DNA of 64,000 nt from Candidatus Rifleibacteriota bacterium (GTDB lineage: Bacteria; Muiribacteriota; Ozemobacteria; Ozemobacterales; Ozemobacteraceae). Shown here in pieces: positions 1-64,000 of the stretch (positions are counted from its first letter, which is position 1; every line of letters starts with the position of its first letter). Made by a program: the position numbers and the translations under genes. The notes under the pieces were generated by a model. The model saw only the letters and a list, made by a program, of their open reading frames with translations, was not told where the DNA came from and did no database searches. The DNA lies in the NCBI GenBank assembly GCA_015233155.1, contig JADFYG010000004.1, positions 98,005 through 162,004 of the forward strand. The letters run 5' to 3'.

Positions 1-66
1 GAGGTATGTGATCTCATCACGTGTGTAATCGTCGAGAGCCAAAAGGTGTCGTCCGTGCAAATTCAT
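1..66 (-). CDS. argF: ornithine carbamoyltransferase, N-terminal fragment (truncated by window edge)
   Basis: Reverse strand from ATG at 66 reads MNLHGRHLLALDDYTRDEITYL, matching the conserved OTCase N-terminus (L.GR.LL.L.D.T..EI.YL). Not in the ORF track because it is truncated. Confidence 0.7.
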   Translation of the reverse strand, partial: MNLHGRHLLALDDYTRDEITYL

Positions 67-94
67 GAAGTGAATTATCCTTTCCTTATTAAAA

Positions 95-1606
95 TCAGCT
101 ACCTATGAGCTTTTTAAGTTCGACTAAGGCATCTTTCAGAGAAATAGACTGACTGTTCATCTCGCTTGCAGCGTTAGCAGTTTTCTCTGAATTTGCCGCA
201 CTGGACTGTGTGACTTTGTCGATTTGGTTAACCGCAATGTTTACCTGGTCAATACCCTGACTTTGTTCGCGAGACGCGGCGGCGATCTTCGCCACCAGTT
301 CGTCGACTTCCCGTGCTTTGCTTACAATTTCTTGCAGGCTGATGCCAACCTTGTTGCTTATCTGCACTCCTTGCTCACTTCTCTGAATAGAGTCGGCGAT
401 CTTCCCGGCGGTTTCACGGGCAGCCTGGGCGCTGCGTTGGGCAAGGCTACGCACTTCGTCTGCGACTACAGCAAATCCTTTTCCGGCTTCGCCTGCCCGG
501 GCGGCTTCTACGGCGGCGTTGAGCGCCAAAATGTTGGTTTGAAAAGCAATTTCATCAATCGTTTTTATGATTTTCGCGATCGAGTCGCTGGAAATCTTTA
601 TGGCATCCATGGCGGCGTTCATGCTCTGCATGTCTGCGGAACCGGTTTCTGCAGCAACGCGAGTCTGATTAGCGAGCGTTTTTGCCGCATCAGAGCCATC
701 GGCGTTTTGCCGAGTCATAGTGGCGACTTCTTCCAGTGAGGCACTTGTTTCTTCTACAGAGGCCGCTTGCTCGCTTGAGCCATCCGCAAGTGACTGACTT
801 GCTTTAGTGAGTTCCCCTGCGGATGTTACGATTTGATTTGCGACACCTTCGATATTCCCAAGTGATGCCAGAAGCGGAGTAACGATGGTATAGTGGTTGA
901 AATAAAAGAAGCCAATGGCTATGAGAAGCGCTATCGGGATCATCCAGAATAGCGTACGTTTAAGGCCTGCCCAGACTATATTATTGATTCGTGAAATGGG
1001 TGCTTTCAGGATGAATGCACCATGAATTTCACCCTCCTTCCAGTTTTCCATCTGGAAGCCGAGTGGATCTTTTCCGTCCTTGGAAAGGCTTGTCGCGGGA
1101 TCTCCGTGGCAGAACAGGCAGTCCCTGGAAAGCTTTACCGGGCGCGCAAATGTGATCAGACCTGCGGAGATATCGATATCGAAAAAGTCTGCGCCACCAT
1201 TTTTTTCAAAGGATTGAAGAATTTTCTCTTCGTCCGGGGTCGGGGCATTTTTGGGATTACGCGGATGCTGCTTTGGAACTCTGAAAGTAAAGTCTTCCTG
1301 TATGGCCAATTTCTCGACCCCGAGCCATGCTGCAACAACAGGGATTGTTTTATAGAAGCTTGTTGATCTAATGTCCGAAGCCTTCTTCGCTTCTTCAAGG
1401 AGGGCGCTTGAATTAAATGCATTTTTCTCATGAAGCTCAGATGTATTATTACGCAAATCCTCGGCTTGAATAATGATGTTTCTCATTATATTACGTAGCG
1501 ATTCACCGCTTTGCTGAAATATAACGGAATTCTGCACAAAAAGAGCCGCAACCAGGAAAATGATAAGAATGCCCATCGCTGCGATCATAATTTTTCCGGA
1601 TTTCAT
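95..1606 (-). CDS. methyl-accepting chemotaxis protein with DUF3365/Tll0287-like heme-binding sensor domain
   Basis: N-terminal TM, CxxCH ([10 protein letters not shown]) in the sensor domain, second TM, canonical MCP signalling tip ([43 protein letters not shown]). Confidence 0.93.
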
Positions 1607-1665
1607 TTGTTGTGCCCCCTTAATGTGGTATATCTCTCACGCGAGGAGTTTACCATAAAAAAATG

Positions 1666-3510
1666 TCATGAAGATGGCTGTTTAACTTTTATCAGTACCA
1701 GCGTTATATCATCGGCTTGAGGGCCAGGCATGATCAAAGAGGCGTGCCAGTGGCGAATAGCTTTCTCGGTTTCTTTTACGGTGTCTCGGACTAGGCCGGG
1801 GAGTGCTGCTTCCATGCGCTCAAAACCTATTGGCTGGTCAGTGGAAATCAGGGATTCAACCACCCCATCCGTGTATAAAACAACAAGATCCGAGGGTTCC
1901 AGGTCTAACGTGACGTTAGTATATTTTGTTCGAAGACTTCCACCGAGGAGTAAGCCGCGCTGAACCACTGGGGTTGCCGTTTTATTGTTTACGAGATATG
2001 GATCCAGGTGGCCTGCGTTGCTAAATGTGATTTGTCGCTTTTTCAGGTCAATCAGCGCGAAAAAACAGGTCATGATCTTCTTGCGCTTCATGGTGCTGCA
2101 AATGACCTGATTTAATACGGTAAGGGTCTGCGCAGGGTCAAAATTATTACTGGGGTGAGCGACAATGGCTTTCGCCATCGTCATTCCCATGGCTGCGGAG
2201 ACTCCGTGCCCTGAAACGTCTCCGATTAACACTACCACTCGGTCTTCAGATATTCGGAAATAATCAAAATAGTCTCCACCCACTTGAGATGCCGGAGAGC
2301 ATCTGCCATAAAACTCGAAGCCCTCAGTTGAGAGGACGTCCTGGGGGAATAAAATTTCCTGAACCAATTTTGCAACTTCCAGATCCGCTAATCCCTCCAT
2401 CATTGAATTGAAGACGCTTGCAAGATCGCCCAGTTCATCCTGATCCAAAACCGGAAGTCGAATCTCAAACTTGCGATTACTTATGGCTTCAACTCCGTTG
2501 GCCAGATGGCGAACAGGGTCGAGGAATTTGCGTGCCAGGAAATTGCCGATGGTCAGGGTTATCAGGGTAATTGCCAGTCCGGCGAATTTGAGAAACCACA
2601 TCGTTTCTTCCTCTTCCTGGCGAATAAGACGGTCGGATGTAACTGCCAAAAGATGAAAGTTGAGTTCGTTGCCGCGAATTCCGGAAATCAGATAGGTGGT
2701 ATTACCAACCTTCCTTCGTGCTTTTACCTGATGTGCTTTTACACGAAGTTTCGTGAGAGAAGGTCGAATAAGGTGGATATATTTGAAAGGTCTAGGAAAA
2801 GAGTCAGGGTTTACAGGGGCTCGGCTGATTGCAAAAAACATCGTATCATTGAGTTGTCTGGCTGCAGGAAAGAGGTGCTTACTGACATATATGGATTCCA
2901 AATTGTCTCGGGAATTTGTATATATGATCAGGTAGCGGGCAATTCCGTGCAAATCGCGAACAGGGAAAATTCCTTGAACCCCTTTTGACACTCCCACCTT
3001 ATATTCATTAAACCTTCCTACAGAGCAAATGAGGGTTGAAAAAAAACCATCAATGTCTATGTCGCCAAGTGCGGCGATCTGTGAAATTTTATCTTTTCTT
3101 GTATCTTCTGCATTGAAAGGAAGTTGGTTCAAGCTGGCGAAAATACTCTTAATAGTGTTTTTCGCCGATTTTATAATCAGTTTTGTTTCCCGGGATATTT
3201 TTGTTCGGTTTTCCATAACCGATTCACCATTGGGGTTGGCAATCCATAAACCGCTGATATCAGGGTGAATGAGAAGCGTTTTTTCAATTCGTGATACCAG
3301 AATGGAAACGGGGTCAGTGTTCGCTGGCAATGGAGCAAGAATCCGTCTTTCAAGATCCTTCATGACTTCAGCCAGAACGAGAGGCATTCGGCTGTCAAAG
3401 AGTTGCAGGGCTTTTTCAGTATCGTGGGCGGTCTGGTTTTCAAGAACTTTACGGCGTTCGATCAGATAATTCTGGGCAATGATCCCAAGGGTGAATAGCG
3501 GAAGACCCAT
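1666..3510 (-). CDS. HAMP + SpoIIE-type PP2C serine phosphatase (C-terminal part; possibly split from 3566..4552)
   Basis: HAMP segment, then GGDYFDYF...VVVLIGDVSGHGVSAAMGM...NAGH...LYTDGVVE...QADDITLVLI. Confidence 0.9.
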   Translation of the reverse strand: MGLPLFTLGIIAQNYLIERRKVLENQTAHDTEKALQLFDSRMPLVLAEVMKDLERRILAPLPANTDPVSILVSRIEKTLLIHPDISGLWIANPNGESVMENRTKISRETKLIIKSAKNTIKSIFASLNQLPFNAEDTRKDKISQIAALGDIDIDGFFSTLICSVGRFNEYKVGVSKGVQGIFPVRDLHGIARYLIIYTNSRDNLESIYVSKHLFPAARQLNDTMFFAISRAPVNPDSFPRPFKYIHLIRPSLTKLRVKAHQVKARRKVGNTTYLISGIRGNELNFHLLAVTSDRLIRQEEEETMWFLKFAGLAITLITLTIGNFLARKFLDPVRHLANGVEAISNRKFEIRLPVLDQDELGDLASVFNSMMEGLADLEVAKLVQEILFPQDVLSTEGFEFYGRCSPASQVGGDYFDYFRISEDRVVVLIGDVSGHGVSAAMGMTMAKAIVAHPSNNFDPAQTLTVLNQVICSTMKRKKIMTCFFALIDLKKRQITFSNAGHLDPYLVNNKTATPVVQRGLLLGGSLRTKYTNVTLDLEPSDLVVLYTDGVVESLISTDQPIGFERMEAALPGLVRDTVKETEKAIRHWHASLIMPGPQADDITLVLIKVKQPSS

Positions 3511-3565
3511 GGTAAAGAAGAAAAGAAAAATCAGTTTTAGTCTGATGGAGAGATAAAATTTCCAA

Positions 3566-4552
3566 TCACCAGCAGATTATTTTCCATGTGAAAATAGAGC
3601 AAATGCCGAAAAGAGAGAGGAGTATCCCGACCAGGATCAGACGTTCCCGGGCATCTAATAATAAATTTCGCCTGGGACTGGCAACTGCCACGAGGCGATG
3701 AGTTGGGGAGACCTGGGTTTGATACCAGCTTAAGTCGGGGAAATGGAGAGCACCATTGGGGCTCGTTTCAAGTTGAGCCAGAATCGAATCCAGGTTTTCG
3801 ACATGAGCAGATAATTTCATGAGTGGGGGAGGTTTGCCATTTTCGATAAGAAAAACCCCCACTTTCCCGGAAATTTTATAGGAAGCGAATTTCTTCAATC
3901 GATATATGATAGGAAGCAAGTCCCAATTAGGCAACCTGTTCAGGCGCACAATCACCATTCCATTTTTCGTAGGTGGGCTGAAATAGACGAAAGCATGACG
4001 CTCGCCGCTGAAAGCCAGATTTATTTTGCTGTGGGTAAGTCTTACTGGCAGTTGCAGGGGGCCGAGGAAATTGGAATAAAGAGGCCAGTTAGCTGTTAAT
4101 TGTTCCTGGTCACCTTTGATATAAGGGTCGAGATCAAAAAAGAATTTTTTCAGTAAACTTCTGGGAACTTGTGTGGGACTCAGTTCAGAAATGGCGTTGC
4201 CGTTGCCGTCCAGGATCGTGAATTCGAACAAGCCGGGAAAGAGTTTGTCCAGCTCCTGAAGATATGGTTTCGCTCTCTCGGGCGAAATATGGCTCTCCAA
4301 GATCTTCCTGGAAAGTGATTTAAGTATAGGCTGGAGAAACCCGATTGTGGGGTCCCTTGTATCCGATGTATTTGAAAGGCTGATAAGGACGCGTTCCAGA
4401 ATGTCTTCTATTTCCTGCTTTTCTCTTTTCTCCCGCTCCTGGAAAATCTTTCCATAAGCAAAACAGATCAGCAAAATTGGTAATGCGTAAAAAACTATGC
4501 AAAAAAACATCCACCGAATTCGTGGATATTCCTGTTCCGGGGGGTTATTCAA
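3566..4552 (-). CDS. membrane sensor-domain protein; likely detached N-terminal half of the adjacent SpoIIE phosphatase
   Basis: N-terminal TM, extracytoplasmic region, C-terminal TM ending at TGA just upstream of the phosphatase ORF; matches the N-terminal layout of the two other SpoIIE proteins here. Confidence 0.6.
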   Translation of the reverse strand: MNNPPEQEYPRIRWMFFCIVFYALPILLICFAYGKIFQEREKREKQEIEDILERVLISLSNTSDTRDPTIGFLQPILKSLSRKILESHISPERAKPYLQELDKLFPGLFEFTILDGNGNAISELSPTQVPRSLLKKFFFDLDPYIKGDQEQLTANWPLYSNFLGPLQLPVRLTHSKINLAFSGERHAFVYFSPPTKNGMVIVRLNRLPNWDLLPIIYRLKKFASYKISGKVGVFLIENGKPPPLMKLSAHVENLDSILAQLETSPNGALHFPDLSWYQTQVSPTHRLVAVASPRRNLLLDARERLILVGILLSLFGICSIFTWKIICW

Positions 4553-4612
4553 GAACTACATTCCTGCGAGGCTTTATCGATATACCTGAATCATAAGCCA
4601 AGATGATATCAC

Positions 4613-4966
4613 TTACTTTGTTTCAAGCTGTTTGATCGCTTCAGGAATCGTTGGTGTGCTCTCAATGAAAGGAATTATTCCGGCGATATTCAGGACTTTC
4701 AGACACAACGTGTTTAAACCGGTCAGAATCAGCCTTCCCTTGAAATCATCCGTGACAATAAGCCCCAGGTCCATTAGTGAGGCAATGCCCGGACTATTGA
4801 TCGAGAAACATTCCGTAAAATCGATGATCAGTCTGACTTTGCCGCCACGAAGCAACTGATTTGCCTTTTCGGCGACTTGAGCCCCAGTGTGATCTGAATA
4901 ATACCCTTTCACATGGAAAACGGGATAGGCAAGGGATTCATCAAATTTAATTTCAAAAGATTCCAT
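4613..4966 (-). CDS. STAS domain protein (anti-sigma factor antagonist-like)
   Basis: 117 aa; KVRLIIDFTECFSINSPGIASLMDLGLI resembles the STAS phospho-Ser loop. Confidence 0.8.
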   Translation of the reverse strand: MESFEIKFDESLAYPVFHVKGYYSDHTGAQVAEKANQLLRGGKVRLIIDFTECFSINSPGIASLMDLGLIVTDDFKGRLILTGLNTLCLKVLNIAGIIPFIESTPTIPEAIKQLETK

Positions 4967-5059
4967 ATTTCCTTCACGTTATTGCAAATGAACGCATTGA
5001 ATGTAGTTACCATAGCAAATTTTTTGATTCTCTTCAATCGATCTGATTATGCAAGGTAA

Positions 5060-7411
5060 CTATTTTTCCAATTTCTGGAGATAGGCGACGATGACTCCGT
5101 CAGGCGTTTTTCTCATTGGCAATATGGTGAAGGTATATTTTTCACCAGGTTTTATCTCAGAAAACTCACCGTGTTTGGCAATAACCAGGAATTTTCCCTT
5201 CTTTTCTGTCTGGATGGCGGCACTGCATCCACGCTCGAAAACTTCATTTACAAGTCCCGAAACAGAGGTTTCCACAGGCAACAGTTCCTCTCCTTTCGGT
5301 TTAACTGGCGCTTTTTTCCCTTCCCCCAAAAAGTTCATTCCAAGAAAAAGTGCGATTCCCAGGGAAAAAATAATTGGTAACATGATTCCATAACGAAGTG
5401 AAAATTCGTTGAGGATAGCTACTGCACTTTGGGAGATCAAAGAAGGCAGTTCGGGAAAAAGTTTTTTTACAGAGTAATCGGGAATAGCCTCTTTTTTCTT
5501 TTCCTGTTCCTTCTTCCATTTCTCCGAAAATTCCTCTTCAAGCAAGGATATTCTGGAAGCTTCTATTTTTCCAAGATTTTGGAGGTGTTCTATGGTTTTT
5601 ATTCTTACCCTTTGTACCTTCTCAGCAGCATCTCCCAAAAGGTTCTGCTGAATTTTGTAGAGAATGAATAGATTGTCAAAATCTGGATTGGCCTGAAAAT
5701 AACACAACGCTGCGTCAAGATATTTGTTTTCATTATTGCTTTCCAGAAAATGACAGAGCATTTCGCGGATGAGAGCGAAATCAAAATACACCATCAGAGA
5801 AAAAGCATTGTCTTTTTTTATCTGGTTATTGCTGAAAAACATTGCTTTTAAGTTAGAAATCGCCTGTGCCGGATCTAATTTTTGCAGGACCCTCAATGCT
5901 GTCATTCGAAGTCGTGGTAGAGGGGATTGCAGAAATTTCCCTATGAGATGGAAAAGTTTTTCCGGATCAAAAAATCCAAGATATTCAAGGGCAGCACTAG
6001 CAAGATTAACATCAGGGCTATTGATAAGCCTTTCGCAGATGCTGCCCAAGGTTCTAATCTGTAATCGAATTGAAGCTCTGATTGCTGTCGCCCGAAGATC
6101 TCCCGGAGTATTATCACTTGTGGAGAGGGATTCCAGGAGAGTTATGTTTTCTGCCTGGGATGGGAGATCTATGGCGGCAATGCGTCGAACCCTTTCCTCA
6201 TTTGAAAGATTATCCCAGGACAAATTTTTTTCTATGGAGGGGACTTCTTCAGGTTTGTCAGGTTGAAGATACTGCCGGATCTTATCTTTTATCTTGTCGG
6301 AAATCTCCCATATCAGGGCTTGTTGAAAGGCTTCACGAACATCTTTGCGTTGAACGGCCTGGAGGACCACGGCGTTTAATTCGACATCGGCTTCCAGTTC
6401 AGGCATTCCCCACTTTGAAAGGATCTCCTGTACAAAGGCTACAACCTTCTTTTTTATTATCCTTGATTGAAAGTCATTCTGAAATACTTCAAATTTATCT
6501 CCCAAAATTCCCGTTTTCTGGATAATATTCAGAGAATTCTGCAAAATATTCTGAATAAGCACCGCTTTTTGGGATAAACTGTTCTGGGCAATGTCCGCAA
6601 GACGGAATGGGGCCTCTGGATCCGCGTTGACCTCAAAAAGACAACCGGCTTTTTCAATGAGATCCGGATCTTTTTCTAGAGCCAGAAATTTTAAAATTGG
6701 TTCTCTTGCGCAGTTGAAAGGGAAAAAGAAACTATTCCTTATGGCAGCAAGCTTATGATGTCGTTCGGGACTCGCAAGCAAAAAATCAAGATGGGCAATG
6801 GCTTCATCCGGGTCCAGTTCAATCAGACCTCGTATCGCCAAAGCGCGGATTCTTGGATCGTCTGAAATCAAAAGTTTTGGAAGAAATTTTTCGAGGCTTT
6901 TCGGGGAAATCTGGATCAGGACTTCAAGGACGGCGAGGCGAATGCTCAGACTTTCTGACAGCAATTTAGCTGTAATATCATTAACTCGATCTTTGGGCCA
7001 TCGTCTGGCAAAAATTTTAATTATAGTTGCCGCAACAGTGGGATTGCTTTCTTTTTCTAATAGATCAGGAGCCCATTTGCTAAGAGGTGCAATGAGAGCG
7101 GCGGGAAGGTTGAAAAGGATTTCCAGCCGTTCGTTGACTGAGGCTGCGACAAATCGTTGCGGAAACGCTTCGGCATCAATACTGAAATTAACTTTTTCAG
7201 TCAGATTTAATCGCTGTTTGACCGCCGCAATCGCATGTACAAACAAAAGTTTGCATTCATCATCGTCTTCGCATTGCTGCTGTTTTTCAAGAGTATTTAA
7301 TATATCGGACGATGATCCGTCGCGGATGATTTGCTCAAGAGCAAATATCCGAAAAGATTTTATCGGAGCCTGGAGATCACTTGTTACATCTACTTCGAGA
7401 CTCAAAACCAA
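5060..7411 (-). CDS. HEAT-repeat protein with C-terminal TM segment
   Basis: Repeating helical motifs (DDPRIRALAIRGLIELDPDEAIAHL; SPLPRLRMTALRVLQKLDPAQAI), TM YGIMLPIIFSLGIALFLGMNFLG, small C-terminal domain. Confidence 0.75.
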   Translation of the reverse strand: MVLSLEVDVTSDLQAPIKSFRIFALEQIIRDGSSSDILNTLEKQQQCEDDDECKLLFVHAIAAVKQRLNLTEKVNFSIDAEAFPQRFVAASVNERLEILFNLPAALIAPLSKWAPDLLEKESNPTVAATIIKIFARRWPKDRVNDITAKLLSESLSIRLAVLEVLIQISPKSLEKFLPKLLISDDPRIRALAIRGLIELDPDEAIAHLDFLLASPERHHKLAAIRNSFFFPFNCAREPILKFLALEKDPDLIEKAGCLFEVNADPEAPFRLADIAQNSLSQKAVLIQNILQNSLNIIQKTGILGDKFEVFQNDFQSRIIKKKVVAFVQEILSKWGMPELEADVELNAVVLQAVQRKDVREAFQQALIWEISDKIKDKIRQYLQPDKPEEVPSIEKNLSWDNLSNEERVRRIAAIDLPSQAENITLLESLSTSDNTPGDLRATAIRASIRLQIRTLGSICERLINSPDVNLASAALEYLGFFDPEKLFHLIGKFLQSPLPRLRMTALRVLQKLDPAQAISNLKAMFFSNNQIKKDNAFSLMVYFDFALIREMLCHFLESNNENKYLDAALCYFQANPDFDNLFILYKIQQNLLGDAAEKVQRVRIKTIEHLQNLGKIEASRISLLEEEFSEKWKKEQEKKKEAIPDYSVKKLFPELPSLISQSAVAILNEFSLRYGIMLPIIFSLGIALFLGMNFLGEGKKAPVKPKGEELLPVETSVSGLVNEVFERGCSAAIQTEKKGKFLVIAKHGEFSEIKPGEKYTFTILPMRKTPDGVIVAYLQKLEK

Positions 7412-7469
7412 ATTCCTTTTTCCGTCATTCTCATTTCATTCTTTGGGAATATCAGTATAATCTAAATAC

Positions 7470-8324
7470 TTAATTATTTAAGGGGGCGATTGGATCAAAA
7501 AACGTTATTCTATTATTACTGCTTCGCTGCTCAAGTATTTTCCCTGCCGTTTGCCGATATGAAGCCAGATACTGTGGGTAAACAATATCAAAAAAACTTG
7601 CAATGGCAAGATCTTTGGATGGGCCTGAAATTTGAGCTTTCATGTCCGGAATGTTTTGTTTTACTGTTCGGTTCAGGGTATCAACCAGTTTCAGGTTTAT
7701 CCAGAAAAATTGCTGAGTTGTCCCCTGTGGATCAGAAATGTCATATGGGATGATTTCAAAATACATAACCCGCTCGCTTAGGGTGTGGGAAATAGTGTAG
7801 TTAGTCGATGCATATTTTTGTGCAATCGGATTCGTGGGATTGAATGTTTCTTCCCGAATCAATTTATACAGGGGAAATTCCCCTGAGAATCCTGATATTC
7901 CGGTTTTTTTTTCTAATTTATAAGCAATTCTATTCACCAAACGATACGATGTTTTGGTTTTTGGATCTATACTTTTAGAGATAGCGTCTCTTATTTGTCC
8001 GGATAAAGGAAAAGCCAGCATGGAATATTGAGCACATGGAAAATTCCCGCCGGTTATGTTTAACACGTCTCCGATGAAATATACGGCTTTGTTTGTATCA
8101 TCCCAGCACCAACACGCTTGCTTCAGATCATTCGTGACCTGTTTTAAAATTCTTCTGGCTTCCATGGTGGTATCAATCTGAAGCATTCCCTGGAGCGAGG
8201 AGCGGGTGCCTTGGCGCATGATTTGCCATGTTGGTACAAGAAGTATCAGCATGCAGGCCAAAACGACCATGAGCTCCATGAGAGTAAAGGCCTGGTGTTT
8301 CAAACTACATCCTCGGGCCATCAA
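7470..8324 (-). CDS. prepilin-type N-terminal cleavage/methylation domain protein (GspJ-like)
   Basis: N-terminus KHQAFTLMELMVVLACMLILLVPTW; overlaps the upstream pseudopilin ORF by 20 bp. Confidence 0.85.
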   Translation of the reverse strand: MMARGCSLKHQAFTLMELMVVLACMLILLVPTWQIMRQGTRSSLQGMLQIDTTMEARRILKQVTNDLKQACWCWDDTNKAVYFIGDVLNITGGNFPCAQYSMLAFPLSGQIRDAISKSIDPKTKTSYRLVNRIAYKLEKKTGISGFSGEFPLYKLIREETFNPTNPIAQKYASTNYTISHTLSERVMYFEIIPYDISDPQGTTQQFFWINLKLVDTLNRTVKQNIPDMKAQISGPSKDLAIASFFDIVYPQYLASYRQTAGKILEQRSSNNRITFFDPIAPLNN

Positions 8325-8763
8325 AAATTAAAGCCTCCAGTTTCACTTCATTCCGACGCAACCATGCGTCGGAGCGGCTTCTCTTTACGGGGTGTACGCT
8401 GACCGTCACTCGGCGAGCCTTAATTCCGTTCTGAGTTGTGTCATTTTGTGCAATATTTATTTCACGCTCAAAAAGCTCCGAATCAAAAGGATACTGGTCA
8501 GGAGTGTTTCTCGGCTTAACCACCATGGTTCCGATGGGAAAACGGGTGAGAGGATGATTCGTATAGCTCGTGAGCCATTCATATCCGAATGATCGAAACA
8601 CCTCAATGGGCTCTTTGGCGAGTGAGAAGGCGATAATTTCATAATAGGCATCCATGGATTCACGATTGGAATAAGTGGTCATCCAAAGGAGAGGGAGGAG
8701 AGCAAGGGAAAGCAAAACCATGGATATGAGAAGCTCTGTCAGAGTAAATGCGCGTCGTCTCAT
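8305..8763 (-). CDS. prepilin-type N-terminal cleavage/methylation domain protein (GspI-like)
   Basis: MRRRAFTLTELLISMVLLSLALLPLLW; 4-bp overlap with upstream gene. Confidence 0.85.
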   Translation of the reverse strand: MRRRAFTLTELLISMVLLSLALLPLLWMTTYSNRESMDAYYEIIAFSLAKEPIEVFRSFGYEWLTSYTNHPLTRFPIGTMVVKPRNTPDQYPFDSELFEREINIAQNDTTQNGIKARRVTVSVHPVKRSRSDAWLRRNEVKLEALIFDGPRM

Positions 8764-10736
8764 GTTCCATCCTCCGTAATTCTCTGGAATGTTATCTGAG
8801 GGGCTGGAATAATCTGAAAAAAATCTCCCTCGGAAGAACTTCTATTCAGATCCGGATTATAGGTGATGGTATGTTTGCCATTGGCCCAGTTCTCAAGTTG
8901 AAGATAATCCACAACCAGGCAGCCCTTAAGTTTGAGGGGCTTTGTGACGATGACGTTGCCCTGATCTCCCACTGCCATGATTCCTGCTTCGATCTCCTGG
9001 GTAGTATCGATAGTGATATTCCCTCCGCGGGTATACAAAATGCAAAAATCGTCCGGGGCGGCAGTGGCTTTTTTCTTTATTCCGGAAAGAATTCTGAATC
9101 CATCAGCAATTATGACACCTTTTCCGGAAAACTCAACAGGACCTTGATTCGGTCCCTGGAAAGTAACTTCGTCGAAAACGGTGGTAATTCCGCGAAGATT
9201 GAGCTCGCCTTTCGCTTTATCATACACGGATGATGTTTTAAATATGTCAAAATAATCCATGGTTTTAGATCTAAGCAAACCATGTGCATAAGGACGAAAA
9301 TCAGCATCAAATGGATGCATTCGCCCGCCGTCTTTTCGGAAAAAATCCTGTGGGGATGGATAAGAGTCCTTTTCAGAACCATCCCGTCTTTCGAAATTCT
9401 GTTGTTTTGAAGTGAAAAGAAAATTGTCCTCAAAACGCGAAATCAGCGGCAGGGTCTTTGCTGCATCTCGTTGGTCAATCTGGGCAAGATTCGTCAGGAA
9501 AGTCTTAATATTCGTATTAGAAATAGGATTCTTGGGGATGGGTAGACAAAAAAGCTTATAGGCTGGGTCATTTTTAATTTTGTTTTTATCACTCTGGGAG
9601 ATTTTTCCAACGTTATCGAGATTCAAGTTGAACTTCACAGTGTAGAGAAAACGCTGTCTGATTGCTCCCTCAAGGATAGAAGCCGCATAAGCGGGGTCGC
9701 GGGCCATAATTCCGTTGTCGGAAATCTGAAGAACGCCAGGGTTTGTATTGCACTGAAAACTTTCCAGGGCGTCCTTGACTCCCTCTTTCGTCTTGCTTTC
9801 GTAGTCGCCTTGTGCCCCAGAATATTGTGATTTCCAGATAGGCCCAATTTGGGCTTCAAAAACACCGGTCATTCCCTGAAGATCGTTCTGGAACCCTCTT
9901 AACGATGGGAATAAATTGCAGCAGTCACTAAGGGGGACAGTGTAAATTATTTTCGGGACAAATTTGGGAAATAATTCCTGGTACTGGCTAAAATTTTCCG
10001 CCACGTTAAAAAAGATGGGGCTGTCATTGAGATACTTTTTGATGTCGGTGCCGCCAAAAAATATTTTCCCTCTTTTTTCGACGGGAATCTGGCTTTGATC
10101 ACGGACGACAATCTGGATGTTATCGGCGTTATAGGAGGATTTTATTGGGGTAGAGGTCTGAAATTCTCTCATTCCACATCGAACAAAAAGAGCGTAATCA
10201 AGAAGAAAATTGGTGGCGTAGTAAGGTTTTCTTTTTTGGCTGGTGACCAGTGAAATAATTCTGAAATCATGATGTCTGGTTATTTGACACTGGGCTACTA
10301 TTTTGGTTCTCTGCTTTAAAACTGCCGCCACTGAAATTTGAAACGTCCCGACACCCTCTCCAGGGTAAAGCCTGTTGCCATAGATATCTGAATCACGGAA
10401 ATCGATGATCATAGCGGAGGCGATAAAGCTCAGATCATCGCCGGAATTCGGGGAAAAATCTTCCATGATCGGAAGCTGAAAACTCAATGTTGAATCTTTT
10501 TTGTGCTTAAAAAGGAATTTGAATTTCTCGGAGTTGATATTTTTTGTTTCACTGAAAAATATTGCAAAAGCCTCATCAATGGCTGACTCCGCAATTTGTC
10601 TGACCAGTTCACTTTTCTCAAATCGAAAAGCCATTGCGCCTGCCTGGCGAGACATTTGATGGAACTGGACAGTCAAAACTCCAATTATGATCAAAATAAA
10701 AACGATGAAAGAATAAAGTATAAACCCTTTTCTCAT
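8760..10736 (-). CDS. PilX/GspK-like minor pseudopilin-associated membrane protein
   Basis: N-terminal TM GFILYSFIVFILIIIGVLTVQFHQM, large extracytoplasmic region, operonic with pseudopilins; paralogous to 29993..31453. Confidence 0.6.
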   Translation of the reverse strand: MRKGFILYSFIVFILIIIGVLTVQFHQMSRQAGAMAFRFEKSELVRQIAESAIDEAFAIFFSETKNINSEKFKFLFKHKKDSTLSFQLPIMEDFSPNSGDDLSFIASAMIIDFRDSDIYGNRLYPGEGVGTFQISVAAVLKQRTKIVAQCQITRHHDFRIISLVTSQKRKPYYATNFLLDYALFVRCGMREFQTSTPIKSSYNADNIQIVVRDQSQIPVEKRGKIFFGGTDIKKYLNDSPIFFNVAENFSQYQELFPKFVPKIIYTVPLSDCCNLFPSLRGFQNDLQGMTGVFEAQIGPIWKSQYSGAQGDYESKTKEGVKDALESFQCNTNPGVLQISDNGIMARDPAYAASILEGAIRQRFLYTVKFNLNLDNVGKISQSDKNKIKNDPAYKLFCLPIPKNPISNTNIKTFLTNLAQIDQRDAAKTLPLISRFEDNFLFTSKQQNFERRDGSEKDSYPSPQDFFRKDGGRMHPFDADFRPYAHGLLRSKTMDYFDIFKTSSVYDKAKGELNLRGITTVFDEVTFQGPNQGPVEFSGKGVIIADGFRILSGIKKKATAAPDDFCILYTRGGNITIDTTQEIEAGIMAVGDQGNVIVTKPLKLKGCLVVDYLQLENWANGKHTITYNPDLNRSSSEGDFFQIIPAPQITFQRITEDGT

Positions 10737-11570
10737 CTATTTCTCATCATTTGGATATAAGGCCCCCGAGCCATTTCGAAGTACTGGCGAACGTGGTGCC
10801 AATTCTTTCGATCCAGTGGAAGATACCATATCTATGGTTCCTCCAGCAACGAGGGTTCGTGAAAGCTGTCCGTTGGGTGTCACCTTTACCTTTCCGGAAA
10901 CAACTGTTACCAATGAATTATTTTCATTCACGATGCATGAAAAAATAGTTCCTAAAACCTCAATCTGACCATGGGGAGTAACTGCCTTAAAGTTTTGGGA
11001 AGATGGCTTCACTGTGGCCGTTATTTTTCCGAAACTTAATTCGAAACCACGTTCCCCTACTCGTAAAAACGTTTTCCCTTCGGCCTCGAGGCGAGAACCA
11101 TCCGGAGCGACCACAAGTGCATATCCATCATTTATTTCGAGAGGTTGATTCAAGGGAATTTGTTGAGTATTTCCGCCCATGGAGCATTGATAGTAGATCT
11201 TTTTTTGAATCACCGAGGGCTTTCCTGTAAATTGAAAAACGAGAAAAAGAAGGCAGCCGGCGAAAGCCAGACTTCCAAATGCTGATTTCACGTTAAAAAA
11301 TTGCGAGAGAAGGGAAGTTATCGCCCAGGGATGAGAGGCAGTTGAAGCTGGTTGCTGGAAGATTTGATCATAGTCCTGCAGGATTTTACCTTTCAAATTT
11401 TCATATTTTTTCCCGGAGTACCATGATCCGTGATCTTGAATCACAGGAATAATCTCCCGAACATTTCTGCACTCAGAGCACTCCTGGACATGAGCTTTCA
11501 GTTCACTGGATATTTTCTTTGGCTTCAGGAGTTCATCCCGAAATTTTTCGCAATGGGTATTTAATGCCAT
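10737..11570 (-). CDS. anti-sigma factor-like protein with zinc-finger motif and FecR-like domain
   Basis: HVQECSECR (HxxxCxxC) N-terminal motif, one TM, FecR-like region (FLRVGERGFELSFGKITATVKPSSQNFKAVTPHGQIEVLGTIFSC); directly follows the ECF sigma gene. Confidence 0.8.
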   Translation of the reverse strand: MALNTHCEKFRDELLKPKKISSELKAHVQECSECRNVREIIPVIQDHGSWYSGKKYENLKGKILQDYDQIFQQPASTASHPWAITSLLSQFFNVKSAFGSLAFAGCLLFLVFQFTGKPSVIQKKIYYQCSMGGNTQQIPLNQPLEINDGYALVVAPDGSRLEAEGKTFLRVGERGFELSFGKITATVKPSSQNFKAVTPHGQIEVLGTIFSCIVNENNSLVTVVSGKVKVTPNGQLSRTLVAGGTIDMVSSTGSKELAPRSPVLRNGSGALYPNDEK

Positions 11571-11571
11571 T

Positions 11572-12099
11572 TTATGTTGCCTCGCGTCCGAACGCCCTCA
11601 GGCGCTGCATAATTCGATATAATCTTACTCTCAGAGCTCCCTCGGGGTCGCCTGTTATTTCAGAAATCTCGGCAAAAGAAAGATCTTGAAAAAATCTCAT
11701 TTCCAGCAGAAATTTGGCATCCTCCGGGAGGCGGTCCAATAAATTTCGAACCATCTCCTGTTTTTCCGTTTGTTCATCTGACGGAATTTCCGGATAGTTT
11801 CCATCAATTTCCAGAAATCTGGTTTTTGGGGTTTTTCGCCAGTCATCTATGTATACATGTCTGCCAATAGTGGTTAGCCAAGTAATGAATGGTTTTTCCG
11901 GACGATATTGAGAAAGGCTTCGGAGAACTTTGATGAATGTTTCCTGAGCTAAGTCTTCTACTTGGGCATCGGGAACTCCCAAATATCGTAAAAAACCGAT
12001 GAGAGTTGGCAAATGGCGATCTACAAGGCTCTCGAAGTCTCGTTTACTACCCCGGCAGGCTTGAGATACCAGTTCTGCGTCGCTTGGGGACTGAGGCAC
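11572..12099 (-). CDS. RNA polymerase sigma factor, sigma-70/ECF subfamily
   Basis: Region 2 (FLRYLGVPDAQVEDLAQETFIKVLRSLSQYRPEKPFITWLTTIGRHVYIDDWRK) and region 4 (LDRLPEDAKFLLEMRFFQDLSFAEISEITGDPEGALRVRLYRIMQRLR). Confidence 0.93.
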   Translation of the reverse strand: MPQSPSDAELVSQACRGSKRDFESLVDRHLPTLIGFLRYLGVPDAQVEDLAQETFIKVLRSLSQYRPEKPFITWLTTIGRHVYIDDWRKTPKTRFLEIDGNYPEIPSDEQTEKQEMVRNLLDRLPEDAKFLLEMRFFQDLSFAEISEITGDPEGALRVRLYRIMQRLRAFGREAT

Positions 12100-12135
12100 C
12101 CTGTTTTGCGCCTCCTGATTTCGTTTGGGTTATAT

Positions 12136-12164
12136 TTCCCTGGCGTCCAGAGGACGCCAGGGAA
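12136..12164 (-). terminator. strong hairpin between repeat lipoprotein gene and ECF sigma gene
   Basis: 13-bp perfect stem TTCCCTGGCGTCC / GGACGCCAGGGAA, 3-nt loop; not followed by a clean T-tract, so terminator or attenuator. Confidence 0.6.
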
Positions 12165-12216
12165 TATTTGGCTAGGTTCTTAAGGAATTATCAGTTCCGT
12201 TAATTATTGTTTTGCA

Positions 12217-13413
12217 TCATTCATCGGTATTTCCCGAATCATCAGATCCGGCATTGATGGCGCCTGAAGTAGAAGGGGCGTCTTCAGGGGATACGGTTGG
12301 AACAGAGTTGTCGCCAGATCCGGCATTTATTACACCAGCAGTAGAAGGGGTGTCTTCAGGGGATACGGTTGGAGCCGATGTGTCACCAGGATCGGCATTG
12401 ATGGCGCCAGTTGTAACAGGGGTTTCCTGGGTTGTCGCCGAGTTATCTGCCGCCGGTGGCGTTGGTCCATTATTGTTCCATTGCGCGGCTCTTTCTTCGG
12501 GTGTCATGTTCTGCAATTTTTCCCACTCAGCTTGCTTTGCAGCGGCATCAGATGGTCCATTCTGGTTCCATTGCGCGGCTCTTTCTTCGGGTGTCATGTT
12601 CTGCAATTTTTCCCACTCAGCTTGCTTTGCAGCGGCATCAGATGGTCCATTCTGGTTCCATTGCGCGGCTCTTTGTTCGGGTGTCATGTTCTGTAGTTTT
12701 TCCCACTCAGCTTGCTTTGCAGCGGCATCAGATGGTCCATTCTGGTTCCATTGCGCGGCTCTTTCTTCGGGTGTCATGTTCTGCAATTTTTCCCACTCAG
12801 CTTGCTTTGCAGCGGCATCAGATGGTCCATTCTGGTTCCATTGCGCGGCTCTTTCTTCGGGTGTCATGTTCTGCAATTTTTCCCACTCAGCTTTTTTGGC
12901 AGCAGCATCTGACGGTCCGTTCTGGTTCCATAGAGCGGCTCTTTGTTCGGGTGTCATATTCTGCAATTTATTCCACTCAGCTTCAGAAGATGACACTGTG
13001 GGGGTTTGAGAAGGCGTCGTAGTTTTTGGCGTAGTGACAGCTGCCGGGGTCGCAGCAGTTTTGGGTTGGGCCACAGCAACAGGTGCTGCGACTGGAGAAA
13101 CGGTCTTTATCACTGATGCCGGGGTGTTCCTTATCGTGGCAGTATCTCCATTTGGGTTAACCACTTTGGCTGCAGCTGATGGCGCTGCCACGGGAGCAGC
13201 TGTGGCAGCAGTCGGAGTTTTTGGCGTTGTGGGGGCAGCAGTGTTTGTGGTTTTTGGGGCGGTAGTTCCAGTAAGTGCTTTGCCTATCGTGGTACAAAGT
13301 TCTCCTATAAACGTGAAAAGACCTCCTATGCCTGCACAACCAGACATGGAAATGGTAACAATCAGCATGCAGCTAATGAACATCCCGCCTTTTAAGATTC
13401 GTCGACTATTCAT
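12217..13413 (-). CDS. repeat-containing lipoprotein
   Basis: Lipobox-like MSGCAG after signal sequence; six 30-aa repeats (AEWEKLQNMTPEERAAQWNQNGPSDAAAKQ) plus a 24-aa period C-terminal repeat. Confidence 0.8.
   Translation of the reverse strand: MNSRRILKGGMFISCMLIVTISMSGCAGIGGLFTFIGELCTTIGKALTGTTAPKTTNTAAPTTPKTPTAATAAPVAAPSAAAKVVNPNGDTATIRNTPASVIKTVSPVAAPVAVAQPKTAATPAAVTTPKTTTPSQTPTVSSSEAEWNKLQNMTPEQRAALWNQNGPSDAAAKKAEWEKLQNMTPEERAAQWNQNGPSDAAAKQAEWEKLQNMTPEERAAQWNQNGPSDAAAKQAEWEKLQNMTPEQRAAQWNQNGPSDAAAKQAEWEKLQNMTPEERAAQWNQNGPSDAAAKQAEWEKLQNMTPEERAAQWNNNGPTPPAADNSATTQETPVTTGAINADPGDTSAPTVSPEDTPSTAGVINAGSGDNSVPTVSPEDAPSTSGAINAGSDDSGNTDE
12250..12410 (-). repeat. 72-bp tandem repeat, about 2.3 copies
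   Basis: GGCATT at 12250, 12322 and 12394 with similar flanks; encodes (A/V)INA(D/G)xGDxSxPTVSPEDxPSTxG. Confidence 0.8.
12442..12981 (-). repeat. 90-bp tandem repeat, 6 copies, in frame
   Basis: e.g. agcggcatcagatggtccattctggttccattgcgcggctc recurs every 90 bp; encodes the 30-aa unit. Confidence 0.95.
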
Positions 13414-13469
13414 ACTTTTTTCCCCCTCGCTTCTTCAAGTTTTCAATAAGTGAGAACTTCTACTTCCCT

Positions 13470-13496
13470 TACGCAATTTTTTCCCGGATGTTACAC
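13470..13496 (-). promoter_or_regulatory. candidate ECF-type promoter upstream of the repeat lipoprotein gene
   Basis: Minus strand TGTAAC-N16-CGTA with ATG about 60 nt downstream; similar TGTAAC element at 13537..13542. Confidence 0.35.
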
Positions 13497-13684
13497 AATT
13501 CTCAAAAAAGAAAAAAATCGACAGGGTTGATCCGGTGTTACATTATATTGAGCGCTGACAAGCTCATTATATGCCAAAAGATAACATGTCCCATTTTATT
13601 GCGCAATTTTATCAGGGGCTTTAATTCTCTTAGGATATGGCGTTTTCGTCGTGCGTGTCGTATCGAATATCTGCCGACTTTCTC

Positions 13685-13705
13685 GGCGGGCCCAGCGGTC
13701 CCGCC
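13685..13705. repeat. GC-rich intergenic palindrome
   Basis: GGCGGGCCC-AGC-GGTCCCGCC, 8 of 9 pairs, in a noncoding gap. Confidence 0.5.
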
Positions 13706-13770
13706 CTACCTCAAGGCGAATCGGGTTATACAAGCTATTCCTCGGCTGTGAATTAATTGACCTCGCAATT

Positions 13771-16700
13771 TTACCGGTTTTCGTAATAGTATTCTTCCAT
13801 ATTTTCCGTATTTGTTACGGATGATGAGGTTCCGGATCTTCCGCATAATATTGCAAAGTGACATCCGGCACACGTTTCAGGTGGGGCCGGGGCGAACTGG
13901 CTCTCTTGCCTAATTCTATCGACAAGCTTGGCCGCCCATCTTTCGAATGCTTCCAGATCTGGCTCGGAAGGCTCAATGCGCACTTCTTCCGGCGTCAGAT
14001 ACACCAGTTCAATGCGAGCGAAGTTCAACTCTCCAAGCCGACCGAGAATACCGTGTCGCGCTGCAGCCAGATAAAGGGCCATCTGGCGCGTATATCCAGC
14101 ATGAGCTTCCTGCGTAAAATTGCGTGTTTTGTAGTCGATGACCGAAATATCGTCGCCGTCTAAATCCACGCGATCAGCGAACCCTCGTATTCTGAATGAT
14201 CCGGAGGGCGCGCTGAAACGCATGTTTATCTCGGCTTCAAGCAGCCAGGCATCATGAGCGGCGAGGGGAGAAACCAGATAGCGATTCAATATGGCTCGTG
14301 CGCGTTGTTCCACGCTTTCATCGCAGCCGTCGACAAGTGGAATCAATCGGATCAGTCCGTCGCTCAAATGTGTCTTTCGTTCTTCAGACGACAGAGATGA
14401 TACGGAGACCGAGTGATATAAACGCAGGGTGTTATGTACAAGCGTTCCAGCAATCCGGCGAGTTGCAGGACCAGGCTCATCAGAAAAAGGCGTCACATGC
14501 CTTCGAGTGTAAAAAAAGTGACGCGGACATTTCTCGAACATAGTCAGATCCGCAAGGGAAAAAACTTCTTCCCGAGAGATCGACAACGCATTCTGAGGAG
14601 AAGATAGGGGCGCGACAAGAAATGATTTCAGTGCCGTAACTTCGCTCGTTATTGCGGCAATATCGATGCTTTTGACTGGAGGAACCGCTGGTGGAACCGG
14701 AGGAATGGCACCGGCTTCCAGCCACTCGTCAGTGACTTTTTCCGCCTGCTCTATTGGAAGAACGCTGCCTATGGAAATACAGTCAGGCGCTGTCGTTGAC
14801 GAACCAGAAACAATGTTAATCAGGTCATACAGAGGCTCTTCAGGTTTTTCTGCGCGCGAAGCGCGGCCGGAGATTATAAGCAGTTCTTCCGCGCGTGTAA
14901 GTGCGACATACCATTTTCTGCGCTCCTCGTCTTGCTGAGATCGGCTTTCGATGGCATCATGAGCCTTGAGTTTTTGATCTGAGCGGGTTTTGTTGTTTTC
15001 ATCCTTTCTCAGAAGCAGGCCATGCTCACGTGTAAATGTGAGGAGGTCGCTGCGTCGGTGTATGCGGTTTTTCAGGAATGGCAGGAAAACAACGGGAAAT
15101 TCAAGCCCCTTGGCTTTATGAATTGTAAGTATCTTCACTGCGTCACTATCTTCTAGGCCTATTCCGGCTTCATCTTCGTCTGCTTCTGATGCGAGAAAAC
15201 CTTCCAGATATTGAAGAAAGTCGCGCAGTGTCGTAAAAAGCCCATTGGACTCGAATGCCCGGACGATATCCACGAATTTGATGAGGTTATTTTCCATACG
15301 TCGTCGACGTAAAGGATGTGATTGGGAAGCGGCATATTCCCGGAATCCCGCTTCATCAAGCAGGTAATAAACCAGATCTAGCAGACGCGCAGAGGAGCGA
15401 CGGTCACGAAGTCGCGTGAGAATGTCGCGAAGCTCTCGAGCCCGGTCGGGCAGGGCCGCATCCGGAAGGCGATCGAAATGCTCAGCCAGAGAGACGCGTT
15501 CTGTGCGTCCTGCCATGGAGAGAGAAGCTATTTCCGCGTCGGAGATTCCGTAAAGTGGCCCCGACAGGATATTCACGAGAGAGCGATCATCGCGTGGATT
15601 AACGAGTAGCCTCAGGAAAGACACTATACCCATTATTTCGCCGCGATCGTAGAATCCGAGCCCTCCAGAGAGGAGATACGGGATATTTCTTGCCAGCAGC
15701 GCATCTTCAAACGGTTTTGGAAGATTTTTTATAGAGTCGACGATGATTGCAATGTCTCCAAAATTGAGCGGGGTGGGTTTCATTGCACGCTGAAAGCCGG
15801 AACGCACAAGCCGGTCAATGATGCCGGCGATGGTTTCGGCCTCGCGCTTGTCGTCTGCATCAGGGGAAAGTAAAATTGCAACCGGCTTTTGACGCGGGGA
15901 GATGCCAGCCACTGCCTTTTGCGTGTCAACAGCGAGTACAGACGTGTCAAGGTTCCCGGCGGCAAGGTAGCGATCCGCAACAGTTAAAATCTCTGTATAG
16001 GAGCGAAAATTTTCGCGCAATGTGATAATTCGGTCAGCGGTGAACTCGTTGAATGTCGCCAGATCGGCGCCTTGAAATCTGTATATGCTTTGTCTGGGGT
16101 CTCCAACGACCGTGAGATGCCCTTCCAGATCCCGGGGCGTATCAGATGCACTTGAGACAGGCCGTCTTTTCCGGATGCGCTTTGGGTTGCCGTCAGGATT
16201 CGTGTTTGCCGGAATTGTGACAGGACGACATATTTCCCCGGAGTGGTGCGAATTTTCGGAGGATATGTCTGAGTTAATAAGTTTGTCGCGATTTTCGAGA
16301 AACAGATTTATTATTGCAAACTGGTCGCGGTTATTGTCCTGAAATTCGTCGATCAGGAATACGCGCTCTCGCGGCGGATCGCCCTGTTCCATGCGTGCTG
16401 CGATGGTTTCGCGGCCTTTGATAAGAATGTCGTCGAAATCCAATAATCTGCGTTCTTCCAGTATCTGCAGATACTGGCAATGGAAGCGGAACAGCCAGTT
16501 CAGGACGTTTTTCATGAAAATGTCATTTTTGCTGTCTATCCCACGCAGGGCCTCTTCGTAGAAAGTATGGGGGGAAAGCAGATAACGACGAATTTTCCCG
16601 AGCACCCGGGGAAAGGCAGCCAGCAGGCGGAGACACATTTTTCCGCCAAGTCCCTCCGGGCCGCTAAAAAGGGCTTCGGAGTGGATTTCCCCAAAGCGGG

Positions 16701-17082
16701 TCGATATTTGTGACAACAACAGCTTTCTGGCACTCTCAGTCAGAATTGTTGTTGAAATGTCTATTCCGGCCGCAAAAGGGTCTGACTTGAGAATGCGTGC
16801 GAGAAATGAGTGAAATGTCGAGATAGTGGTTTCCTGCAGTAAACCAGCTGAAAGACCCTGTTTAAGGATGAGTCGATCCTTCATTGCCGCTGCGGCCTTG
16901 TTTGTGTATGTTAGTGCGACGAGTTCGTTGGGGCGCACTCCTGTTTTAATCAGGGCGGCGATTCGACGTGTAAGCACCTCGGTTTTTCCGGAACCAGCAC
17001 CCGCGATTATTTTTAATCGGCCAGATGGCGGAGCCTCTATGGCTTCGCGCTGATTATCCGTCAGACCTAGATGTTTCTCCAA
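13771..17082 (-). CDS. UvrD/Rep-family (SF1A) helicase fused to PD-(D/E)XK nuclease domain
   Basis: Walker A IIAGAGSGKTEVLT, VFLIDEFQDNNRDQF, VVGDPRQSIYRFQGAD, KILTIHKAKGLEFPVVFLPF; C-terminal ISVIDYKTRNF and CAGCHFAILCG. TTG start at 17082 just after the upstream stop preferred over the ORF-track start at 17274. Confidence 0.88.
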   Translation of the reverse strand: MEKHLGLTDNQREAIEAPPSGRLKIIAGAGSGKTEVLTRRIAALIKTGVRPNELVALTYTNKAAAAMKDRLILKQGLSAGLLQETTISTFHSFLARILKSDPFAAGIDISTTILTESARKLLLSQISTRFGEIHSEALFSGPEGLGGKMCLRLLAAFPRVLGKIRRYLLSPHTFYEEALRGIDSKNDIFMKNVLNWLFRFHCQYLQILEERRLLDFDDILIKGRETIAARMEQGDPPRERVFLIDEFQDNNRDQFAIINLFLENRDKLINSDISSENSHHSGEICRPVTIPANTNPDGNPKRIRKRRPVSSASDTPRDLEGHLTVVGDPRQSIYRFQGADLATFNEFTADRIITLRENFRSYTEILTVADRYLAAGNLDTSVLAVDTQKAVAGISPRQKPVAILLSPDADDKREAETIAGIIDRLVRSGFQRAMKPTPLNFGDIAIIVDSIKNLPKPFEDALLARNIPYLLSGGLGFYDRGEIMGIVSFLRLLVNPRDDRSLVNILSGPLYGISDAEIASLSMAGRTERVSLAEHFDRLPDAALPDRARELRDILTRLRDRRSSARLLDLVYYLLDEAGFREYAASQSHPLRRRRMENNLIKFVDIVRAFESNGLFTTLRDFLQYLEGFLASEADEDEAGIGLEDSDAVKILTIHKAKGLEFPVVFLPFLKNRIHRRSDLLTFTREHGLLLRKDENNKTRSDQKLKAHDAIESRSQQDEERRKWYVALTRAEELLIISGRASRAEKPEEPLYDLINIVSGSSTTAPDCISIGSVLPIEQAEKVTDEWLEAGAIPPVPPAVPPVKSIDIAAITSEVTALKSFLVAPLSSPQNALSISREEVFSLADLTMFEKCPRHFFYTRRHVTPFSDEPGPATRRIAGTLVHNTLRLYHSVSVSSLSSEERKTHLSDGLIRLIPLVDGCDESVEQRARAILNRYLVSPLAAHDAWLLEAEINMRFSAPSGSFRIRGFADRVDLDGDDISVIDYKTRNFTQEAHAGYTRQMALYLAAARHGILGRLGELNFARIELVYLTPEEVRIEPSEPDLEAFERWAAKLVDRIRQESQFAPAPPETCAGCHFAILCGRSGTSSSVTNTENMEEYYYENR

Positions 17083-17083
17083 T

Positions 17084-19489
17084 TTACTTTTCTTTGAGGT
17101 CGTAGACGCCGTCCCAGGACGCGCTCGGTGGGTCGAGAAGGCAGGCTTTGCATCGATTGAGATACAGGCTTGATGGCAAATCCTGGGGGTTTTCCTGGAG
17201 TGCGCGTTCAAAAAAGAGGCGTGCCTGGCCGAAATTGCGCTGGAAGAAAAATTCGTGCCCCTTGATGAAAGCATCGATTGATCTCATCACATTGTCTTCG
17301 AGTTGGCAGTTAGCCTCACCGAGCAGTTCGTAGATACGTACTGGCTTGTTTTTGCCCTTGACTCTTATGAAATCGAGTTCGCGGGCAAAGACTCGGCCTT
17401 TTATCTGTTCATAGGTGAATTCTGATAACAGTGTCATCGCCCGGTACAATTTGGTAGCGGATTCGAGACGCGAGGAAAGATTCACTCCATCGCCAATGGC
17501 CGTGTATTCCATGCGTTTGTTGGAGCCGATGTTTCCGCATAGAACCTCTCCGGTCGATATGCCGATGCCGATCTGGATTGGTATTTTGCCGCGTGCGATG
17601 CGATCTTTGTTGAACCGGGCGAGCTGGAACTTCATTTCAAGAGCGGCTTGTACAGAACGCATGGCGTGGTCCGGGAGTGGAACCGGAGCGCCGAAGACGG
17701 CCATCATCGCGTCACCTATGAATTTGTCGAGCACTCCATCGAATTTGAAGATCGCGTCAACCATGTGCGTAAAATATTCGTTTAGCATCTCGACAATTTC
17801 GCTTGGACCAAGCTTCTCTGTAAGAGAGGTATAGCCGCGAATATCGGAAAACAAAATCGTCACCTCACGGCGGGCTCCGCCAAGTTCGATTGCTCCGGAG
17901 CCCGAGGTCAGTTTATCCACGAGGTCCTTCGACATGTATCTGGTGAGATTTGATTTAACCCGTTTTTCTTTCGTGATGTCCTCTAAAACGATAACAACAC
18001 CAAGAGAAGTTCCACGATCGTCGGCAAGAGGGACCGTGATGAAATTTATCGAATGTTTTTCTTCACCGGTTGATTTAAAGTCGATGTCATAGAGAGCGTT
18101 CTGTGTGTTTTTTTCAAAAACATGTTCGACTTCCTGTACAAGTTGCTTGTTGCTCTCTCCGAAAATGTCAGCCAGAATACGCCCCAATGCATCTCCTTCG
18201 CTTTCCAGGCCTAGAATGCGCAAAGCAACGGGGTTCACGCGAACTATGCGCCGCTTGTGATCGAGGGTGATGACTCCATTCGAAAGCGAGGACAGGATCG
18301 CCTCCAGATACTTCTTCATGGTCATCGTTTTCTCGTATAGTTGAGCGTTTTCGAGTGATACTGCGGCCTGGGCTGAAAATGCGCCAAGCATTTCCTCGTC
18401 GGTGCGATCGAATGTTCCGTGGATTTTATTGATGATCTGGGTAACGCCGATAACCTGGTTGTCCATGCCCTTGATAGGCATGCACAGAATGGAACGGGTG
18501 CGGTACCCGGTTTTCTTGTCGATGTCGCGATTGAACCCGGGGAATTCGTATGCGTCGGGAATATTGAGTATGTGACCTGTGACAGCGACCTGACCCGCGA
18601 TACCGAGATGTTTCGGAAAGCGAATTTCCTTAACATCATTGCCGGATGCGACGGATGACCACAATTCGTCGGTCTCTCGGTCGATCAGGAACAAGGTGGA
18701 TCTATCTGCGTTGAGTAGCTCGGCAGCTTTGCTCATGATTATCTTGATGAGGTCTTTCAGGTCCAGGGAGGAGCTGAGAGCATTGGCGACATTGAGCAAT
18801 GCCTCGATCTTGCGTTGTGAGTTAGTCACACGCTCATACAAAATGGCGTTTTCCAGTGTGAGAGAGAGCATTCGGGCTAGGGAGTTAAGTACCTCACCAT
18901 CGCGTTTATGGAAGAAACCATCATGTTTGTTAATAACCTGAACTACCCCGATGATCACATTTTCGCGATTGACTATCGGCATGCAGAGCATAGTGCGAGT
19001 GCGGTAACGGGTTTTTTTGTCTATTTCCTGATTGAACAGAGGATGCTGATATGCATCTTCGATGTTGAGCGTTTCACCTGTGCGTGCTACGTAACCGGCC
19101 AGACCAACGGTTATGGGAAACCGAATTTCGGAAAAATCAACTCCCTGGGCAACTTTTGAGTAGAGTTCACCGGTTTGGTGATCTATCAGAAAAAGCGAAC
19201 TGCGATCGGCCTTAAGAATGTCGGTGATGTGAGTGATGATAGCTTTAATCAACGGCCCGAGTTCAAGACGGCGGCCAAGGTCATTGTTGACCTCGAGAAG
19301 CGTGTTTCGCTCTTTAAGTATTTCAAAAATGCGACAAAGAAACAGATGCTTTTCTTCGACAGAAAGGTGCGCGACTCCCGCGATCATTTCATCGGGGTCG
19401 AATCGGCTTGTCTCTATGGACGCAAGTGCCTGAGTCAGTTCCTGGGATATTTTAGTTTCCATCATCCACTCTTGATTTTGTTCCAGCAT
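17084..19489 (-). CDS. GAF-GAF-PAS class III adenylate/guanylate cyclase
   Basis: Two similar GAF domains (DRSSLFLIDHQTGELYSKVAQG / DRSTLFLIDRETDELWSSVASG), PAS-like region, cyclase motifs TILFSDIRGYTSLTEKL, DKFIGDAMMAVFGAP, GDGVNLSSRLESATK. Confidence 0.92.
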   Translation of the reverse strand: MLEQNQEWMMETKISQELTQALASIETSRFDPDEMIAGVAHLSVEEKHLFLCRIFEILKERNTLLEVNNDLGRRLELGPLIKAIITHITDILKADRSSLFLIDHQTGELYSKVAQGVDFSEIRFPITVGLAGYVARTGETLNIEDAYQHPLFNQEIDKKTRYRTRTMLCMPIVNRENVIIGVVQVINKHDGFFHKRDGEVLNSLARMLSLTLENAILYERVTNSQRKIEALLNVANALSSSLDLKDLIKIIMSKAAELLNADRSTLFLIDRETDELWSSVASGNDVKEIRFPKHLGIAGQVAVTGHILNIPDAYEFPGFNRDIDKKTGYRTRSILCMPIKGMDNQVIGVTQIINKIHGTFDRTDEEMLGAFSAQAAVSLENAQLYEKTMTMKKYLEAILSSLSNGVITLDHKRRIVRVNPVALRILGLESEGDALGRILADIFGESNKQLVQEVEHVFEKNTQNALYDIDFKSTGEEKHSINFITVPLADDRGTSLGVVIVLEDITKEKRVKSNLTRYMSKDLVDKLTSGSGAIELGGARREVTILFSDIRGYTSLTEKLGPSEIVEMLNEYFTHMVDAIFKFDGVLDKFIGDAMMAVFGAPVPLPDHAMRSVQAALEMKFQLARFNKDRIARGKIPIQIGIGISTGEVLCGNIGSNKRMEYTAIGDGVNLSSRLESATKLYRAMTLLSEFTYEQIKGRVFARELDFIRVKGKNKPVRIYELLGEANCQLEDNVMRSIDAFIKGHEFFFQRNFGQARLFFERALQENPQDLPSSLYLNRCKACLLDPPSASWDGVYDLKEK

Positions 19490-19689
19490 TTCTCACAACA
19501 GTGAACGAGACAAGAAATGGGAACTTTGTATGCCTGTATTCTACCCTTAATGTCATGTTCAACGCAAACCATACAAGAACTGCTTGGGCGAATGTATTAT
19601 AAACTTTGGAATAGCTATAACTCAGCGTGTCAGCGTTCGTGCCTGACCAGAGGACCTATATTGCGTTTGCCTTGCAAGGAGTATGAGAT

Positions 19690-22600
19690 CTACGTCTTTT
19701 TGATGTCGCTATCAGAGGAATCAGGATGTTGGCCGTGAGTGTGGGTTAATAGGGCTAGTGTGACATCGTCTTGCCAGGGGGCATCTTGTGTAAATCGACG
19801 CAGATTCTCCGTGATGCGTGACATCATTTCTTCCGGAGAAGCATGGAAGCTTTTGGCAAGTATTTCCGGAAGATGGTCATAACCGAGTTGTTCTCCGAGA
19901 TTGTTGACGGCTTCAGGAATTCCGTCGGTCAGGAATACAAGATGCGAACATGCTGGCAACCTGGTCGACATTGTTGCAAACGATCTGTTGACGCGGAATC
20001 CGAGCGGGAAAGAAGTGATTTGATCCAATGAACTGATGTGACCATCGGGAGTGACCATGATGGGATAACAGTGACCTGCGTTCGCAATAATTATTTCGCC
20101 ATCTGAACGGGCTATTCCGGCGAGACAGGTCATCATTTTGGAGCGTTTTAAAATCTTCGCAAGTATATCATTCATACGTGATAGAAGCTCGTCAGGTTGC
20201 GTGACGCCTTCTCGTATAAAAAAACCAAACGCAGCTTTTGCCATAGCTGTCACAAGCGCGGCCGAGACACCGTGGCCAGATACATCTCCGATCAGAAATA
20301 CAAGGTCTCCGTTTTTGTTCAGCCTTGCGTCGTAATAATCACCACCTACCTGGCTGGTCATGAGGCTTCGTCCGGAGAAAACAAAACCGGCACCATCGAT
20401 GGGTTTTGTTGGAAGAAGTTTCTGCTGTATAATATGTGCGACTTCGAGTTCCTCCAAGCCCATAATGGCCTCATTAAAAGCGATTGCGATGGATTCCCAC
20501 TCATCGTGTGTTTCGATTGTGATGGCATAATCGAATCGTTTGGCCTCCATGGCTTCTATTCCGGACAGCAGGGCATAAACGGGGCGGAGCATGCCTGCCC
20601 GAAGTCGCCAGAAGAGTGCCAGAAGAATCATCCCCATTGCGATTGTGAGACCGAGCAGTCGAATACGCAAAAGGGCGATGCGTTCCGTTACCACTTCTAT
20701 GGGAAGGGTTCCAACCAGGATGAATGAGCTCACCTGATTGCAGAGCATGGCTGCAAGAAGCACTGGACCGGACGCGGTTTGGCGAATTTCGCTCAGAATG
20801 GTTTGTGGTGGTATCAGGCGACGCTCAAGATCGCCGAACTCTTTATGCAGCCATGGATCCGGATAGTCATGGGCGGGGCGTCGCGAGAGCGTAAGAGCAC
20901 AGAGGCGGGGCTTGTTAGAAGATGACTCTTCTTCTTTTTGATTAATCAGCGATTCTTCAAAAAACATGCGACCGAGCGTGGACATTTGGTGAAGTATGAG
21001 AACACAAAACTGCGCGGAGCCGGAGATAGTCCCAGGACGGGGTTTTTCAGTAAAATTTTTCGAGGCGTGTGCCGGGCTTACTGTATTATCGAGTGGGGCG
21101 ATTCTCTCACATTTTGCAGGTTTTTGAGTCGTATAGCGGATAATATCGAGATAGATGCTGCCTACATCACTCAAACCGATAAATGTGAACTCGCCTGTGC
21201 GTGCAAGCAGCTTTTGAACCGGGTTTTCACCCTGACTCTCAAGCATGCTGTCAAAAACCAGTGATGACGCTTTTTCCCGGTCGTCCGGCATTGTTATACT
21301 CTGCCAGGTATTGAACTGACGAGCAATTTCCTTGCCCAACTGACTGAACAGTCTGGCCATGTGCTTCACGGTGTAGGAATTATTGGTAAGTATCTGCATG
21401 CTTGCAATACCTTCGGGAGGTGCATTCAGATAAAGATGAATTCTGCTCGAATCCAAATATCCGTTGCGGTCGTGCAAGGCTTCTATCCAGGAGTGGCGTT
21501 CAGCTAATGGGAGTATGGCAAGTCGGCGCATTTCGATAGGTATCTCTGACGTTTCCCTGAAAAGATATCCCGCTGAACTGATTATGTAACATGTGTCCAG
21601 AAGGCCATCAAGCTCTCTAACGCGGGTTTCGTCGATCAATGCCGCCAGATGTGTTCCCAAACGCATTTGCAGTATCGCTTCAGAGGGGGAAGCTGTCTCT
21701 TCGATCGGAGAGGTATTTTGCGAATCGCTCCATGCAAGTTCGAACTGGCGGGTCCAGTTTCCGTATTCAGCTCGAAGGCGACGCAAGAGTGTGGGAAAGC
21801 GCAGATCGATGTTTATCAGACGTTTTTCGAGATCGGATAAGACCTCGAAGGTTATTGAGTCAGCACGGGATCGCTCAAGGTGTATCCAGAGGCCGATGGA
21901 CAAAATAAATGGCAATCCGGCTGAAATAACAAACAGCAAAGTGATCATCGCCCTCATGGAAAGGCGATGTGTGCTAATCGACTCTGAGGAGAATCGAAAA
22001 AAATACACAGGAACCCAGTACAGTAAAACAAGCCATGTCCACCCTGGAAACACCGGCTTGACAGGGAAAACTCGACCGAACAATAGCATGTGGTCAAGAC
22101 TGGCTGCAGCAATTGCTGTACCACCAGGAATGGGAATTATGTCGTCGGGAGCGCGAAAAAAAGTCTCTGCCGCCGAAGCAAGCGCTTCGCGAGGCAAGCC
22201 AGGGAGCTCGATGCTGTTTTCCAGGCGAATCCTATCGAGCGCCCCGAGTTCGATCCCGTTTTTGTTAAGCATCGAAAGCCGTATGCGAAGTATCATATCC
22301 AAAGGCATGTTCGTCATGCGAAAAAAAAGGAGACCACCTGCTATTCGCTTCGAAGAAGCGGCTGTTTCTACGTGTTCCCACCATGCCCATCGTTGTTCAA
22401 GCGGTTGCTGGATAGGAATCAGGCGATCCGGACGATTTATCAGATTTACCCAATCGCCCCCTCTGAAAAATGCTGTCAGGTTTGAAGGTTCCAATGGCTT
22501 GTCTATGTTGTTCGGGAAAAAGGGACGACGAAGAAAACGGAATGCCTCCGTGGAATCAGAGCCGATAACGTTTTTATCCTCCGTGGACCATATCAGACGG

Positions 22601-22908
22601 TCTTCTCCGTCGAAAAGGAATAGACGGATCAATCCCGCGGGATAAGGAGAAAACTTTGTCGCAAGAAGATTGTTAATCTCCGTTGAATCGGTTGCGGAGT
22701 GACCCAGCGTATTCGAAAATACGTCGCGGGCAATTTCCTCGAAAGCATTCGAAGGCTCGACGAGTCGGGCTGTCTCGGAAAGTATTGCGCGCATCCGCTC
22801 ATAGCGTAAATTTGTTTCACGATCAGCGGAAATGCGTGCAATTGTCCATCCGGCAACAATATGCATGAAAATCAGAATAGCGCCGATCAGCGCAGTGCGG
22901 CGGCTCAT
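19690..22908 (-). CDS. HAMP + SpoIIE-type serine phosphatase with large N-terminal membrane sensor region
   Basis: Multiple TMs, HAMP-like segment, GGDYYDARL...LIGDVSGHGVSAALVTAMAKAAF...NAGH...LTDGIPE...DDVTLALL. Confidence 0.92.
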   Translation of the reverse strand: MSRRTALIGAILIFMHIVAGWTIARISADRETNLRYERMRAILSETARLVEPSNAFEEIARDVFSNTLGHSATDSTEINNLLATKFSPYPAGLIRLFLFDGEDRLIWSTEDKNVIGSDSTEAFRFLRRPFFPNNIDKPLEPSNLTAFFRGGDWVNLINRPDRLIPIQQPLEQRWAWWEHVETAASSKRIAGGLLFFRMTNMPLDMILRIRLSMLNKNGIELGALDRIRLENSIELPGLPREALASAAETFFRAPDDIIPIPGGTAIAAASLDHMLLFGRVFPVKPVFPGWTWLVLLYWVPVYFFRFSSESISTHRLSMRAMITLLFVISAGLPFILSIGLWIHLERSRADSITFEVLSDLEKRLINIDLRFPTLLRRLRAEYGNWTRQFELAWSDSQNTSPIEETASPSEAILQMRLGTHLAALIDETRVRELDGLLDTCYIISSAGYLFRETSEIPIEMRRLAILPLAERHSWIEALHDRNGYLDSSRIHLYLNAPPEGIASMQILTNNSYTVKHMARLFSQLGKEIARQFNTWQSITMPDDREKASSLVFDSMLESQGENPVQKLLARTGEFTFIGLSDVGSIYLDIIRYTTQKPAKCERIAPLDNTVSPAHASKNFTEKPRPGTISGSAQFCVLILHQMSTLGRMFFEESLINQKEEESSSNKPRLCALTLSRRPAHDYPDPWLHKEFGDLERRLIPPQTILSEIRQTASGPVLLAAMLCNQVSSFILVGTLPIEVVTERIALLRIRLLGLTIAMGMILLALFWRLRAGMLRPVYALLSGIEAMEAKRFDYAITIETHDEWESIAIAFNEAIMGLEELEVAHIIQQKLLPTKPIDGAGFVFSGRSLMTSQVGGDYYDARLNKNGDLVFLIGDVSGHGVSAALVTAMAKAAFGFFIREGVTQPDELLSRMNDILAKILKRSKMMTCLAGIARSDGEIIIANAGHCYPIMVTPDGHISSLDQITSFPLGFRVNRSFATMSTRLPACSHLVFLTDGIPEAVNNLGEQLGYDHLPEILAKSFHASPEEMMSRITENLRRFTQDAPWQDDVTLALLTHTHGQHPDSSDSDIKKT

Positions 22909-25772
22909 ATACTTGTCTCAACCGGAGCCACGGTTAATACGACAAGTGTCTGGTCGTCATCGGGAAAATCGTGCTGTGACCAATTGGCGATGCGTGTGAA
23001 CACGTCATTGATGAGCATATCGGTAGGCGCTGAACGCAATGGCAGGATTGTCTCGAGAAATCTATCGAAACCGAACTGTTCCTGAGCTGCATTGACGGCT
23101 TCGATGAAACCGTCGGAATACAAAACCAAACGGCCGCCTGACGCCAGATCAATCACGTCATCCTGGTATGCTGGTATTTTCCTTGAACCCAGGGGATATC
23201 CGGCGGCTCCGGCATGCTCCACACCACCCTTGACAGGCAAGACTATTCCGAACAGATGACCGGCATCAGCGAAACGAACCTGCCTGGTTCCCGGGTCGAA
23301 GATTCCGAGCCAGAAGGTCATGGGACGAGAGCGCCCAGCCTGTTCCAATAAGCCCGAGTTCATGCCGCACAGAATTGCCCCAGGACTCTGGGACCGCTCG
23401 GCATTCAATGCCAGTTCAACCTTTGCGGCTGCGGCAACGAGTGCGGCCGGTACTCCATGACCAGCTACATCTCCTATGGCGATAACAATGCGGCCATCTG
23501 GAAGAGTGAACCACTCGTGATGATCACCTCCGAGGCCCGCTGCGGTGCAGCATCGTCCTTCGACAGACCAGCCGGGACCCGACAACTTCTTCCCAGGCCA
23601 TAGATTTTCCTGAACGGTTCGGGCGATTTTAAGATCATAGAGGTTTTCCATGATGCTATTGAATCGTTCGCCGACGCGGGAAAGCTCGACGACTGCGCAA
23701 GGAGGAACACGTTCGTTAAAATGGCGTTCTGTGAGCGCGGTCAGATTGCGTGTGAGATCATGCAGTGGTGCGAGAAGCATCGAAGATGCGAGGAAAGCGC
23801 CGGCAAGTCCGAGAATCAGGATAGACGCGGAGAGCCCTGCTGCCTGAAGATTGAGTCTGAGGGTCATATCCCGGATGATGGAAAAAGGTCTGGCCAGAAT
23901 CAGAACATATCCATCGAGCACGTGGCCACGCAAAGCTGTGACAAGATATTCACAATTGTGTATAAATCCGACGGTGTGGGCCGGCAGTTGAGTCGCTAGT
24001 ACCTGGTCGCGAACTTGTTTTAATACAGGATTCCGGCCGGTGTTCGACCTGGGAAATGTTTGCCATCTGGTATCAGGGGAGACGGGCAATGCCGCCCAAT
24101 GCAGGCCATTTGCGGCAACCGCGTTCATATTTCGACGGATTCTTGCAAGCGCCTGCATTTCCAGGACTAACGCATCCTGGAGACCAAGCAGGAGCGCATG
24201 GGGTTTGCCATCGGGGCCATTAATAGGTTGGACGACGAAAAAAACATCCTGCCCGAGAAATTTCTGACGGAAAAATGATCCAAGCGAGCGATAAGCCCAG
24301 TACAGATTTACCACAAGGACATCCGTTATCATTGAGCTGTCTCCCTGCGACTCACCTCGCACACCTTCCTGTTGATGCTGGAAATAACGCAACATCTGAA
24401 AGGCGAGTTTGGATTGGGAGTTCCCGGCGGCCCCCGGATTTGACTCATAGATTATGTTTTGATTCAAGTCGACGAGAATGATACTGATAAAAGCAGACGA
24501 ATTCAGCTTTACAAAAGACGAGAGAGCGGGAATCTGTCGTCGCAGTTCAGATAATGATTGCCCCATAGTTTTTCTCGTGAATTCATCATACGTTCGGAAG
24601 AACCGGTAATTCTCAGAGGCGGATGCACGATCCAGCTTTTCGAGCAGATTAACGTGGTCAGTTTCGAACTGACGTACCAGTTCCCGCTCACGATTGTTGC
24701 GATCGGCAAATATGCTTCCTAAGAGTCCTCCGAGAATGATTACTCCGGAAGCAAGGAGTAACAACACCAGTTTTCCACGAAATCCAAGGAAGGGGGGGAA
24801 AATGCCACCCGCGTATATAAACATTGTCACTGCTGCTGTAATTCCGATAAAAATAATCAGAATGCGGAAATTTGAATAGAAGGTTTCATGGAATGGCAGG
24901 TTGCGTGAGAGGCAAAATAATAGTTCCCCTTGAGCGGAACACTGTGTAACCAGCTCGCGGTCACGAAATGAACAGGTTTCTATGCCGGCGGAAGTTGTGC
25001 AAAGAACCTCTAAAAGACCGTGAGGAGTATCTGGTAGCGGCGGTCTGATGGTTTCTGACGCTGCAGGATGCCGCCAGCCCAGATAATACATGGTGCCTAC
25101 TAGACGCCGGGCTGTAAGCACGGCACGGTCAACAAGGCTGTCCTGCTCTATTTTTCCCTTGTGCAGAAATGCCACGACCCATGCTATCGGGGTGCCATTA
25201 CGACCATTTACTGGCCACCAGCCGCAAAATGACCGATTGAAGCCGTTCTGCAAGTTGATGAAAATTCCGGGTGACGGAGCGAGGAGATTAACGGCATTTT
25301 TGTTCCCCGCGAATGCGGCGATCAAGTTTGCATTTGGATGTGGGGTGAGCTTTAATAACCCTTTTAAAAAAGCCTGAGATGCGGCTTTGGGTGGCATCGG
25401 GAAGCCTGGCAGCGGAATTATGCTTCCGGACGCATCAAAAACGAACAGGTCCATGGCGCCGTTTTCACTGCGAGCAATACGAGCGGCACGCACGGCAAGA
25501 ACGCGAGGTGGAATCGGATTTGAGGTTAACCGCTCCATGCGCTCTGCAAAGTGCTTTTCAGGGTTACCCATGATGGCGATACGGTTCAGAACGGCACGCA
25601 TCTCTGAGCACCTGTTGTTTTTGGCCGCGTCGATTGCTTCCTTTTCGAAGTCGTGAACTAATACGAGGCACATTAGTACTGGAAGTCCTACGAAAAGTGC
25701 GGTGCGAATCAGCAATTCCAGGCTTGTGGCAAGCTTCGTGAAAATTTTATTGGAGTTGACGCTGATCGACAT
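22905..25772 (-). CDS. HAMP + SpoIIE-type serine phosphatase with large N-terminal membrane sensor region
   Basis: GGDHHEWFTLPDGRIVIAIGDVAGHGVPAALVAAAAK...DAGH...LYSDGFIEAVNA; ATG at 25772 preceded by AGAGGT preferred over ORF-track start 25844; 4-bp overlap with downstream paralog. Confidence 0.9.
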   Translation of the reverse strand: MSISVNSNKIFTKLATSLELLIRTALFVGLPVLMCLVLVHDFEKEAIDAAKNNRCSEMRAVLNRIAIMGNPEKHFAERMERLTSNPIPPRVLAVRAARIARSENGAMDLFVFDASGSIIPLPGFPMPPKAASQAFLKGLLKLTPHPNANLIAAFAGNKNAVNLLAPSPGIFINLQNGFNRSFCGWWPVNGRNGTPIAWVVAFLHKGKIEQDSLVDRAVLTARRLVGTMYYLGWRHPAASETIRPPLPDTPHGLLEVLCTTSAGIETCSFRDRELVTQCSAQGELLFCLSRNLPFHETFYSNFRILIIFIGITAAVTMFIYAGGIFPPFLGFRGKLVLLLLASGVIILGGLLGSIFADRNNRERELVRQFETDHVNLLEKLDRASASENYRFFRTYDEFTRKTMGQSLSELRRQIPALSSFVKLNSSAFISIILVDLNQNIIYESNPGAAGNSQSKLAFQMLRYFQHQQEGVRGESQGDSSMITDVLVVNLYWAYRSLGSFFRQKFLGQDVFFVVQPINGPDGKPHALLLGLQDALVLEMQALARIRRNMNAVAANGLHWAALPVSPDTRWQTFPRSNTGRNPVLKQVRDQVLATQLPAHTVGFIHNCEYLVTALRGHVLDGYVLILARPFSIIRDMTLRLNLQAAGLSASILILGLAGAFLASSMLLAPLHDLTRNLTALTERHFNERVPPCAVVELSRVGERFNSIMENLYDLKIARTVQENLWPGKKLSGPGWSVEGRCCTAAGLGGDHHEWFTLPDGRIVIAIGDVAGHGVPAALVAAAAKVELALNAERSQSPGAILCGMNSGLLEQAGRSRPMTFWLGIFDPGTRQVRFADAGHLFGIVLPVKGGVEHAGAAGYPLGSRKIPAYQDDVIDLASGGRLVLYSDGFIEAVNAAQEQFGFDRFLETILPLRSAPTDMLINDVFTRIANWSQHDFPDDDQTLVVLTVAPVETSI

Positions 25773-26007
25773 GCAGACCTCTGAAGAGATACGAAAGAAT
25801 ATGCATTTTTTCATGCATGTTTGGTGACAGTCTTCGGATGCCACTATAAAGCCAAATCAATGTGCAGGCAAACTCGCGTTTTTCTAAAATATCCGGTAGA
25901 ATATCGCGTCGATCTTTTTCAATGATGGTATCGCAACCAGGTATCCGCGGGATGGCCTGTCTGCGAGGTGAGACGCAGATTCTGGACCAAATAACTGGAG
26001 AATAATA

Positions 26008-27564
26008 ATGGAAACGACTGAACAAACCCCGGACATTTCTCTCTGGGAGACCCTGCAGATCCTGTTCGGAGCCTCACGTGCATTCTGGCTGGTCAACCTC
26101 GTCAATTTTTGCGATGGAATAGCATACTTTGGAATGTTGACACTTTTAACGCGTTTTTTGGGCACGAAGTTGGGCATGTCCGATCAACTCACCAGTGTCA
26201 GCGTTTCCGCTTATACGGGCATGGTTACCCTATTCATGTTCGGCGGGGGCTTCGTTTCCGATAAACTTGGCGTGCGTCGCGCTCTCACGTTTTCGCTGAT
26301 GATAATGTTTCTTGGGCGTCTTGTTTTGACTTTATCACCGATGGTCCCCGGGGAAAGTTTCAGCCATGACATAGCCTGGTTTGGATTGTTCCTGATGGCC
26401 TTCGGTTCCGGAGTGGTACAGCCCGCACTATATGCTGGTACCAAGGAATATACCGATCCACGTACAGCTACGATTGGTTACGGGATTCTCTATGCGATCA
26501 TGAATCTGGGTATCGTGGCCGAGAATTTTTTATCACCATTTGTACGTACTGGCGATGCTTTCATAACAGTAGGTTCGACCACAATCATGGGGCTAAACAG
26601 GGGGATCGAGGGAGTCTTCTGGATGTGCGTTGGAATCACCGCGTTCATGTTGATTTCTAACATTCTGTTTTTCACAAAGTCTGTGGAGGATACTTGCCGG
26701 GTGGTTTCAGAGGAAACTTCCAAGGCCTCAGAGTCCCAGAAGTCCGAGAAGAATTCGCGATTGGAGCACCGGGCAGATGAGGCTTCCACAGCTGCCGCGA
26801 AAGTTGTCGAGCCTACTGCGCAGACCTGGAAGGAAAAAATTCTCGAACTGCCGTTTCTAGACGTTCGCTTTATGTTTTTCATCTTTATATTGTTACCGGT
26901 GCGAACACTGTTTGCTCATCAGTTCCTTACTATGCCGGATTACGTGTTCCGTTGTTTTCCGGCTGAAGTCAGCGGCAAATTCGAGTGGATCAGTGGTATA
27001 AATCCCTTGATAATAGTTGTTTTTGTGCCGCTAATCGCTGCTTTAACACGCAATGTGGGTGTCGTCACCATGATGATCCTTGGAACCACGCTGTCGGCGG
27101 TAACGACATTCATTCTTGTTCCCGGACCAACCTTTTCCTCTCTTATCTGGTACACAATATTATTTTCATTTGGAGAAGCGCTCTGGTCGTCAAGGTTTCT
27201 TGAATATGTCGCCAATATAGCTCCGGCTGGAAAAGTCGGCGCCTATATGGGTCTGGCCGGGATTCCGTGGTTTTTGGCCAAATTTACGACAGGCCTGTAT
27301 TCCGGTTCCATGTTGAATTGGTTTATTCCTGCTCCACTGGATTTGAACGGCATTTTTGAATTTCTTGGAGTTCCGAAATTTTTATCTGATTTTGTTGCTG
27401 GCGGTACTGTCGAATCGACAATAAATTCCGTGTTGCAAGTGCAAGGCATGACGCACCATAATTCCGGGACTCTATGGATGATTTACGGAGTAATAGCTTG
27501 TATTTCTCCGATCGGATTGATCATAGGAAAGCGTTGGATCGAAGCGCAATCAGTTTCTAAATAA
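26008..27564 (+). CDS. MFS transporter
   Basis: About 12 hydrophobic segments, GGGFVSDKLGVRRAL loop; GGAG upstream of ATG. Confidence 0.85.
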   Translation: METTEQTPDISLWETLQILFGASRAFWLVNLVNFCDGIAYFGMLTLLTRFLGTKLGMSDQLTSVSVSAYTGMVTLFMFGGGFVSDKLGVRRALTFSLMIMFLGRLVLTLSPMVPGESFSHDIAWFGLFLMAFGSGVVQPALYAGTKEYTDPRTATIGYGILYAIMNLGIVAENFLSPFVRTGDAFITVGSTTIMGLNRGIEGVFWMCVGITAFMLISNILFFTKSVEDTCRVVSEETSKASESQKSEKNSRLEHRADEASTAAAKVVEPTAQTWKEKILELPFLDVRFMFFIFILLPVRTLFAHQFLTMPDYVFRCFPAEVSGKFEWISGINPLIIVVFVPLIAALTRNVGVVTMMILGTTLSAVTTFILVPGPTFSSLIWYTILFSFGEALWSSRFLEYVANIAPAGKVGAYMGLAGIPWFLAKFTTGLYSGSMLNWFIPAPLDLNGIFEFLGVPKFLSDFVAGGTVESTINSVLQVQGMTHHNSGTLWMIYGVIACISPIGLIIGKRWIEAQSVSK

Positions 27565-27570
27565 AGTGTG

Positions 27571-28845
27571 TTATTCAGTGTAAGAAGCCACTTTTCGCGA
27601 AAGAGTATTAGTGAGGTCCGGCTTCTTATCCTTGTCTTCCTGCATTTTGAATCGTAGTGCGAAGAGGGTGGCTCCTGTAATACAGGCAATTCCGGACACT
27701 GAAACGGTGAGCGGGGCTCCGATCCGATTGGCCATCCACCCGCCAAACAGTGCTCCCAGCGGCCCGCCACCCACAAAGGTCATTATATAAAGCGCCATCA
27801 CACGTCCGCGCAATTCATCCGGGATAATCGCCTGTATTAAAGTATTCGAAGCCGACCATTGGACGACCTGAAAAAAACCGATCGGAAACAGGAATACGGC
27901 AGACAGCCAGAATGTTTTAGACCAGGCGAAGAGTACCAGAGCTGCTCCATAACCCCACCCGGATCCGGAGATCCATCTTTCGAGCCCGTGGGCGGAACGT
28001 CGCGTTGCCAGCATCAGAGAGCCGAAAAGGGTGCCGATTCCGGCGGAAGCCATAAGCATTCCCAATCCGCGCACACCACCATCGAGTATTTTGTCCGAAA
28101 ATATTGGCATCAGAACGGCATAGAGCAATCCGAAGACGCTATTTACAACGAGAAGGGTCATCATGTTTCGCAGCGGTGGATTACCGACCGTAAATCGAAA
28201 CCCATCCAGAATTTCGGCGAGTGCTGACCGTGTCGTGGCGAGACGCGGCAGGTTTTTTGTGTCCATAAAAAGTAGTGCTACTATCACCGCGAGAAAACTG
28301 GCGGCGTTGATCAGGAAACACCAGCCTTCGCCAATGGTTGCTACTAATATCCCGGCAATGGCAGGCCCGATAGTTCGCGCAGAGTTGAACATGGCCGAAT
28401 TTAAAGCTATAGCATTGGCGAGGTCTTCCTTGCCCACCAACTCTATTACGAATGAATGTCTCGTAGGCATGTCAAAGGCGTTTACTATACCCAGAAGCGC
28501 TGTAAATACAAACAGATACGGGATCTTTACGAGATCAGCGAAAATCAGTCCGCCAAGGCCGAGGGCCAGGAGCATTGCTGCAGTCTGGGTGACCAGCAGG
28601 AGATAACGTTTGTTGAATCTATCAGCACAGGCACCGCCGATAGGAGCAAGCAGAAAAGCAGGGATCTGGTTGGCGAAGGTCATTGCGCCCAAAAGAATTG
28701 GAGAATGAGACAGTCTGTAAACCAGCCATGATTGTGCTACGTTCTGCATCCAGGTGCCAGTCAGCGAAGCCAGCTGGCCGATGAAATACAGACGATAGTT
28801 TCGGTGTTTGAGCGCACGAAAAGTCGAGAAAAGTTTGTTGTCCAT
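27571..28845 (-). CDS. MFS transporter (EntS/MFS_3-like)
   Basis: FSTFRALKHRNYRLYFIGQLASLTGTWMQNVAQSWLVYRLS...GGACADRFNKRYLL...RGRVMALYIMTFVGGGPLGALFGGW. Confidence 0.92.
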   Translation of the reverse strand: MDNKLFSTFRALKHRNYRLYFIGQLASLTGTWMQNVAQSWLVYRLSHSPILLGAMTFANQIPAFLLAPIGGACADRFNKRYLLLVTQTAAMLLALGLGGLIFADLVKIPYLFVFTALLGIVNAFDMPTRHSFVIELVGKEDLANAIALNSAMFNSARTIGPAIAGILVATIGEGWCFLINAASFLAVIVALLFMDTKNLPRLATTRSALAEILDGFRFTVGNPPLRNMMTLLVVNSVFGLLYAVLMPIFSDKILDGGVRGLGMLMASAGIGTLFGSLMLATRRSAHGLERWISGSGWGYGAALVLFAWSKTFWLSAVFLFPIGFFQVVQWSASNTLIQAIIPDELRGRVMALYIMTFVGGGPLGALFGGWMANRIGAPLTVSVSGIACITGATLFALRFKMQEDKDKKPDLTNTLSRKVASYTE

Positions 28846-28999
28846 CGCGAGAGTCAGACTATATCACGAAATTGATATGGAATGAAGGCGTGTATTGTAA
28901 ACAGGCATCAATAAAATGTTTCTCTCGAATGAGCAATACTTTACGAGATCTTTACAAAAATGCTTTAATAGTACTTCCTGAAACACGAGGTTTCCGTGC

Positions 29000-29005
29000 T
29001 ATAAT
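29000..29005 (+). promoter_or_regulatory. candidate extended -10 (TGCTATAAT) upstream of the glutaredoxin lipoprotein gene
   Basis: TGC-TATAAT at 28997..29005, about 57 nt before the ATG at 29062; no strong -35 found. Confidence 0.4.
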
Positions 29006-29061
29006 TTAACACAGGACGGAAAAATATTTGGTTACTGTCATATTTATCGAGGAGGAAGGCC

Positions 29062-29919
29062 ATGAAAAAGTTTTTTAAAGCAAGTCTGTTTATCCTTGTA
29101 ATGTTTTCTGTTTCTATCGCCATGACCGGGTGCAGTTTATCATCCATAATTAAAAAAATTGCCAGTGCCTTGGGGAAAGATCAAGCCACTAATACTGCCA
29201 CTGCGGTCGCAACAGCGACTACCACAGGGACTGCAGTTGTGACGGCTACTTCCACGAGCACTTCAACTGCTACGGGCACCAATGCTTGTATCGTTACGGT
29301 ATATGGCACTTCTACATGTCCCGCATGTGCTGCAACAAGGGATTATTTGAGATCTAAGGGCATTCCTTTCGTCGATAAGGATGTTGGAAGCGATCCAGCC
29401 GCTCAGCAGGAAATGGCCAGCAAGGCTCAGGCAAGTGGTCTTGACCCGAGCGGTGTACCGATTATCGATGTTTGTGGTGATGTGGTGCAGGGCTTCAGTC
29501 AGGCAAATCTTGAACAACTGCTGCAAAAGCACGGTTTGCTGGGCGGTACCGCAACGGCAACCTCTGCAAATACCGTATCCAATACCGGAACCGGGACCGG
29601 AACTCAAACCAACGCATGTACAATAACGATCTATGGCACTTCCTCCTGTCCATGGTGCACGAAAGCCAGGGAATACATGAAGTCAAAGGGCGTTCCTTTT
29701 GCTGACAAGGATGTTGGTCAGGATCAAGCTGCCAACCAGGAAATGGTTCAAAAATTGAAAGCCAAGGGAATTTCTCCGAGCGGTGTTCCGGTCATTGATA
29801 TTTGTGGAGATATGATGGTTGGATATAGCGAGGGACAGATTGACCAATTATTGCAGAAGCACGGTTTCACCTCTGGAGGCTCCGGCGGCGATTCACAGAA
29901 AAACAATCCCGGAAACTAA
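29062..29919 (+). CDS. lipoprotein with two tandem glutaredoxin-like domains
   Basis: Lipobox-like MTGCS; two related domains VYGTSTCPACAATRDYLRSKGIPFVDKDVG and IYGTSSCPWCTKAREYMKSKGVPFADKDVG with SGVPIID/SGVPVID motifs; Thr/Ala/Gly linkers. Confidence 0.9.
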   Translation: MKKFFKASLFILVMFSVSIAMTGCSLSSIIKKIASALGKDQATNTATAVATATTTGTAVVTATSTSTSTATGTNACIVTVYGTSTCPACAATRDYLRSKGIPFVDKDVGSDPAAQQEMASKAQASGLDPSGVPIIDVCGDVVQGFSQANLEQLLQKHGLLGGTATATSANTVSNTGTGTGTQTNACTITIYGTSSCPWCTKAREYMKSKGVPFADKDVGQDQAANQEMVQKLKAKGISPSGVPVIDICGDMMVGYSEGQIDQLLQKHGFTSGGSGGDSQKNNPGN

Positions 29920-29930
29920 TTAAAAGTAAT

Positions 29931-29963
29931 AAAGGAACCCTGTTGAAAAACAGGGTTCCTTTT
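29931..29963 (+). terminator. rho-independent terminator after glutaredoxin lipoprotein gene
   Basis: AAAGGAACCCTGTT-GAAA-AACAGGGTTCCTTT, 14-bp perfect stem. Confidence 0.9.
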
Positions 29964-29992
29964 GTGCCTTTAGCTGTTTATAGAGTTGTGGG

Positions 29993-31453
29993 TTGAATGG
30001 AAACTTGTGGAAAATGAGTGCAAAAACGATCCTTGAGCAGCAGCCGCGTGGATTTGTTTTGCCATTGGTTTTTTGCTTGGTTGGAATCATGTTGGCATTT
30101 GGAGGAGCGTATTTTTTCTCTACACTCCAATCCAAGAATAGTTTTCAGGTTTTTTTTCGCGATGAAGTGAGTAGAATAATCGCAGAAAGCGCTTTAGCCG
30201 AATGGCGCGCTACTTTTATTTCCAAACGCATGAATGATCCGGTTCTGAAGAGTCTGATTCAAAACCCCAAGACGACCTCTTCAGCTGTTGCCATTTCCAG
30301 CGATGATCTTCCAAGAACTAAGGAGCTTGCGACAAAACTATTGGGTGCCGGGCGCTGGGCTCTCAAAGGGAAGGTAAGTGTTCAGAATATAGACAACGAG
30401 TTGATTGAAAATGTTGCGGGGATTAGTAAAAGAGGGGCTTTTGGGAATGAATATCAGGGGACTCTGAAGGTTGATTTCTCCGTTGTCTTAGGACCCGCCA
30501 ATCAATCGGCGTCTTCAAAATCCAGTTTTTCTTTCGAATTTGACATCAAATATACGTGTTTAAGAAGCAAGCCAGCTGACCGCTTGAATCGCGGATATAC
30601 GTCCAATGCACTTAATGACTATGTGTTGTATATCCGGGATGGACAAGTGGAGTTCGCCTCTCCTGCTAACTGGAGTTTGAGAAACACTGACCGGACTCTT
30701 ACACTTGGTCATTCAGATCCAGCCAAGCCAGGAAAGATTTTTTTGGGCGGAGCAGATGCCACAACAGTTGCTGCAGTTGCTGCTTGCGGGAAAATTTTAT
30801 TTTCTGATACTAATGACCATCTTGAATCAAAATTGCCCGATCCGCCCCTTATCGGGAAAACGGGTCCAGTTGGATTTGACCGTTTTCTCCCATTTTCTAC
30901 TCAACTTCTCAGATCATTTACCTTTAAGGATTCGAAGGAATTATTCCATAGTCCTTTTTATGACGGAAGTGTCTTGAAATTAGATGGTATTTTTTTTATT
31001 GAAGATTCAGTAAATGGATTGGTTATTCCTAAAGGTTTGAAATATGAGGGAAAAGGTATTCTCATCTCATATGGGGACATAAAAATAGAGGGAAGTTTCA
31101 AAAAAAAGTCTTCTTCAGATGGGCCTTGCGTTCTATACACATGGGTAGGAAAAATATTCGCCAATGCAGTGGAACAAGGTCGAATAGAAGCTTCCCTGGT
31201 TGCTCTAAAATATAATTATGCTCCCACAAATCCTGATAATACGAAGTCCGCAGTGGACTTTTCGCAAAGAAAAGCGGAGGTATTGGGGAATCTTCTTGCA
31301 GATCGTTTGAATTTGGAATCGATGTCTTCGAATCAGACCAATTCAATTACATATGATAATGAATCTTTTCAGGGCGATGAATTATATACGGTTACCCTGG
31401 GTGGAAGATTAAGAAAAATGGAAGCCATTTTCAGCGACAAGAGTCCGCAATAA
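29993..31453 (+). CDS. PilX/GspK-like minor pseudopilin-associated protein
   Basis: N-terminal TM GFVLPLVFCLVGIMLAFGGAYFFSTL; EGKGILISYGDIKIEGSFKKKSSSDGPCVLYTW aligns with SGKGVIIADGFRILSGIKKKATAAPDDFCILYTR of 8760..10736. Start may be ATG 30014. Confidence 0.6.
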   Translation: MNGNLWKMSAKTILEQQPRGFVLPLVFCLVGIMLAFGGAYFFSTLQSKNSFQVFFRDEVSRIIAESALAEWRATFISKRMNDPVLKSLIQNPKTTSSAVAISSDDLPRTKELATKLLGAGRWALKGKVSVQNIDNELIENVAGISKRGAFGNEYQGTLKVDFSVVLGPANQSASSKSSFSFEFDIKYTCLRSKPADRLNRGYTSNALNDYVLYIRDGQVEFASPANWSLRNTDRTLTLGHSDPAKPGKIFLGGADATTVAAVAACGKILFSDTNDHLESKLPDPPLIGKTGPVGFDRFLPFSTQLLRSFTFKDSKELFHSPFYDGSVLKLDGIFFIEDSVNGLVIPKGLKYEGKGILISYGDIKIEGSFKKKSSSDGPCVLYTWVGKIFANAVEQGRIEASLVALKYNYAPTNPDNTKSAVDFSQRKAEVLGNLLADRLNLESMSSNQTNSITYDNESFQGDELYTVTLGGRLRKMEAIFSDKSPQ

Positions 31454-31488
31454 CGGCATATTTTCAATATTCGGTTGTCGGAGCAAAA

Positions 31489-31950
31489 TTGGAAAGAAGA
31501 TCGGGATTTACTTTATTAGAACTGTTGATTGCAACGATTTTTCTTGTTGTTGCAGTAGTTTCGATGTTTTCTTTTTTTACTTCTTCCAATCGGGGATCGC
31601 TGGACGCTTACCGGGAAGCTATTGCATATTCCCTGGCTCAGGAAGCTCAGGAATGGGTTGCCGGCCTGGGGTATGAAAAATTGGTCGAGATGCAATTAAA
31701 TCCTGCGAATCCACTTGTCACCAGACTTGGATTGGACAACTTTGTAAGCATTGAGTCCGTTCGGTTGGACGATGGTTCATTAGTTAACTACCCAACTGAT
31801 TATCAGCAGTTTGAGAGGAAGATCCAGCTTGTTCATTTTCCGTCTGATAAAATTATCCTGGTCAGGGTTACGGTGCAGCCTAAGACAAAAGCGTTTATAA
31901 GGCGTGGAAGTGTTGTTCTTGAGAAAATAGTCGGAGCGGAATATGACTAA
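31489..31950 (+). CDS. prepilin-type N-terminal cleavage/methylation domain protein (GspI-like)
   Basis: RRSGFTLLELLIATIFLVVAVVSMFSF; TTG start; SNRGSLDAYREAIAYSLAQEAQE aligns with SNRESMDAYYEIIAFSLAKEPIE of 8305..8763. Confidence 0.85.
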   Translation: MERRSGFTLLELLIATIFLVVAVVSMFSFFTSSNRGSLDAYREAIAYSLAQEAQEWVAGLGYEKLVEMQLNPANPLVTRLGLDNFVSIESVRLDDGSLVNYPTDYQQFERKIQLVHFPSDKIILVRVTVQPKTKAFIRRGSVVLEKIVGAEYD

Positions 31951-32560
31951 ATCGGGAACAACTCTGATTGAACTAATGTTCGTAATTGTTATTGCATCAA
32001 TGATCATGATCCCAACCATTGATTTTCTAATATCAAGCCAAAGAACTGCAACAAAAGGATTCGGAAAACTTGAAACGCTCGAAACAACAAGATTTATTCT
32101 CGAGAAAGTTCAGCGGGATTTGAAGGTCTTATGTTCCGAACCCGGTCATGGTTTTATGCCCATTTCAACGACAACATACTCTTTTACATTTCCGGTTTTC
32201 CCATCAGGAACCGGATATGTCGGTGACGATATTCCGGTTAATATTGTCAGCTATATTTTCGATCCGGCAAAAATGACTCTCACCAGAACGATTAAAATTC
32301 ATCCACTTTTAGCTGCTCCAGCACAATCATTTTTTTCTAAAATAGTTGCTACAAATGTTGCATCATTCTCCATTTGCCCCAAAGAAATGTTGAGTATGCG
32401 ATATTACGACATTCAAGTCTTGTGTCAATCAAACAACCCGGCCAGCAAACAGGTCCAGATATTTCTCCGGGCGGCAGTCCGTTCTGATTATGAGGCACGA
32501 TTGGGGCGCTCGCCTTTTCTTGTTACCAATAGGCGGACCAAGCTGAGTTATCCGCCATGA
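31943..32560 (+). CDS. prepilin-type N-terminal domain protein (GspJ-like)
   Basis: MTKSGTTLIELMFVIVIASMIMIPTIDF; paralogous to 7470..8324. Confidence 0.8.
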   Translation: MTKSGTTLIELMFVIVIASMIMIPTIDFLISSQRTATKGFGKLETLETTRFILEKVQRDLKVLCSEPGHGFMPISTTTYSFTFPVFPSGTGYVGDDIPVNIVSYIFDPAKMTLTRTIKIHPLLAAPAQSFFSKIVATNVASFSICPKEMLSMRYYDIQVLCQSNNPASKQVQIFLRAAVRSDYEARLGRSPFLVTNRRTKLSYPP

Positions 32561-33420
32561 ATATCTTTCCGGGAATATATCAACTTTTTTGCTCTTTTCC
32601 AAAATATTATAAAAAATATGTAATTAAAAAAGCCTGCTGGTTGTTGTGTTACGTATTTTTTTTATCACCTCTGACTGCGACGCTATTTGCAACCGAGTTG
32701 CCGAATATTGATTTCACGCCCTTTTTCAATGGATTTTCCGGAGCATTCGTGTTTCTCGATCTTCGGGCGGACAAATATATCCGATATGGTGGTGAGAGGT
32801 GTCAGGAACCCTTGTCGCCATGTTCGACTTTCAAGATTCCGAATTCGATGGTTGGTCTGGAGACTGGGGTTATTTCTGGTCCTGATCATCTTTTTCCCTG
32901 GGATGGAATACAGCGTTCATTTGAAATCTGGAATCGAGATCATACTCTGCGTTCAGCGGTCAAAAATTCGGTTGTCTGGTATTTTCAGCGACTTGCGCAG
33001 ATGGTTGGAGAACGGCGCATGAGTCAATATCTCCGTTTGTTTTCATACGGAAACCAGGATATTTCCGGCGGTTTGACAGTATTCTGGCTCGGAAGTTCGC
33101 TCAAAATTTCGGCGGATGAACAGGTGGCATTCCTGAAAAAGTGGATCCAGCGAAGTTTGCCTGTTTCCATCAAAACAATGGACATAGTCGATAAGATCAC
33201 ATGTCTCGCAAAAACCCCGGAAGGCGAGTTTCACGGCAAAACCGGTTCAAATGTGAAGCAGGGCAAAAGTATACTCGGATGGTTTGTCGGCTATGTGTCC
33301 AGCGGAGCTGATCGGTACATTTTTGCGCTCAATATCGTTTCCGGAAATAATGCGGACGGAAAAACTGCACAAAATATTACTGAAAAAATCCTGCGTGCCC
33401 TGAAGATTCCGATAGATTAA
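32557..33420 (+). CDS. class D (OXA-type) beta-lactamase
   Basis: Signal sequence; PCSTFKIPNSMVGLETG (SxxK), LRSAVKNSVVWYFQRLA (SxV), FSYGNQDISGG (YGN), FWLGSSLKISADEQVAFL, GKTGSN (KTG). Confidence 0.9.
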   Translation: MNIFPGIYQLFCSFPKYYKKYVIKKACWLLCYVFFLSPLTATLFATELPNIDFTPFFNGFSGAFVFLDLRADKYIRYGGERCQEPLSPCSTFKIPNSMVGLETGVISGPDHLFPWDGIQRSFEIWNRDHTLRSAVKNSVVWYFQRLAQMVGERRMSQYLRLFSYGNQDISGGLTVFWLGSSLKISADEQVAFLKKWIQRSLPVSIKTMDIVDKITCLAKTPEGEFHGKTGSNVKQGKSILGWFVGYVSSGADRYIFALNIVSGNNADGKTAQNITEKILRALKIPID

Positions 33421-33425
33421 TACTC

Positions 33426-33482
33426 TGACATAATTTTTCGGACATGAGCGCCGTATCCTCCGTGTCGAAATAAGTTATGTCA
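33426..33482. terminator. imperfect inverted repeat between convergent genes (possible bidirectional terminator)
   Basis: TGACATAATTTTTCGGACATG versus reverse complement TGACATAACTTATTTCGACACG. Confidence 0.45.
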
Positions 33483-33563
33483 TATGAATTAATTTCAATG
33501 CCTCTTTGTGACCACTGATTTCATGATGAAAATATGGTGTGAGGTCTCCATAAATCGCTGAAA

Positions 33564-34655
33564 TTACAGGCGTTTGAGATTGACAAACGTATGATAGCGA
33601 TTGATGCTGGAATTGACCTTGCCTTCGAAAACTGTGCCATCGTCACTGATTGTAGCTTCCAACTGTAGCTGTCCCTTCCAGGATTTCAGATTCAGTTTGT
33701 GGTTTTCGAAGGTGCCGGTCCAGCGGTATTTTGTCTGAAGATCCCATTCTTTCATGCTCAGCATCGATCGCTCCGGAAGATATGTGTCGGCATACATTGT
33801 GATCGAGGTGCCACTTTGCTGGATCTCGACGATAGAATCTTTTCGCAAAATAGCCTTGCTGCTGCCCTTGAACTCTACACGCCAGGCACCGGCAATACTG
33901 GACATGTCTTTCAAAGGCTTGCCAGTCTCCACAGGAGCAGGAGGCGGGATTACAGCGGCAGGCTGAACTGCGGTTGTGGAAATCGCCTGCAAGGTAACAT
34001 CGAAACTGACTGTTTCGCCATCCGGGATCTTGCGCTGTACCTTATATGTCATATAGCCTGGGGCAAAAATGTCGATATCGTACATTCCGCCTGAGCCGAT
34101 AATGACGATTTCATTCACGTTTCCCTTCAGGATACCGTCTATGCGCACTTTGGCTCCCGGGGTTGAGCAGTTAACGAAAACTCCCGCATCCTTTTTCAAA
34201 GTTGTGGAAGTGACAGTCCCGAGCAACGGATGATGTATCTCCAGTATTGGCTCATGTTTTTCGGTAGGTCCAGGCGTGCCTGTAGTCTGTGGCTCTTCGG
34301 GATCGACATCTTCCATGTCGACTGTCACTGGAGCCTCCGGGAGGGGGTCAGATATTTTGGCGGGTGTATCCGCACTCGAATGCTTACTGCTGGTATCCTG
34401 CAAACTCATGGCATCGGAAGCATTTGCCGCACTATTGTTCACTCCAGCTGAATTGCCGGGTGTTTCGCCGTTCGACTCATCCGGTTCTGTTGATGGTTTC
34501 GCGATTTTTTTTGCGTGGTGCTTCTTTTTGGGCGTTTCATCTTTGGCTTTCTCTGCAAAAGACGCAGGTATAAGCACTAAGCTGCATATCAAAGATATAA
34601 TTGCGAAAAGCATAATGCCAACCGGCCTTGGACTTCTGTTAAGATCGAATTTCAT
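33564..34655 (-). CDS. PEGA-domain protein
   Basis: GVFVNCSTPGAKVRIDGILKGNVNEIVIIGSGGMYDIDIFAPGYMTYKVQRKI; ATG at 34655 with AGGGAGGG upstream preferred over ORF-track start 34682. Confidence 0.7.
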   Translation of the reverse strand: MKFDLNRSPRPVGIMLFAIISLICSLVLIPASFAEKAKDETPKKKHHAKKIAKPSTEPDESNGETPGNSAGVNNSAANASDAMSLQDTSSKHSSADTPAKISDPLPEAPVTVDMEDVDPEEPQTTGTPGPTEKHEPILEIHHPLLGTVTSTTLKKDAGVFVNCSTPGAKVRIDGILKGNVNEIVIIGSGGMYDIDIFAPGYMTYKVQRKIPDGETVSFDVTLQAISTTAVQPAAVIPPPAPVETGKPLKDMSSIAGAWRVEFKGSSKAILRKDSIVEIQQSGTSITMYADTYLPERSMLSMKEWDLQTKYRWTGTFENHKLNLKSWKGQLQLEATISDDGTVFEGKVNSSINRYHTFVNLKRL

Positions 34656-34671
34656 TAGTTTTTGCCCTCCC

Positions 34672-37600
34672 TCATAATCCATGACTCAATGACTCTGCTT
34701 GGTCTTCAGTGGGGCTTTCGGAATCATTCGACGAGGCCGATCCATCAGAACCGCTGGAATCCTCGGTTGGCGCGGCAATGCCGTTCCCTGAATCAGTATT
34801 TTCTTCCGAATTATTTGATTCCCCGGCATCACCTGTTGTATTCGAAGATGGTTCCGGGGCAGGCTTGCTGATATCAGCCCCGGATGTGTCCGGATTTTGT
34901 TCGTTTTTCGGCTTTTGGGGCGTTTTTGCTACTGGTTTCTTCGTGTTTGCGGGAGCTTTCTTTTCAAATTTGACCGTCACTTTAAGAAATACTCCGGGTT
35001 TGACGATCTTATACAAGACTTTCGAAGGAAATCCTGGCGCAGAAACCTCTATCCGGAGTTTTTTCCCAGTGCTGCTGATATTAATCGGCTTGTTGGCCAC
35101 ACCTTTTTCATATCCCTCGACTTTTATTGTTGCACCGGGAGTCTTGCACAAGACGATCAGCTTGCCGCTCTTGTTCTCGCCGGGAGTAATGGAAATTGAG
35201 GGTGGATGGGATACATGAGTAATTGAAGGCGTCTGAGGAGCTTGCGAGGTTGCCGGAATCGAAAATGCATCTGGAAGAGTTCGGCAAACACGAAAGCCAT
35301 GGAAAAATTTTTGCGATGTTGGATTTCCGTAATCCCGATGTGCCGATCGGAAAAAACGTCCGGAATCGACTATCGCTCCTCCACGCAGGACGCGATCAGT
35401 AGCGGAGAATGGGCCATGCGGATCCACTTGTGCGTCAGACGTGTAGGGACCATACCAGTCGTTGCACCATTCATCTGTATTTCCGACCATATCGAATATG
35501 TTCCATGCATTTGGCAATTTTTCTCCGACATCATGCAGAACATTTTTAGCATTTTCCTTGAACCAACCATAACGCTGATCAATAGAGTCTCCCCAATAAT
35601 AGTCACTCGATCGGCCAGCGCGGCAGGCGTATTCCCACTCCGCCTCTGTTGGAAGTCGGAACCCATCGGCAGCGAAATCACAGACAGCGGATTCACCCAC
35701 AAGTGTGTAGCATTTCTTCAGACCGATTTTCTCACTGAGTGCGTTGCAGAATATGACTGCTCCGACCCAGCTGATCGGGCCAACTGGTCTTTTGTCACTG
35801 CCTGGTTTGTATGAACTGTGAGGGAAGCCAACTACTTGTTTGAATTGGGAATGCGTGACCTCATGTTTTCCGAATAGCAGGGGTTTCGTTATAGTCACCT
35901 CGTGAGCGGGCTTCTCATCTTTTTCTCCTTTGTCGGCTCCCATGCGGAATGAGCCCGCTGGAATTCTGGCGAATGCCATCAGGATACCTTGTCCCAGATC
36001 GGGGTTGTCGATATCGATCACGGGCTGGACCACTATTGCAGGTGTCGGCACTGGAGATACTGATACTGGGGCAATCGGCGTTATCGACGGCACGGGTGTG
36101 GGAATAGCTGTTGGCACAGGTGTGGGCGCGGCTGTCGGCACAGGTGTTGGCGCTGCTGTCGGCACAGGTGTTGGCGCGGCTGTCGACACAGGTGTTGGCG
36201 CAACTGTCGGCACAGGCGTTGGCGCGGCTGTCGACACAGGTGTTGGTATGGCTGTCGGAACGGGTGTCGATAAGCTTGTCGTTACTGGTTCCGGTTTTAT
36301 CGGGAGGGATGAAGTCACCGCAGGAGTTGATGATGACCCGCGAGGTGAGGATGAATCAGCCGCTTGTGTGATCGTAGAAGATGAGGGCAACTGCTGTGGT
36401 TGTGGAGTTACAGATGGGGAGGGGGATTTCATAAGCATAGTGCCGATTACAATGCTCGTGACAGCTGCTCCGACCACAGCATAGCGTTTCCAATGCGAAC
36501 TTCTGGCTGACGAGACGAGAGTCTGAAGGTCTTTCTGACTGGTGTTGCGCCGTCGTCGCTGGGCTAAAATATTTGCAGATTCGGTTGCAGGATGTTCTTT
36601 CAACCAGTTTTCAAGAAGAGTCGCAAGTTCGATGGCATCGGGGCGTTTTTGGGGATCTTTGTCGAGCAGTTTGTAAACAGTGCCAAGCAGTGAGAAACAT
36701 GGATCACTCGGGTCGAGCGCTACCAGTGGAAGCGTTGCTTCGATTTGCTGGCGAGCGATTGAAAATACCTCGTTCTCGCCATCGGCGGGTCTGAACGGTG
36801 GTTCACCGAAGATCAACTCCCAGAAGATGACACCCACGGAATACATGTCGGATTTTGATGAGATATCCTTCGAGCCGAGGCACTGCTCCGGTGACATGTA
36901 GTGTGGTGTTCCCAAGGTCATGCCCGGTAGTGTCAGGTTCACTGTGCCTTTTGCAATGCCAAAATCGAATATCTTGAGCGTCCCATCCGCTGTCACCATG
37001 GTATTACTTGGTTTGAGATCGCGGTGTATAATGCCTTTCGCGTGACAGGCCTGAAGACCTTCAGCCAGTTGGAGCATCAGCGGGGCGATACGTTCTTTTG
37101 CTGTGGCGAGTGCAGTTTTGAGCTCTGAAAGTAGTGTTCCGTCAAGATATTCCATGACCAGGAATGGTTTTCCAGTTGCCTTATCACGAGAGGAAGCGTA
37201 TATGTCGAGCACGTTGGGGTGTCTTACGCTTGCAAGTGTTTTTCCCTCGCGCAAGAATCGATCGATCTCATTCTTCTCCCGAGCGACATCGGCATGCAGG
37301 ATCTTAATTGCTACGACGCGATCAAGACTGGTGTCGATCGCTCTGTAGACGACTCCCATGCCGCCTTCTCCGATTTTTTTGTCCAGGCGATATATCTCGC
37401 CAAACAGTTTTGTATCAATGTCTTTTCCCGGGCTATCGCTAATCGATGCGATATCTGATGTGCCTGCCGCCGTTGGATCAAGACGCGCCAATTCGGCTCC
37501 GATGATGCGTTTTATCTCCGGAATGTCCGGTCGCTTGTCTGGTTCCTTTTCGAGCATACGTTTCAGCAAGTCAGTAAAGGGCTTCGCCTGTGGATATTCC

Positions 37601-38319
37601 TTCAATTTATCGAGCGGCAGCGGATCGTTGACATGCATTAACATGATCGATAGATAAGGATTCGATGCTTCCCCTGCAATGTCATATGGCGGGTGTCCGG
37701 TGAGGAGTTCCCAGAAAAGCACTCCAATGGAATATATGTCGGACTTCCCAGTCAATTGTTTGCCGCGTCCCTGTTCCGGGGACATATATTGGGGTGTACC
37801 GAGAGAGGTGCCGGCTTGTGTGTGTTTCGTGGACGTCTTGGCAATACCAAAATCGACAATCTTGAGTCGGCTATCCTGCGAGATCAGTACGTTCTCCGGT
37901 TTGAGGTCTCGGTGAATGATGTTTTTCTGGTGGCAGGCCAGGATGCCGTCAAGAAGTTCGAGCATATGTTGCATCATCAAAGCTGGTTTGGTTTTGTACT
38001 CGACAAGTAATTCGTCTATTTTTCTGCCGTGAATAAGTTCCATTGCAAGAAATGGCAGTTTGCTTCCCTCATCAACATCGCTGGCATAGACCTCGACAAC
38101 GCATCTGTGTTTGAGTGTAGCCAGAACACGTCCTTCATTCAAAAAACGCTGAACGGCAATCGCATCCTGTGCGGCATCCGGGGAAAGAAACTTTACGGCC
38201 GTTTCGCGGTCAAGGTTGATATCAAGAGCTTTGAATACCATGCCCATACCGCCCTGTCCGATTTTTGAAATCAGGCGGTAGTGACGTCCAATGATCGAAC
38301 CGAGTTCAAACGCGGCCAT
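34672..38319 (-). CDS. tandem Ser/Thr protein kinase with TM, Pro/Thr repeat stalk, SUMF1/FGE-like and PEGA-like domains
   Basis: Two full kinase domains (IIHRDLKPENVLI/VDFGIAKT and IIHRDLKPSNTMV/FDFGIAKG), TM VVGAAVTSIVIGTMLM, repeat TPVPTAAP, SUMF1-like IPAGSFRMG...GFRLPTEAEWEYACRAG...VLRGGAIVD...GFRVCR, PEGA-like TPGATIKVEGYEKG. Confidence 0.93.
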   Translation of the reverse strand: MAAFELGSIIGRHYRLISKIGQGGMGMVFKALDINLDRETAVKFLSPDAAQDAIAVQRFLNEGRVLATLKHRCVVEVYASDVDEGSKLPFLAMELIHGRKIDELLVEYKTKPALMMQHMLELLDGILACHQKNIIHRDLKPENVLISQDSRLKIVDFGIAKTSTKHTQAGTSLGTPQYMSPEQGRGKQLTGKSDIYSIGVLFWELLTGHPPYDIAGEASNPYLSIMLMHVNDPLPLDKLKEYPQAKPFTDLLKRMLEKEPDKRPDIPEIKRIIGAELARLDPTAAGTSDIASISDSPGKDIDTKLFGEIYRLDKKIGEGGMGVVYRAIDTSLDRVVAIKILHADVAREKNEIDRFLREGKTLASVRHPNVLDIYASSRDKATGKPFLVMEYLDGTLLSELKTALATAKERIAPLMLQLAEGLQACHAKGIIHRDLKPSNTMVTADGTLKIFDFGIAKGTVNLTLPGMTLGTPHYMSPEQCLGSKDISSKSDMYSVGVIFWELIFGEPPFRPADGENEVFSIARQQIEATLPLVALDPSDPCFSLLGTVYKLLDKDPQKRPDAIELATLLENWLKEHPATESANILAQRRRRNTSQKDLQTLVSSARSSHWKRYAVVGAAVTSIVIGTMLMKSPSPSVTPQPQQLPSSSTITQAADSSSPRGSSSTPAVTSSLPIKPEPVTTSLSTPVPTAIPTPVSTAAPTPVPTVAPTPVSTAAPTPVPTAAPTPVPTAAPTPVPTAIPTPVPSITPIAPVSVSPVPTPAIVVQPVIDIDNPDLGQGILMAFARIPAGSFRMGADKGEKDEKPAHEVTITKPLLFGKHEVTHSQFKQVVGFPHSSYKPGSDKRPVGPISWVGAVIFCNALSEKIGLKKCYTLVGESAVCDFAADGFRLPTEAEWEYACRAGRSSDYYWGDSIDQRYGWFKENAKNVLHDVGEKLPNAWNIFDMVGNTDEWCNDWYGPYTSDAQVDPHGPFSATDRVLRGGAIVDSGRFFRSAHRDYGNPTSQKFFHGFRVCRTLPDAFSIPATSQAPQTPSITHVSHPPSISITPGENKSGKLIVLCKTPGATIKVEGYEKGVANKPINISSTGKKLRIEVSAPGFPSKVLYKIVKPGVFLKVTVKFEKKAPANTKKPVAKTPQKPKNEQNPDTSGADISKPAPEPSSNTTGDAGESNNSEENTDSGNGIAAPTEDSSGSDGSASSNDSESPTEDQAESLSHGL
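36085..36285 (-). repeat. 24-bp tandem repeat encoding (TPVPTAAP)n stalk
   Basis: gctgtcggcacaggtgttggcgcg-type unit repeated about 8 times. Confidence 0.8.
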
Positions 38320-38437
38320 TTCTGCCGACGCTCCTCAGACCAGAATATAACTCGCACCCGAAAAATACTGTCATATTTTTTTGTGAATGTTCGAATACTA
38401 GCATAAAACACCTGAAGCGGGAAAGAACCAGCCGGCA

Positions 38438-38533
38438 CCAGGCAAAACGCATTAAAAACTCAGGAATGGTCTATGACGCGGCTCTCTCAGCGGTCGCGTC
38501 TTACCCAAGCTTTTTAATGTTTTACGTGCCTGG
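38438..38533. other. structured inverted-repeat element in divergent intergenic region
   Basis: Outer arms CCAGGCAAAACGCATTAAAAA and (reverse complement) CCAGGCACGTAAAACATTAAAAA; inner GACGCG (38475..38480)/CGCGTC (38495..38500). Confidence 0.4.
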
Positions 38534-38755
38534 GGGTGATGCTTCGGCGCTTATATGATCCTATGGTAATATGAATTTCTATTTTTCTCTTGAATACAAA
38601 ATTGATGGAATGGTATGAAATTCATGAGATGTGCAAAATGGCGACGCTAACTTGGATTATCAGGCGGGCAATTCATATTTTGGTAATATCCGCGGGAACA
38701 ATTTAGAGATTCTTTGGCGTTAATTCATCAAAGTTCGAAATGTGAAAGGAAAAAT

Positions 38756-39640
38756 ATGAAAATTCTCGTTGTTGAAGATGATGATGCCACAAGATTTTTA
38801 TTGCTAAAAATAGTGAAAGACATGGGCCATGAAACGCGGTCAGCCTCAAATGGCGTCGAGGGTTTGAAGGAAGTCACGGCATTTCATCCGGATGTTATTT
38901 TTTCAGACATTAATATGCCTGAAATGGATGGCCTCGAAATGCTGGAAAGAGTCAGAAAAACAGATCCAAATACTTTGGTGATCATAAATTCAACCCTCGA
39001 CTCTCCAAAGTATACGTTGAGAGCTTTACAGTTAAAAGCAAACGACTACGTTATAAAACCTTTTTCGGAAAAAGATATCACCTCAGTCGTGGAAAAATAT
39101 GCAGATATTTTGTCGAATCGAACGCTCGACAGGGAAGTTCTCGGCATGATGTATCGTCGTGATCTGGGCATGAAAATTTCCAACAGACTCGATCTCGTCG
39201 GCAAAATTGTCGATAGGCTCATGCTTGAGACGGATCACGCTATCCCGCTTCAAGACCGGCTTGGGATTCATCTTGGATTGGCTGAAATTCTGGTGAATGC
39301 CATAGAACATGGTAATCTCGGGATTACCTACGAGCAAAAAAGTAAAGCTCTTGAAGATGCTGATAATGGGTGGCACAAGCTTTTTGAGACTCGCAGACAG
39401 AGTCCTCCATATGCTGAACGTTTAGTGGATTTACAGTTCAAGATGGATAAAAAGGCATGCGAATGGCTTATCACGGATCAGGGCACAGGTTTCGATTTGA
39501 AAAAACTCCCTGATTCACGTGATCCGGAAGCTATGTTTGCATTGCATGGGCGTGGGATCGTATTGGCAAGGTTGCAATTTAGTGAAGTGGAATACAATGA
39601 TACGGGTAATCAGGTGCGACTGAAAAAATATCTAGCGTGA
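38756..39640 (+). CDS. response regulator receiver fused to HATPase_c (RsbW-like) domain
   Basis: MKILVVEDDDATRFLLLKI...VIFSDINMPEMDGLEML...NDYVIKPFSEKDI; HLGLAEILVNAIEHGNLGI...DQGTGFDLKKLP...HGRGIVLAR. ATG 38756 with AAAGGA upstream. Confidence 0.9.
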   Translation: MKILVVEDDDATRFLLLKIVKDMGHETRSASNGVEGLKEVTAFHPDVIFSDINMPEMDGLEMLERVRKTDPNTLVIINSTLDSPKYTLRALQLKANDYVIKPFSEKDITSVVEKYADILSNRTLDREVLGMMYRRDLGMKISNRLDLVGKIVDRLMLETDHAIPLQDRLGIHLGLAEILVNAIEHGNLGITYEQKSKALEDADNGWHKLFETRRQSPPYAERLVDLQFKMDKKACEWLITDQGTGFDLKKLPDSRDPEAMFALHGRGIVLARLQFSEVEYNDTGNQVRLKKYLA

Positions 39641-39721
39641 TTATATGGCAATCCGTTTGTGTGTTGGTTCGTTAATGAAAGCGTGATCATGAATCTAATT
39701 ATCAATTCAGGGAGGAAAATT

Positions 39722-42331
39722 ATGATGCAAAGACCAACTCAAGTTGTCAGACCGAAATGTGCTGATACCAAACGAGTGCCCGAACGACACGTTTTTTATC
39801 CGACGATAAGGGCTCACAGGGGTTTAATTGCTATTCTGATTTTCCTCACTATTTGGGCCCCGTCATTTCTTGTCGCACAGCCCTATCCCTCATCTCCTAA
39901 CGGGACAATATCTAATTCCGGTGGCGATGATGGTGACAAAAGTCTTTCACCATATTTTCTTGTGAAGAGTGACGATCCTGCTCTGGATCAGCTTCCGCTC
40001 AAATCTTCCGCGGCCGACGTTAAGATTGCCGGTGTCATAGCGGACATCAATGTCTCACAGGTCTATAAAAATGAGGGTAAGAAGCCTATTGAGGCGATTT
40101 ATGTCTTCCCGGCGTCTACTCGTGCGGCTGTATACGGTCTCAAGATGACGATTGCTGATCGCACCATCGTTGCTGTGATCAAGAAAAAAGAAGAAGCCCG
40201 TCAGGAATATGAGCAGGCCAAGCGTCAAGGCAAGAGTGCCTCGTTGCTCGAACAGGAGAGGCCCAATGTTTTCACTATGAACGTGGCCAACATACTTCCC
40301 GGCGACGAAATCAAGGTCGAGATGAAATACACAGAGCTGCTGGTGCCATCTGAAGGTGTCTACGAGCTCGTGTACCCGACAGTCGTAGGTCCCAGATATA
40401 ATAATCCGGCGACTTCCTCCGATCCGAAAAGGCAGGAAAATTGGGTGGCTAACCCATATCTGAAGGAGGGGGAGGCTCCGAAAACCACCTTTGACATAAA
40501 GGTGGCGCTCTCGGCTGGTCTGCCTATCCAGGAAGCCGTCTGTGAGACCCACAAGGTTAACGTAGCTTATGAAGGCCAGAGTTTCGCTCGCATTACTCTG
40601 GATCCATCCGAAAAATATGGTGGAAATCGTGATTTTATCCTGAAATACCGTTTGGCAGGTGGAAAGGTCGAGTCAGGTTTGTTGTTGACGCAGGGTGACA
40701 AAGAAAACTTTTTCCTCCTGATGGTTCAGCCTCCGAAGCGTGTTGAGCCGAAGCAACTTCCAAAACGCGAATACATCTTTATTGTCGACATATCCGGTTC
40801 CATGCATGGTTTTCCTCTTGAAATTTCCAAAAATCTATTGAAGAGTCTTATCGGCAATCTGAAGCCGACTGATGTCTTCAATGTCCTGCTTTTTGCGGGA
40901 AGCGCCCAGGTTCTTTCTGAAAGCGGTTCTTTGCCAGCGAATGAAGAAAATATCAAAAAAGCCATTGACGTCATTACCAGGCAGGAGGGCGGTGGGGGCA
41001 CAGAACTTCTGCCGGCGCTGCGAAAGGCGCTTGATCTGCCTCGAACGCCGAATACTTCGCGAACAATGATTATTGCGACCGACGGTTTCGTATCTGTAGA
41101 AAACGATGCGTTTGACCTGGTTCGCAAGAATCTTGGTAACGCCAACTTCTTTTCATTCGGTATAGGAACATCGGTCAACCGCCACCTCATGGAGGGGTTA
41201 GCGCGTGCCGGAATGGGTGAACCGTTCATTATCTCGAAGCCCGACCAGGCCGCAGCGCAAGCCGAAAAGTTTCGAAAATATGTTGAAACGCCGGTTTTGA
41301 CAAGTGTCAAGGCTGACTTCGGAGACTTCGATGTCCATGCGGTCGAGCCGCCCGCGATACCTGATGTTCTTGCTGAAAGGCCGGTCATAGTTTTCGGCAA
41401 ATGGAAAGGCAAGACAGAAGGCACAATCACTGTGAGTGGTGTAAGCGGTGAGGGAGAATACAAACAGACCTTTGATGTTGCGTCGACGAAGCCGATGGAG
41501 GAAAATTCCGCGCTGCGTTATCTCTGGGCACGGCATCGTATAGCTGTCCTGTCAGATTTCAACACGTTGCGCAATGATAAAGAGATCGTCGAAGAGGTTA
41601 CGAAACTTGGGCTCGATTATAATCTGCTGACTGCCTACACCTCATTCGTAGCGGTCGACAGCCTGGTTCGTACTCAGCAGCCTTCAACGCAGGTGAAACA
41701 AGCTCTGCCGTTGCCGGAAGGCGTATCCAATCTGGCAGTTGGAGGGGCGGTCATGTCGAAACAGATGGCCCTTTCTTCGTCTGCACCAGGTGGGGCTGCT
41801 CCGGAGATGAGCTTTGATTCATCCCGCTCCATGGAAAAGGAGGAATATGCTCCCTCGGCTGAGTTTAAATCACGTGGAATTTCAGCATCTCCGATGCCGT
41901 CAACTCCACCCCCTCCTCCGCCCCCTATGAAGAAATTCGACAAACCCGCCAGAATCGTCAATGCAACAGTGGCCAATGATAAGAGCGATGCGAAAGCAGC
42001 CGGTGAGAAGGTCACTATCGGCGGGATCATGGCGAGCGGCAAACTTACAGTTGATGCGGTTCGTGCAATATTTGAGAAGAAAATCCAGGAATTAACGGAT
42101 CTGTATAAGAAGACTCGTGCGACGAATCTGAAACTTGCCGGGAAACTGGGTCTGGAACTCAAGATCGCTCCGAATGGTTCGGTGCGAACGGTCAAGATCA
42201 TCACCAACGAAGTGAGTGACAAGGGGTTCGAAAAGGACGTGATAGATCTGGTAAAAGGTATTACCTTTGATAAGCCGGGTAGTTCGGATGATATTGAGAT
42301 AACTGTTGTGTTCACTTTCTCGACAAACTGA
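39722..42331 (+). CDS. VIT and vWA domain protein with C-terminal AgmX/PglI-like domain
   Basis: VIT-like IAGVIADINVSQVYKNEGKKPIEAIYVFPAS, MIDAS EYIFIVDISGSMHG, poly-Pro linker, C-terminal LGLELKIAPNGSVRTVKIITNEVSDKGFEKDVIDLVKGITFD. ATG 39722 preceded by GGAGG. Confidence 0.9.
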   Translation: MMQRPTQVVRPKCADTKRVPERHVFYPTIRAHRGLIAILIFLTIWAPSFLVAQPYPSSPNGTISNSGGDDGDKSLSPYFLVKSDDPALDQLPLKSSAADVKIAGVIADINVSQVYKNEGKKPIEAIYVFPASTRAAVYGLKMTIADRTIVAVIKKKEEARQEYEQAKRQGKSASLLEQERPNVFTMNVANILPGDEIKVEMKYTELLVPSEGVYELVYPTVVGPRYNNPATSSDPKRQENWVANPYLKEGEAPKTTFDIKVALSAGLPIQEAVCETHKVNVAYEGQSFARITLDPSEKYGGNRDFILKYRLAGGKVESGLLLTQGDKENFFLLMVQPPKRVEPKQLPKREYIFIVDISGSMHGFPLEISKNLLKSLIGNLKPTDVFNVLLFAGSAQVLSESGSLPANEENIKKAIDVITRQEGGGGTELLPALRKALDLPRTPNTSRTMIIATDGFVSVENDAFDLVRKNLGNANFFSFGIGTSVNRHLMEGLARAGMGEPFIISKPDQAAAQAEKFRKYVETPVLTSVKADFGDFDVHAVEPPAIPDVLAERPVIVFGKWKGKTEGTITVSGVSGEGEYKQTFDVASTKPMEENSALRYLWARHRIAVLSDFNTLRNDKEIVEEVTKLGLDYNLLTAYTSFVAVDSLVRTQQPSTQVKQALPLPEGVSNLAVGGAVMSKQMALSSSAPGGAAPEMSFDSSRSMEKEEYAPSAEFKSRGISASPMPSTPPPPPPPMKKFDKPARIVNATVANDKSDAKAAGEKVTIGGIMASGKLTVDAVRAIFEKKIQELTDLYKKTRATNLKLAGKLGLELKIAPNGSVRTVKIITNEVSDKGFEKDVIDLVKGITFDKPGSSDDIEITVVFTFSTN

Positions 42332-42340
42332 TTGGTACAA

Positions 42341-42384
42341 AAGCAAACCGTCGAGCCGTTAATACGGCTCGACGGTTTGCTTTT
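42341..42384. terminator. bidirectional rho-independent terminator between convergent genes
   Basis: AAGCAAACCGTCGAGCCGT-TAAT-ACGGCTCGACGGTTTGCTT, 19-bp perfect stem followed by TTTT. Confidence 0.93.
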
Positions 42385-42396
42385 AAGATTGAAAGC

Positions 42397-42966
42397 TCAG
42401 TCGAAGAGTGTAACTTCGCCGGGCTTTTTGATCTGTTCCGTGGCCTGCTGACAAAAATTCTCTTCATCACGTATAACGTTCCCTGCAAATGAGGTTGGGA
42501 TGCGCTTAACAAAGACGTCGAAGGTGTCTGTGTGGAAAAGGATGCGTCGTGTCACTGTTCCGCCTGTACTCTGACTGATAAGCGGAATGCGATCGATTGA
42601 CAGGAACTTCGTTACAAAATCGACATTCTTTACGCCCGTGCCCTTCTCCTGGGGGACACCAGGCAGCACGTGACCGCCTCCGAAAATCTTCGCTTTCAAA
42701 CAATCCCGCCGCGCTCCTATTTTCAGCAATTCGTTTATCAGTTTTTCCATGGCATTGATACCGAAGCGGGAGCTGTCGTCATATGCGTAGTAATTGACTT
42801 CGCCGGGCAGCAAAATGTGATTCATTCCTGCTACATGATGAACCATGTCGTATATACATGCCGAAACGCATGAACCGAGAACAGTCTGAAAAATGACGTG
42901 ATCGCGCGTTGCTACGAGGTCGCCGATTGACACGTGGATAATCCGCTTAGTTACTTCCTCGGTCAT
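42397..42966 (-). CDS. cheD: chemoreceptor glutamine deamidase CheD
   Basis: VSIGDLVATRDHVIFQTVLGSCVSACIYDMVHHVAGMNHILLP...RFGINAMEKLINELLKIGARRDCLKAKIFGGGHVL. Confidence 0.93.
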   Translation of the reverse strand: MTEEVTKRIIHVSIGDLVATRDHVIFQTVLGSCVSACIYDMVHHVAGMNHILLPGEVNYYAYDDSSRFGINAMEKLINELLKIGARRDCLKAKIFGGGHVLPGVPQEKGTGVKNVDFVTKFLSIDRIPLISQSTGGTVTRRILFHTDTFDVFVKRIPTSFAGNVIRDEENFCQQATEQIKKPGEVTLFD

Positions 42967-43032
42967 GATGGTAATATCATCGGAAGACTTACGGCGGCGG
43001 CAAAGCGCTTCCCATCTATGGTCATGGCTTTT

Positions 43033-44622
43033 TTACGGCTTCACAGTAACAGAGCCCGTGCGCGCATCCCAGGTACAGCGGCTTGCCAGCAAATGCATGG
43101 TTAAACCTGCCAGCGCTACTGTCTGCCGTGGGCCGGATGCATCCATGAGCCCCTTGCGTGTCACATATGCGCGATGTGTGAGTCCGCGGGCGTCAAGGAT
43201 CAGAATAGACGGCTGATCACTCATTGGAAGGGGAGAAAAAAGGCCGTCAGAAAGCAACTCCGCGCGAGCGCCCCGGTCTATCAATATGCCGACGGAGAAG
43301 GGATGGTTGGCCATAGCCCACAACAAACCACCTATCCGATTTTCTATGAGATCCGGAGTTTCAAAAGCTCGATTTACTACGATCGCTCCGCTGAAAAGAT
43401 CACGACCTGGAACCAGCGCCAGTCGCCCCCCTTGCAAAGCGAGAGCATCGCCGTCGAGATTGACAACCTCTACCAGACCGACGCGAGCGGATTCGGACGA
43501 CAACCCATCGATTAACATAGCCTCGTAATGGTGGGCTGGCGGCATCGGAAAGACGCTCTCGGCGTTGTCCGGAATGATTGCAATATTGTGGCCCGTGATA
43601 TTATATAAAAACCCCTCGGTGAGCATGTCGCACGACAGATGTGTAACAATCGGGGGTTTTCCTTGCGAGCCATTCACCTCGCTTTTTCGTTCATTCGAAA
43701 CTGGTTGTCTGTAAGTCGCGATCGGGGAAAAATCACTCCGGATAGATACTACGCTCGAAGCCGTACGCGAAAGAAATATGGCGGAACCTTCGCCTCCGAC
43801 GAGGCCAAAATCATTGCCATCGACCAGTAGCGTCGTTTTTTCGTCCAAGCCGATTCCAAGGATATTTGCACCGGATGCTTGTGTGGAAAATTGCGCAATA
43901 AGAACACCCAGGCGAGCAACACCGCCAACCCGACTCGACCGCGGCTGTATTATGACACCGGACAAAAATCCCAGGCCTGCCTCTTGGGAAAGTCCGTTCC
44001 CGGCTGTTCCGTCTCTTATAAGAGACGCGGCAGAAGCATATCCTGCTCCGCGGAGGGCTTCCATGCCAGGACCTTCGCCGGCTCCGCTTTCGGCAGCAAT
44101 CTTAATATCAGGGCGTTCGCACACGTCGGCGACCCAGCGAATAGCCTCTCCTTTGGCAGCGAAGGGTTTGCCTGCGGCATGCAGGCGGCGTAATGTCGTC
44201 ACGAGTTTGGAGCCCTGCCAGGTGTTAAGTAATACTGACAGGGGGCGGTCAGCCAAAAAAATTGCATCGGCTGCTTCTACACGCGAAAGAATCGCTTCGG
44301 AATCAGCCTCGAAACGCGTGCCGATCGTAAGATGTTCTGCGGAGCGAGCCCCTATTTCACGCAAGTATTCCGCAACTCGCCCCGTTTCGTCGACCGGAGA
44401 CACGATCAAAACATTTCCGCCGCCTGATAATTCGATCAGTCGTTTGTAGGCATTTTCGCACCAGCTTCCTGGAGTGAAATCTTCGTTACCGCCACCTATA
44501 AGCAGCACGATACCGCTTCCCGCATGGGCGGTGGGGAAAAGGCTAAGTCCAAAGACTAAAAACATAAGTCCCGTGAGCAGTAATCCCCGGGACTTCAGAC
44601 GTTTTGTCAATATTATCGGCAT
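43033..44622 (-). CDS. cyanophycinase-like (peptidase S51 fold) secreted protein, catalytic residues apparently lost
   Basis: IVLLIGGGNEDF...GNVLIVSPVDE...AIFLADRPLSVLLNTWQGSKLVTTLRRLHAAGKPFAAKGEAIRWVAD...GLGFLSGVIIQPRSSRVGGVARLGVLI...ILGIGLDEKTTLLVDGNDFGLVG, collinear with cyanophycinases. Confidence 0.75.
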   Translation of the reverse strand: MPIILTKRLKSRGLLLTGLMFLVFGLSLFPTAHAGSGIVLLIGGGNEDFTPGSWCENAYKRLIELSGGGNVLIVSPVDETGRVAEYLREIGARSAEHLTIGTRFEADSEAILSRVEAADAIFLADRPLSVLLNTWQGSKLVTTLRRLHAAGKPFAAKGEAIRWVADVCERPDIKIAAESGAGEGPGMEALRGAGYASAASLIRDGTAGNGLSQEAGLGFLSGVIIQPRSSRVGGVARLGVLIAQFSTQASGANILGIGLDEKTTLLVDGNDFGLVGGEGSAIFLSRTASSVVSIRSDFSPIATYRQPVSNERKSEVNGSQGKPPIVTHLSCDMLTEGFLYNITGHNIAIIPDNAESVFPMPPAHHYEAMLIDGLSSESARVGLVEVVNLDGDALALQGGRLALVPGRDLFSGAIVVNRAFETPDLIENRIGGLLWAMANHPFSVGILIDRGARAELLSDGLFSPLPMSDQPSILILDARGLTHRAYVTRKGLMDASGPRQTVALAGLTMHLLASRCTWDARTGSVTVKP

Positions 44623-44639
44623 CTTCGAATCGTACCGCG

Positions 44640-45914
44640 TTAGCTGTCCCTGCGCAATACCTTCTTTTCTATTTTTCTCGCGGCATTTTTGAGCGCTTCC
44701 ATCGAAGTTTTCTGACCGGTCATGATTGCTTCCATTTCGGGATTGATGATGTCTTCCAATACGTCAGAATGTGTTACGATGGGATTCGCCACGGCGGATT
44801 TCATCTGTTCGAGGAATTTCATCAGGTTGGGGTCATCATATTTCACGAGATCGTAAGATTTCAGGTTTACAGGTATTTGATTGAGCGCCTTACACCATCG
44901 TGCATGTACTTCGGCAGATGTGAAGTAGGTCAGGAAATCGAAACATGCCTGTTGGTTCTTAGATGTGTTGAAGATCACGACATTGGTACCGCCGACGTTG
45001 GTCGAAGTGCCCGCCGGACCTGCCGGAATGAGGCCGACACCAAATTCGATGCCTGAGTTGGTAAATTTAGGTAAGTTCCAGGGGCCGGAAAAAATCATGG
45101 CATATTTGCCATTAACGAAGCCTGAGTCCGGACTTATAGACCCAGCACGCCAGCTTCCGGCCTCGATCTTGTGAGTATTGTACAAGCTTGATTTAAGGTC
45201 CATGGCGGCTATGGCTTCTTTCGAATCGAGAAGGCATGTCACTCCATCGCTTGCGATGATTTTTGCGCCGAACGTATTGAAGAACGGAAGTGTCCACCAT
45301 AGAGTGTTGTCCATGGCGAAGGCGAATCTTCCCTGAGTCGGATCGGTCAATTTCTTTCCCTGCTCAATGAATTCATCCCAGGTTTTCGGTGGAGCATCCG
45401 GGTTCAGACCAGCCTCACGAAACATTTTCTTGTTATAAAACAGTGCCACGCATGTTGTCTGATCGGGTAATCCGAAGTATTTTCCATCGATGAAATTCGT
45501 TCCAAGGGGAGCTGCCAGATACTGGTCACGAATTTTGTCAAAGCCGAGAGCAGCCAGATCTACGAGTGCATTTTTTCGGGCCAGTTCACAGACGAATGAC
45601 CAGTCAACGCGAGCCATGTCAGGGCCGCGCTCAACGGTCAGAGCAGTTTTGAGTTTAGCTTTATGACCGTCGAAAGGTAGGCGGGTCGCTTGCACTGTAT
45701 AGGACGCGTTGGATTTTTCCCAATCTTTGATGATTTCTTTGAGTATCATCTCTTCCTGATCGCCATACGTGTGCCAGAAATTCAGTATTATTCGGCCGTC
45801 GGCCGTTTTCTCTTCACGATGCCCACAGCCCACCAGAGTAAGAAAGCTTACGAACAGAAGCGGCAGTGCAAACAGAAGAAGGAGACGGGAGAGTAAATTC
45901 GGTTTAATAATCAT
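44640..45914 (-). CDS. ABC transporter extracellular sugar-binding protein
   Basis: Lipobox-like LVGCG; ILNFWHTYGDQEEMILKEIIKDWEK...NKKMFREAGLNPDAPPKTWDEFIEQGKKL. Confidence 0.92.
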   Translation of the reverse strand: MIIKPNLLSRLLLLFALPLLFVSFLTLVGCGHREEKTADGRIILNFWHTYGDQEEMILKEIIKDWEKSNASYTVQATRLPFDGHKAKLKTALTVERGPDMARVDWSFVCELARKNALVDLAALGFDKIRDQYLAAPLGTNFIDGKYFGLPDQTTCVALFYNKKMFREAGLNPDAPPKTWDEFIEQGKKLTDPTQGRFAFAMDNTLWWTLPFFNTFGAKIIASDGVTCLLDSKEAIAAMDLKSSLYNTHKIEAGSWRAGSISPDSGFVNGKYAMIFSGPWNLPKFTNSGIEFGVGLIPAGPAGTSTNVGGTNVVIFNTSKNQQACFDFLTYFTSAEVHARWCKALNQIPVNLKSYDLVKYDDPNLMKFLEQMKSAVANPIVTHSDVLEDIINPEMEAIMTGQKTSMEALKNAARKIEKKVLRRDS

Positions 45915-45921
45915 TCTGATA

Positions 45922-47166
45922 TTATTCCTTAACTGCGCCCTGGGTCATGCCTTCGATGAAATACCGTTGCGCGATCAAAAATAATATCACGATTGGTACA
46001 ACCGAGAAACACGATGCCGACATTATCAGACCCAGGTCGGAAGTGTATTGTCCACGGAACAGGGACAGAGCGACCGGAAGTGTGATGCTCAAGGGTTCCT
46101 GGAAGTCCGTCACTATAAGCTGCCACAAAAAGTTCGACCAGTGAAATAAAAATGTCAGCAGAAACAGTGTGAGAAGAATCGGCATTGAGAGCGGAATGAT
46201 GACTATCCGGAATATCTGCCACTCGCTCGCTCCGTCGATGCGGGCTGCCTCAATGAGAGAACTGGGGATCGTTTCCATGAATTGTTTCAGCATGAAAACG
46301 CCGAATACAGAGGCCAGATGAGGCAGGAACATAGCCCATTTAGTTCCGAATAACCCCATTTTGCATATCATGAAAAACTGGGGAACCATAAACATCATGC
46401 CTGGAATCATCATGGTTGCCATGAAGATACCGAACATCGTGCTTTTGTAGGGCAGCTCTTTTTTGGCAAATACATAGCCGGCCATAGATGCAAACAAAGT
46501 AACGAAAAATGCAGCAGTGGAAGCAACTATCAAGCTATTCAAAAAGTATGTGCCGAAATTTTTCTTTTGCTCTTCAGCATCTTCCTTATTTTGGGGTTTG
46601 GCATCAGATGCGGTATTTCCAGGTTCTATTTTGAGAACCTTCTTGAAATTATTTAATGTCGGATTTGTCGGCACCACGTCGAAAGGATTGGAAATATTTA
46701 TTTTCAGTTCGGTTCCGGATGGCTTGAATGAGGTGCAAACCATCCAGAAGAATGGAAACAGCACGACAATGACTCCGACCATGAGTGCCTCATACAGGAA
46801 CATTGTTTTCAGAAACTCTCCGCGCAGTATGATGGGGGTCCGGAGCCAGCGAGCGACAACCCAAAACACAAGGGCCGCAGTCAGCAGAAATTTGAAAAAA
46901 GAGACCGCTGGGTTGAATGCCTCCATTCGTCTTCCAGCCGGGGTAAGCAGTATTGGGATTTCGGATGAAGTGGCGCTGTTTTTTACTACGGTCTGATCGG
47001 TAATGGGAGGTAGCTCCGCAGCGGCAGGGGCTTCAGTTGTCGTCGATACGGCCAGCAACATGCTTCCCAAACGCAACATCTGGCTGCAAAGGCCTGTAGA
47101 TATGAGTATCAACCCTATCAGGAGAAGGCAGAATAACAGCACGCGAGTTGGCGCTGAAGATGTCAT
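45922..47166 (-). CDS. ABC transporter permease (MalG-like) with N-terminal extension
   Basis: MalG-type EAA loop SLIEAARIDGASEWQIFRIVIIPLSMPIL; about 130-aa extra N-terminal region with hydrophobic segments. Confidence 0.92.
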   Translation of the reverse strand: MTSSAPTRVLLFCLLLIGLILISTGLCSQMLRLGSMLLAVSTTTEAPAAAELPPITDQTVVKNSATSSEIPILLTPAGRRMEAFNPAVSFFKFLLTAALVFWVVARWLRTPIILRGEFLKTMFLYEALMVGVIVVLFPFFWMVCTSFKPSGTELKINISNPFDVVPTNPTLNNFKKVLKIEPGNTASDAKPQNKEDAEEQKKNFGTYFLNSLIVASTAAFFVTLFASMAGYVFAKKELPYKSTMFGIFMATMMIPGMMFMVPQFFMICKMGLFGTKWAMFLPHLASVFGVFMLKQFMETIPSSLIEAARIDGASEWQIFRIVIIPLSMPILLTLFLLTFLFHWSNFLWQLIVTDFQEPLSITLPVALSLFRGQYTSDLGLIMSASCFSVVPIVILFLIAQRYFIEGMTQGAVKE

Positions 47167-47178
47167 TGCATTATCTCC

Positions 47179-48132
47179 TCAGGCCTTATCGCCTGCTACG
47201 AACTTTTTCTGGAGCCATGTAAGCAGAAGTGTGATTGCGAGCAGAACATATGAGATGGCGGCTGCATAACCGTGTCGACCACCATCGAATTGCTTGTACA
47301 AATAATAACCCGCTACCTGCGTTGAGCCCAGTGTTTCGCCACCAAGAACGATCTGTGGGCCTCCCGCGGTCATTGCGTATATCTCCGTGAATGCGTTGAG
47401 CGAGCCTATTATGCCGGTGACCCCCATAAAAAAAAGAATGGGTTTCAGAAGAGGAAGAGTTATCAACCAGAACTGATCCCACTTTGAAGCGCCATCAATA
47501 TCTGCCGCTTCATAAACGGCCTCCGGAATATTTTGCAGTGCCGCGAGGAAGAGGACCATTCCGAAGCCTGCGCCTTTTAGCACCATAGCTATTATGACTG
47601 CTGGAAGTGCGGTAAAAGGGCTGGAAAGCATGCCTCCATTGTTGAAAAACTGATCACCGCCAAAAAAATAGGTTGTAATCTGGGCCAACGCCCCATATTT
47701 GGGCGCATAGATGAGAGTCCAGATAACTCCTACCACTAACATGTCGAGTATATTGGGCAGAAAGAAAGCGCTACGAAAGAAGTTTCTGCCGGCCAGCTTG
47801 TTGTGTAACAGCAGAGCAAGCATCAGCGAGGCACCAATACCGAGAGGGATGCTTAGGCCACCATAAATGAATGTGACAGCGATCGACCACCAGAAGGCAG
47901 GGTCGTTTAGCTTGAATGCGCCTTCTTCAAAATGAAAGCCAAGAAGATTTACGTAATTTTCGAAACCGACGAAATGCAGATTCGATAAACCGAAACCCTT
48001 TGAGGCGTCAAAAAAACTCAGATAAAACGAGTAAATGATCGGGAATATCAGAAAAATAGCGAACAGAATCAGAAACGGAGACAAAAATATCAGAGAACTG
48101 ATTGTTTCTCGATGGTTGCTGGGTGCGCTCAC
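47179..48132 (-). CDS. ABC transporter permease (MalF/UgpA-like)
   Basis: EAADIDGASKWDQFWLITLPLLKPILFF EAA loop; multiple TMs. Confidence 0.92.
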   Translation of the reverse strand: MSAPSNHRETISSLIFLSPFLILFAIFLIFPIIYSFYLSFFDASKGFGLSNLHFVGFENYVNLLGFHFEEGAFKLNDPAFWWSIAVTFIYGGLSIPLGIGASLMLALLLHNKLAGRNFFRSAFFLPNILDMLVVGVIWTLIYAPKYGALAQITTYFFGGDQFFNNGGMLSSPFTALPAVIIAMVLKGAGFGMVLFLAALQNIPEAVYEAADIDGASKWDQFWLITLPLLKPILFFMGVTGIIGSLNAFTEIYAMTAGGPQIVLGGETLGSTQVAGYYLYKQFDGGRHGYAAAISYVLLAITLLLTWLQKKFVAGDKA

Positions 48133-48154
48133 GTGTTTTGCCCTCCAAGTGTGG

Positions 48155-48784
48155 TCATGGCGATTCTATCACAAAGCAGGGAAAATCCAGTTCATTAAGC
48201 CGACGCGATAAACCTTCGGCCTCAGCTTCGGTCTTGAATGGACCGAGATAGACGCGATACATTTCGAACTGTTCGCTTGGGGAAGCCAAGGTGGCTGTAA
48301 ATCCATCGGCTTTCAAATGGTCGTATGTGGATCGTGCTGACTCGTCGTCAACATATGCCCCGAGTTGAACAATGAAGCTTGGGGGGGAGTGCGGGGAGGC
48401 CTTTTTTTCAGGAGAGGATTGGGAATTCTCGGAGGAGTCTGTAATCCCCGAGACTTCAGTCGTTTGGTCCTCCGGTAGAAAAGTGCCCGGTTTGCCGGTG
48501 GTGATAGCGGATTGCCCAGTATCAGTGGTGAGAGGACTTGCTTTAAATCCGGGGCGGGCTCGGTTTGTTGAACTCTTACTAGAAAAACTTCCATGAGTGG
48601 AAGCCGGAATAGCAAAACCTTCTGATTTTGTCATATGGGTGCCGGGTCGCGCCGAATCCACCAGCAGCCAGCCGCCGACGGCCAATAAAAATACGAGCAG
48701 CAGATAAACTACCCACTCGTGTCCTTTTTCCGGAACGACACCACAAGGTGGCCCCCAATCGAAATCGCGTCGTGTGGAAGTCAT
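48155..48784 (-). CDS. SPOR-domain membrane protein
   Basis: TM WVVYLLLVFLLAVGGWLLVD; C-terminal FIVQLGAYVDDESARSTYDHLKADGFTATLASPSEQFEMYRVYLGPFKTEAEAEGLSRRL; ATG 48784 avoids overlap with the upstream gene. Confidence 0.85.
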   Translation of the reverse strand: MTSTRRDFDWGPPCGVVPEKGHEWVVYLLLVFLLAVGGWLLVDSARPGTHMTKSEGFAIPASTHGSFSSKSSTNRARPGFKASPLTTDTGQSAITTGKPGTFLPEDQTTEVSGITDSSENSQSSPEKKASPHSPPSFIVQLGAYVDDESARSTYDHLKADGFTATLASPSEQFEMYRVYLGPFKTEAEAEGLSRRLNELDFPCFVIESP

Positions 48785-48797
48785 GGTTGCATGGTTG

Positions 48798-49784
48798 TCA
48801 GATTCCGTGAACACTTTTGCGTCGCCCACATGTGCAGGTTGTACCCGGCGATTTGATGTGAACTGAATAACCGTGACGCTCGACCCATATCTGGCCACAG
48901 TCAGGGCAGCACGAGTTGTTGGCTTCGGTGGGAGATACGTTTCCGATGAAAACGTTCTTCAGCTTGCGTGCGGCGCGAACGCGAAAATCTTCAAGGAGTT
49001 CCGGGGAGGTTGGGGGGGCATTTTCTTTATAATGTGGGAAGTAGCGAGACAGATGAAGTGGTATTTCGGTTGAAAGGGATGCTATCCATGTTATCATCTC
49101 TTCGAAATATCCGGGATCGTCGTTTAATTCGGGGACTATGAGATTGGTTAATTCCAGATGAACACCTGCCTCATGAGCCGACTGGATATTTTTCAGGACC
49201 GGTGCGAGTTTGCCTCCGCAAATATTTGCATAGAACTCATCGGTAAAGCCCTTGAGATCGATATTCATTGCATCGGTGCAACCGCATAGGTTACGCCAGG
49301 GTGCATCTGAAAGATATCCATTGGTTACGAGAACGACCTTCAGTCCCAGGTTGTGTATCAGAGGGGCTGATTCCAGGATATATTCATACGAGATGCCTGG
49401 TTCGTTATATGTAAATGCGACGCCAAGATTCTCCGGGATTGTGGAGGCAGATTGCGCAAGTTTCTGAGGTGGAATGAACTCTCCATTGACCTCGTGCTGA
49501 GAGATTTCACAATTTTGACAGAACCGACAGGAAAGATTACATCCGTAGCTGCCGACAGAGAGGATAGAACGCCCGGGGTAAAAGTGGTATAAGGGTTTTT
49601 TCTCGATCGGGTCCATGTGGGCCGAAACGATGACGCCATAATTGTGAACAACTAAATTTCCATTTTTACGGCCACGTCCGCGACATCTGCCACGATGCCC
49701 CTCTGCAATTCGACATGCATTTGGACACAGCGAACAATCGCTTGTTTCGGGGCCGTTTACGGCGAAGGCAGCGTGTTTCATCAA
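48798..49784 (-). CDS. amrS: AmmeMemoRadiSam-system radical SAM protein (AmrS-like)
   Basis: DCSLCPNACRIAEGHRGRCRGR, SVGSYGCNLSCRFCQNCEISQ (CxxxCxxC), GVAFTYNEPGISYEY, C-terminal Cys-rich segment. Confidence 0.9.
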   Translation of the reverse strand: MMKHAAFAVNGPETSDCSLCPNACRIAEGHRGRCRGRGRKNGNLVVHNYGVIVSAHMDPIEKKPLYHFYPGRSILSVGSYGCNLSCRFCQNCEISQHEVNGEFIPPQKLAQSASTIPENLGVAFTYNEPGISYEYILESAPLIHNLGLKVVLVTNGYLSDAPWRNLCGCTDAMNIDLKGFTDEFYANICGGKLAPVLKNIQSAHEAGVHLELTNLIVPELNDDPGYFEEMITWIASLSTEIPLHLSRYFPHYKENAPPTSPELLEDFRVRAARKLKNVFIGNVSPTEANNSCCPDCGQIWVERHGYSVHIKSPGTTCTCGRRKSVHGI

Positions 49785-49890
49785 CCTCTCGATTCAAATA
49801 TACAACAATGCCCAGCGCAAAATTAGCTTGAAACACAAACGTTGTAACCAAAGCCGAGAATATCACGACAGGCAGATCTCGTCAATAATA

Positions 49891-50562
49891 TCAGTGCCAG
49901 CCGCGAGGCGGCCACCAGCCGCGTGGGTCTCCATAGTAACGGGCCATACCGACGCTGTAAGTATATGGTGACGTGGAAGAGATCCCGGTGTTGTTACCAT
50001 TGATTGCCTGTATGTATCCTCCATGGACGTATCCACGAATCGGGCGGCCATCAGCGGATTGTACCAGGAACCAGTCTCCGGAGCTGCCAAGCACCCAGAC
50101 GCGTTCGCCTTGAGCCAGAACGCCTATTACATTGCTATCACTGTCACCGCTTTGAGCCTTCCCTGGGGTGGAGCGAACATTCAGGCTTGCTGTCACGACC
50201 TGGCCTAGTGTGCTTCCGCTATGGGCATATCCTTCGGTGGATGAGCTATAGTTGTAGGGGATTCCGTATGGATTTGAATATCCCGGGTAGCCTGGATATC
50301 CGTAATATGGTCCATAATAATTTCGGTTATATGTGGCATAGGGTACGTAGCCTGGGGCAACAGAATATGGTGTGACCACATATGGCAATGCCCATCCATA
50401 AGCCGGACGGCCGATGATGCCATAACCATAATAGGTTGGTACAACATAGCATCGGTCATGATGGTGAGCTTGTGCTGCCGACGTCATCATCGTGAAGACA
50501 ATAAGCAGAAACGCTAATGAGAACAGTATTCCAGTGGGCTTTCCATGTTTTCCTATTTTCAT
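49891..50562 (-). CDS. secreted Gly/Tyr/Pro-rich protein with bacterial SH3 domain
   Basis: Signal sequence; YYGPYYGYPGYPGYSNPYGIPYNY; VTASLNVRSTPGKAQSGDSDSNVIGVLAQGERVWVLGSSGDWFLVQSADGRPIRGYVHGGYI. Confidence 0.85.
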   Translation of the reverse strand: MKIGKHGKPTGILFSLAFLLIVFTMMTSAAQAHHHDRCYVVPTYYGYGIIGRPAYGWALPYVVTPYSVAPGYVPYATYNRNYYGPYYGYPGYPGYSNPYGIPYNYSSSTEGYAHSGSTLGQVVTASLNVRSTPGKAQSGDSDSNVIGVLAQGERVWVLGSSGDWFLVQSADGRPIRGYVHGGYIQAINGNNTGISSTSPYTYSVGMARYYGDPRGWWPPRGWH

Positions 50563-50772
50563 GACAGACCTCCTTGTCTATCGGATTCCAAAAAAACTGA
50601 ATCCTTAATGATTCTATCAGAAAGTCTTAATGAATGTACCACCATTTTTCAGGAATAATATTCATTTCGATATTCGCAAACAATGATGAACAAATAAGAA
50701 TGTAAACAAACAACATTAATTTGCGCCACGATTACCAAAGAAGCCTAAATATGCATGCTCTTTACGCCAAGC

Positions 50773-50837
50773 GAGATTCCTCACACTCGTTTGGAATGAC
50801 GAACTATTCTGTCATTTCGACCGAAGGGAGAAATCTC
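50773..50837. repeat. imperfect inverted repeat resembling widespread intergenic dispersed repeats
   Basis: GAGATTCCTCACACTCGTTTGGAATGAC (50773..50800) and GTCATTTCGACCGAAGGGAGAAATCTC (50811..50837). Confidence 0.65.
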
Positions 50838-50880
50838 AACTAACCGGTTAGCATACTTTGTTAATCATATTTTGCGCAGA

Positions 50881-51819
50881 TCAGCCGTCGCAATTAATTT
50901 GCTCGACGAGTTCTGTTCGTACTCGATCTACCTGATCGTGATCAATCTGGCACGTTCCGGCAGCATGGTGTCCGCCACCGCCGTATTTCAGCATCAACTC
51001 ACCTATGTTTGTTCTGGATGAACGATTGACGATCGACTTGCCGCATGCAAAAACTGTATTCTGGTTACGAAAACCCATCATCATATGAATCGATATATTG
51101 GTATCCGGAAACATCGCATAAATCATGAATCTGTTACCGGCGTGTATGATTTCCTCTTTGCGCAGATCAAGAATAATGAGGTTTTTATAAATTGTTGAAC
51201 AGCGTTTCACCTGTGCCTTGAATTTTTCCTCTTGTTCGAAATATAGTTCGACTCGCTCTTTGACGTCCGGTATCTGAAGTATCTGGTCAATGGTCATTGT
51301 CTTGCAGCTATCGATCAGATCCATCATCAGTTGATAATTAGAAATGCGGAATTCACGAAATCGACCGAGTCCGGTGCGTGGGTCCATGAGGTAGTTCAAC
51401 AGAACCCATTCGGTGGGATGCAATATCTCCTCAACCGAGAATTGCGCGGCATCAGCTTTATCGACGGCCAGCATCATTTCATCGCTGATTTTTGGGAAGC
51501 GCTCTTTTCCGCCGTAATAATTGTAAACCACCCGAGCTGCGGAAAGAGCATCGGCCTGAATAATATGATTCGGGCGCGGTCCCTTGTTTCGGAGTGTTTC
51601 GCTTAAATGGTGATCGAACACCATGTAAGCACCTTCGACATATGGCAGATTGGTAGTTATGTCACGACTGTTAATTTCGACCTTGCCATCCTGCATGTCC
51701 TTGGGATGGACGAACTTGATATCGTCTATCATATTCATTTCTTTGAACAGCACGGCACATACGAGTCCATCAAAGTCGCTGCGGGTGACCAAACGGAACT
51801 TTTTTCCCTCTTCAGACAC
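50881..51819 (-). CDS. DHH-family phosphoesterase
   Basis: RLVTRSDFDGLVCAVLF...MVFDHHLSE...LMLKYGGGGHHAAGTCQI. Confidence 0.9.
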   Translation of the reverse strand: MSEEGKKFRLVTRSDFDGLVCAVLFKEMNMIDDIKFVHPKDMQDGKVEINSRDITTNLPYVEGAYMVFDHHLSETLRNKGPRPNHIIQADALSAARVVYNYYGGKERFPKISDEMMLAVDKADAAQFSVEEILHPTEWVLLNYLMDPRTGLGRFREFRISNYQLMMDLIDSCKTMTIDQILQIPDVKERVELYFEQEEKFKAQVKRCSTIYKNLIILDLRKEEIIHAGNRFMIYAMFPDTNISIHMMMGFRNQNTVFACGKSIVNRSSRTNIGELMLKYGGGGHHAAGTCQIDHDQVDRVRTELVEQINCDG

Positions 51820-52112
51820 GATCCTTCTCCTTATGTTTCAGTCCGGGATTGTTTATTGTCGGCAACGAAGAGTATAGCTTGCGGTTAGCGATTTTGCCTT
51901 GAAAAAAATGGTATGGTGTAACTGTGCCGAAACGACAATTTATACATGGACAACGAAAAGGTCAAGAAATTATCAAGTATGAAATGTCAAATACCCGTTA
52001 AGAAAACGTTACGTCCGGGGTTTCATCAGAAACTCTGAAACAGCGAGTGATGTTTTGACGCCCGCATGGGATCTATGGTAATCTGCATTTTCAATTCGCT
52101 GGAGGTTATTCC

Positions 52113-53135
52113 ATGCTCGAAATCAAGGCCAATTCCCAGGAATTAACCGATGTAGTCGCAGTTGCTGAGATCAACAAAGCTCGCGAGATCATTCTTAAAG
52201 AAATCAGCAAAGCATTCATCGGCCAGGAACGTGTTGTAGAAGAAGTCCTCTATGCCATGTTTGCTCGTGGTCACATCTTGTTAATCGGCGTTCCGGGGCT
52301 CGGCAAGACTCTTCTTGTCAACTCGTTGGCGCAGCTGCTCGATCTGCGTTTTCGCCGTATCCAATTCACCCCGGATCTCATGCCCTCAGATATTACCGGT
52401 ACCGAAATCCTGGAAGATGATCTCTCTACACGTGAACGGCGTTTTCGATTTGTAGAGGGGCCTCTTTTCACGCAGATTCTGCTTGCCGACGAAATCAATC
52501 GCACACCACCGAAAACGCAGGCTGCTTTGTTGCAGGCTATGCAGGAACGCAAGGTCACGAGTGGTGGCAAGACATACCCCCTGGAAGCTCCATTTTTTGT
52601 CCTTGCCACTCAGAACCCAATAGAGCAGGAAGGAACGTATCCGCTTCCTGAGGCTCAGCTTGATCGTTTTATGTTCAACATTCGCATCGAGTATCCTTCA
52701 CATGATGAAGAAATAACGATGGTAAAAGCGACAACCGGGGGAGTCGAGCCTCAACTATCCCCTGTGTTGACTCGTGAGCGTATTCTCGAACTTCAGGAAA
52801 TCGTTCGACGAGTGCCGGTTGCAGATCATGTGATTAAATATGCCGTGTCGATTGCTGAAGCGACGCGACCGAATCAACCCCATACACCAGAATTCATAAA
52901 TGATTTCGTTACCTGGGGTGCAGGTCCGCGCGCGAGTCAGTATCTGATTTTGGGAGGAAAGGCACGCGCCGTTCTCAAGGGCAGGTTCTACGTAGCTTGT
53001 GAAGATGTGCGTGCTCTTGCCGCAGCCGTTCTGCGTCACCGTTTGATGCTCAATTTCAATGCGGAAGCAGAGGGTATGACTGCCGACACCATCATTGAAC
53101 GAATTCTGAAAACGGTTCCGGAACCATCGCACTGA
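52113..53135 (+). CDS. MoxR-family AAA+ ATPase
   Basis: HILLIGVPGLGKTLLVNSLAQLLDLRFRRIQFTPDLMPSDITGTEIL...ILLADEINRTPPKTQAALLQAMQE...VLATQNPIEQEGTYPLPEAQLDRF. Confidence 0.96.
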   Translation: MLEIKANSQELTDVVAVAEINKAREIILKEISKAFIGQERVVEEVLYAMFARGHILLIGVPGLGKTLLVNSLAQLLDLRFRRIQFTPDLMPSDITGTEILEDDLSTRERRFRFVEGPLFTQILLADEINRTPPKTQAALLQAMQERKVTSGGKTYPLEAPFFVLATQNPIEQEGTYPLPEAQLDRFMFNIRIEYPSHDEEITMVKATTGGVEPQLSPVLTRERILELQEIVRRVPVADHVIKYAVSIAEATRPNQPHTPEFINDFVTWGAGPRASQYLILGGKARAVLKGRFYVACEDVRALAAAVLRHRLMLNFNAEAEGMTADTIIERILKTVPEPSH

Positions 53136-53167
53136 ATCGCTCTTAGAATATCGGAAAACCTAAAGCC

Positions 53168-54085
53168 ATGGAAACTGCGCGACGCCTGTCGAGATATCTT
53201 GATCCGAAGCTTCTTGCCTCATTTTCTTCACTTGAGGTCAGGGCGCGTTCGGTCGTTGAAGGTTTTGTTTCAGGGTTACACAAGTCTCCATTTAAGGGCT
53301 TCAACGTTGAATTTGCGGAATACCGCCAATATACTCCAGGTGATCCGATCAAAGATATTGACTGGAAGCTATATGGCCGTACTGACAAGTATTACATAAA
53401 AGAACACGAGGAAGAGACAAACCTGTCTGGCTATCTGGTCATTGATACGAGTGGTTCGATGTCCTATAAAGGTGATGGTTTGCTTTCTAAACTCGATTAT
53501 GCCGCCACTCTCGGTGCATCACTTGCTTATCTCATGCTCCGTCAGCAAGACTCTGTGGGTCTTGTTACTTTTGCCGATGGTGTTCGTCGCATACTTCCGC
53601 CCAAATCAGGAATGCAGCATCTGAAGGCTATTTGCCGTGAACTGGAAGCTACCAGACCCGATGAAAAAACCAATATTGCGGATTCGCTCGACCGTGTTGC
53701 TGAAGCGATGCGCAAGCGTGGACTTCTGGTGATTTTTTCCGATCTCATGGACAACGCCGAATTGGTAATCGCCAAGGCGCGCCAATTGCGCTCTCGTCGT
53801 CATGAAGTGCTTATTTTTCATGTATTGGATCGGCATGAACTCACGTTTCCATTTGAAGATGTGACTCTGTTCGAAGATCTGGAAGACCATACGCAGGTAA
53901 CGGCCGATGCCTTCATGTTGCGCCGGGAGTATCTGCGCCGTGTGCAGCAGCTTGTTTCCACTTATCAGTCGGCGCTACGCAAATCGGGCATAGACTATTT
54001 GCTGACCGACACTTCGCGCTTGCTAGAAGCCAGTCTGCGTTCGTTTTTTACTCGTCGGCAGGCTGTGGGCACCCGGATCGCCTGA
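53168..54085 (+). CDS. DUF58 domain protein
   Basis: GLHKSPFKGFNVEFAEYRQYTPGDPIKDIDWKLYGRTDKYYIKEHEEETNL...LVIDTSGSMSYKG. Confidence 0.95.
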   Translation: METARRLSRYLDPKLLASFSSLEVRARSVVEGFVSGLHKSPFKGFNVEFAEYRQYTPGDPIKDIDWKLYGRTDKYYIKEHEEETNLSGYLVIDTSGSMSYKGDGLLSKLDYAATLGASLAYLMLRQQDSVGLVTFADGVRRILPPKSGMQHLKAICRELEATRPDEKTNIADSLDRVAEAMRKRGLLVIFSDLMDNAELVIAKARQLRSRRHEVLIFHVLDRHELTFPFEDVTLFEDLEDHTQVTADAFMLRREYLRRVQQLVSTYQSALRKSGIDYLLTDTSRLLEASLRSFFTRRQAVGTRIA

Positions 54086-54090
54086 CGGCC

Positions 54091-56244
54091 ATGCCATTTT
54101 CGTTTGGACACCCATGGTTTCTGACGGCTCTTGCCTCCGTCGGTATTCCGCTATATCTACATTTGTATTATCGCAAGACTCCGGTGAAGCGTGATTTCCC
54201 GAGTTTGCGCCTGATAAGGTTGTCGAACCAGACCCTGCTGAATCGTTCGCGTCTAAAGAATCTGATTTTGCTGATGATGCGCATTTTCATGATTCTGTTG
54301 TTGACGTTCGCTCTCGCACGTCCTTTTCTGAGCTTTGGCGGAAATCTTTCGGTCGGTAATGGAGCTCCCTCGGCGTTCGTCATCGTTCTAGATAACTCGA
54401 TGTCGATGGGTGCGACACACCATGGAATATCGCTGTTCAATGCCGCTAAAGCTCGCGCCATAGAGATTCTGGAGCGAATGGGGCCGAATGACAAGGCTTC
54501 GATCATTTTGCTTAACGACCCTGGCACGGTCCTGTTTCCGCAACTGACATGGGACAAGGTGGATTTGAAGGAATCCATACGTAATGCAGGATTAACGGCT
54601 GCCGGAACGAATCTGTATGGAGCAATGCTTCCTGCGATCAAGATGCTGATGCCGATTCGTTCATATAAGCGCAGTGTCTATGTTATTTCTGATGTAACAA
54701 AGAATTCATGGAAACCATTTCTCGATGCTTATGATCTCAAGCGTGTCGATTCTGGCCTGGATCTGGTTCTTGTGCCGGTTGGTGGTGAAACTGCTCCTCC
54801 CAATCTTGCCATAACCGAACTGAGTCTGAGGACGCCGGTAGTTCTGAAAGGTCGATCTGTTCCTGTGCAGGCGACTGTCGTGAATTTCGGTTCTCACTTG
54901 CAGAAAACAGTTCTTTCCATCTTCATTGATGGTGACAAAAAACTGGAAATACCAGTAGAGCTACAGCCCGGCGAACATCGTCGCGTGATAGCGTCCTGTA
55001 CATTTGCAGCCGAAGGAGTCAGCCACGTTCGTGCCAACCTGCCGGCAGATGCTCTTGTGTTCGATGATTCCCGTCATCTTGCGGTGAAGGTTCTTGCGCC
55101 ACAAAAGATTCTGATTTTGAGACCTCCGCCCGATGAACAGGGCCGGGACACCCCCGATGATTTGTATCTGCGTTTTGCCTTGAATCCATTGAACAGACGT
55201 GAACAGACTTCTTTTATCATAGAGCGCCGCAGTCCGGAGGAGGCTGTGAATGTGCCTCTGACGCCGTTTACCGCCGTCCTTCTGGTCAATGGGCGTCGTC
55301 TCCCCCCGGAATTAGTGAAAAGTCTCGGTTCTTATGTCATGGGAGGAGGGAATCTGCTGATTATAGCGGGCTCTCGCACTGACCCGAACTGGTATAATAC
55401 CAATCTGATCGATAACATGGGCTCTGGTTATCTCCTTCCCGCACGAATTGTGAAACGGCTTGGAAACGCCGTGTCCAAAATGACTGCTTACCAGTTGACA
55501 GATTTCGACGTGGGCCATCCTTCGTTCAGATTGTTCACGAACGAAGAAAATGGTGACCCGGGGCGTGCGCATATATTTGAGTTTTTTCAGGTCGAACCCA
55601 ACCCGCGTGCTCTCGTTCTTGCCAAGCTCAGTCATGGATTGCCCGCCATTGTCGAGGAACCCCGGGGACAGGGGCGTGTCGTATTGATAACCTTCCCGCT
55701 GGATGTCAGCTGGTCGGATTGGCCTCTCAAACCGACATTCTTACCATTTTTACATCAGACGCTATTTGGTTTGATAAGCCGCGGGGGGCTTCCAGCCGAT
55801 TCGTATCTGCCAGGGTCCCCTATATCAATGATGTTGCGTGAGGAGGGGCTGAAAAAGGTTACCCTTACGCTTCCTGATGGTCATTTGCGCGATATGCCGA
55901 TTCGCCATGAGGGACCAGGGCTCATAACTGTATCGACGACTGATACCGATCAGGCTGGCTTTTATCAGCTTGTTTGCGAATGGAGCGATCATATCTGGAA
56001 ACAGGGCTTTGCAGTGAATCCGCCTGCCGAAGAAAGCGATATGGAGCGCATGCCGACTTCAGAAATCCCAAGATTTATCACCCTGAAGCAGCGACCTGGT
56101 ATTGGCGAAAAACTCGGGGAAAAAGTCACGTTGGTTCGTGAAGGACGCGAGGTCGGTGTTCCTCTTCTTTGGGCTCTGTTTATCCTGGCTTTCAGCGAAT
56201 TCCTCTTCGCCAACCGACCCAGCTCAAGGGCTGTAAAACCGTGA
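54091..56244 (+). CDS. BatA-type N-terminal domain + vWA membrane protein
   Basis: FGHPWFLTALASVGIPLYLHLYYRKTPVKRDFPSLRLI, VIVLDNSMSMGATHHG, C-terminal TM. Confidence 0.88.
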   Translation: MPFSFGHPWFLTALASVGIPLYLHLYYRKTPVKRDFPSLRLIRLSNQTLLNRSRLKNLILLMMRIFMILLLTFALARPFLSFGGNLSVGNGAPSAFVIVLDNSMSMGATHHGISLFNAAKARAIEILERMGPNDKASIILLNDPGTVLFPQLTWDKVDLKESIRNAGLTAAGTNLYGAMLPAIKMLMPIRSYKRSVYVISDVTKNSWKPFLDAYDLKRVDSGLDLVLVPVGGETAPPNLAITELSLRTPVVLKGRSVPVQATVVNFGSHLQKTVLSIFIDGDKKLEIPVELQPGEHRRVIASCTFAAEGVSHVRANLPADALVFDDSRHLAVKVLAPQKILILRPPPDEQGRDTPDDLYLRFALNPLNRREQTSFIIERRSPEEAVNVPLTPFTAVLLVNGRRLPPELVKSLGSYVMGGGNLLIIAGSRTDPNWYNTNLIDNMGSGYLLPARIVKRLGNAVSKMTAYQLTDFDVGHPSFRLFTNEENGDPGRAHIFEFFQVEPNPRALVLAKLSHGLPAIVEEPRGQGRVVLITFPLDVSWSDWPLKPTFLPFLHQTLFGLISRGGLPADSYLPGSPISMMLREEGLKKVTLTLPDGHLRDMPIRHEGPGLITVSTTDTDQAGFYQLVCEWSDHIWKQGFAVNPPAEESDMERMPTSEIPRFITLKQRPGIGEKLGEKVTLVREGREVGVPLLWALFILAFSEFLFANRPSSRAVKP

Positions 56245-56357
56245 ATAGATCGAGAAACAGTGTCATGGCCACATCGATTATTATGACTGCATTAATGAAT
56301 TCGGCGATATCGGCAAACATCAGTATCCCGATGTTTGCGGGTGTGGAATCTTTATGA
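56241..56357 (+). CDS. small ORF (38 aa, GTG start) overlapping both flanking genes
   Basis: MNRSRNSVMATSIIMTALMNSAISANISIPMFAGVESL; GTGA overlap with the upstream stop and ATGA overlap with the downstream start. Confidence 0.35.
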   Translation: MNRSRNSVMATSIIMTALMNSAISANISIPMFAGVESL

Positions 56358-58648
56358 ATGCCACTATTATGACTGTTCTTCGTCTCTTGGGTTTTGATAT
56401 GGGGGCAATTCATCATATCGAATCCATGCGGTTCGATCTCGGCTGGGGCTGGGCAGGCCTCGTGCTTGCGTTAATCGCTTTATCTCCATTTGTTGTAGTA
56501 TTCTACCGACTTGAGAACAAACCGCGCACGCCACTTTTACGGACCGTACTCACGACCTTGCGCCTGGCATTTTTTTTCGGGCTCGTGACGCTGCTTGCTG
56601 GCCCTAAATTGTCTGTAAGCGGTGCTATTCCGCAAAAGAACAAACTGGCAGTTTTGATCGATTCTTCCAGAAGTATGAGTATCTCGGAAGAGGGAAAAGT
56701 TCGTCTCGATATGGTTCGTGACGCACTTAATCGTGAACATTTACTTGATCGTCTCGAAAAGAAAACAGGCATTGCCCCGGCTGTGTTCTCTTTTTCCGGG
56801 CAGGTTGCCCCGCTTTCTCGTGACGATATCTCTTCATTTTCAGTAGTTGCCGATGGGAATCAAACCAATCTGACACGCGCTGTTCAAGAGGTTACTAACA
56901 ATCTGGGGGAAGGAAATCTCCTCGGTATCGTGCTGTTCACTGATGGTGCCCATAACACTGGCGACAATCCTCTCGATGTCCTAACCCGGCGCAGGACGCC
57001 GCTATATTTCCTTGGTGCGGGCAAATCAGGCATGTCGCAAGATCTTTCCATTTCGCTCGATCATCCTCCGGCTATCGGTTATTTAAATTCACTCATCAAG
57101 GTGCGCGGCGAGGTTCGGGCCTGGCGCCTTGCGAGCGAGGCCGTGGATTTAGAGATCAAGAAGGACGGAAAGATCTTTCAGACGCTGCGTGTGCCGATTC
57201 CTGCCGGTGAGCACAAAGCTGATTTTTCATTCAACCTTCCCTGCGATGCCGAAGGTTCATTTCAGATCTCGGTGTCGGTTCCGCATTTGCAGGAAGAATT
57301 GACATGGGATAACAATGAAACCTCTTTTTTGCTCAAGGTTGTCAAAGACCGATTACAGGTCCTTATGCTTTCTGATGGTCCGAGTTGGGAGCAAGGTTTC
57401 CTGAAGGCGGCGCTCAGGAGTGATCCAAATGCGCATTTTACTGGTTTTACCCGTTTGAAAGACGATCGATGGCTTGTCACGGAAGATTTCGAATTCAAAG
57501 GCACAGTGGTAACGCCTAAGTTAAGTAGCGAGGATGGCGGGCTGATAGATCAGGCTGACACAATTATTCTGGCTGGTGTAAACGAGAGTTTTCTGAGACC
57601 TGTCGCCGATGTTTTGCAAAGGCGACTGGAAAGCGGAAAGCTTGGACTGTTGATTCTTCCCGGGAGTCATCCATACGGCGATCTTGGATTCACAGGCTCG
57701 TCTCTCGAATCTCTGTTTCCCGTGGAACTACATGACGGCGCCTGGAAAGGGGTTCCTGTGAACCCTGTGTTAACATTGAAAGATGCGGGTTATGCCTTTT
57801 TGCATCTATTGGATGATCCCAATGAGAATCAGGACTTTTTTCGAACTTTGCCGAAGTGGGATGGCCTATATTTCTATCCGCGTATGCGTCCGGGGTCCGA
57901 AATACTTCTTTCATCGACCCTTGAATTGCCCGGAAGTCCTGCTCCGGCAATGCTTCATCATCGTGTTGGCCAAGGACACGTCGTTATGTTGATGGGGGGG
58001 CCTCTATGGCCAATGGGATTCAAATCGGTTCCTACCGGCAAGGGTATCAAACCATACACGGCATTTGTTGTTAATCTTTTGAAATGGTTGGCCAATCGGC
58101 GTGAGGATGCTCAGGTAAGCATTGATATCCCAAGCACACAAATGTTTGTCGGACAGCCTGCAACATTCCGGGTCTGGGTTTCTGACAGTGCACGCAGACC
58201 TCTTGATAATGCACAGGTCACCGGTATCCTTTCTGGAACAGATATCCAGCAGACGAGTCTGACGTTTTTGGCCGCCGGAGAGAAGGGTTTGTATGAGTCC
58301 ACATATGTGCCATTCCGCCGCGGTAATCTTGAGCTGACAGTCGAAGCCAAATATCAGGCAAGCAAGCTTGGTGAGGCTAAGGGACGACTGCTGGTCGAAC
58401 TTCCTACAGTCGAGTTCGATGATCCGGAAATTCAGGTCGAGTTGATGACGCGTCTTGCCAGCGCGACCGGCGGTGCATACTGTCCTGTAGAACGTGCCGG
58501 AGAGTTGCTCGACTTGATCCACCCAACGCCGGGAGTGAAGATTGAAACGAAGATTCTCGAATTTCGCGATATTCCTCTGACCCTTATAGCTCTTTTATTG
58601 CTGCCGCTATCTGAGTGGTGGATTCGTCGTCGTCGCGGCTACAGTTGA
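56354..58648 (+). CDS. vWA / glutamine amidotransferase-like membrane protein
   Basis: N-terminal TMs, KLAVLIDSSRSMSISEEGKVRLDMV, GILLFTDGAHNTGDN-like segment, C-terminal TM. Confidence 0.85.
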   Translation: MNATIMTVLRLLGFDMGAIHHIESMRFDLGWGWAGLVLALIALSPFVVVFYRLENKPRTPLLRTVLTTLRLAFFFGLVTLLAGPKLSVSGAIPQKNKLAVLIDSSRSMSISEEGKVRLDMVRDALNREHLLDRLEKKTGIAPAVFSFSGQVAPLSRDDISSFSVVADGNQTNLTRAVQEVTNNLGEGNLLGIVLFTDGAHNTGDNPLDVLTRRRTPLYFLGAGKSGMSQDLSISLDHPPAIGYLNSLIKVRGEVRAWRLASEAVDLEIKKDGKIFQTLRVPIPAGEHKADFSFNLPCDAEGSFQISVSVPHLQEELTWDNNETSFLLKVVKDRLQVLMLSDGPSWEQGFLKAALRSDPNAHFTGFTRLKDDRWLVTEDFEFKGTVVTPKLSSEDGGLIDQADTIILAGVNESFLRPVADVLQRRLESGKLGLLILPGSHPYGDLGFTGSSLESLFPVELHDGAWKGVPVNPVLTLKDAGYAFLHLLDDPNENQDFFRTLPKWDGLYFYPRMRPGSEILLSSTLELPGSPAPAMLHHRVGQGHVVMLMGGPLWPMGFKSVPTGKGIKPYTAFVVNLLKWLANRREDAQVSIDIPSTQMFVGQPATFRVWVSDSARRPLDNAQVTGILSGTDIQQTSLTFLAAGEKGLYESTYVPFRRGNLELTVEAKYQASKLGEAKGRLLVELPTVEFDDPEIQVELMTRLASATGGAYCPVERAGELLDLIHPTPGVKIETKILEFRDIPLTLIALLLLPLSEWWIRRRRGYS

Positions 58649-58669
58649 GACGGAGGATAAAATAAACAA

Positions 58670-59491
58670 ATGCCCGTCTATTTAATGAATTATGTAAACC
58701 AGTTAGTTGAAGCCGATGTTTCGGAAGCTGATACTGCCCGAGAAAGCCTTGATGAATGCACATTTCATATCAATTCCACAGTATCCGTTCGTGTGAAAAG
58801 ACATTGTTTTGCCGGGTACTTCGCGACAGCGGTATTTGTCCTGGTGAATATTATTGCTATGCTGACGAGTCCGGCAATTGTGTTTGCGCAGGCAGGCACT
58901 CTTGTCGTTCCGCGTATTCAATATGACGGAGGGGGCGACTGGTATACCGACCCCACATCCATGCCAAATCTGCTTAAGGCGGCTGCAGCGCAGCTGAATA
59001 TTCTTACCCGCCCCGATAATTTAGCGATCAGGGTAAGCGACACGGAATTGTTCAGCTATCCGATGTTGTATCTCACGGGCCACGGTAACGTGAAGTTCGA
59101 CGAAGTTGAGATAAATCGTCTTGTAACATATCTCGACAATGGCGGTTTTCTCTGGATCGATGACTGTTATGGCATAGATCGTTCAATTCGCCGCGAGCTG
59201 AAGAAAATGTATCCGGAGTTGCAGCTTGCCGCAATTCCGGCAGATCATCCGATCTTCCACACTGTGTTCGATTTTCCCAAGGGATTACCCAAGGTTCATG
59301 AGCATGATGGGAAACCTCCCGTCGCCTATGGTATATTCAACAAGGGGCGGCTTGCGGTGTTATACACATTCGAAACCGACATCGGATGCGGCCTCGAAGA
59401 CCAGGGCGTTCATCCGGAAGACAAACCCGAGATTCGTGAGCAGGCGCTTCACATGGCGCTTAATATTCTGGTATTCGCGATGAACCAGTAA
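58670..59491 (+). CDS. DUF4159 domain protein
   Basis: LVVPRIQYDGGGDWYTDPTSMPNLLKAAA...YPMLYLTGHGNVKFDEVEINRLVTYLDNGGFLWIDDCYGIDRSIRRELKKMYPELQL. Confidence 0.88.
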   Translation: MPVYLMNYVNQLVEADVSEADTARESLDECTFHINSTVSVRVKRHCFAGYFATAVFVLVNIIAMLTSPAIVFAQAGTLVVPRIQYDGGGDWYTDPTSMPNLLKAAAAQLNILTRPDNLAIRVSDTELFSYPMLYLTGHGNVKFDEVEINRLVTYLDNGGFLWIDDCYGIDRSIRRELKKMYPELQLAAIPADHPIFHTVFDFPKGLPKVHEHDGKPPVAYGIFNKGRLAVLYTFETDIGCGLEDQGVHPEDKPEIREQALHMALNILVFAMNQ

Positions 59492-59525
59492 GCAGCACAA
59501 GAAAACAGAGACAGAGGCAAGTTGC

Positions 59526-62500
59526 ATGGACGATAAAAACCTTATCCGACAGCTTGAAGATTATCCGCGGCATTCCGAAGCCGTGGAAAACCTGCTTGAG
59601 AGCTATCGTCATGCCCGTCAGACGCGTGTATTCATAGCTCGTTTCGGTGCCGGCATAGCCGTGATTGTGGGTATTATACTGGTTTTTTTGTTGTTCGAGC
59701 GGACTCCGCTACGATCCGAAATTGGGCGTATCCTTTGTTCAATGTGTTTCTATTCATTTCTGATTGTTGCGATCGTATGGGTATTGCGCACAATATTGCG
59801 ACCGCCGGTTTTTGGAAGACTTGCTCTCGAACTCGAATCAGTAAATCCTGAGGCACATTCAGTTCTCATCAGCGCGGTGGAATTTCTCGAGACGCCTTAT
59901 GTTCCGGGCATGTCATTTGCCTTACGTAAACTCACAGTAGTTCAGGCTGCTGGAAAAATGCGTTCAGAGGATGTTGGTCGTGCTCTTGTCAGATTCACGT
60001 TATGGCCGGCCTGGACAGCCCTGTTTGTGCTGGCTGGCATACTTGCCGTCTGGCACAATCTTTCTCCGCTTGAGGTTGAGCGCGGAGTTGCACGGCTGCT
60101 TAAACCGTATGCTTTGTTAACGCCATGGTCTGGTTTCACTGTAAACATTTATCCAGGCGATTTGCTTATTGCGCGAGGGGAAAGCGTTCAGATTTCAGCT
60201 ATTCCTTCAGATATTTTGGAGCGTGAACCCGTTTTAACGCTGTTTTTGCCCGGAGAACAGACGGGAAATGCCACTGAGATGTACCCGGATGAAAAGGCCT
60301 CTTCCGCGCGATATGTTTTTACTCTCAATGGTCTTCAGGAATCGACTGATTATCAGGTCACTGCAGGGAGTTTTATTTCGGAAAGGCATTCAATAAAGGT
60401 GATGCCGCGTCCGGAAATTAAGAAACTGCAACTTACTCTGCACCAACCTGCCTATCTCGGTAGTGGTCCGGTGTTGCTTCCGGAGGGAACGGGGGAAGCG
60501 ACGGTTCTGGCCGGTACGCGAATCGAACTTGCGGGCTTGTCGAGTCAACTCCTGGGTTCTGCCGCAGTTCTCCTCGACCCGGGAGCGACACTTACATGCA
60601 ATATTAGTGGCGAACAATTTCATGCTACGTTCGATATTGCCACGACCACTCGGTATAGTCTGCGCATAGCCAATATTTCGGGGTTAACCAATGAAAATCC
60701 GGTTAAGTACCAGATAACCTCCGTTTACGATTCTTCTCCCACCGTGACGATTCTGAAACCGGGTGTGGATATGCCTTTTCCTACCAGCAGGCGACTCGAT
60801 TTAAAGGTCGTGGCAAAAGATGACTTTGGTTTGACCAGCGTCATTTTATACTATGGTGTTGGCGACCGCCGTCAGAGGATTCCGCAAAATCTTAAGGCGG
60901 ATTTCACGTCCGCACGTGATTTTGAAGTTGATTTTCCGTGGATGCTTGACACCGTACAAGTGATGCCTGGCACGGAAATAACATATTTTGTTGCGGCGGA
61001 GGACAATATGCGTCCGGTTCCGCATGTTGCAACGACACCTACTTTTAAGGTGACGATGCCATCCATGTATGACGCTTATCGCGGGAACGACGAAGCTCAC
61101 GGGAATATCTCCAAAAAGCTTGAAGATATCGTCGAGTCGCAGAAGATGCGGCACGAAGCGTTGCAGAAGGCGTATGAAGAGATCAAACATGAAGGCAAGC
61201 TCGATGAGGAGATGCAGAAGAAACTTGAGGAGCAGATTCGACAGGACGAAGAGCATCAGAAAGAAGCCCAGGATTTGCTTAAGAACATGAATAATCTACA
61301 GGAAAAGCTCAAAGATAATCCTTTTTCCACCCCGGAAGCGCTCGAGAAAATGCAAAAAGTTCAGGAGCTTATGAATCAGGTTCTTGATGACGAGACAAAA
61401 AAGCTTATGAAACAATTGCGGGAGTCGCTTCAAAACATGAAGATGGAGCCGAAAGATATCGAGAAATATGAGCAGGCGTTCAAAATGGAGGATTACCTTA
61501 AGGGACTGGATCGTTCCATCGAATTGCTTAAGAAGGTTCGTGAGGAAATGAAAATGAACGCGCTCGGCGAGGCTCTTCAGGACTTGTTGAAGCGCCAGGA
61601 GGCCATTGCCAGTGAGACTGCCGCTCTAGAACAGCAGAAAAAAGAGCAGGGCAATTTGTCTCCCGAAGAAGAGTCGAAACTGAGCGATTTGCAGAAACAG
61701 CAGGAAAAGATCAAGGACGAATTGAGCAAGATGCAGAAAGACGCGCAGGAACTGGCACAGCAAAAACCGAAGGAAGGCGAACAGCAGGATCCGGGGCGCG
61801 AAGATCTGAAGAATATTGCAGACAAGTTGAAAAGCGAAGATCATCAGAAAATGTCTGATGATATCAAGAAAAATTTAGAGGAAAAGAAGCTGAGCGAGGC
61901 TCAACAGAATCAGCAGAAGATGCTTACATTTCTCAAATCGCTGGCAAAGCAGGGTGAACAGATATGCCGTCAGTGTTCAGGCGGTCAAGCGCCACAACTT
62001 GATTTGTCCAGATTCATTCGCAAGGCGTTGAATGTTTCACAGGACCAGGAAATATTACTGATGCGGCTCGATGGACTTCCGGGACAATTCATGCGGGGAC
62101 ACATGCCAGCCATAGAAGGGCGCATAGAAGAAGTATCAATATTGCAGTTACTGGTCAAGCGTCAGGCCCAGGATCTCGAAGATGCGCTGGAGATGTATGT
62201 GCGGTCGAGTTTTAGCATGGACCCGAATGTACTGCAGCCCATGGCTGGTGTACAGGGAATTCTCGGTGAAATCGTAAAATTGCTTGAAGATCGGCAGATA
62301 GACAATTCCCGTGAAAGGCAACGCGAAATCATCAGGAGATTCAATTTGGTGGCGATTGAGCTGATGAAAGCCCAGGATCATCAACAGAATCAGCCAAGCG
62401 AAAAGGATGGAAAAAGTGGTTCTGCGCTAAGTGCGATGCAGCAGTTCAAGCAATTGACGCGGCGTCAACTCAGCATGTATCAGCAGTCTCAAAAGCAGAT

Positions 62501-63020
62501 GTCCTCGCCCCAGGATAAGCAGAGTACGGAACAGATACAGAAAATGGCCATGGAACAACGTATGGTTCGTGAGCAGCTCGAACGTTTAATGCGTGAAAGC
62601 CGCGAACAGATGAAAACAATGGGGCGTATGGACGATGTGACGCGCGACATGAAAGATGTCGAAACGAAGATTCTTGATCCGAAGCTGCGTCGTGAAGTCG
62701 CCGAGAAGCAGAAGTCGATCTATGAACGCATGCTTCGTGCGCAGAAATCCATCAAGAATCGTGACGAAGAAAGCGAAGAACGCAAGGCAAAACAGGCGCA
62801 GGAACTTGCACAAACCGAGCCGGACAAACCATTGCCGGCGGCAGGTTCCGATACAAGAGATTTATCGCATGATTATCTTGGCGAGATGCGCGAATCGTTT
62901 CCGAAAAGTTATGAAAATGATCTGCGTGACTATTATCGTTCGTTGAATTTATATCAGGGCGAAACTTCCCAGCCAGGAGCCGGGTCGTCTGTATCGTCTG
63001 CGTCGAAATCGATCGAGTGA
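59526..63020 (+). CDS. DUF4175-like membrane protein with long coiled-coil region
   Basis: N-terminal TMs, beta-rich middle, then Gln/Lys/Glu/Met-rich heptad region (about 61080..62820). Confidence 0.75.
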   Translation: MDDKNLIRQLEDYPRHSEAVENLLESYRHARQTRVFIARFGAGIAVIVGIILVFLLFERTPLRSEIGRILCSMCFYSFLIVAIVWVLRTILRPPVFGRLALELESVNPEAHSVLISAVEFLETPYVPGMSFALRKLTVVQAAGKMRSEDVGRALVRFTLWPAWTALFVLAGILAVWHNLSPLEVERGVARLLKPYALLTPWSGFTVNIYPGDLLIARGESVQISAIPSDILEREPVLTLFLPGEQTGNATEMYPDEKASSARYVFTLNGLQESTDYQVTAGSFISERHSIKVMPRPEIKKLQLTLHQPAYLGSGPVLLPEGTGEATVLAGTRIELAGLSSQLLGSAAVLLDPGATLTCNISGEQFHATFDIATTTRYSLRIANISGLTNENPVKYQITSVYDSSPTVTILKPGVDMPFPTSRRLDLKVVAKDDFGLTSVILYYGVGDRRQRIPQNLKADFTSARDFEVDFPWMLDTVQVMPGTEITYFVAAEDNMRPVPHVATTPTFKVTMPSMYDAYRGNDEAHGNISKKLEDIVESQKMRHEALQKAYEEIKHEGKLDEEMQKKLEEQIRQDEEHQKEAQDLLKNMNNLQEKLKDNPFSTPEALEKMQKVQELMNQVLDDETKKLMKQLRESLQNMKMEPKDIEKYEQAFKMEDYLKGLDRSIELLKKVREEMKMNALGEALQDLLKRQEAIASETAALEQQKKEQGNLSPEEESKLSDLQKQQEKIKDELSKMQKDAQELAQQKPKEGEQQDPGREDLKNIADKLKSEDHQKMSDDIKKNLEEKKLSEAQQNQQKMLTFLKSLAKQGEQICRQCSGGQAPQLDLSRFIRKALNVSQDQEILLMRLDGLPGQFMRGHMPAIEGRIEEVSILQLLVKRQAQDLEDALEMYVRSSFSMDPNVLQPMAGVQGILGEIVKLLEDRQIDNSRERQREIIRRFNLVAIELMKAQDHQQNQPSEKDGKSGSALSAMQQFKQLTRRQLSMYQQSQKQMSSPQDKQSTEQIQKMAMEQRMVREQLERLMRESREQMKTMGRMDDVTRDMKDVETKILDPKLRREVAEKQKSIYERMLRAQKSIKNRDEESEERKAKQAQELAQTEPDKPLPAAGSDTRDLSHDYLGEMRESFPKSYENDLRDYYRSLNLYQGETSQPGAGSSVSSASKSIE

Positions 63021-63026
63021 AGAAGG

Positions 63027-64000
63027 ATGATGAGAACGAAATTTTTTCGTTTTGAAAATCATGGTTCCGCGACAATGCCCATGTTGGTGGGGGCCATCTG
63101 TCTGGTCGCGATGCTTGCAATGGAGCTTCCATTAAAAGCTCAGACGCCGTTTCCCGGACAAAATCAGGTTAATCAGTTATTTCAGGACGCTCTTAGCGAA
63201 CTGAGTCAGAGGCGTTTGAAGTCCGCTCGTGAAAAGCTAGAAAAGCTTATCAAGGAGTATCCGAAACATGAGATTGTTACTCATGCAACAGTTGATCTTG
63301 CAAAGATTTTGATTGACGAGCGCAGTTTCGATCGTGCTATAGAATTGCTCATTCCGATTGCTGACCGGCCGATTATTGACGCTGACGTTCATAATGCACG
63401 AATCATGCTTCTCAAGACGCTGGGCGATTTGCAGCGTTTCAAGCAGGGGATTGATTTGCTTGAAAAATGGTGGAAGGCAGACTCTTCCAATGTTGACACC
63501 GGGCGCAATCTCGCCGCATTTTATCTGCAGTCCGGGCGTGCTGACGAAGGACGTTTGCTTCTTGAGGGGCTGCTTGAGCGAACAGCCGATCCGGAGGTTT
63601 TCAACGACCTTCTTAAGCTGGCGGTAAAAAGCGGAGGCATCGACTCATTATTCAACACCATCGAGGGTCGCAAGGCCAGATACAAATCGGTTGATTTTCT
63701 TGAGTTTACTGTCAACTGCCTGATTGCCATGAGGCAGGATGCATCGGCGTCGCAGCGGCTGCGTGAAGCTCCCGAAACCCAGGACTCAATTTCCCTGCTT
63801 CGGAAACTTGCGCGCCTTGATCTCGATAGTAATCATCCGGAACTGGCCCTTGATTCATACAAGAGAGTCGAGCAACTGGGCGTTCGCGACTGGGAGAACA
63901 TCAAAGCGATCGGCCACTGTCTGTTTATGCTGAAGCGTATCCCGGAAGCTATCAGGACATGGAGACTTACGCTGATCGGAGGGCAATTTTCCACCCTCGA
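63027..64000 (+). CDS. TPR-like repeat protein, truncated by window end
   Basis: Open frame from ATG 63027 (AAGGATG context): MMRTKFFRFENHGSATMPML...LFQDALSELSQRRLKSAREKLEKLIKEYPKHEIVTHATVDLAKILIDERSFDRAIELL; no stop before 64000. Confidence 0.8.
   Translation, partial: MMRTKFFRFENHGSATMPMLVGAICLVAMLAMELPLKAQTPFPGQNQVNQLFQDALSELSQRRLKSAREKLEKLIKEYPKHEIVTHATVDLAKILIDERSFDRAIELLIPIADRPIIDADVHNARIMLLKTLGDLQRFKQGIDLLEKWWKADSSNVDTGRNLAAFYLQSGRADEGRLLLEGLLERTADPEVFNDLLKLAVKSGGIDSLFNTIEGRKARYKSVDFLEFTVNCLIAMRQDASASQRLREAPETQDSISLLRKLARLDLDSNHPELALDSYKRVEQLGVRDWENIKAIGHCLFMLKRIPEAIRTWRLTLIGGQFSTL

Follow-up and report, generated by a model that had tools for sequence, protein, structure and literature searches.

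In the 64,000-nucleotide stretch of Candidatus Rifleibacteriota DNA analysed here (the window), a gene for a class D beta-lactamase lies immediately downstream of a cassette of pseudopilin-like genes, and its product is probably an exported, intrinsic enzyme whose expression comes from read-through of the cassette and which is not linked to it functionally in any conserved way. The chemistry of class D enzymes is the hydrolysis of beta-lactams, which is the basis for the likely role of this protein in the cell envelope. The features of the region are listed in Table 1.

Table 1. Features of the beta-lactamase locus and its surroundings in the window.
Feature	Position	Strand	Basis or remark
Lipoprotein-like gene, two glutaredoxin domains	29062-29919	+	Upstream of the cassette
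Terminator-like (intrinsic) inverted repeat	29931-29962	.	Separates the glutaredoxin gene from the cassette
First gene of the cassette, product of 486 aa with a hydrophobic N-terminus	29993-31453	+	Same-family orthologues share 53-63% identity
PilV/GspI-like pseudopilin, 153 aa	31489-31950	+	Weak profile matches
Pseudopilin-like, GspJ position, 205 aa	31943-32560	+	Conserved C-terminal end in relatives
ATGA stop-start overlap	32557-32560	+	Sequence; no GGAG directly upstream
Class D (OXA-type) serine beta-lactamase, 287 aa	32557-33420	+	Profiles, structures, motifs, model
PEGA-domain gene, convergent	from 33564		Follows the beta-lactamase

Identity of the enzyme

The first-pass annotation had read the gene as encoding a class D beta-lactamase, to be checked against class D profiles, and this assignment holds. 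The protein is matched by the Pfam Transpeptidase family at 7.4e-35, by the NCBIfam profile bla_class_D_main at 3.6e-70 (236 bits, profile positions 5-235 of 236), and by class D chains from Bacillus in the PDB, from 3.3e-52. In addition, its AlphaFold model (mean pLDDT 88) superimposes on BSU-2, BAT-2, BPU-1, and YbxI with TM-scores of 0.93-0.96, normalised to the target. The curated score of bla_class_D_main is 250 bits, which the protein misses by 14 bits; this cut-off is a naming threshold rather than a biological one, and the product is class D by all comparisons except that one. The OXA motifs named in the annotation are all intact: the SxxK motif (S90-T-F-K93, STFK), whose lysine is carboxylatable by sequence, the SxV motif (S138-V-V140), Y164-G-N166, F176-W-L178, where W177 is the equivalent of W154, and K228-T-G230. 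The WxxG pattern is also present (W242..G245), and the Arg250 of OXA-10 and OXA-48 is replaced by Ala, the residue found in 73 of the 91 aligned rows. The N-terminus carries a hydrophobic export signal preceded by an unusually long n-region, longer than in most relatives, which may reflect the use of the ATGA start. The genome, in an assembly that is 84% complete, holds this one class D gene and four other proteins with a transpeptidase domain, and the locus found no match in an anti-phage library.

The Bacillus class D proteins (BPU-1, BSU-2, BAT-2, YbxI) are 37% identical to the window protein and share with it a fold (TM about 0.95), the motifs and the Ala at the Arg250 column, while the loop after KTG has 10 residues in the window protein and 8 in Bacillus-type sequences. 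OXA-10 and OXA-48 have STFK, SxV, YGN, FWL, and KTG in common with it, but differ in having Arg250 and in placing Pro, rather than Trp, after SxV; the window gene, moreover, is not plasmid-borne. Identity is highest, reaching 54% over 241 columns with an Omnitrophota protein (L075), among uncharacterised environmental class D proteins (Omnitrophota, Desulfobacterota, Ignavibacteria, Sporomusa, and others), which share PCSTFK and whose genes stand in other neighbourhoods, none of them with the cassette. CDD-1 and CDD-2 of Clostridioides difficile resemble the window enzyme in being encoded by an intrinsic, single chromosomal class D gene, but have no pseudopilin neighbour, and their expression and activity have been measured (PMC6299217). 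In strain 630, 27 bp separate the class D gene (CDD-2) from a membrane-protein gene upstream; another strain lacks the latter at this place, so that the literature offers an example of a class D gene whose upstream neighbour has changed (PMC6299217).

The cassette and its flanks

The label of GspJ-like that the upstream pseudopilin gene had been given stands as a description of position and likeness, but not of family membership. N-terminal pilin-type methylation motifs are matched in the two smaller cassette proteins at 0.0019 (31489-31950) and 0.0062 (31943-32560), below the Pfam cut-offs; matches of the cassette pseudopilins to PilV/ComGE-like profiles are weak and below the curated cut-off, and no cassette gene reaches the curated cut-off of the type II minor pseudopilin profiles (GspJ, GspI/PilV). 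Names such as GspJ are therefore positional only. The 486-residue protein matched no Pfam or NCBIfam family, and its model is of low confidence (pLDDT 54); in two relatives (G003 and G017, loci L068 and L069) the corresponding protein contains an insert of ~200 residues in its middle.

A lipoprotein-like gene with one or two glutaredoxin domains precedes the cassette in the window and in G013 and G002, the two in the relatives being located at L065 13769-14443 (-) and L066 10554-11420 (-). At L068, L071, L072, L073, and L074, the lipoprotein-like gene lies downstream of the cassette and shows no evident glutaredoxin domain. The window also harbours a second, paralogous cassette on the opposite strand (7470-10736, -), comprising a GspJ-like, a PilV-like, and a large protein, flanked upstream by a FecR-domain gene and downstream by a HEAT-repeat gene. 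On the other side of the beta-lactamase, a PEGA-domain gene is overlapped by 11 nt by a gene (34672-38319, -) whose 1215-residue product combines two Ser/Thr kinase domains, a long Pro/Thr repeat (PTPVPTAA), and an FGE-sulfatase domain.

The stop-start junction

As annotated, the beta-lactamase gene starts inside the stop of the GspJ-like gene, the two overlapping by the 4 nt ATGA. A Shine-Dalgarno-like GGAG precedes the starts at 31489 and 31943, and none is found directly before 32557; a consensus scan of the + strand, which may not fit this phylum, detected no promoter-like site in the ~1.8 kb upstream of the beta-lactamase start. The four-base overlap, the shared strand, and the lack of a Shine-Dalgarno-like sequence of its own make co-expression likely in this genome, and the overlap may well couple translation of the two genes, so that the coupling put forward in the first-pass annotation is probable here.

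Four-base overlaps are not rare in the window, two others being present in its ORF lists (8760-8763 and 22905-22908). In relatives, the pseudopilin ends in FPP or LPP followed by the stop, or by a stop after one further residue, and in the window it ends in SYPP and the stop; this alignment down to the last residues indicates that the window pseudopilin is complete, and that the beta-lactamase gene lies directly behind a natural gene end. The letters ATGA arise automatically because a final Pro codon, CCA, is followed by a TGA stop, and a paralogous cassette (L072) has exactly CCATGA with no beta-lactamase behind it. The overlap thus says nothing on shared function.

Gene neighbourhood in relatives

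A search for the cassette proteins covered all 24 genomes of the taxonomic family, and the loci were then read. At the nine cassette loci with a visible pseudopilin end, in seven genomes of the family, no class D gene lies behind the cassette. In G011, a 617-residue protein encoded ~4 kb past the end of the cassette was weakly similar to the query; it was rejected as not class D, being penicillin-binding-protein-like, with a weak transpeptidase-domain hit. Conversely, of 40 genomes of the phylum that were searched for class D genes, 11 carry one: that of the window, two of the same family (G013 and G005), and eight elsewhere in the phylum. The gene is hence present in 3 of the 24 family genomes; the two same-family proteins are ~40% identical to that of the window and their genes are located elsewhere, not by the cassette, and none of the eight others is next to a cassette. 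With 80 further loci from named public genomes the collection came to 91 class D loci, and at none of these 91 other loci was a relative of the cassette proteins found; a scan for pilin-like N-termini with a crude motif flagged one of the 91 (L141). Genus g1, that of the window, is represented by one genome. When the genome contigs were scanned with the beta-lactamase, exact peptides returned no match and a profile scan returned matches. In another genome of the phylum (G026), a class D domain follows an N-terminal region of ~240 residues of unknown kind (L057 8476-9912). By titles and abstract openings, a literature search yielded no described link between class D genes and pseudopilins.

The first-pass annotation had suggested that the enzyme may be tied to filament or peptidoglycan processes, and had named a lack of synteny in relatives as the observation that could refute this. 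Relatives keep the cassette without the beta-lactamase, and the tie is therefore not borne out; the neighbourhood is most likely incidental.

Origin and likely function

In the 91-row tree, the window protein is placed, with weak support, among environmental sequences that include those of Omnitrophota, and the other two class D proteins of the family branch separately from it. Approximately unbiased (AU) tests did not reject a single clade of the family copies (p-AU 0.32 for the three copies and 0.457 for two), and transfer, although plausible, is therefore not claimed. Transfer or rearrangement in this lineage would have brought the gene right up to the natural end of the conserved pseudopilin cassette, where read-through of the cassette, followed by re-initiation at the ATGA, would probably account for its expression. 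The hydrophobic N-terminal segment seen in the sequence suggests that the protein is exported by Sec; in the envelope, Ser90 as nucleophile and a carboxylated Lys93 as general base would open the beta-lactam ring, which would confer intrinsic tolerance to beta-lactams. The enzyme would act independently of the cassette.

Alternative explanations

The first alternative is that this class D homologue hydrolyses beta-lactams poorly or not at all: in the manner of YbxI, it would be acylated with poor turnover and would serve in penicillin binding or be vestigial. Its nearest solved relatives are Bacillus proteins that include the poorly active YbxI as well as the active BPU-1, and a survey of uncharacterised class D homologues describes YbxI-type proteins as motif-complete yet poor enzymes, and three of ten newly tested homologues as having no detectable activity and not being produced in active form (PMC9045261). 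On the other hand, the catalytic motifs, Trp177 and Lys93 included, are intact, and the same survey reports that seven of the ten homologues hydrolysed a beta-lactam (PMC9045261). Motifs are thus no guarantee, but activity is likely here and a poorly hydrolysing homologue unlikely. That the protein is instead a BlaR/MecR-type beta-lactam sensor domain could be argued from its match to blaR1_generic (2.3e-66) and from its matches to MecR1 sensor structures, BlaR1 and MecR1 sensor domains having the same fold and 34-35% identity to it. This match, however, is confined to the C-terminal sensor part of the profile (352-584 of 585), and the transmembrane and protease region of BlaR1 is absent from a protein of this length with one hydrophobic segment, leaving it without a receptor module. 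Furthermore, Val140 stands where the BlaR1 sensor has Asn, as do 4 of the 91 aligned rows, and this SxV in place of SxN argues against a sensor; no Penicillinase_R (BlaI/MecI-type) repressor was found in the 84% complete genome assembly. A sensor function is barely credible on these grounds.

The remaining alternatives concern the position of the gene. Its patchy occurrence in the family and its lineage-specific location could point to recent acquisition of a mobile, clinical OXA-type resistance gene, but a search of 72,556 plasmids gave no match above 60% identity (best 42.5%, Sporomusa), the protein is about 35-38% identical to the OXA-10 and OXA-48 families, and the GC content of the gene (43%) is in line with that of the cassette (41-43%). 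No mobile-element genes were present among the neighbours scanned (29062-42331), as the annotation had noted in suggesting a chromosomal enzyme. Judged from these sequence comparisons, this is not a mobile clinical OXA gene, and recent acquisition of that sort is highly improbable. The likely co-expression described above would, in turn, be expected if the beta-lactamase worked with the cassette, for example by acting on peptidoglycan within a pilus-like or secretion apparatus. Against such a partnership stand the nine cassette loci and the 91 class D loci where the two do not meet, and the fact that the recurrent partner of the cassette is a lipoprotein-like gene, not a beta-lactamase; it is accordingly considered quite improbable. 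That the class D protein of this lineage has been recruited to a pseudopilus as a co-translated accessory facing the peptidoglycan, and is not a resistance enzyme, is very improbable as well. An intrinsic, exported enzyme that happens to lie behind the cassette is the preferred explanation.

Significance

As this case shows, an overlap of a gene's start with the stop of the preceding gene is, by itself, no evidence of shared function. The phylum of the window is absent from the phyla listed in the available portion of the 2022 survey (PMC9045261), and the class D genes in 11 of the 40 genomes searched extend the environmental reservoir of class D homologues to a phylum with Riflebacteria/Wallbacteria-type genomes.
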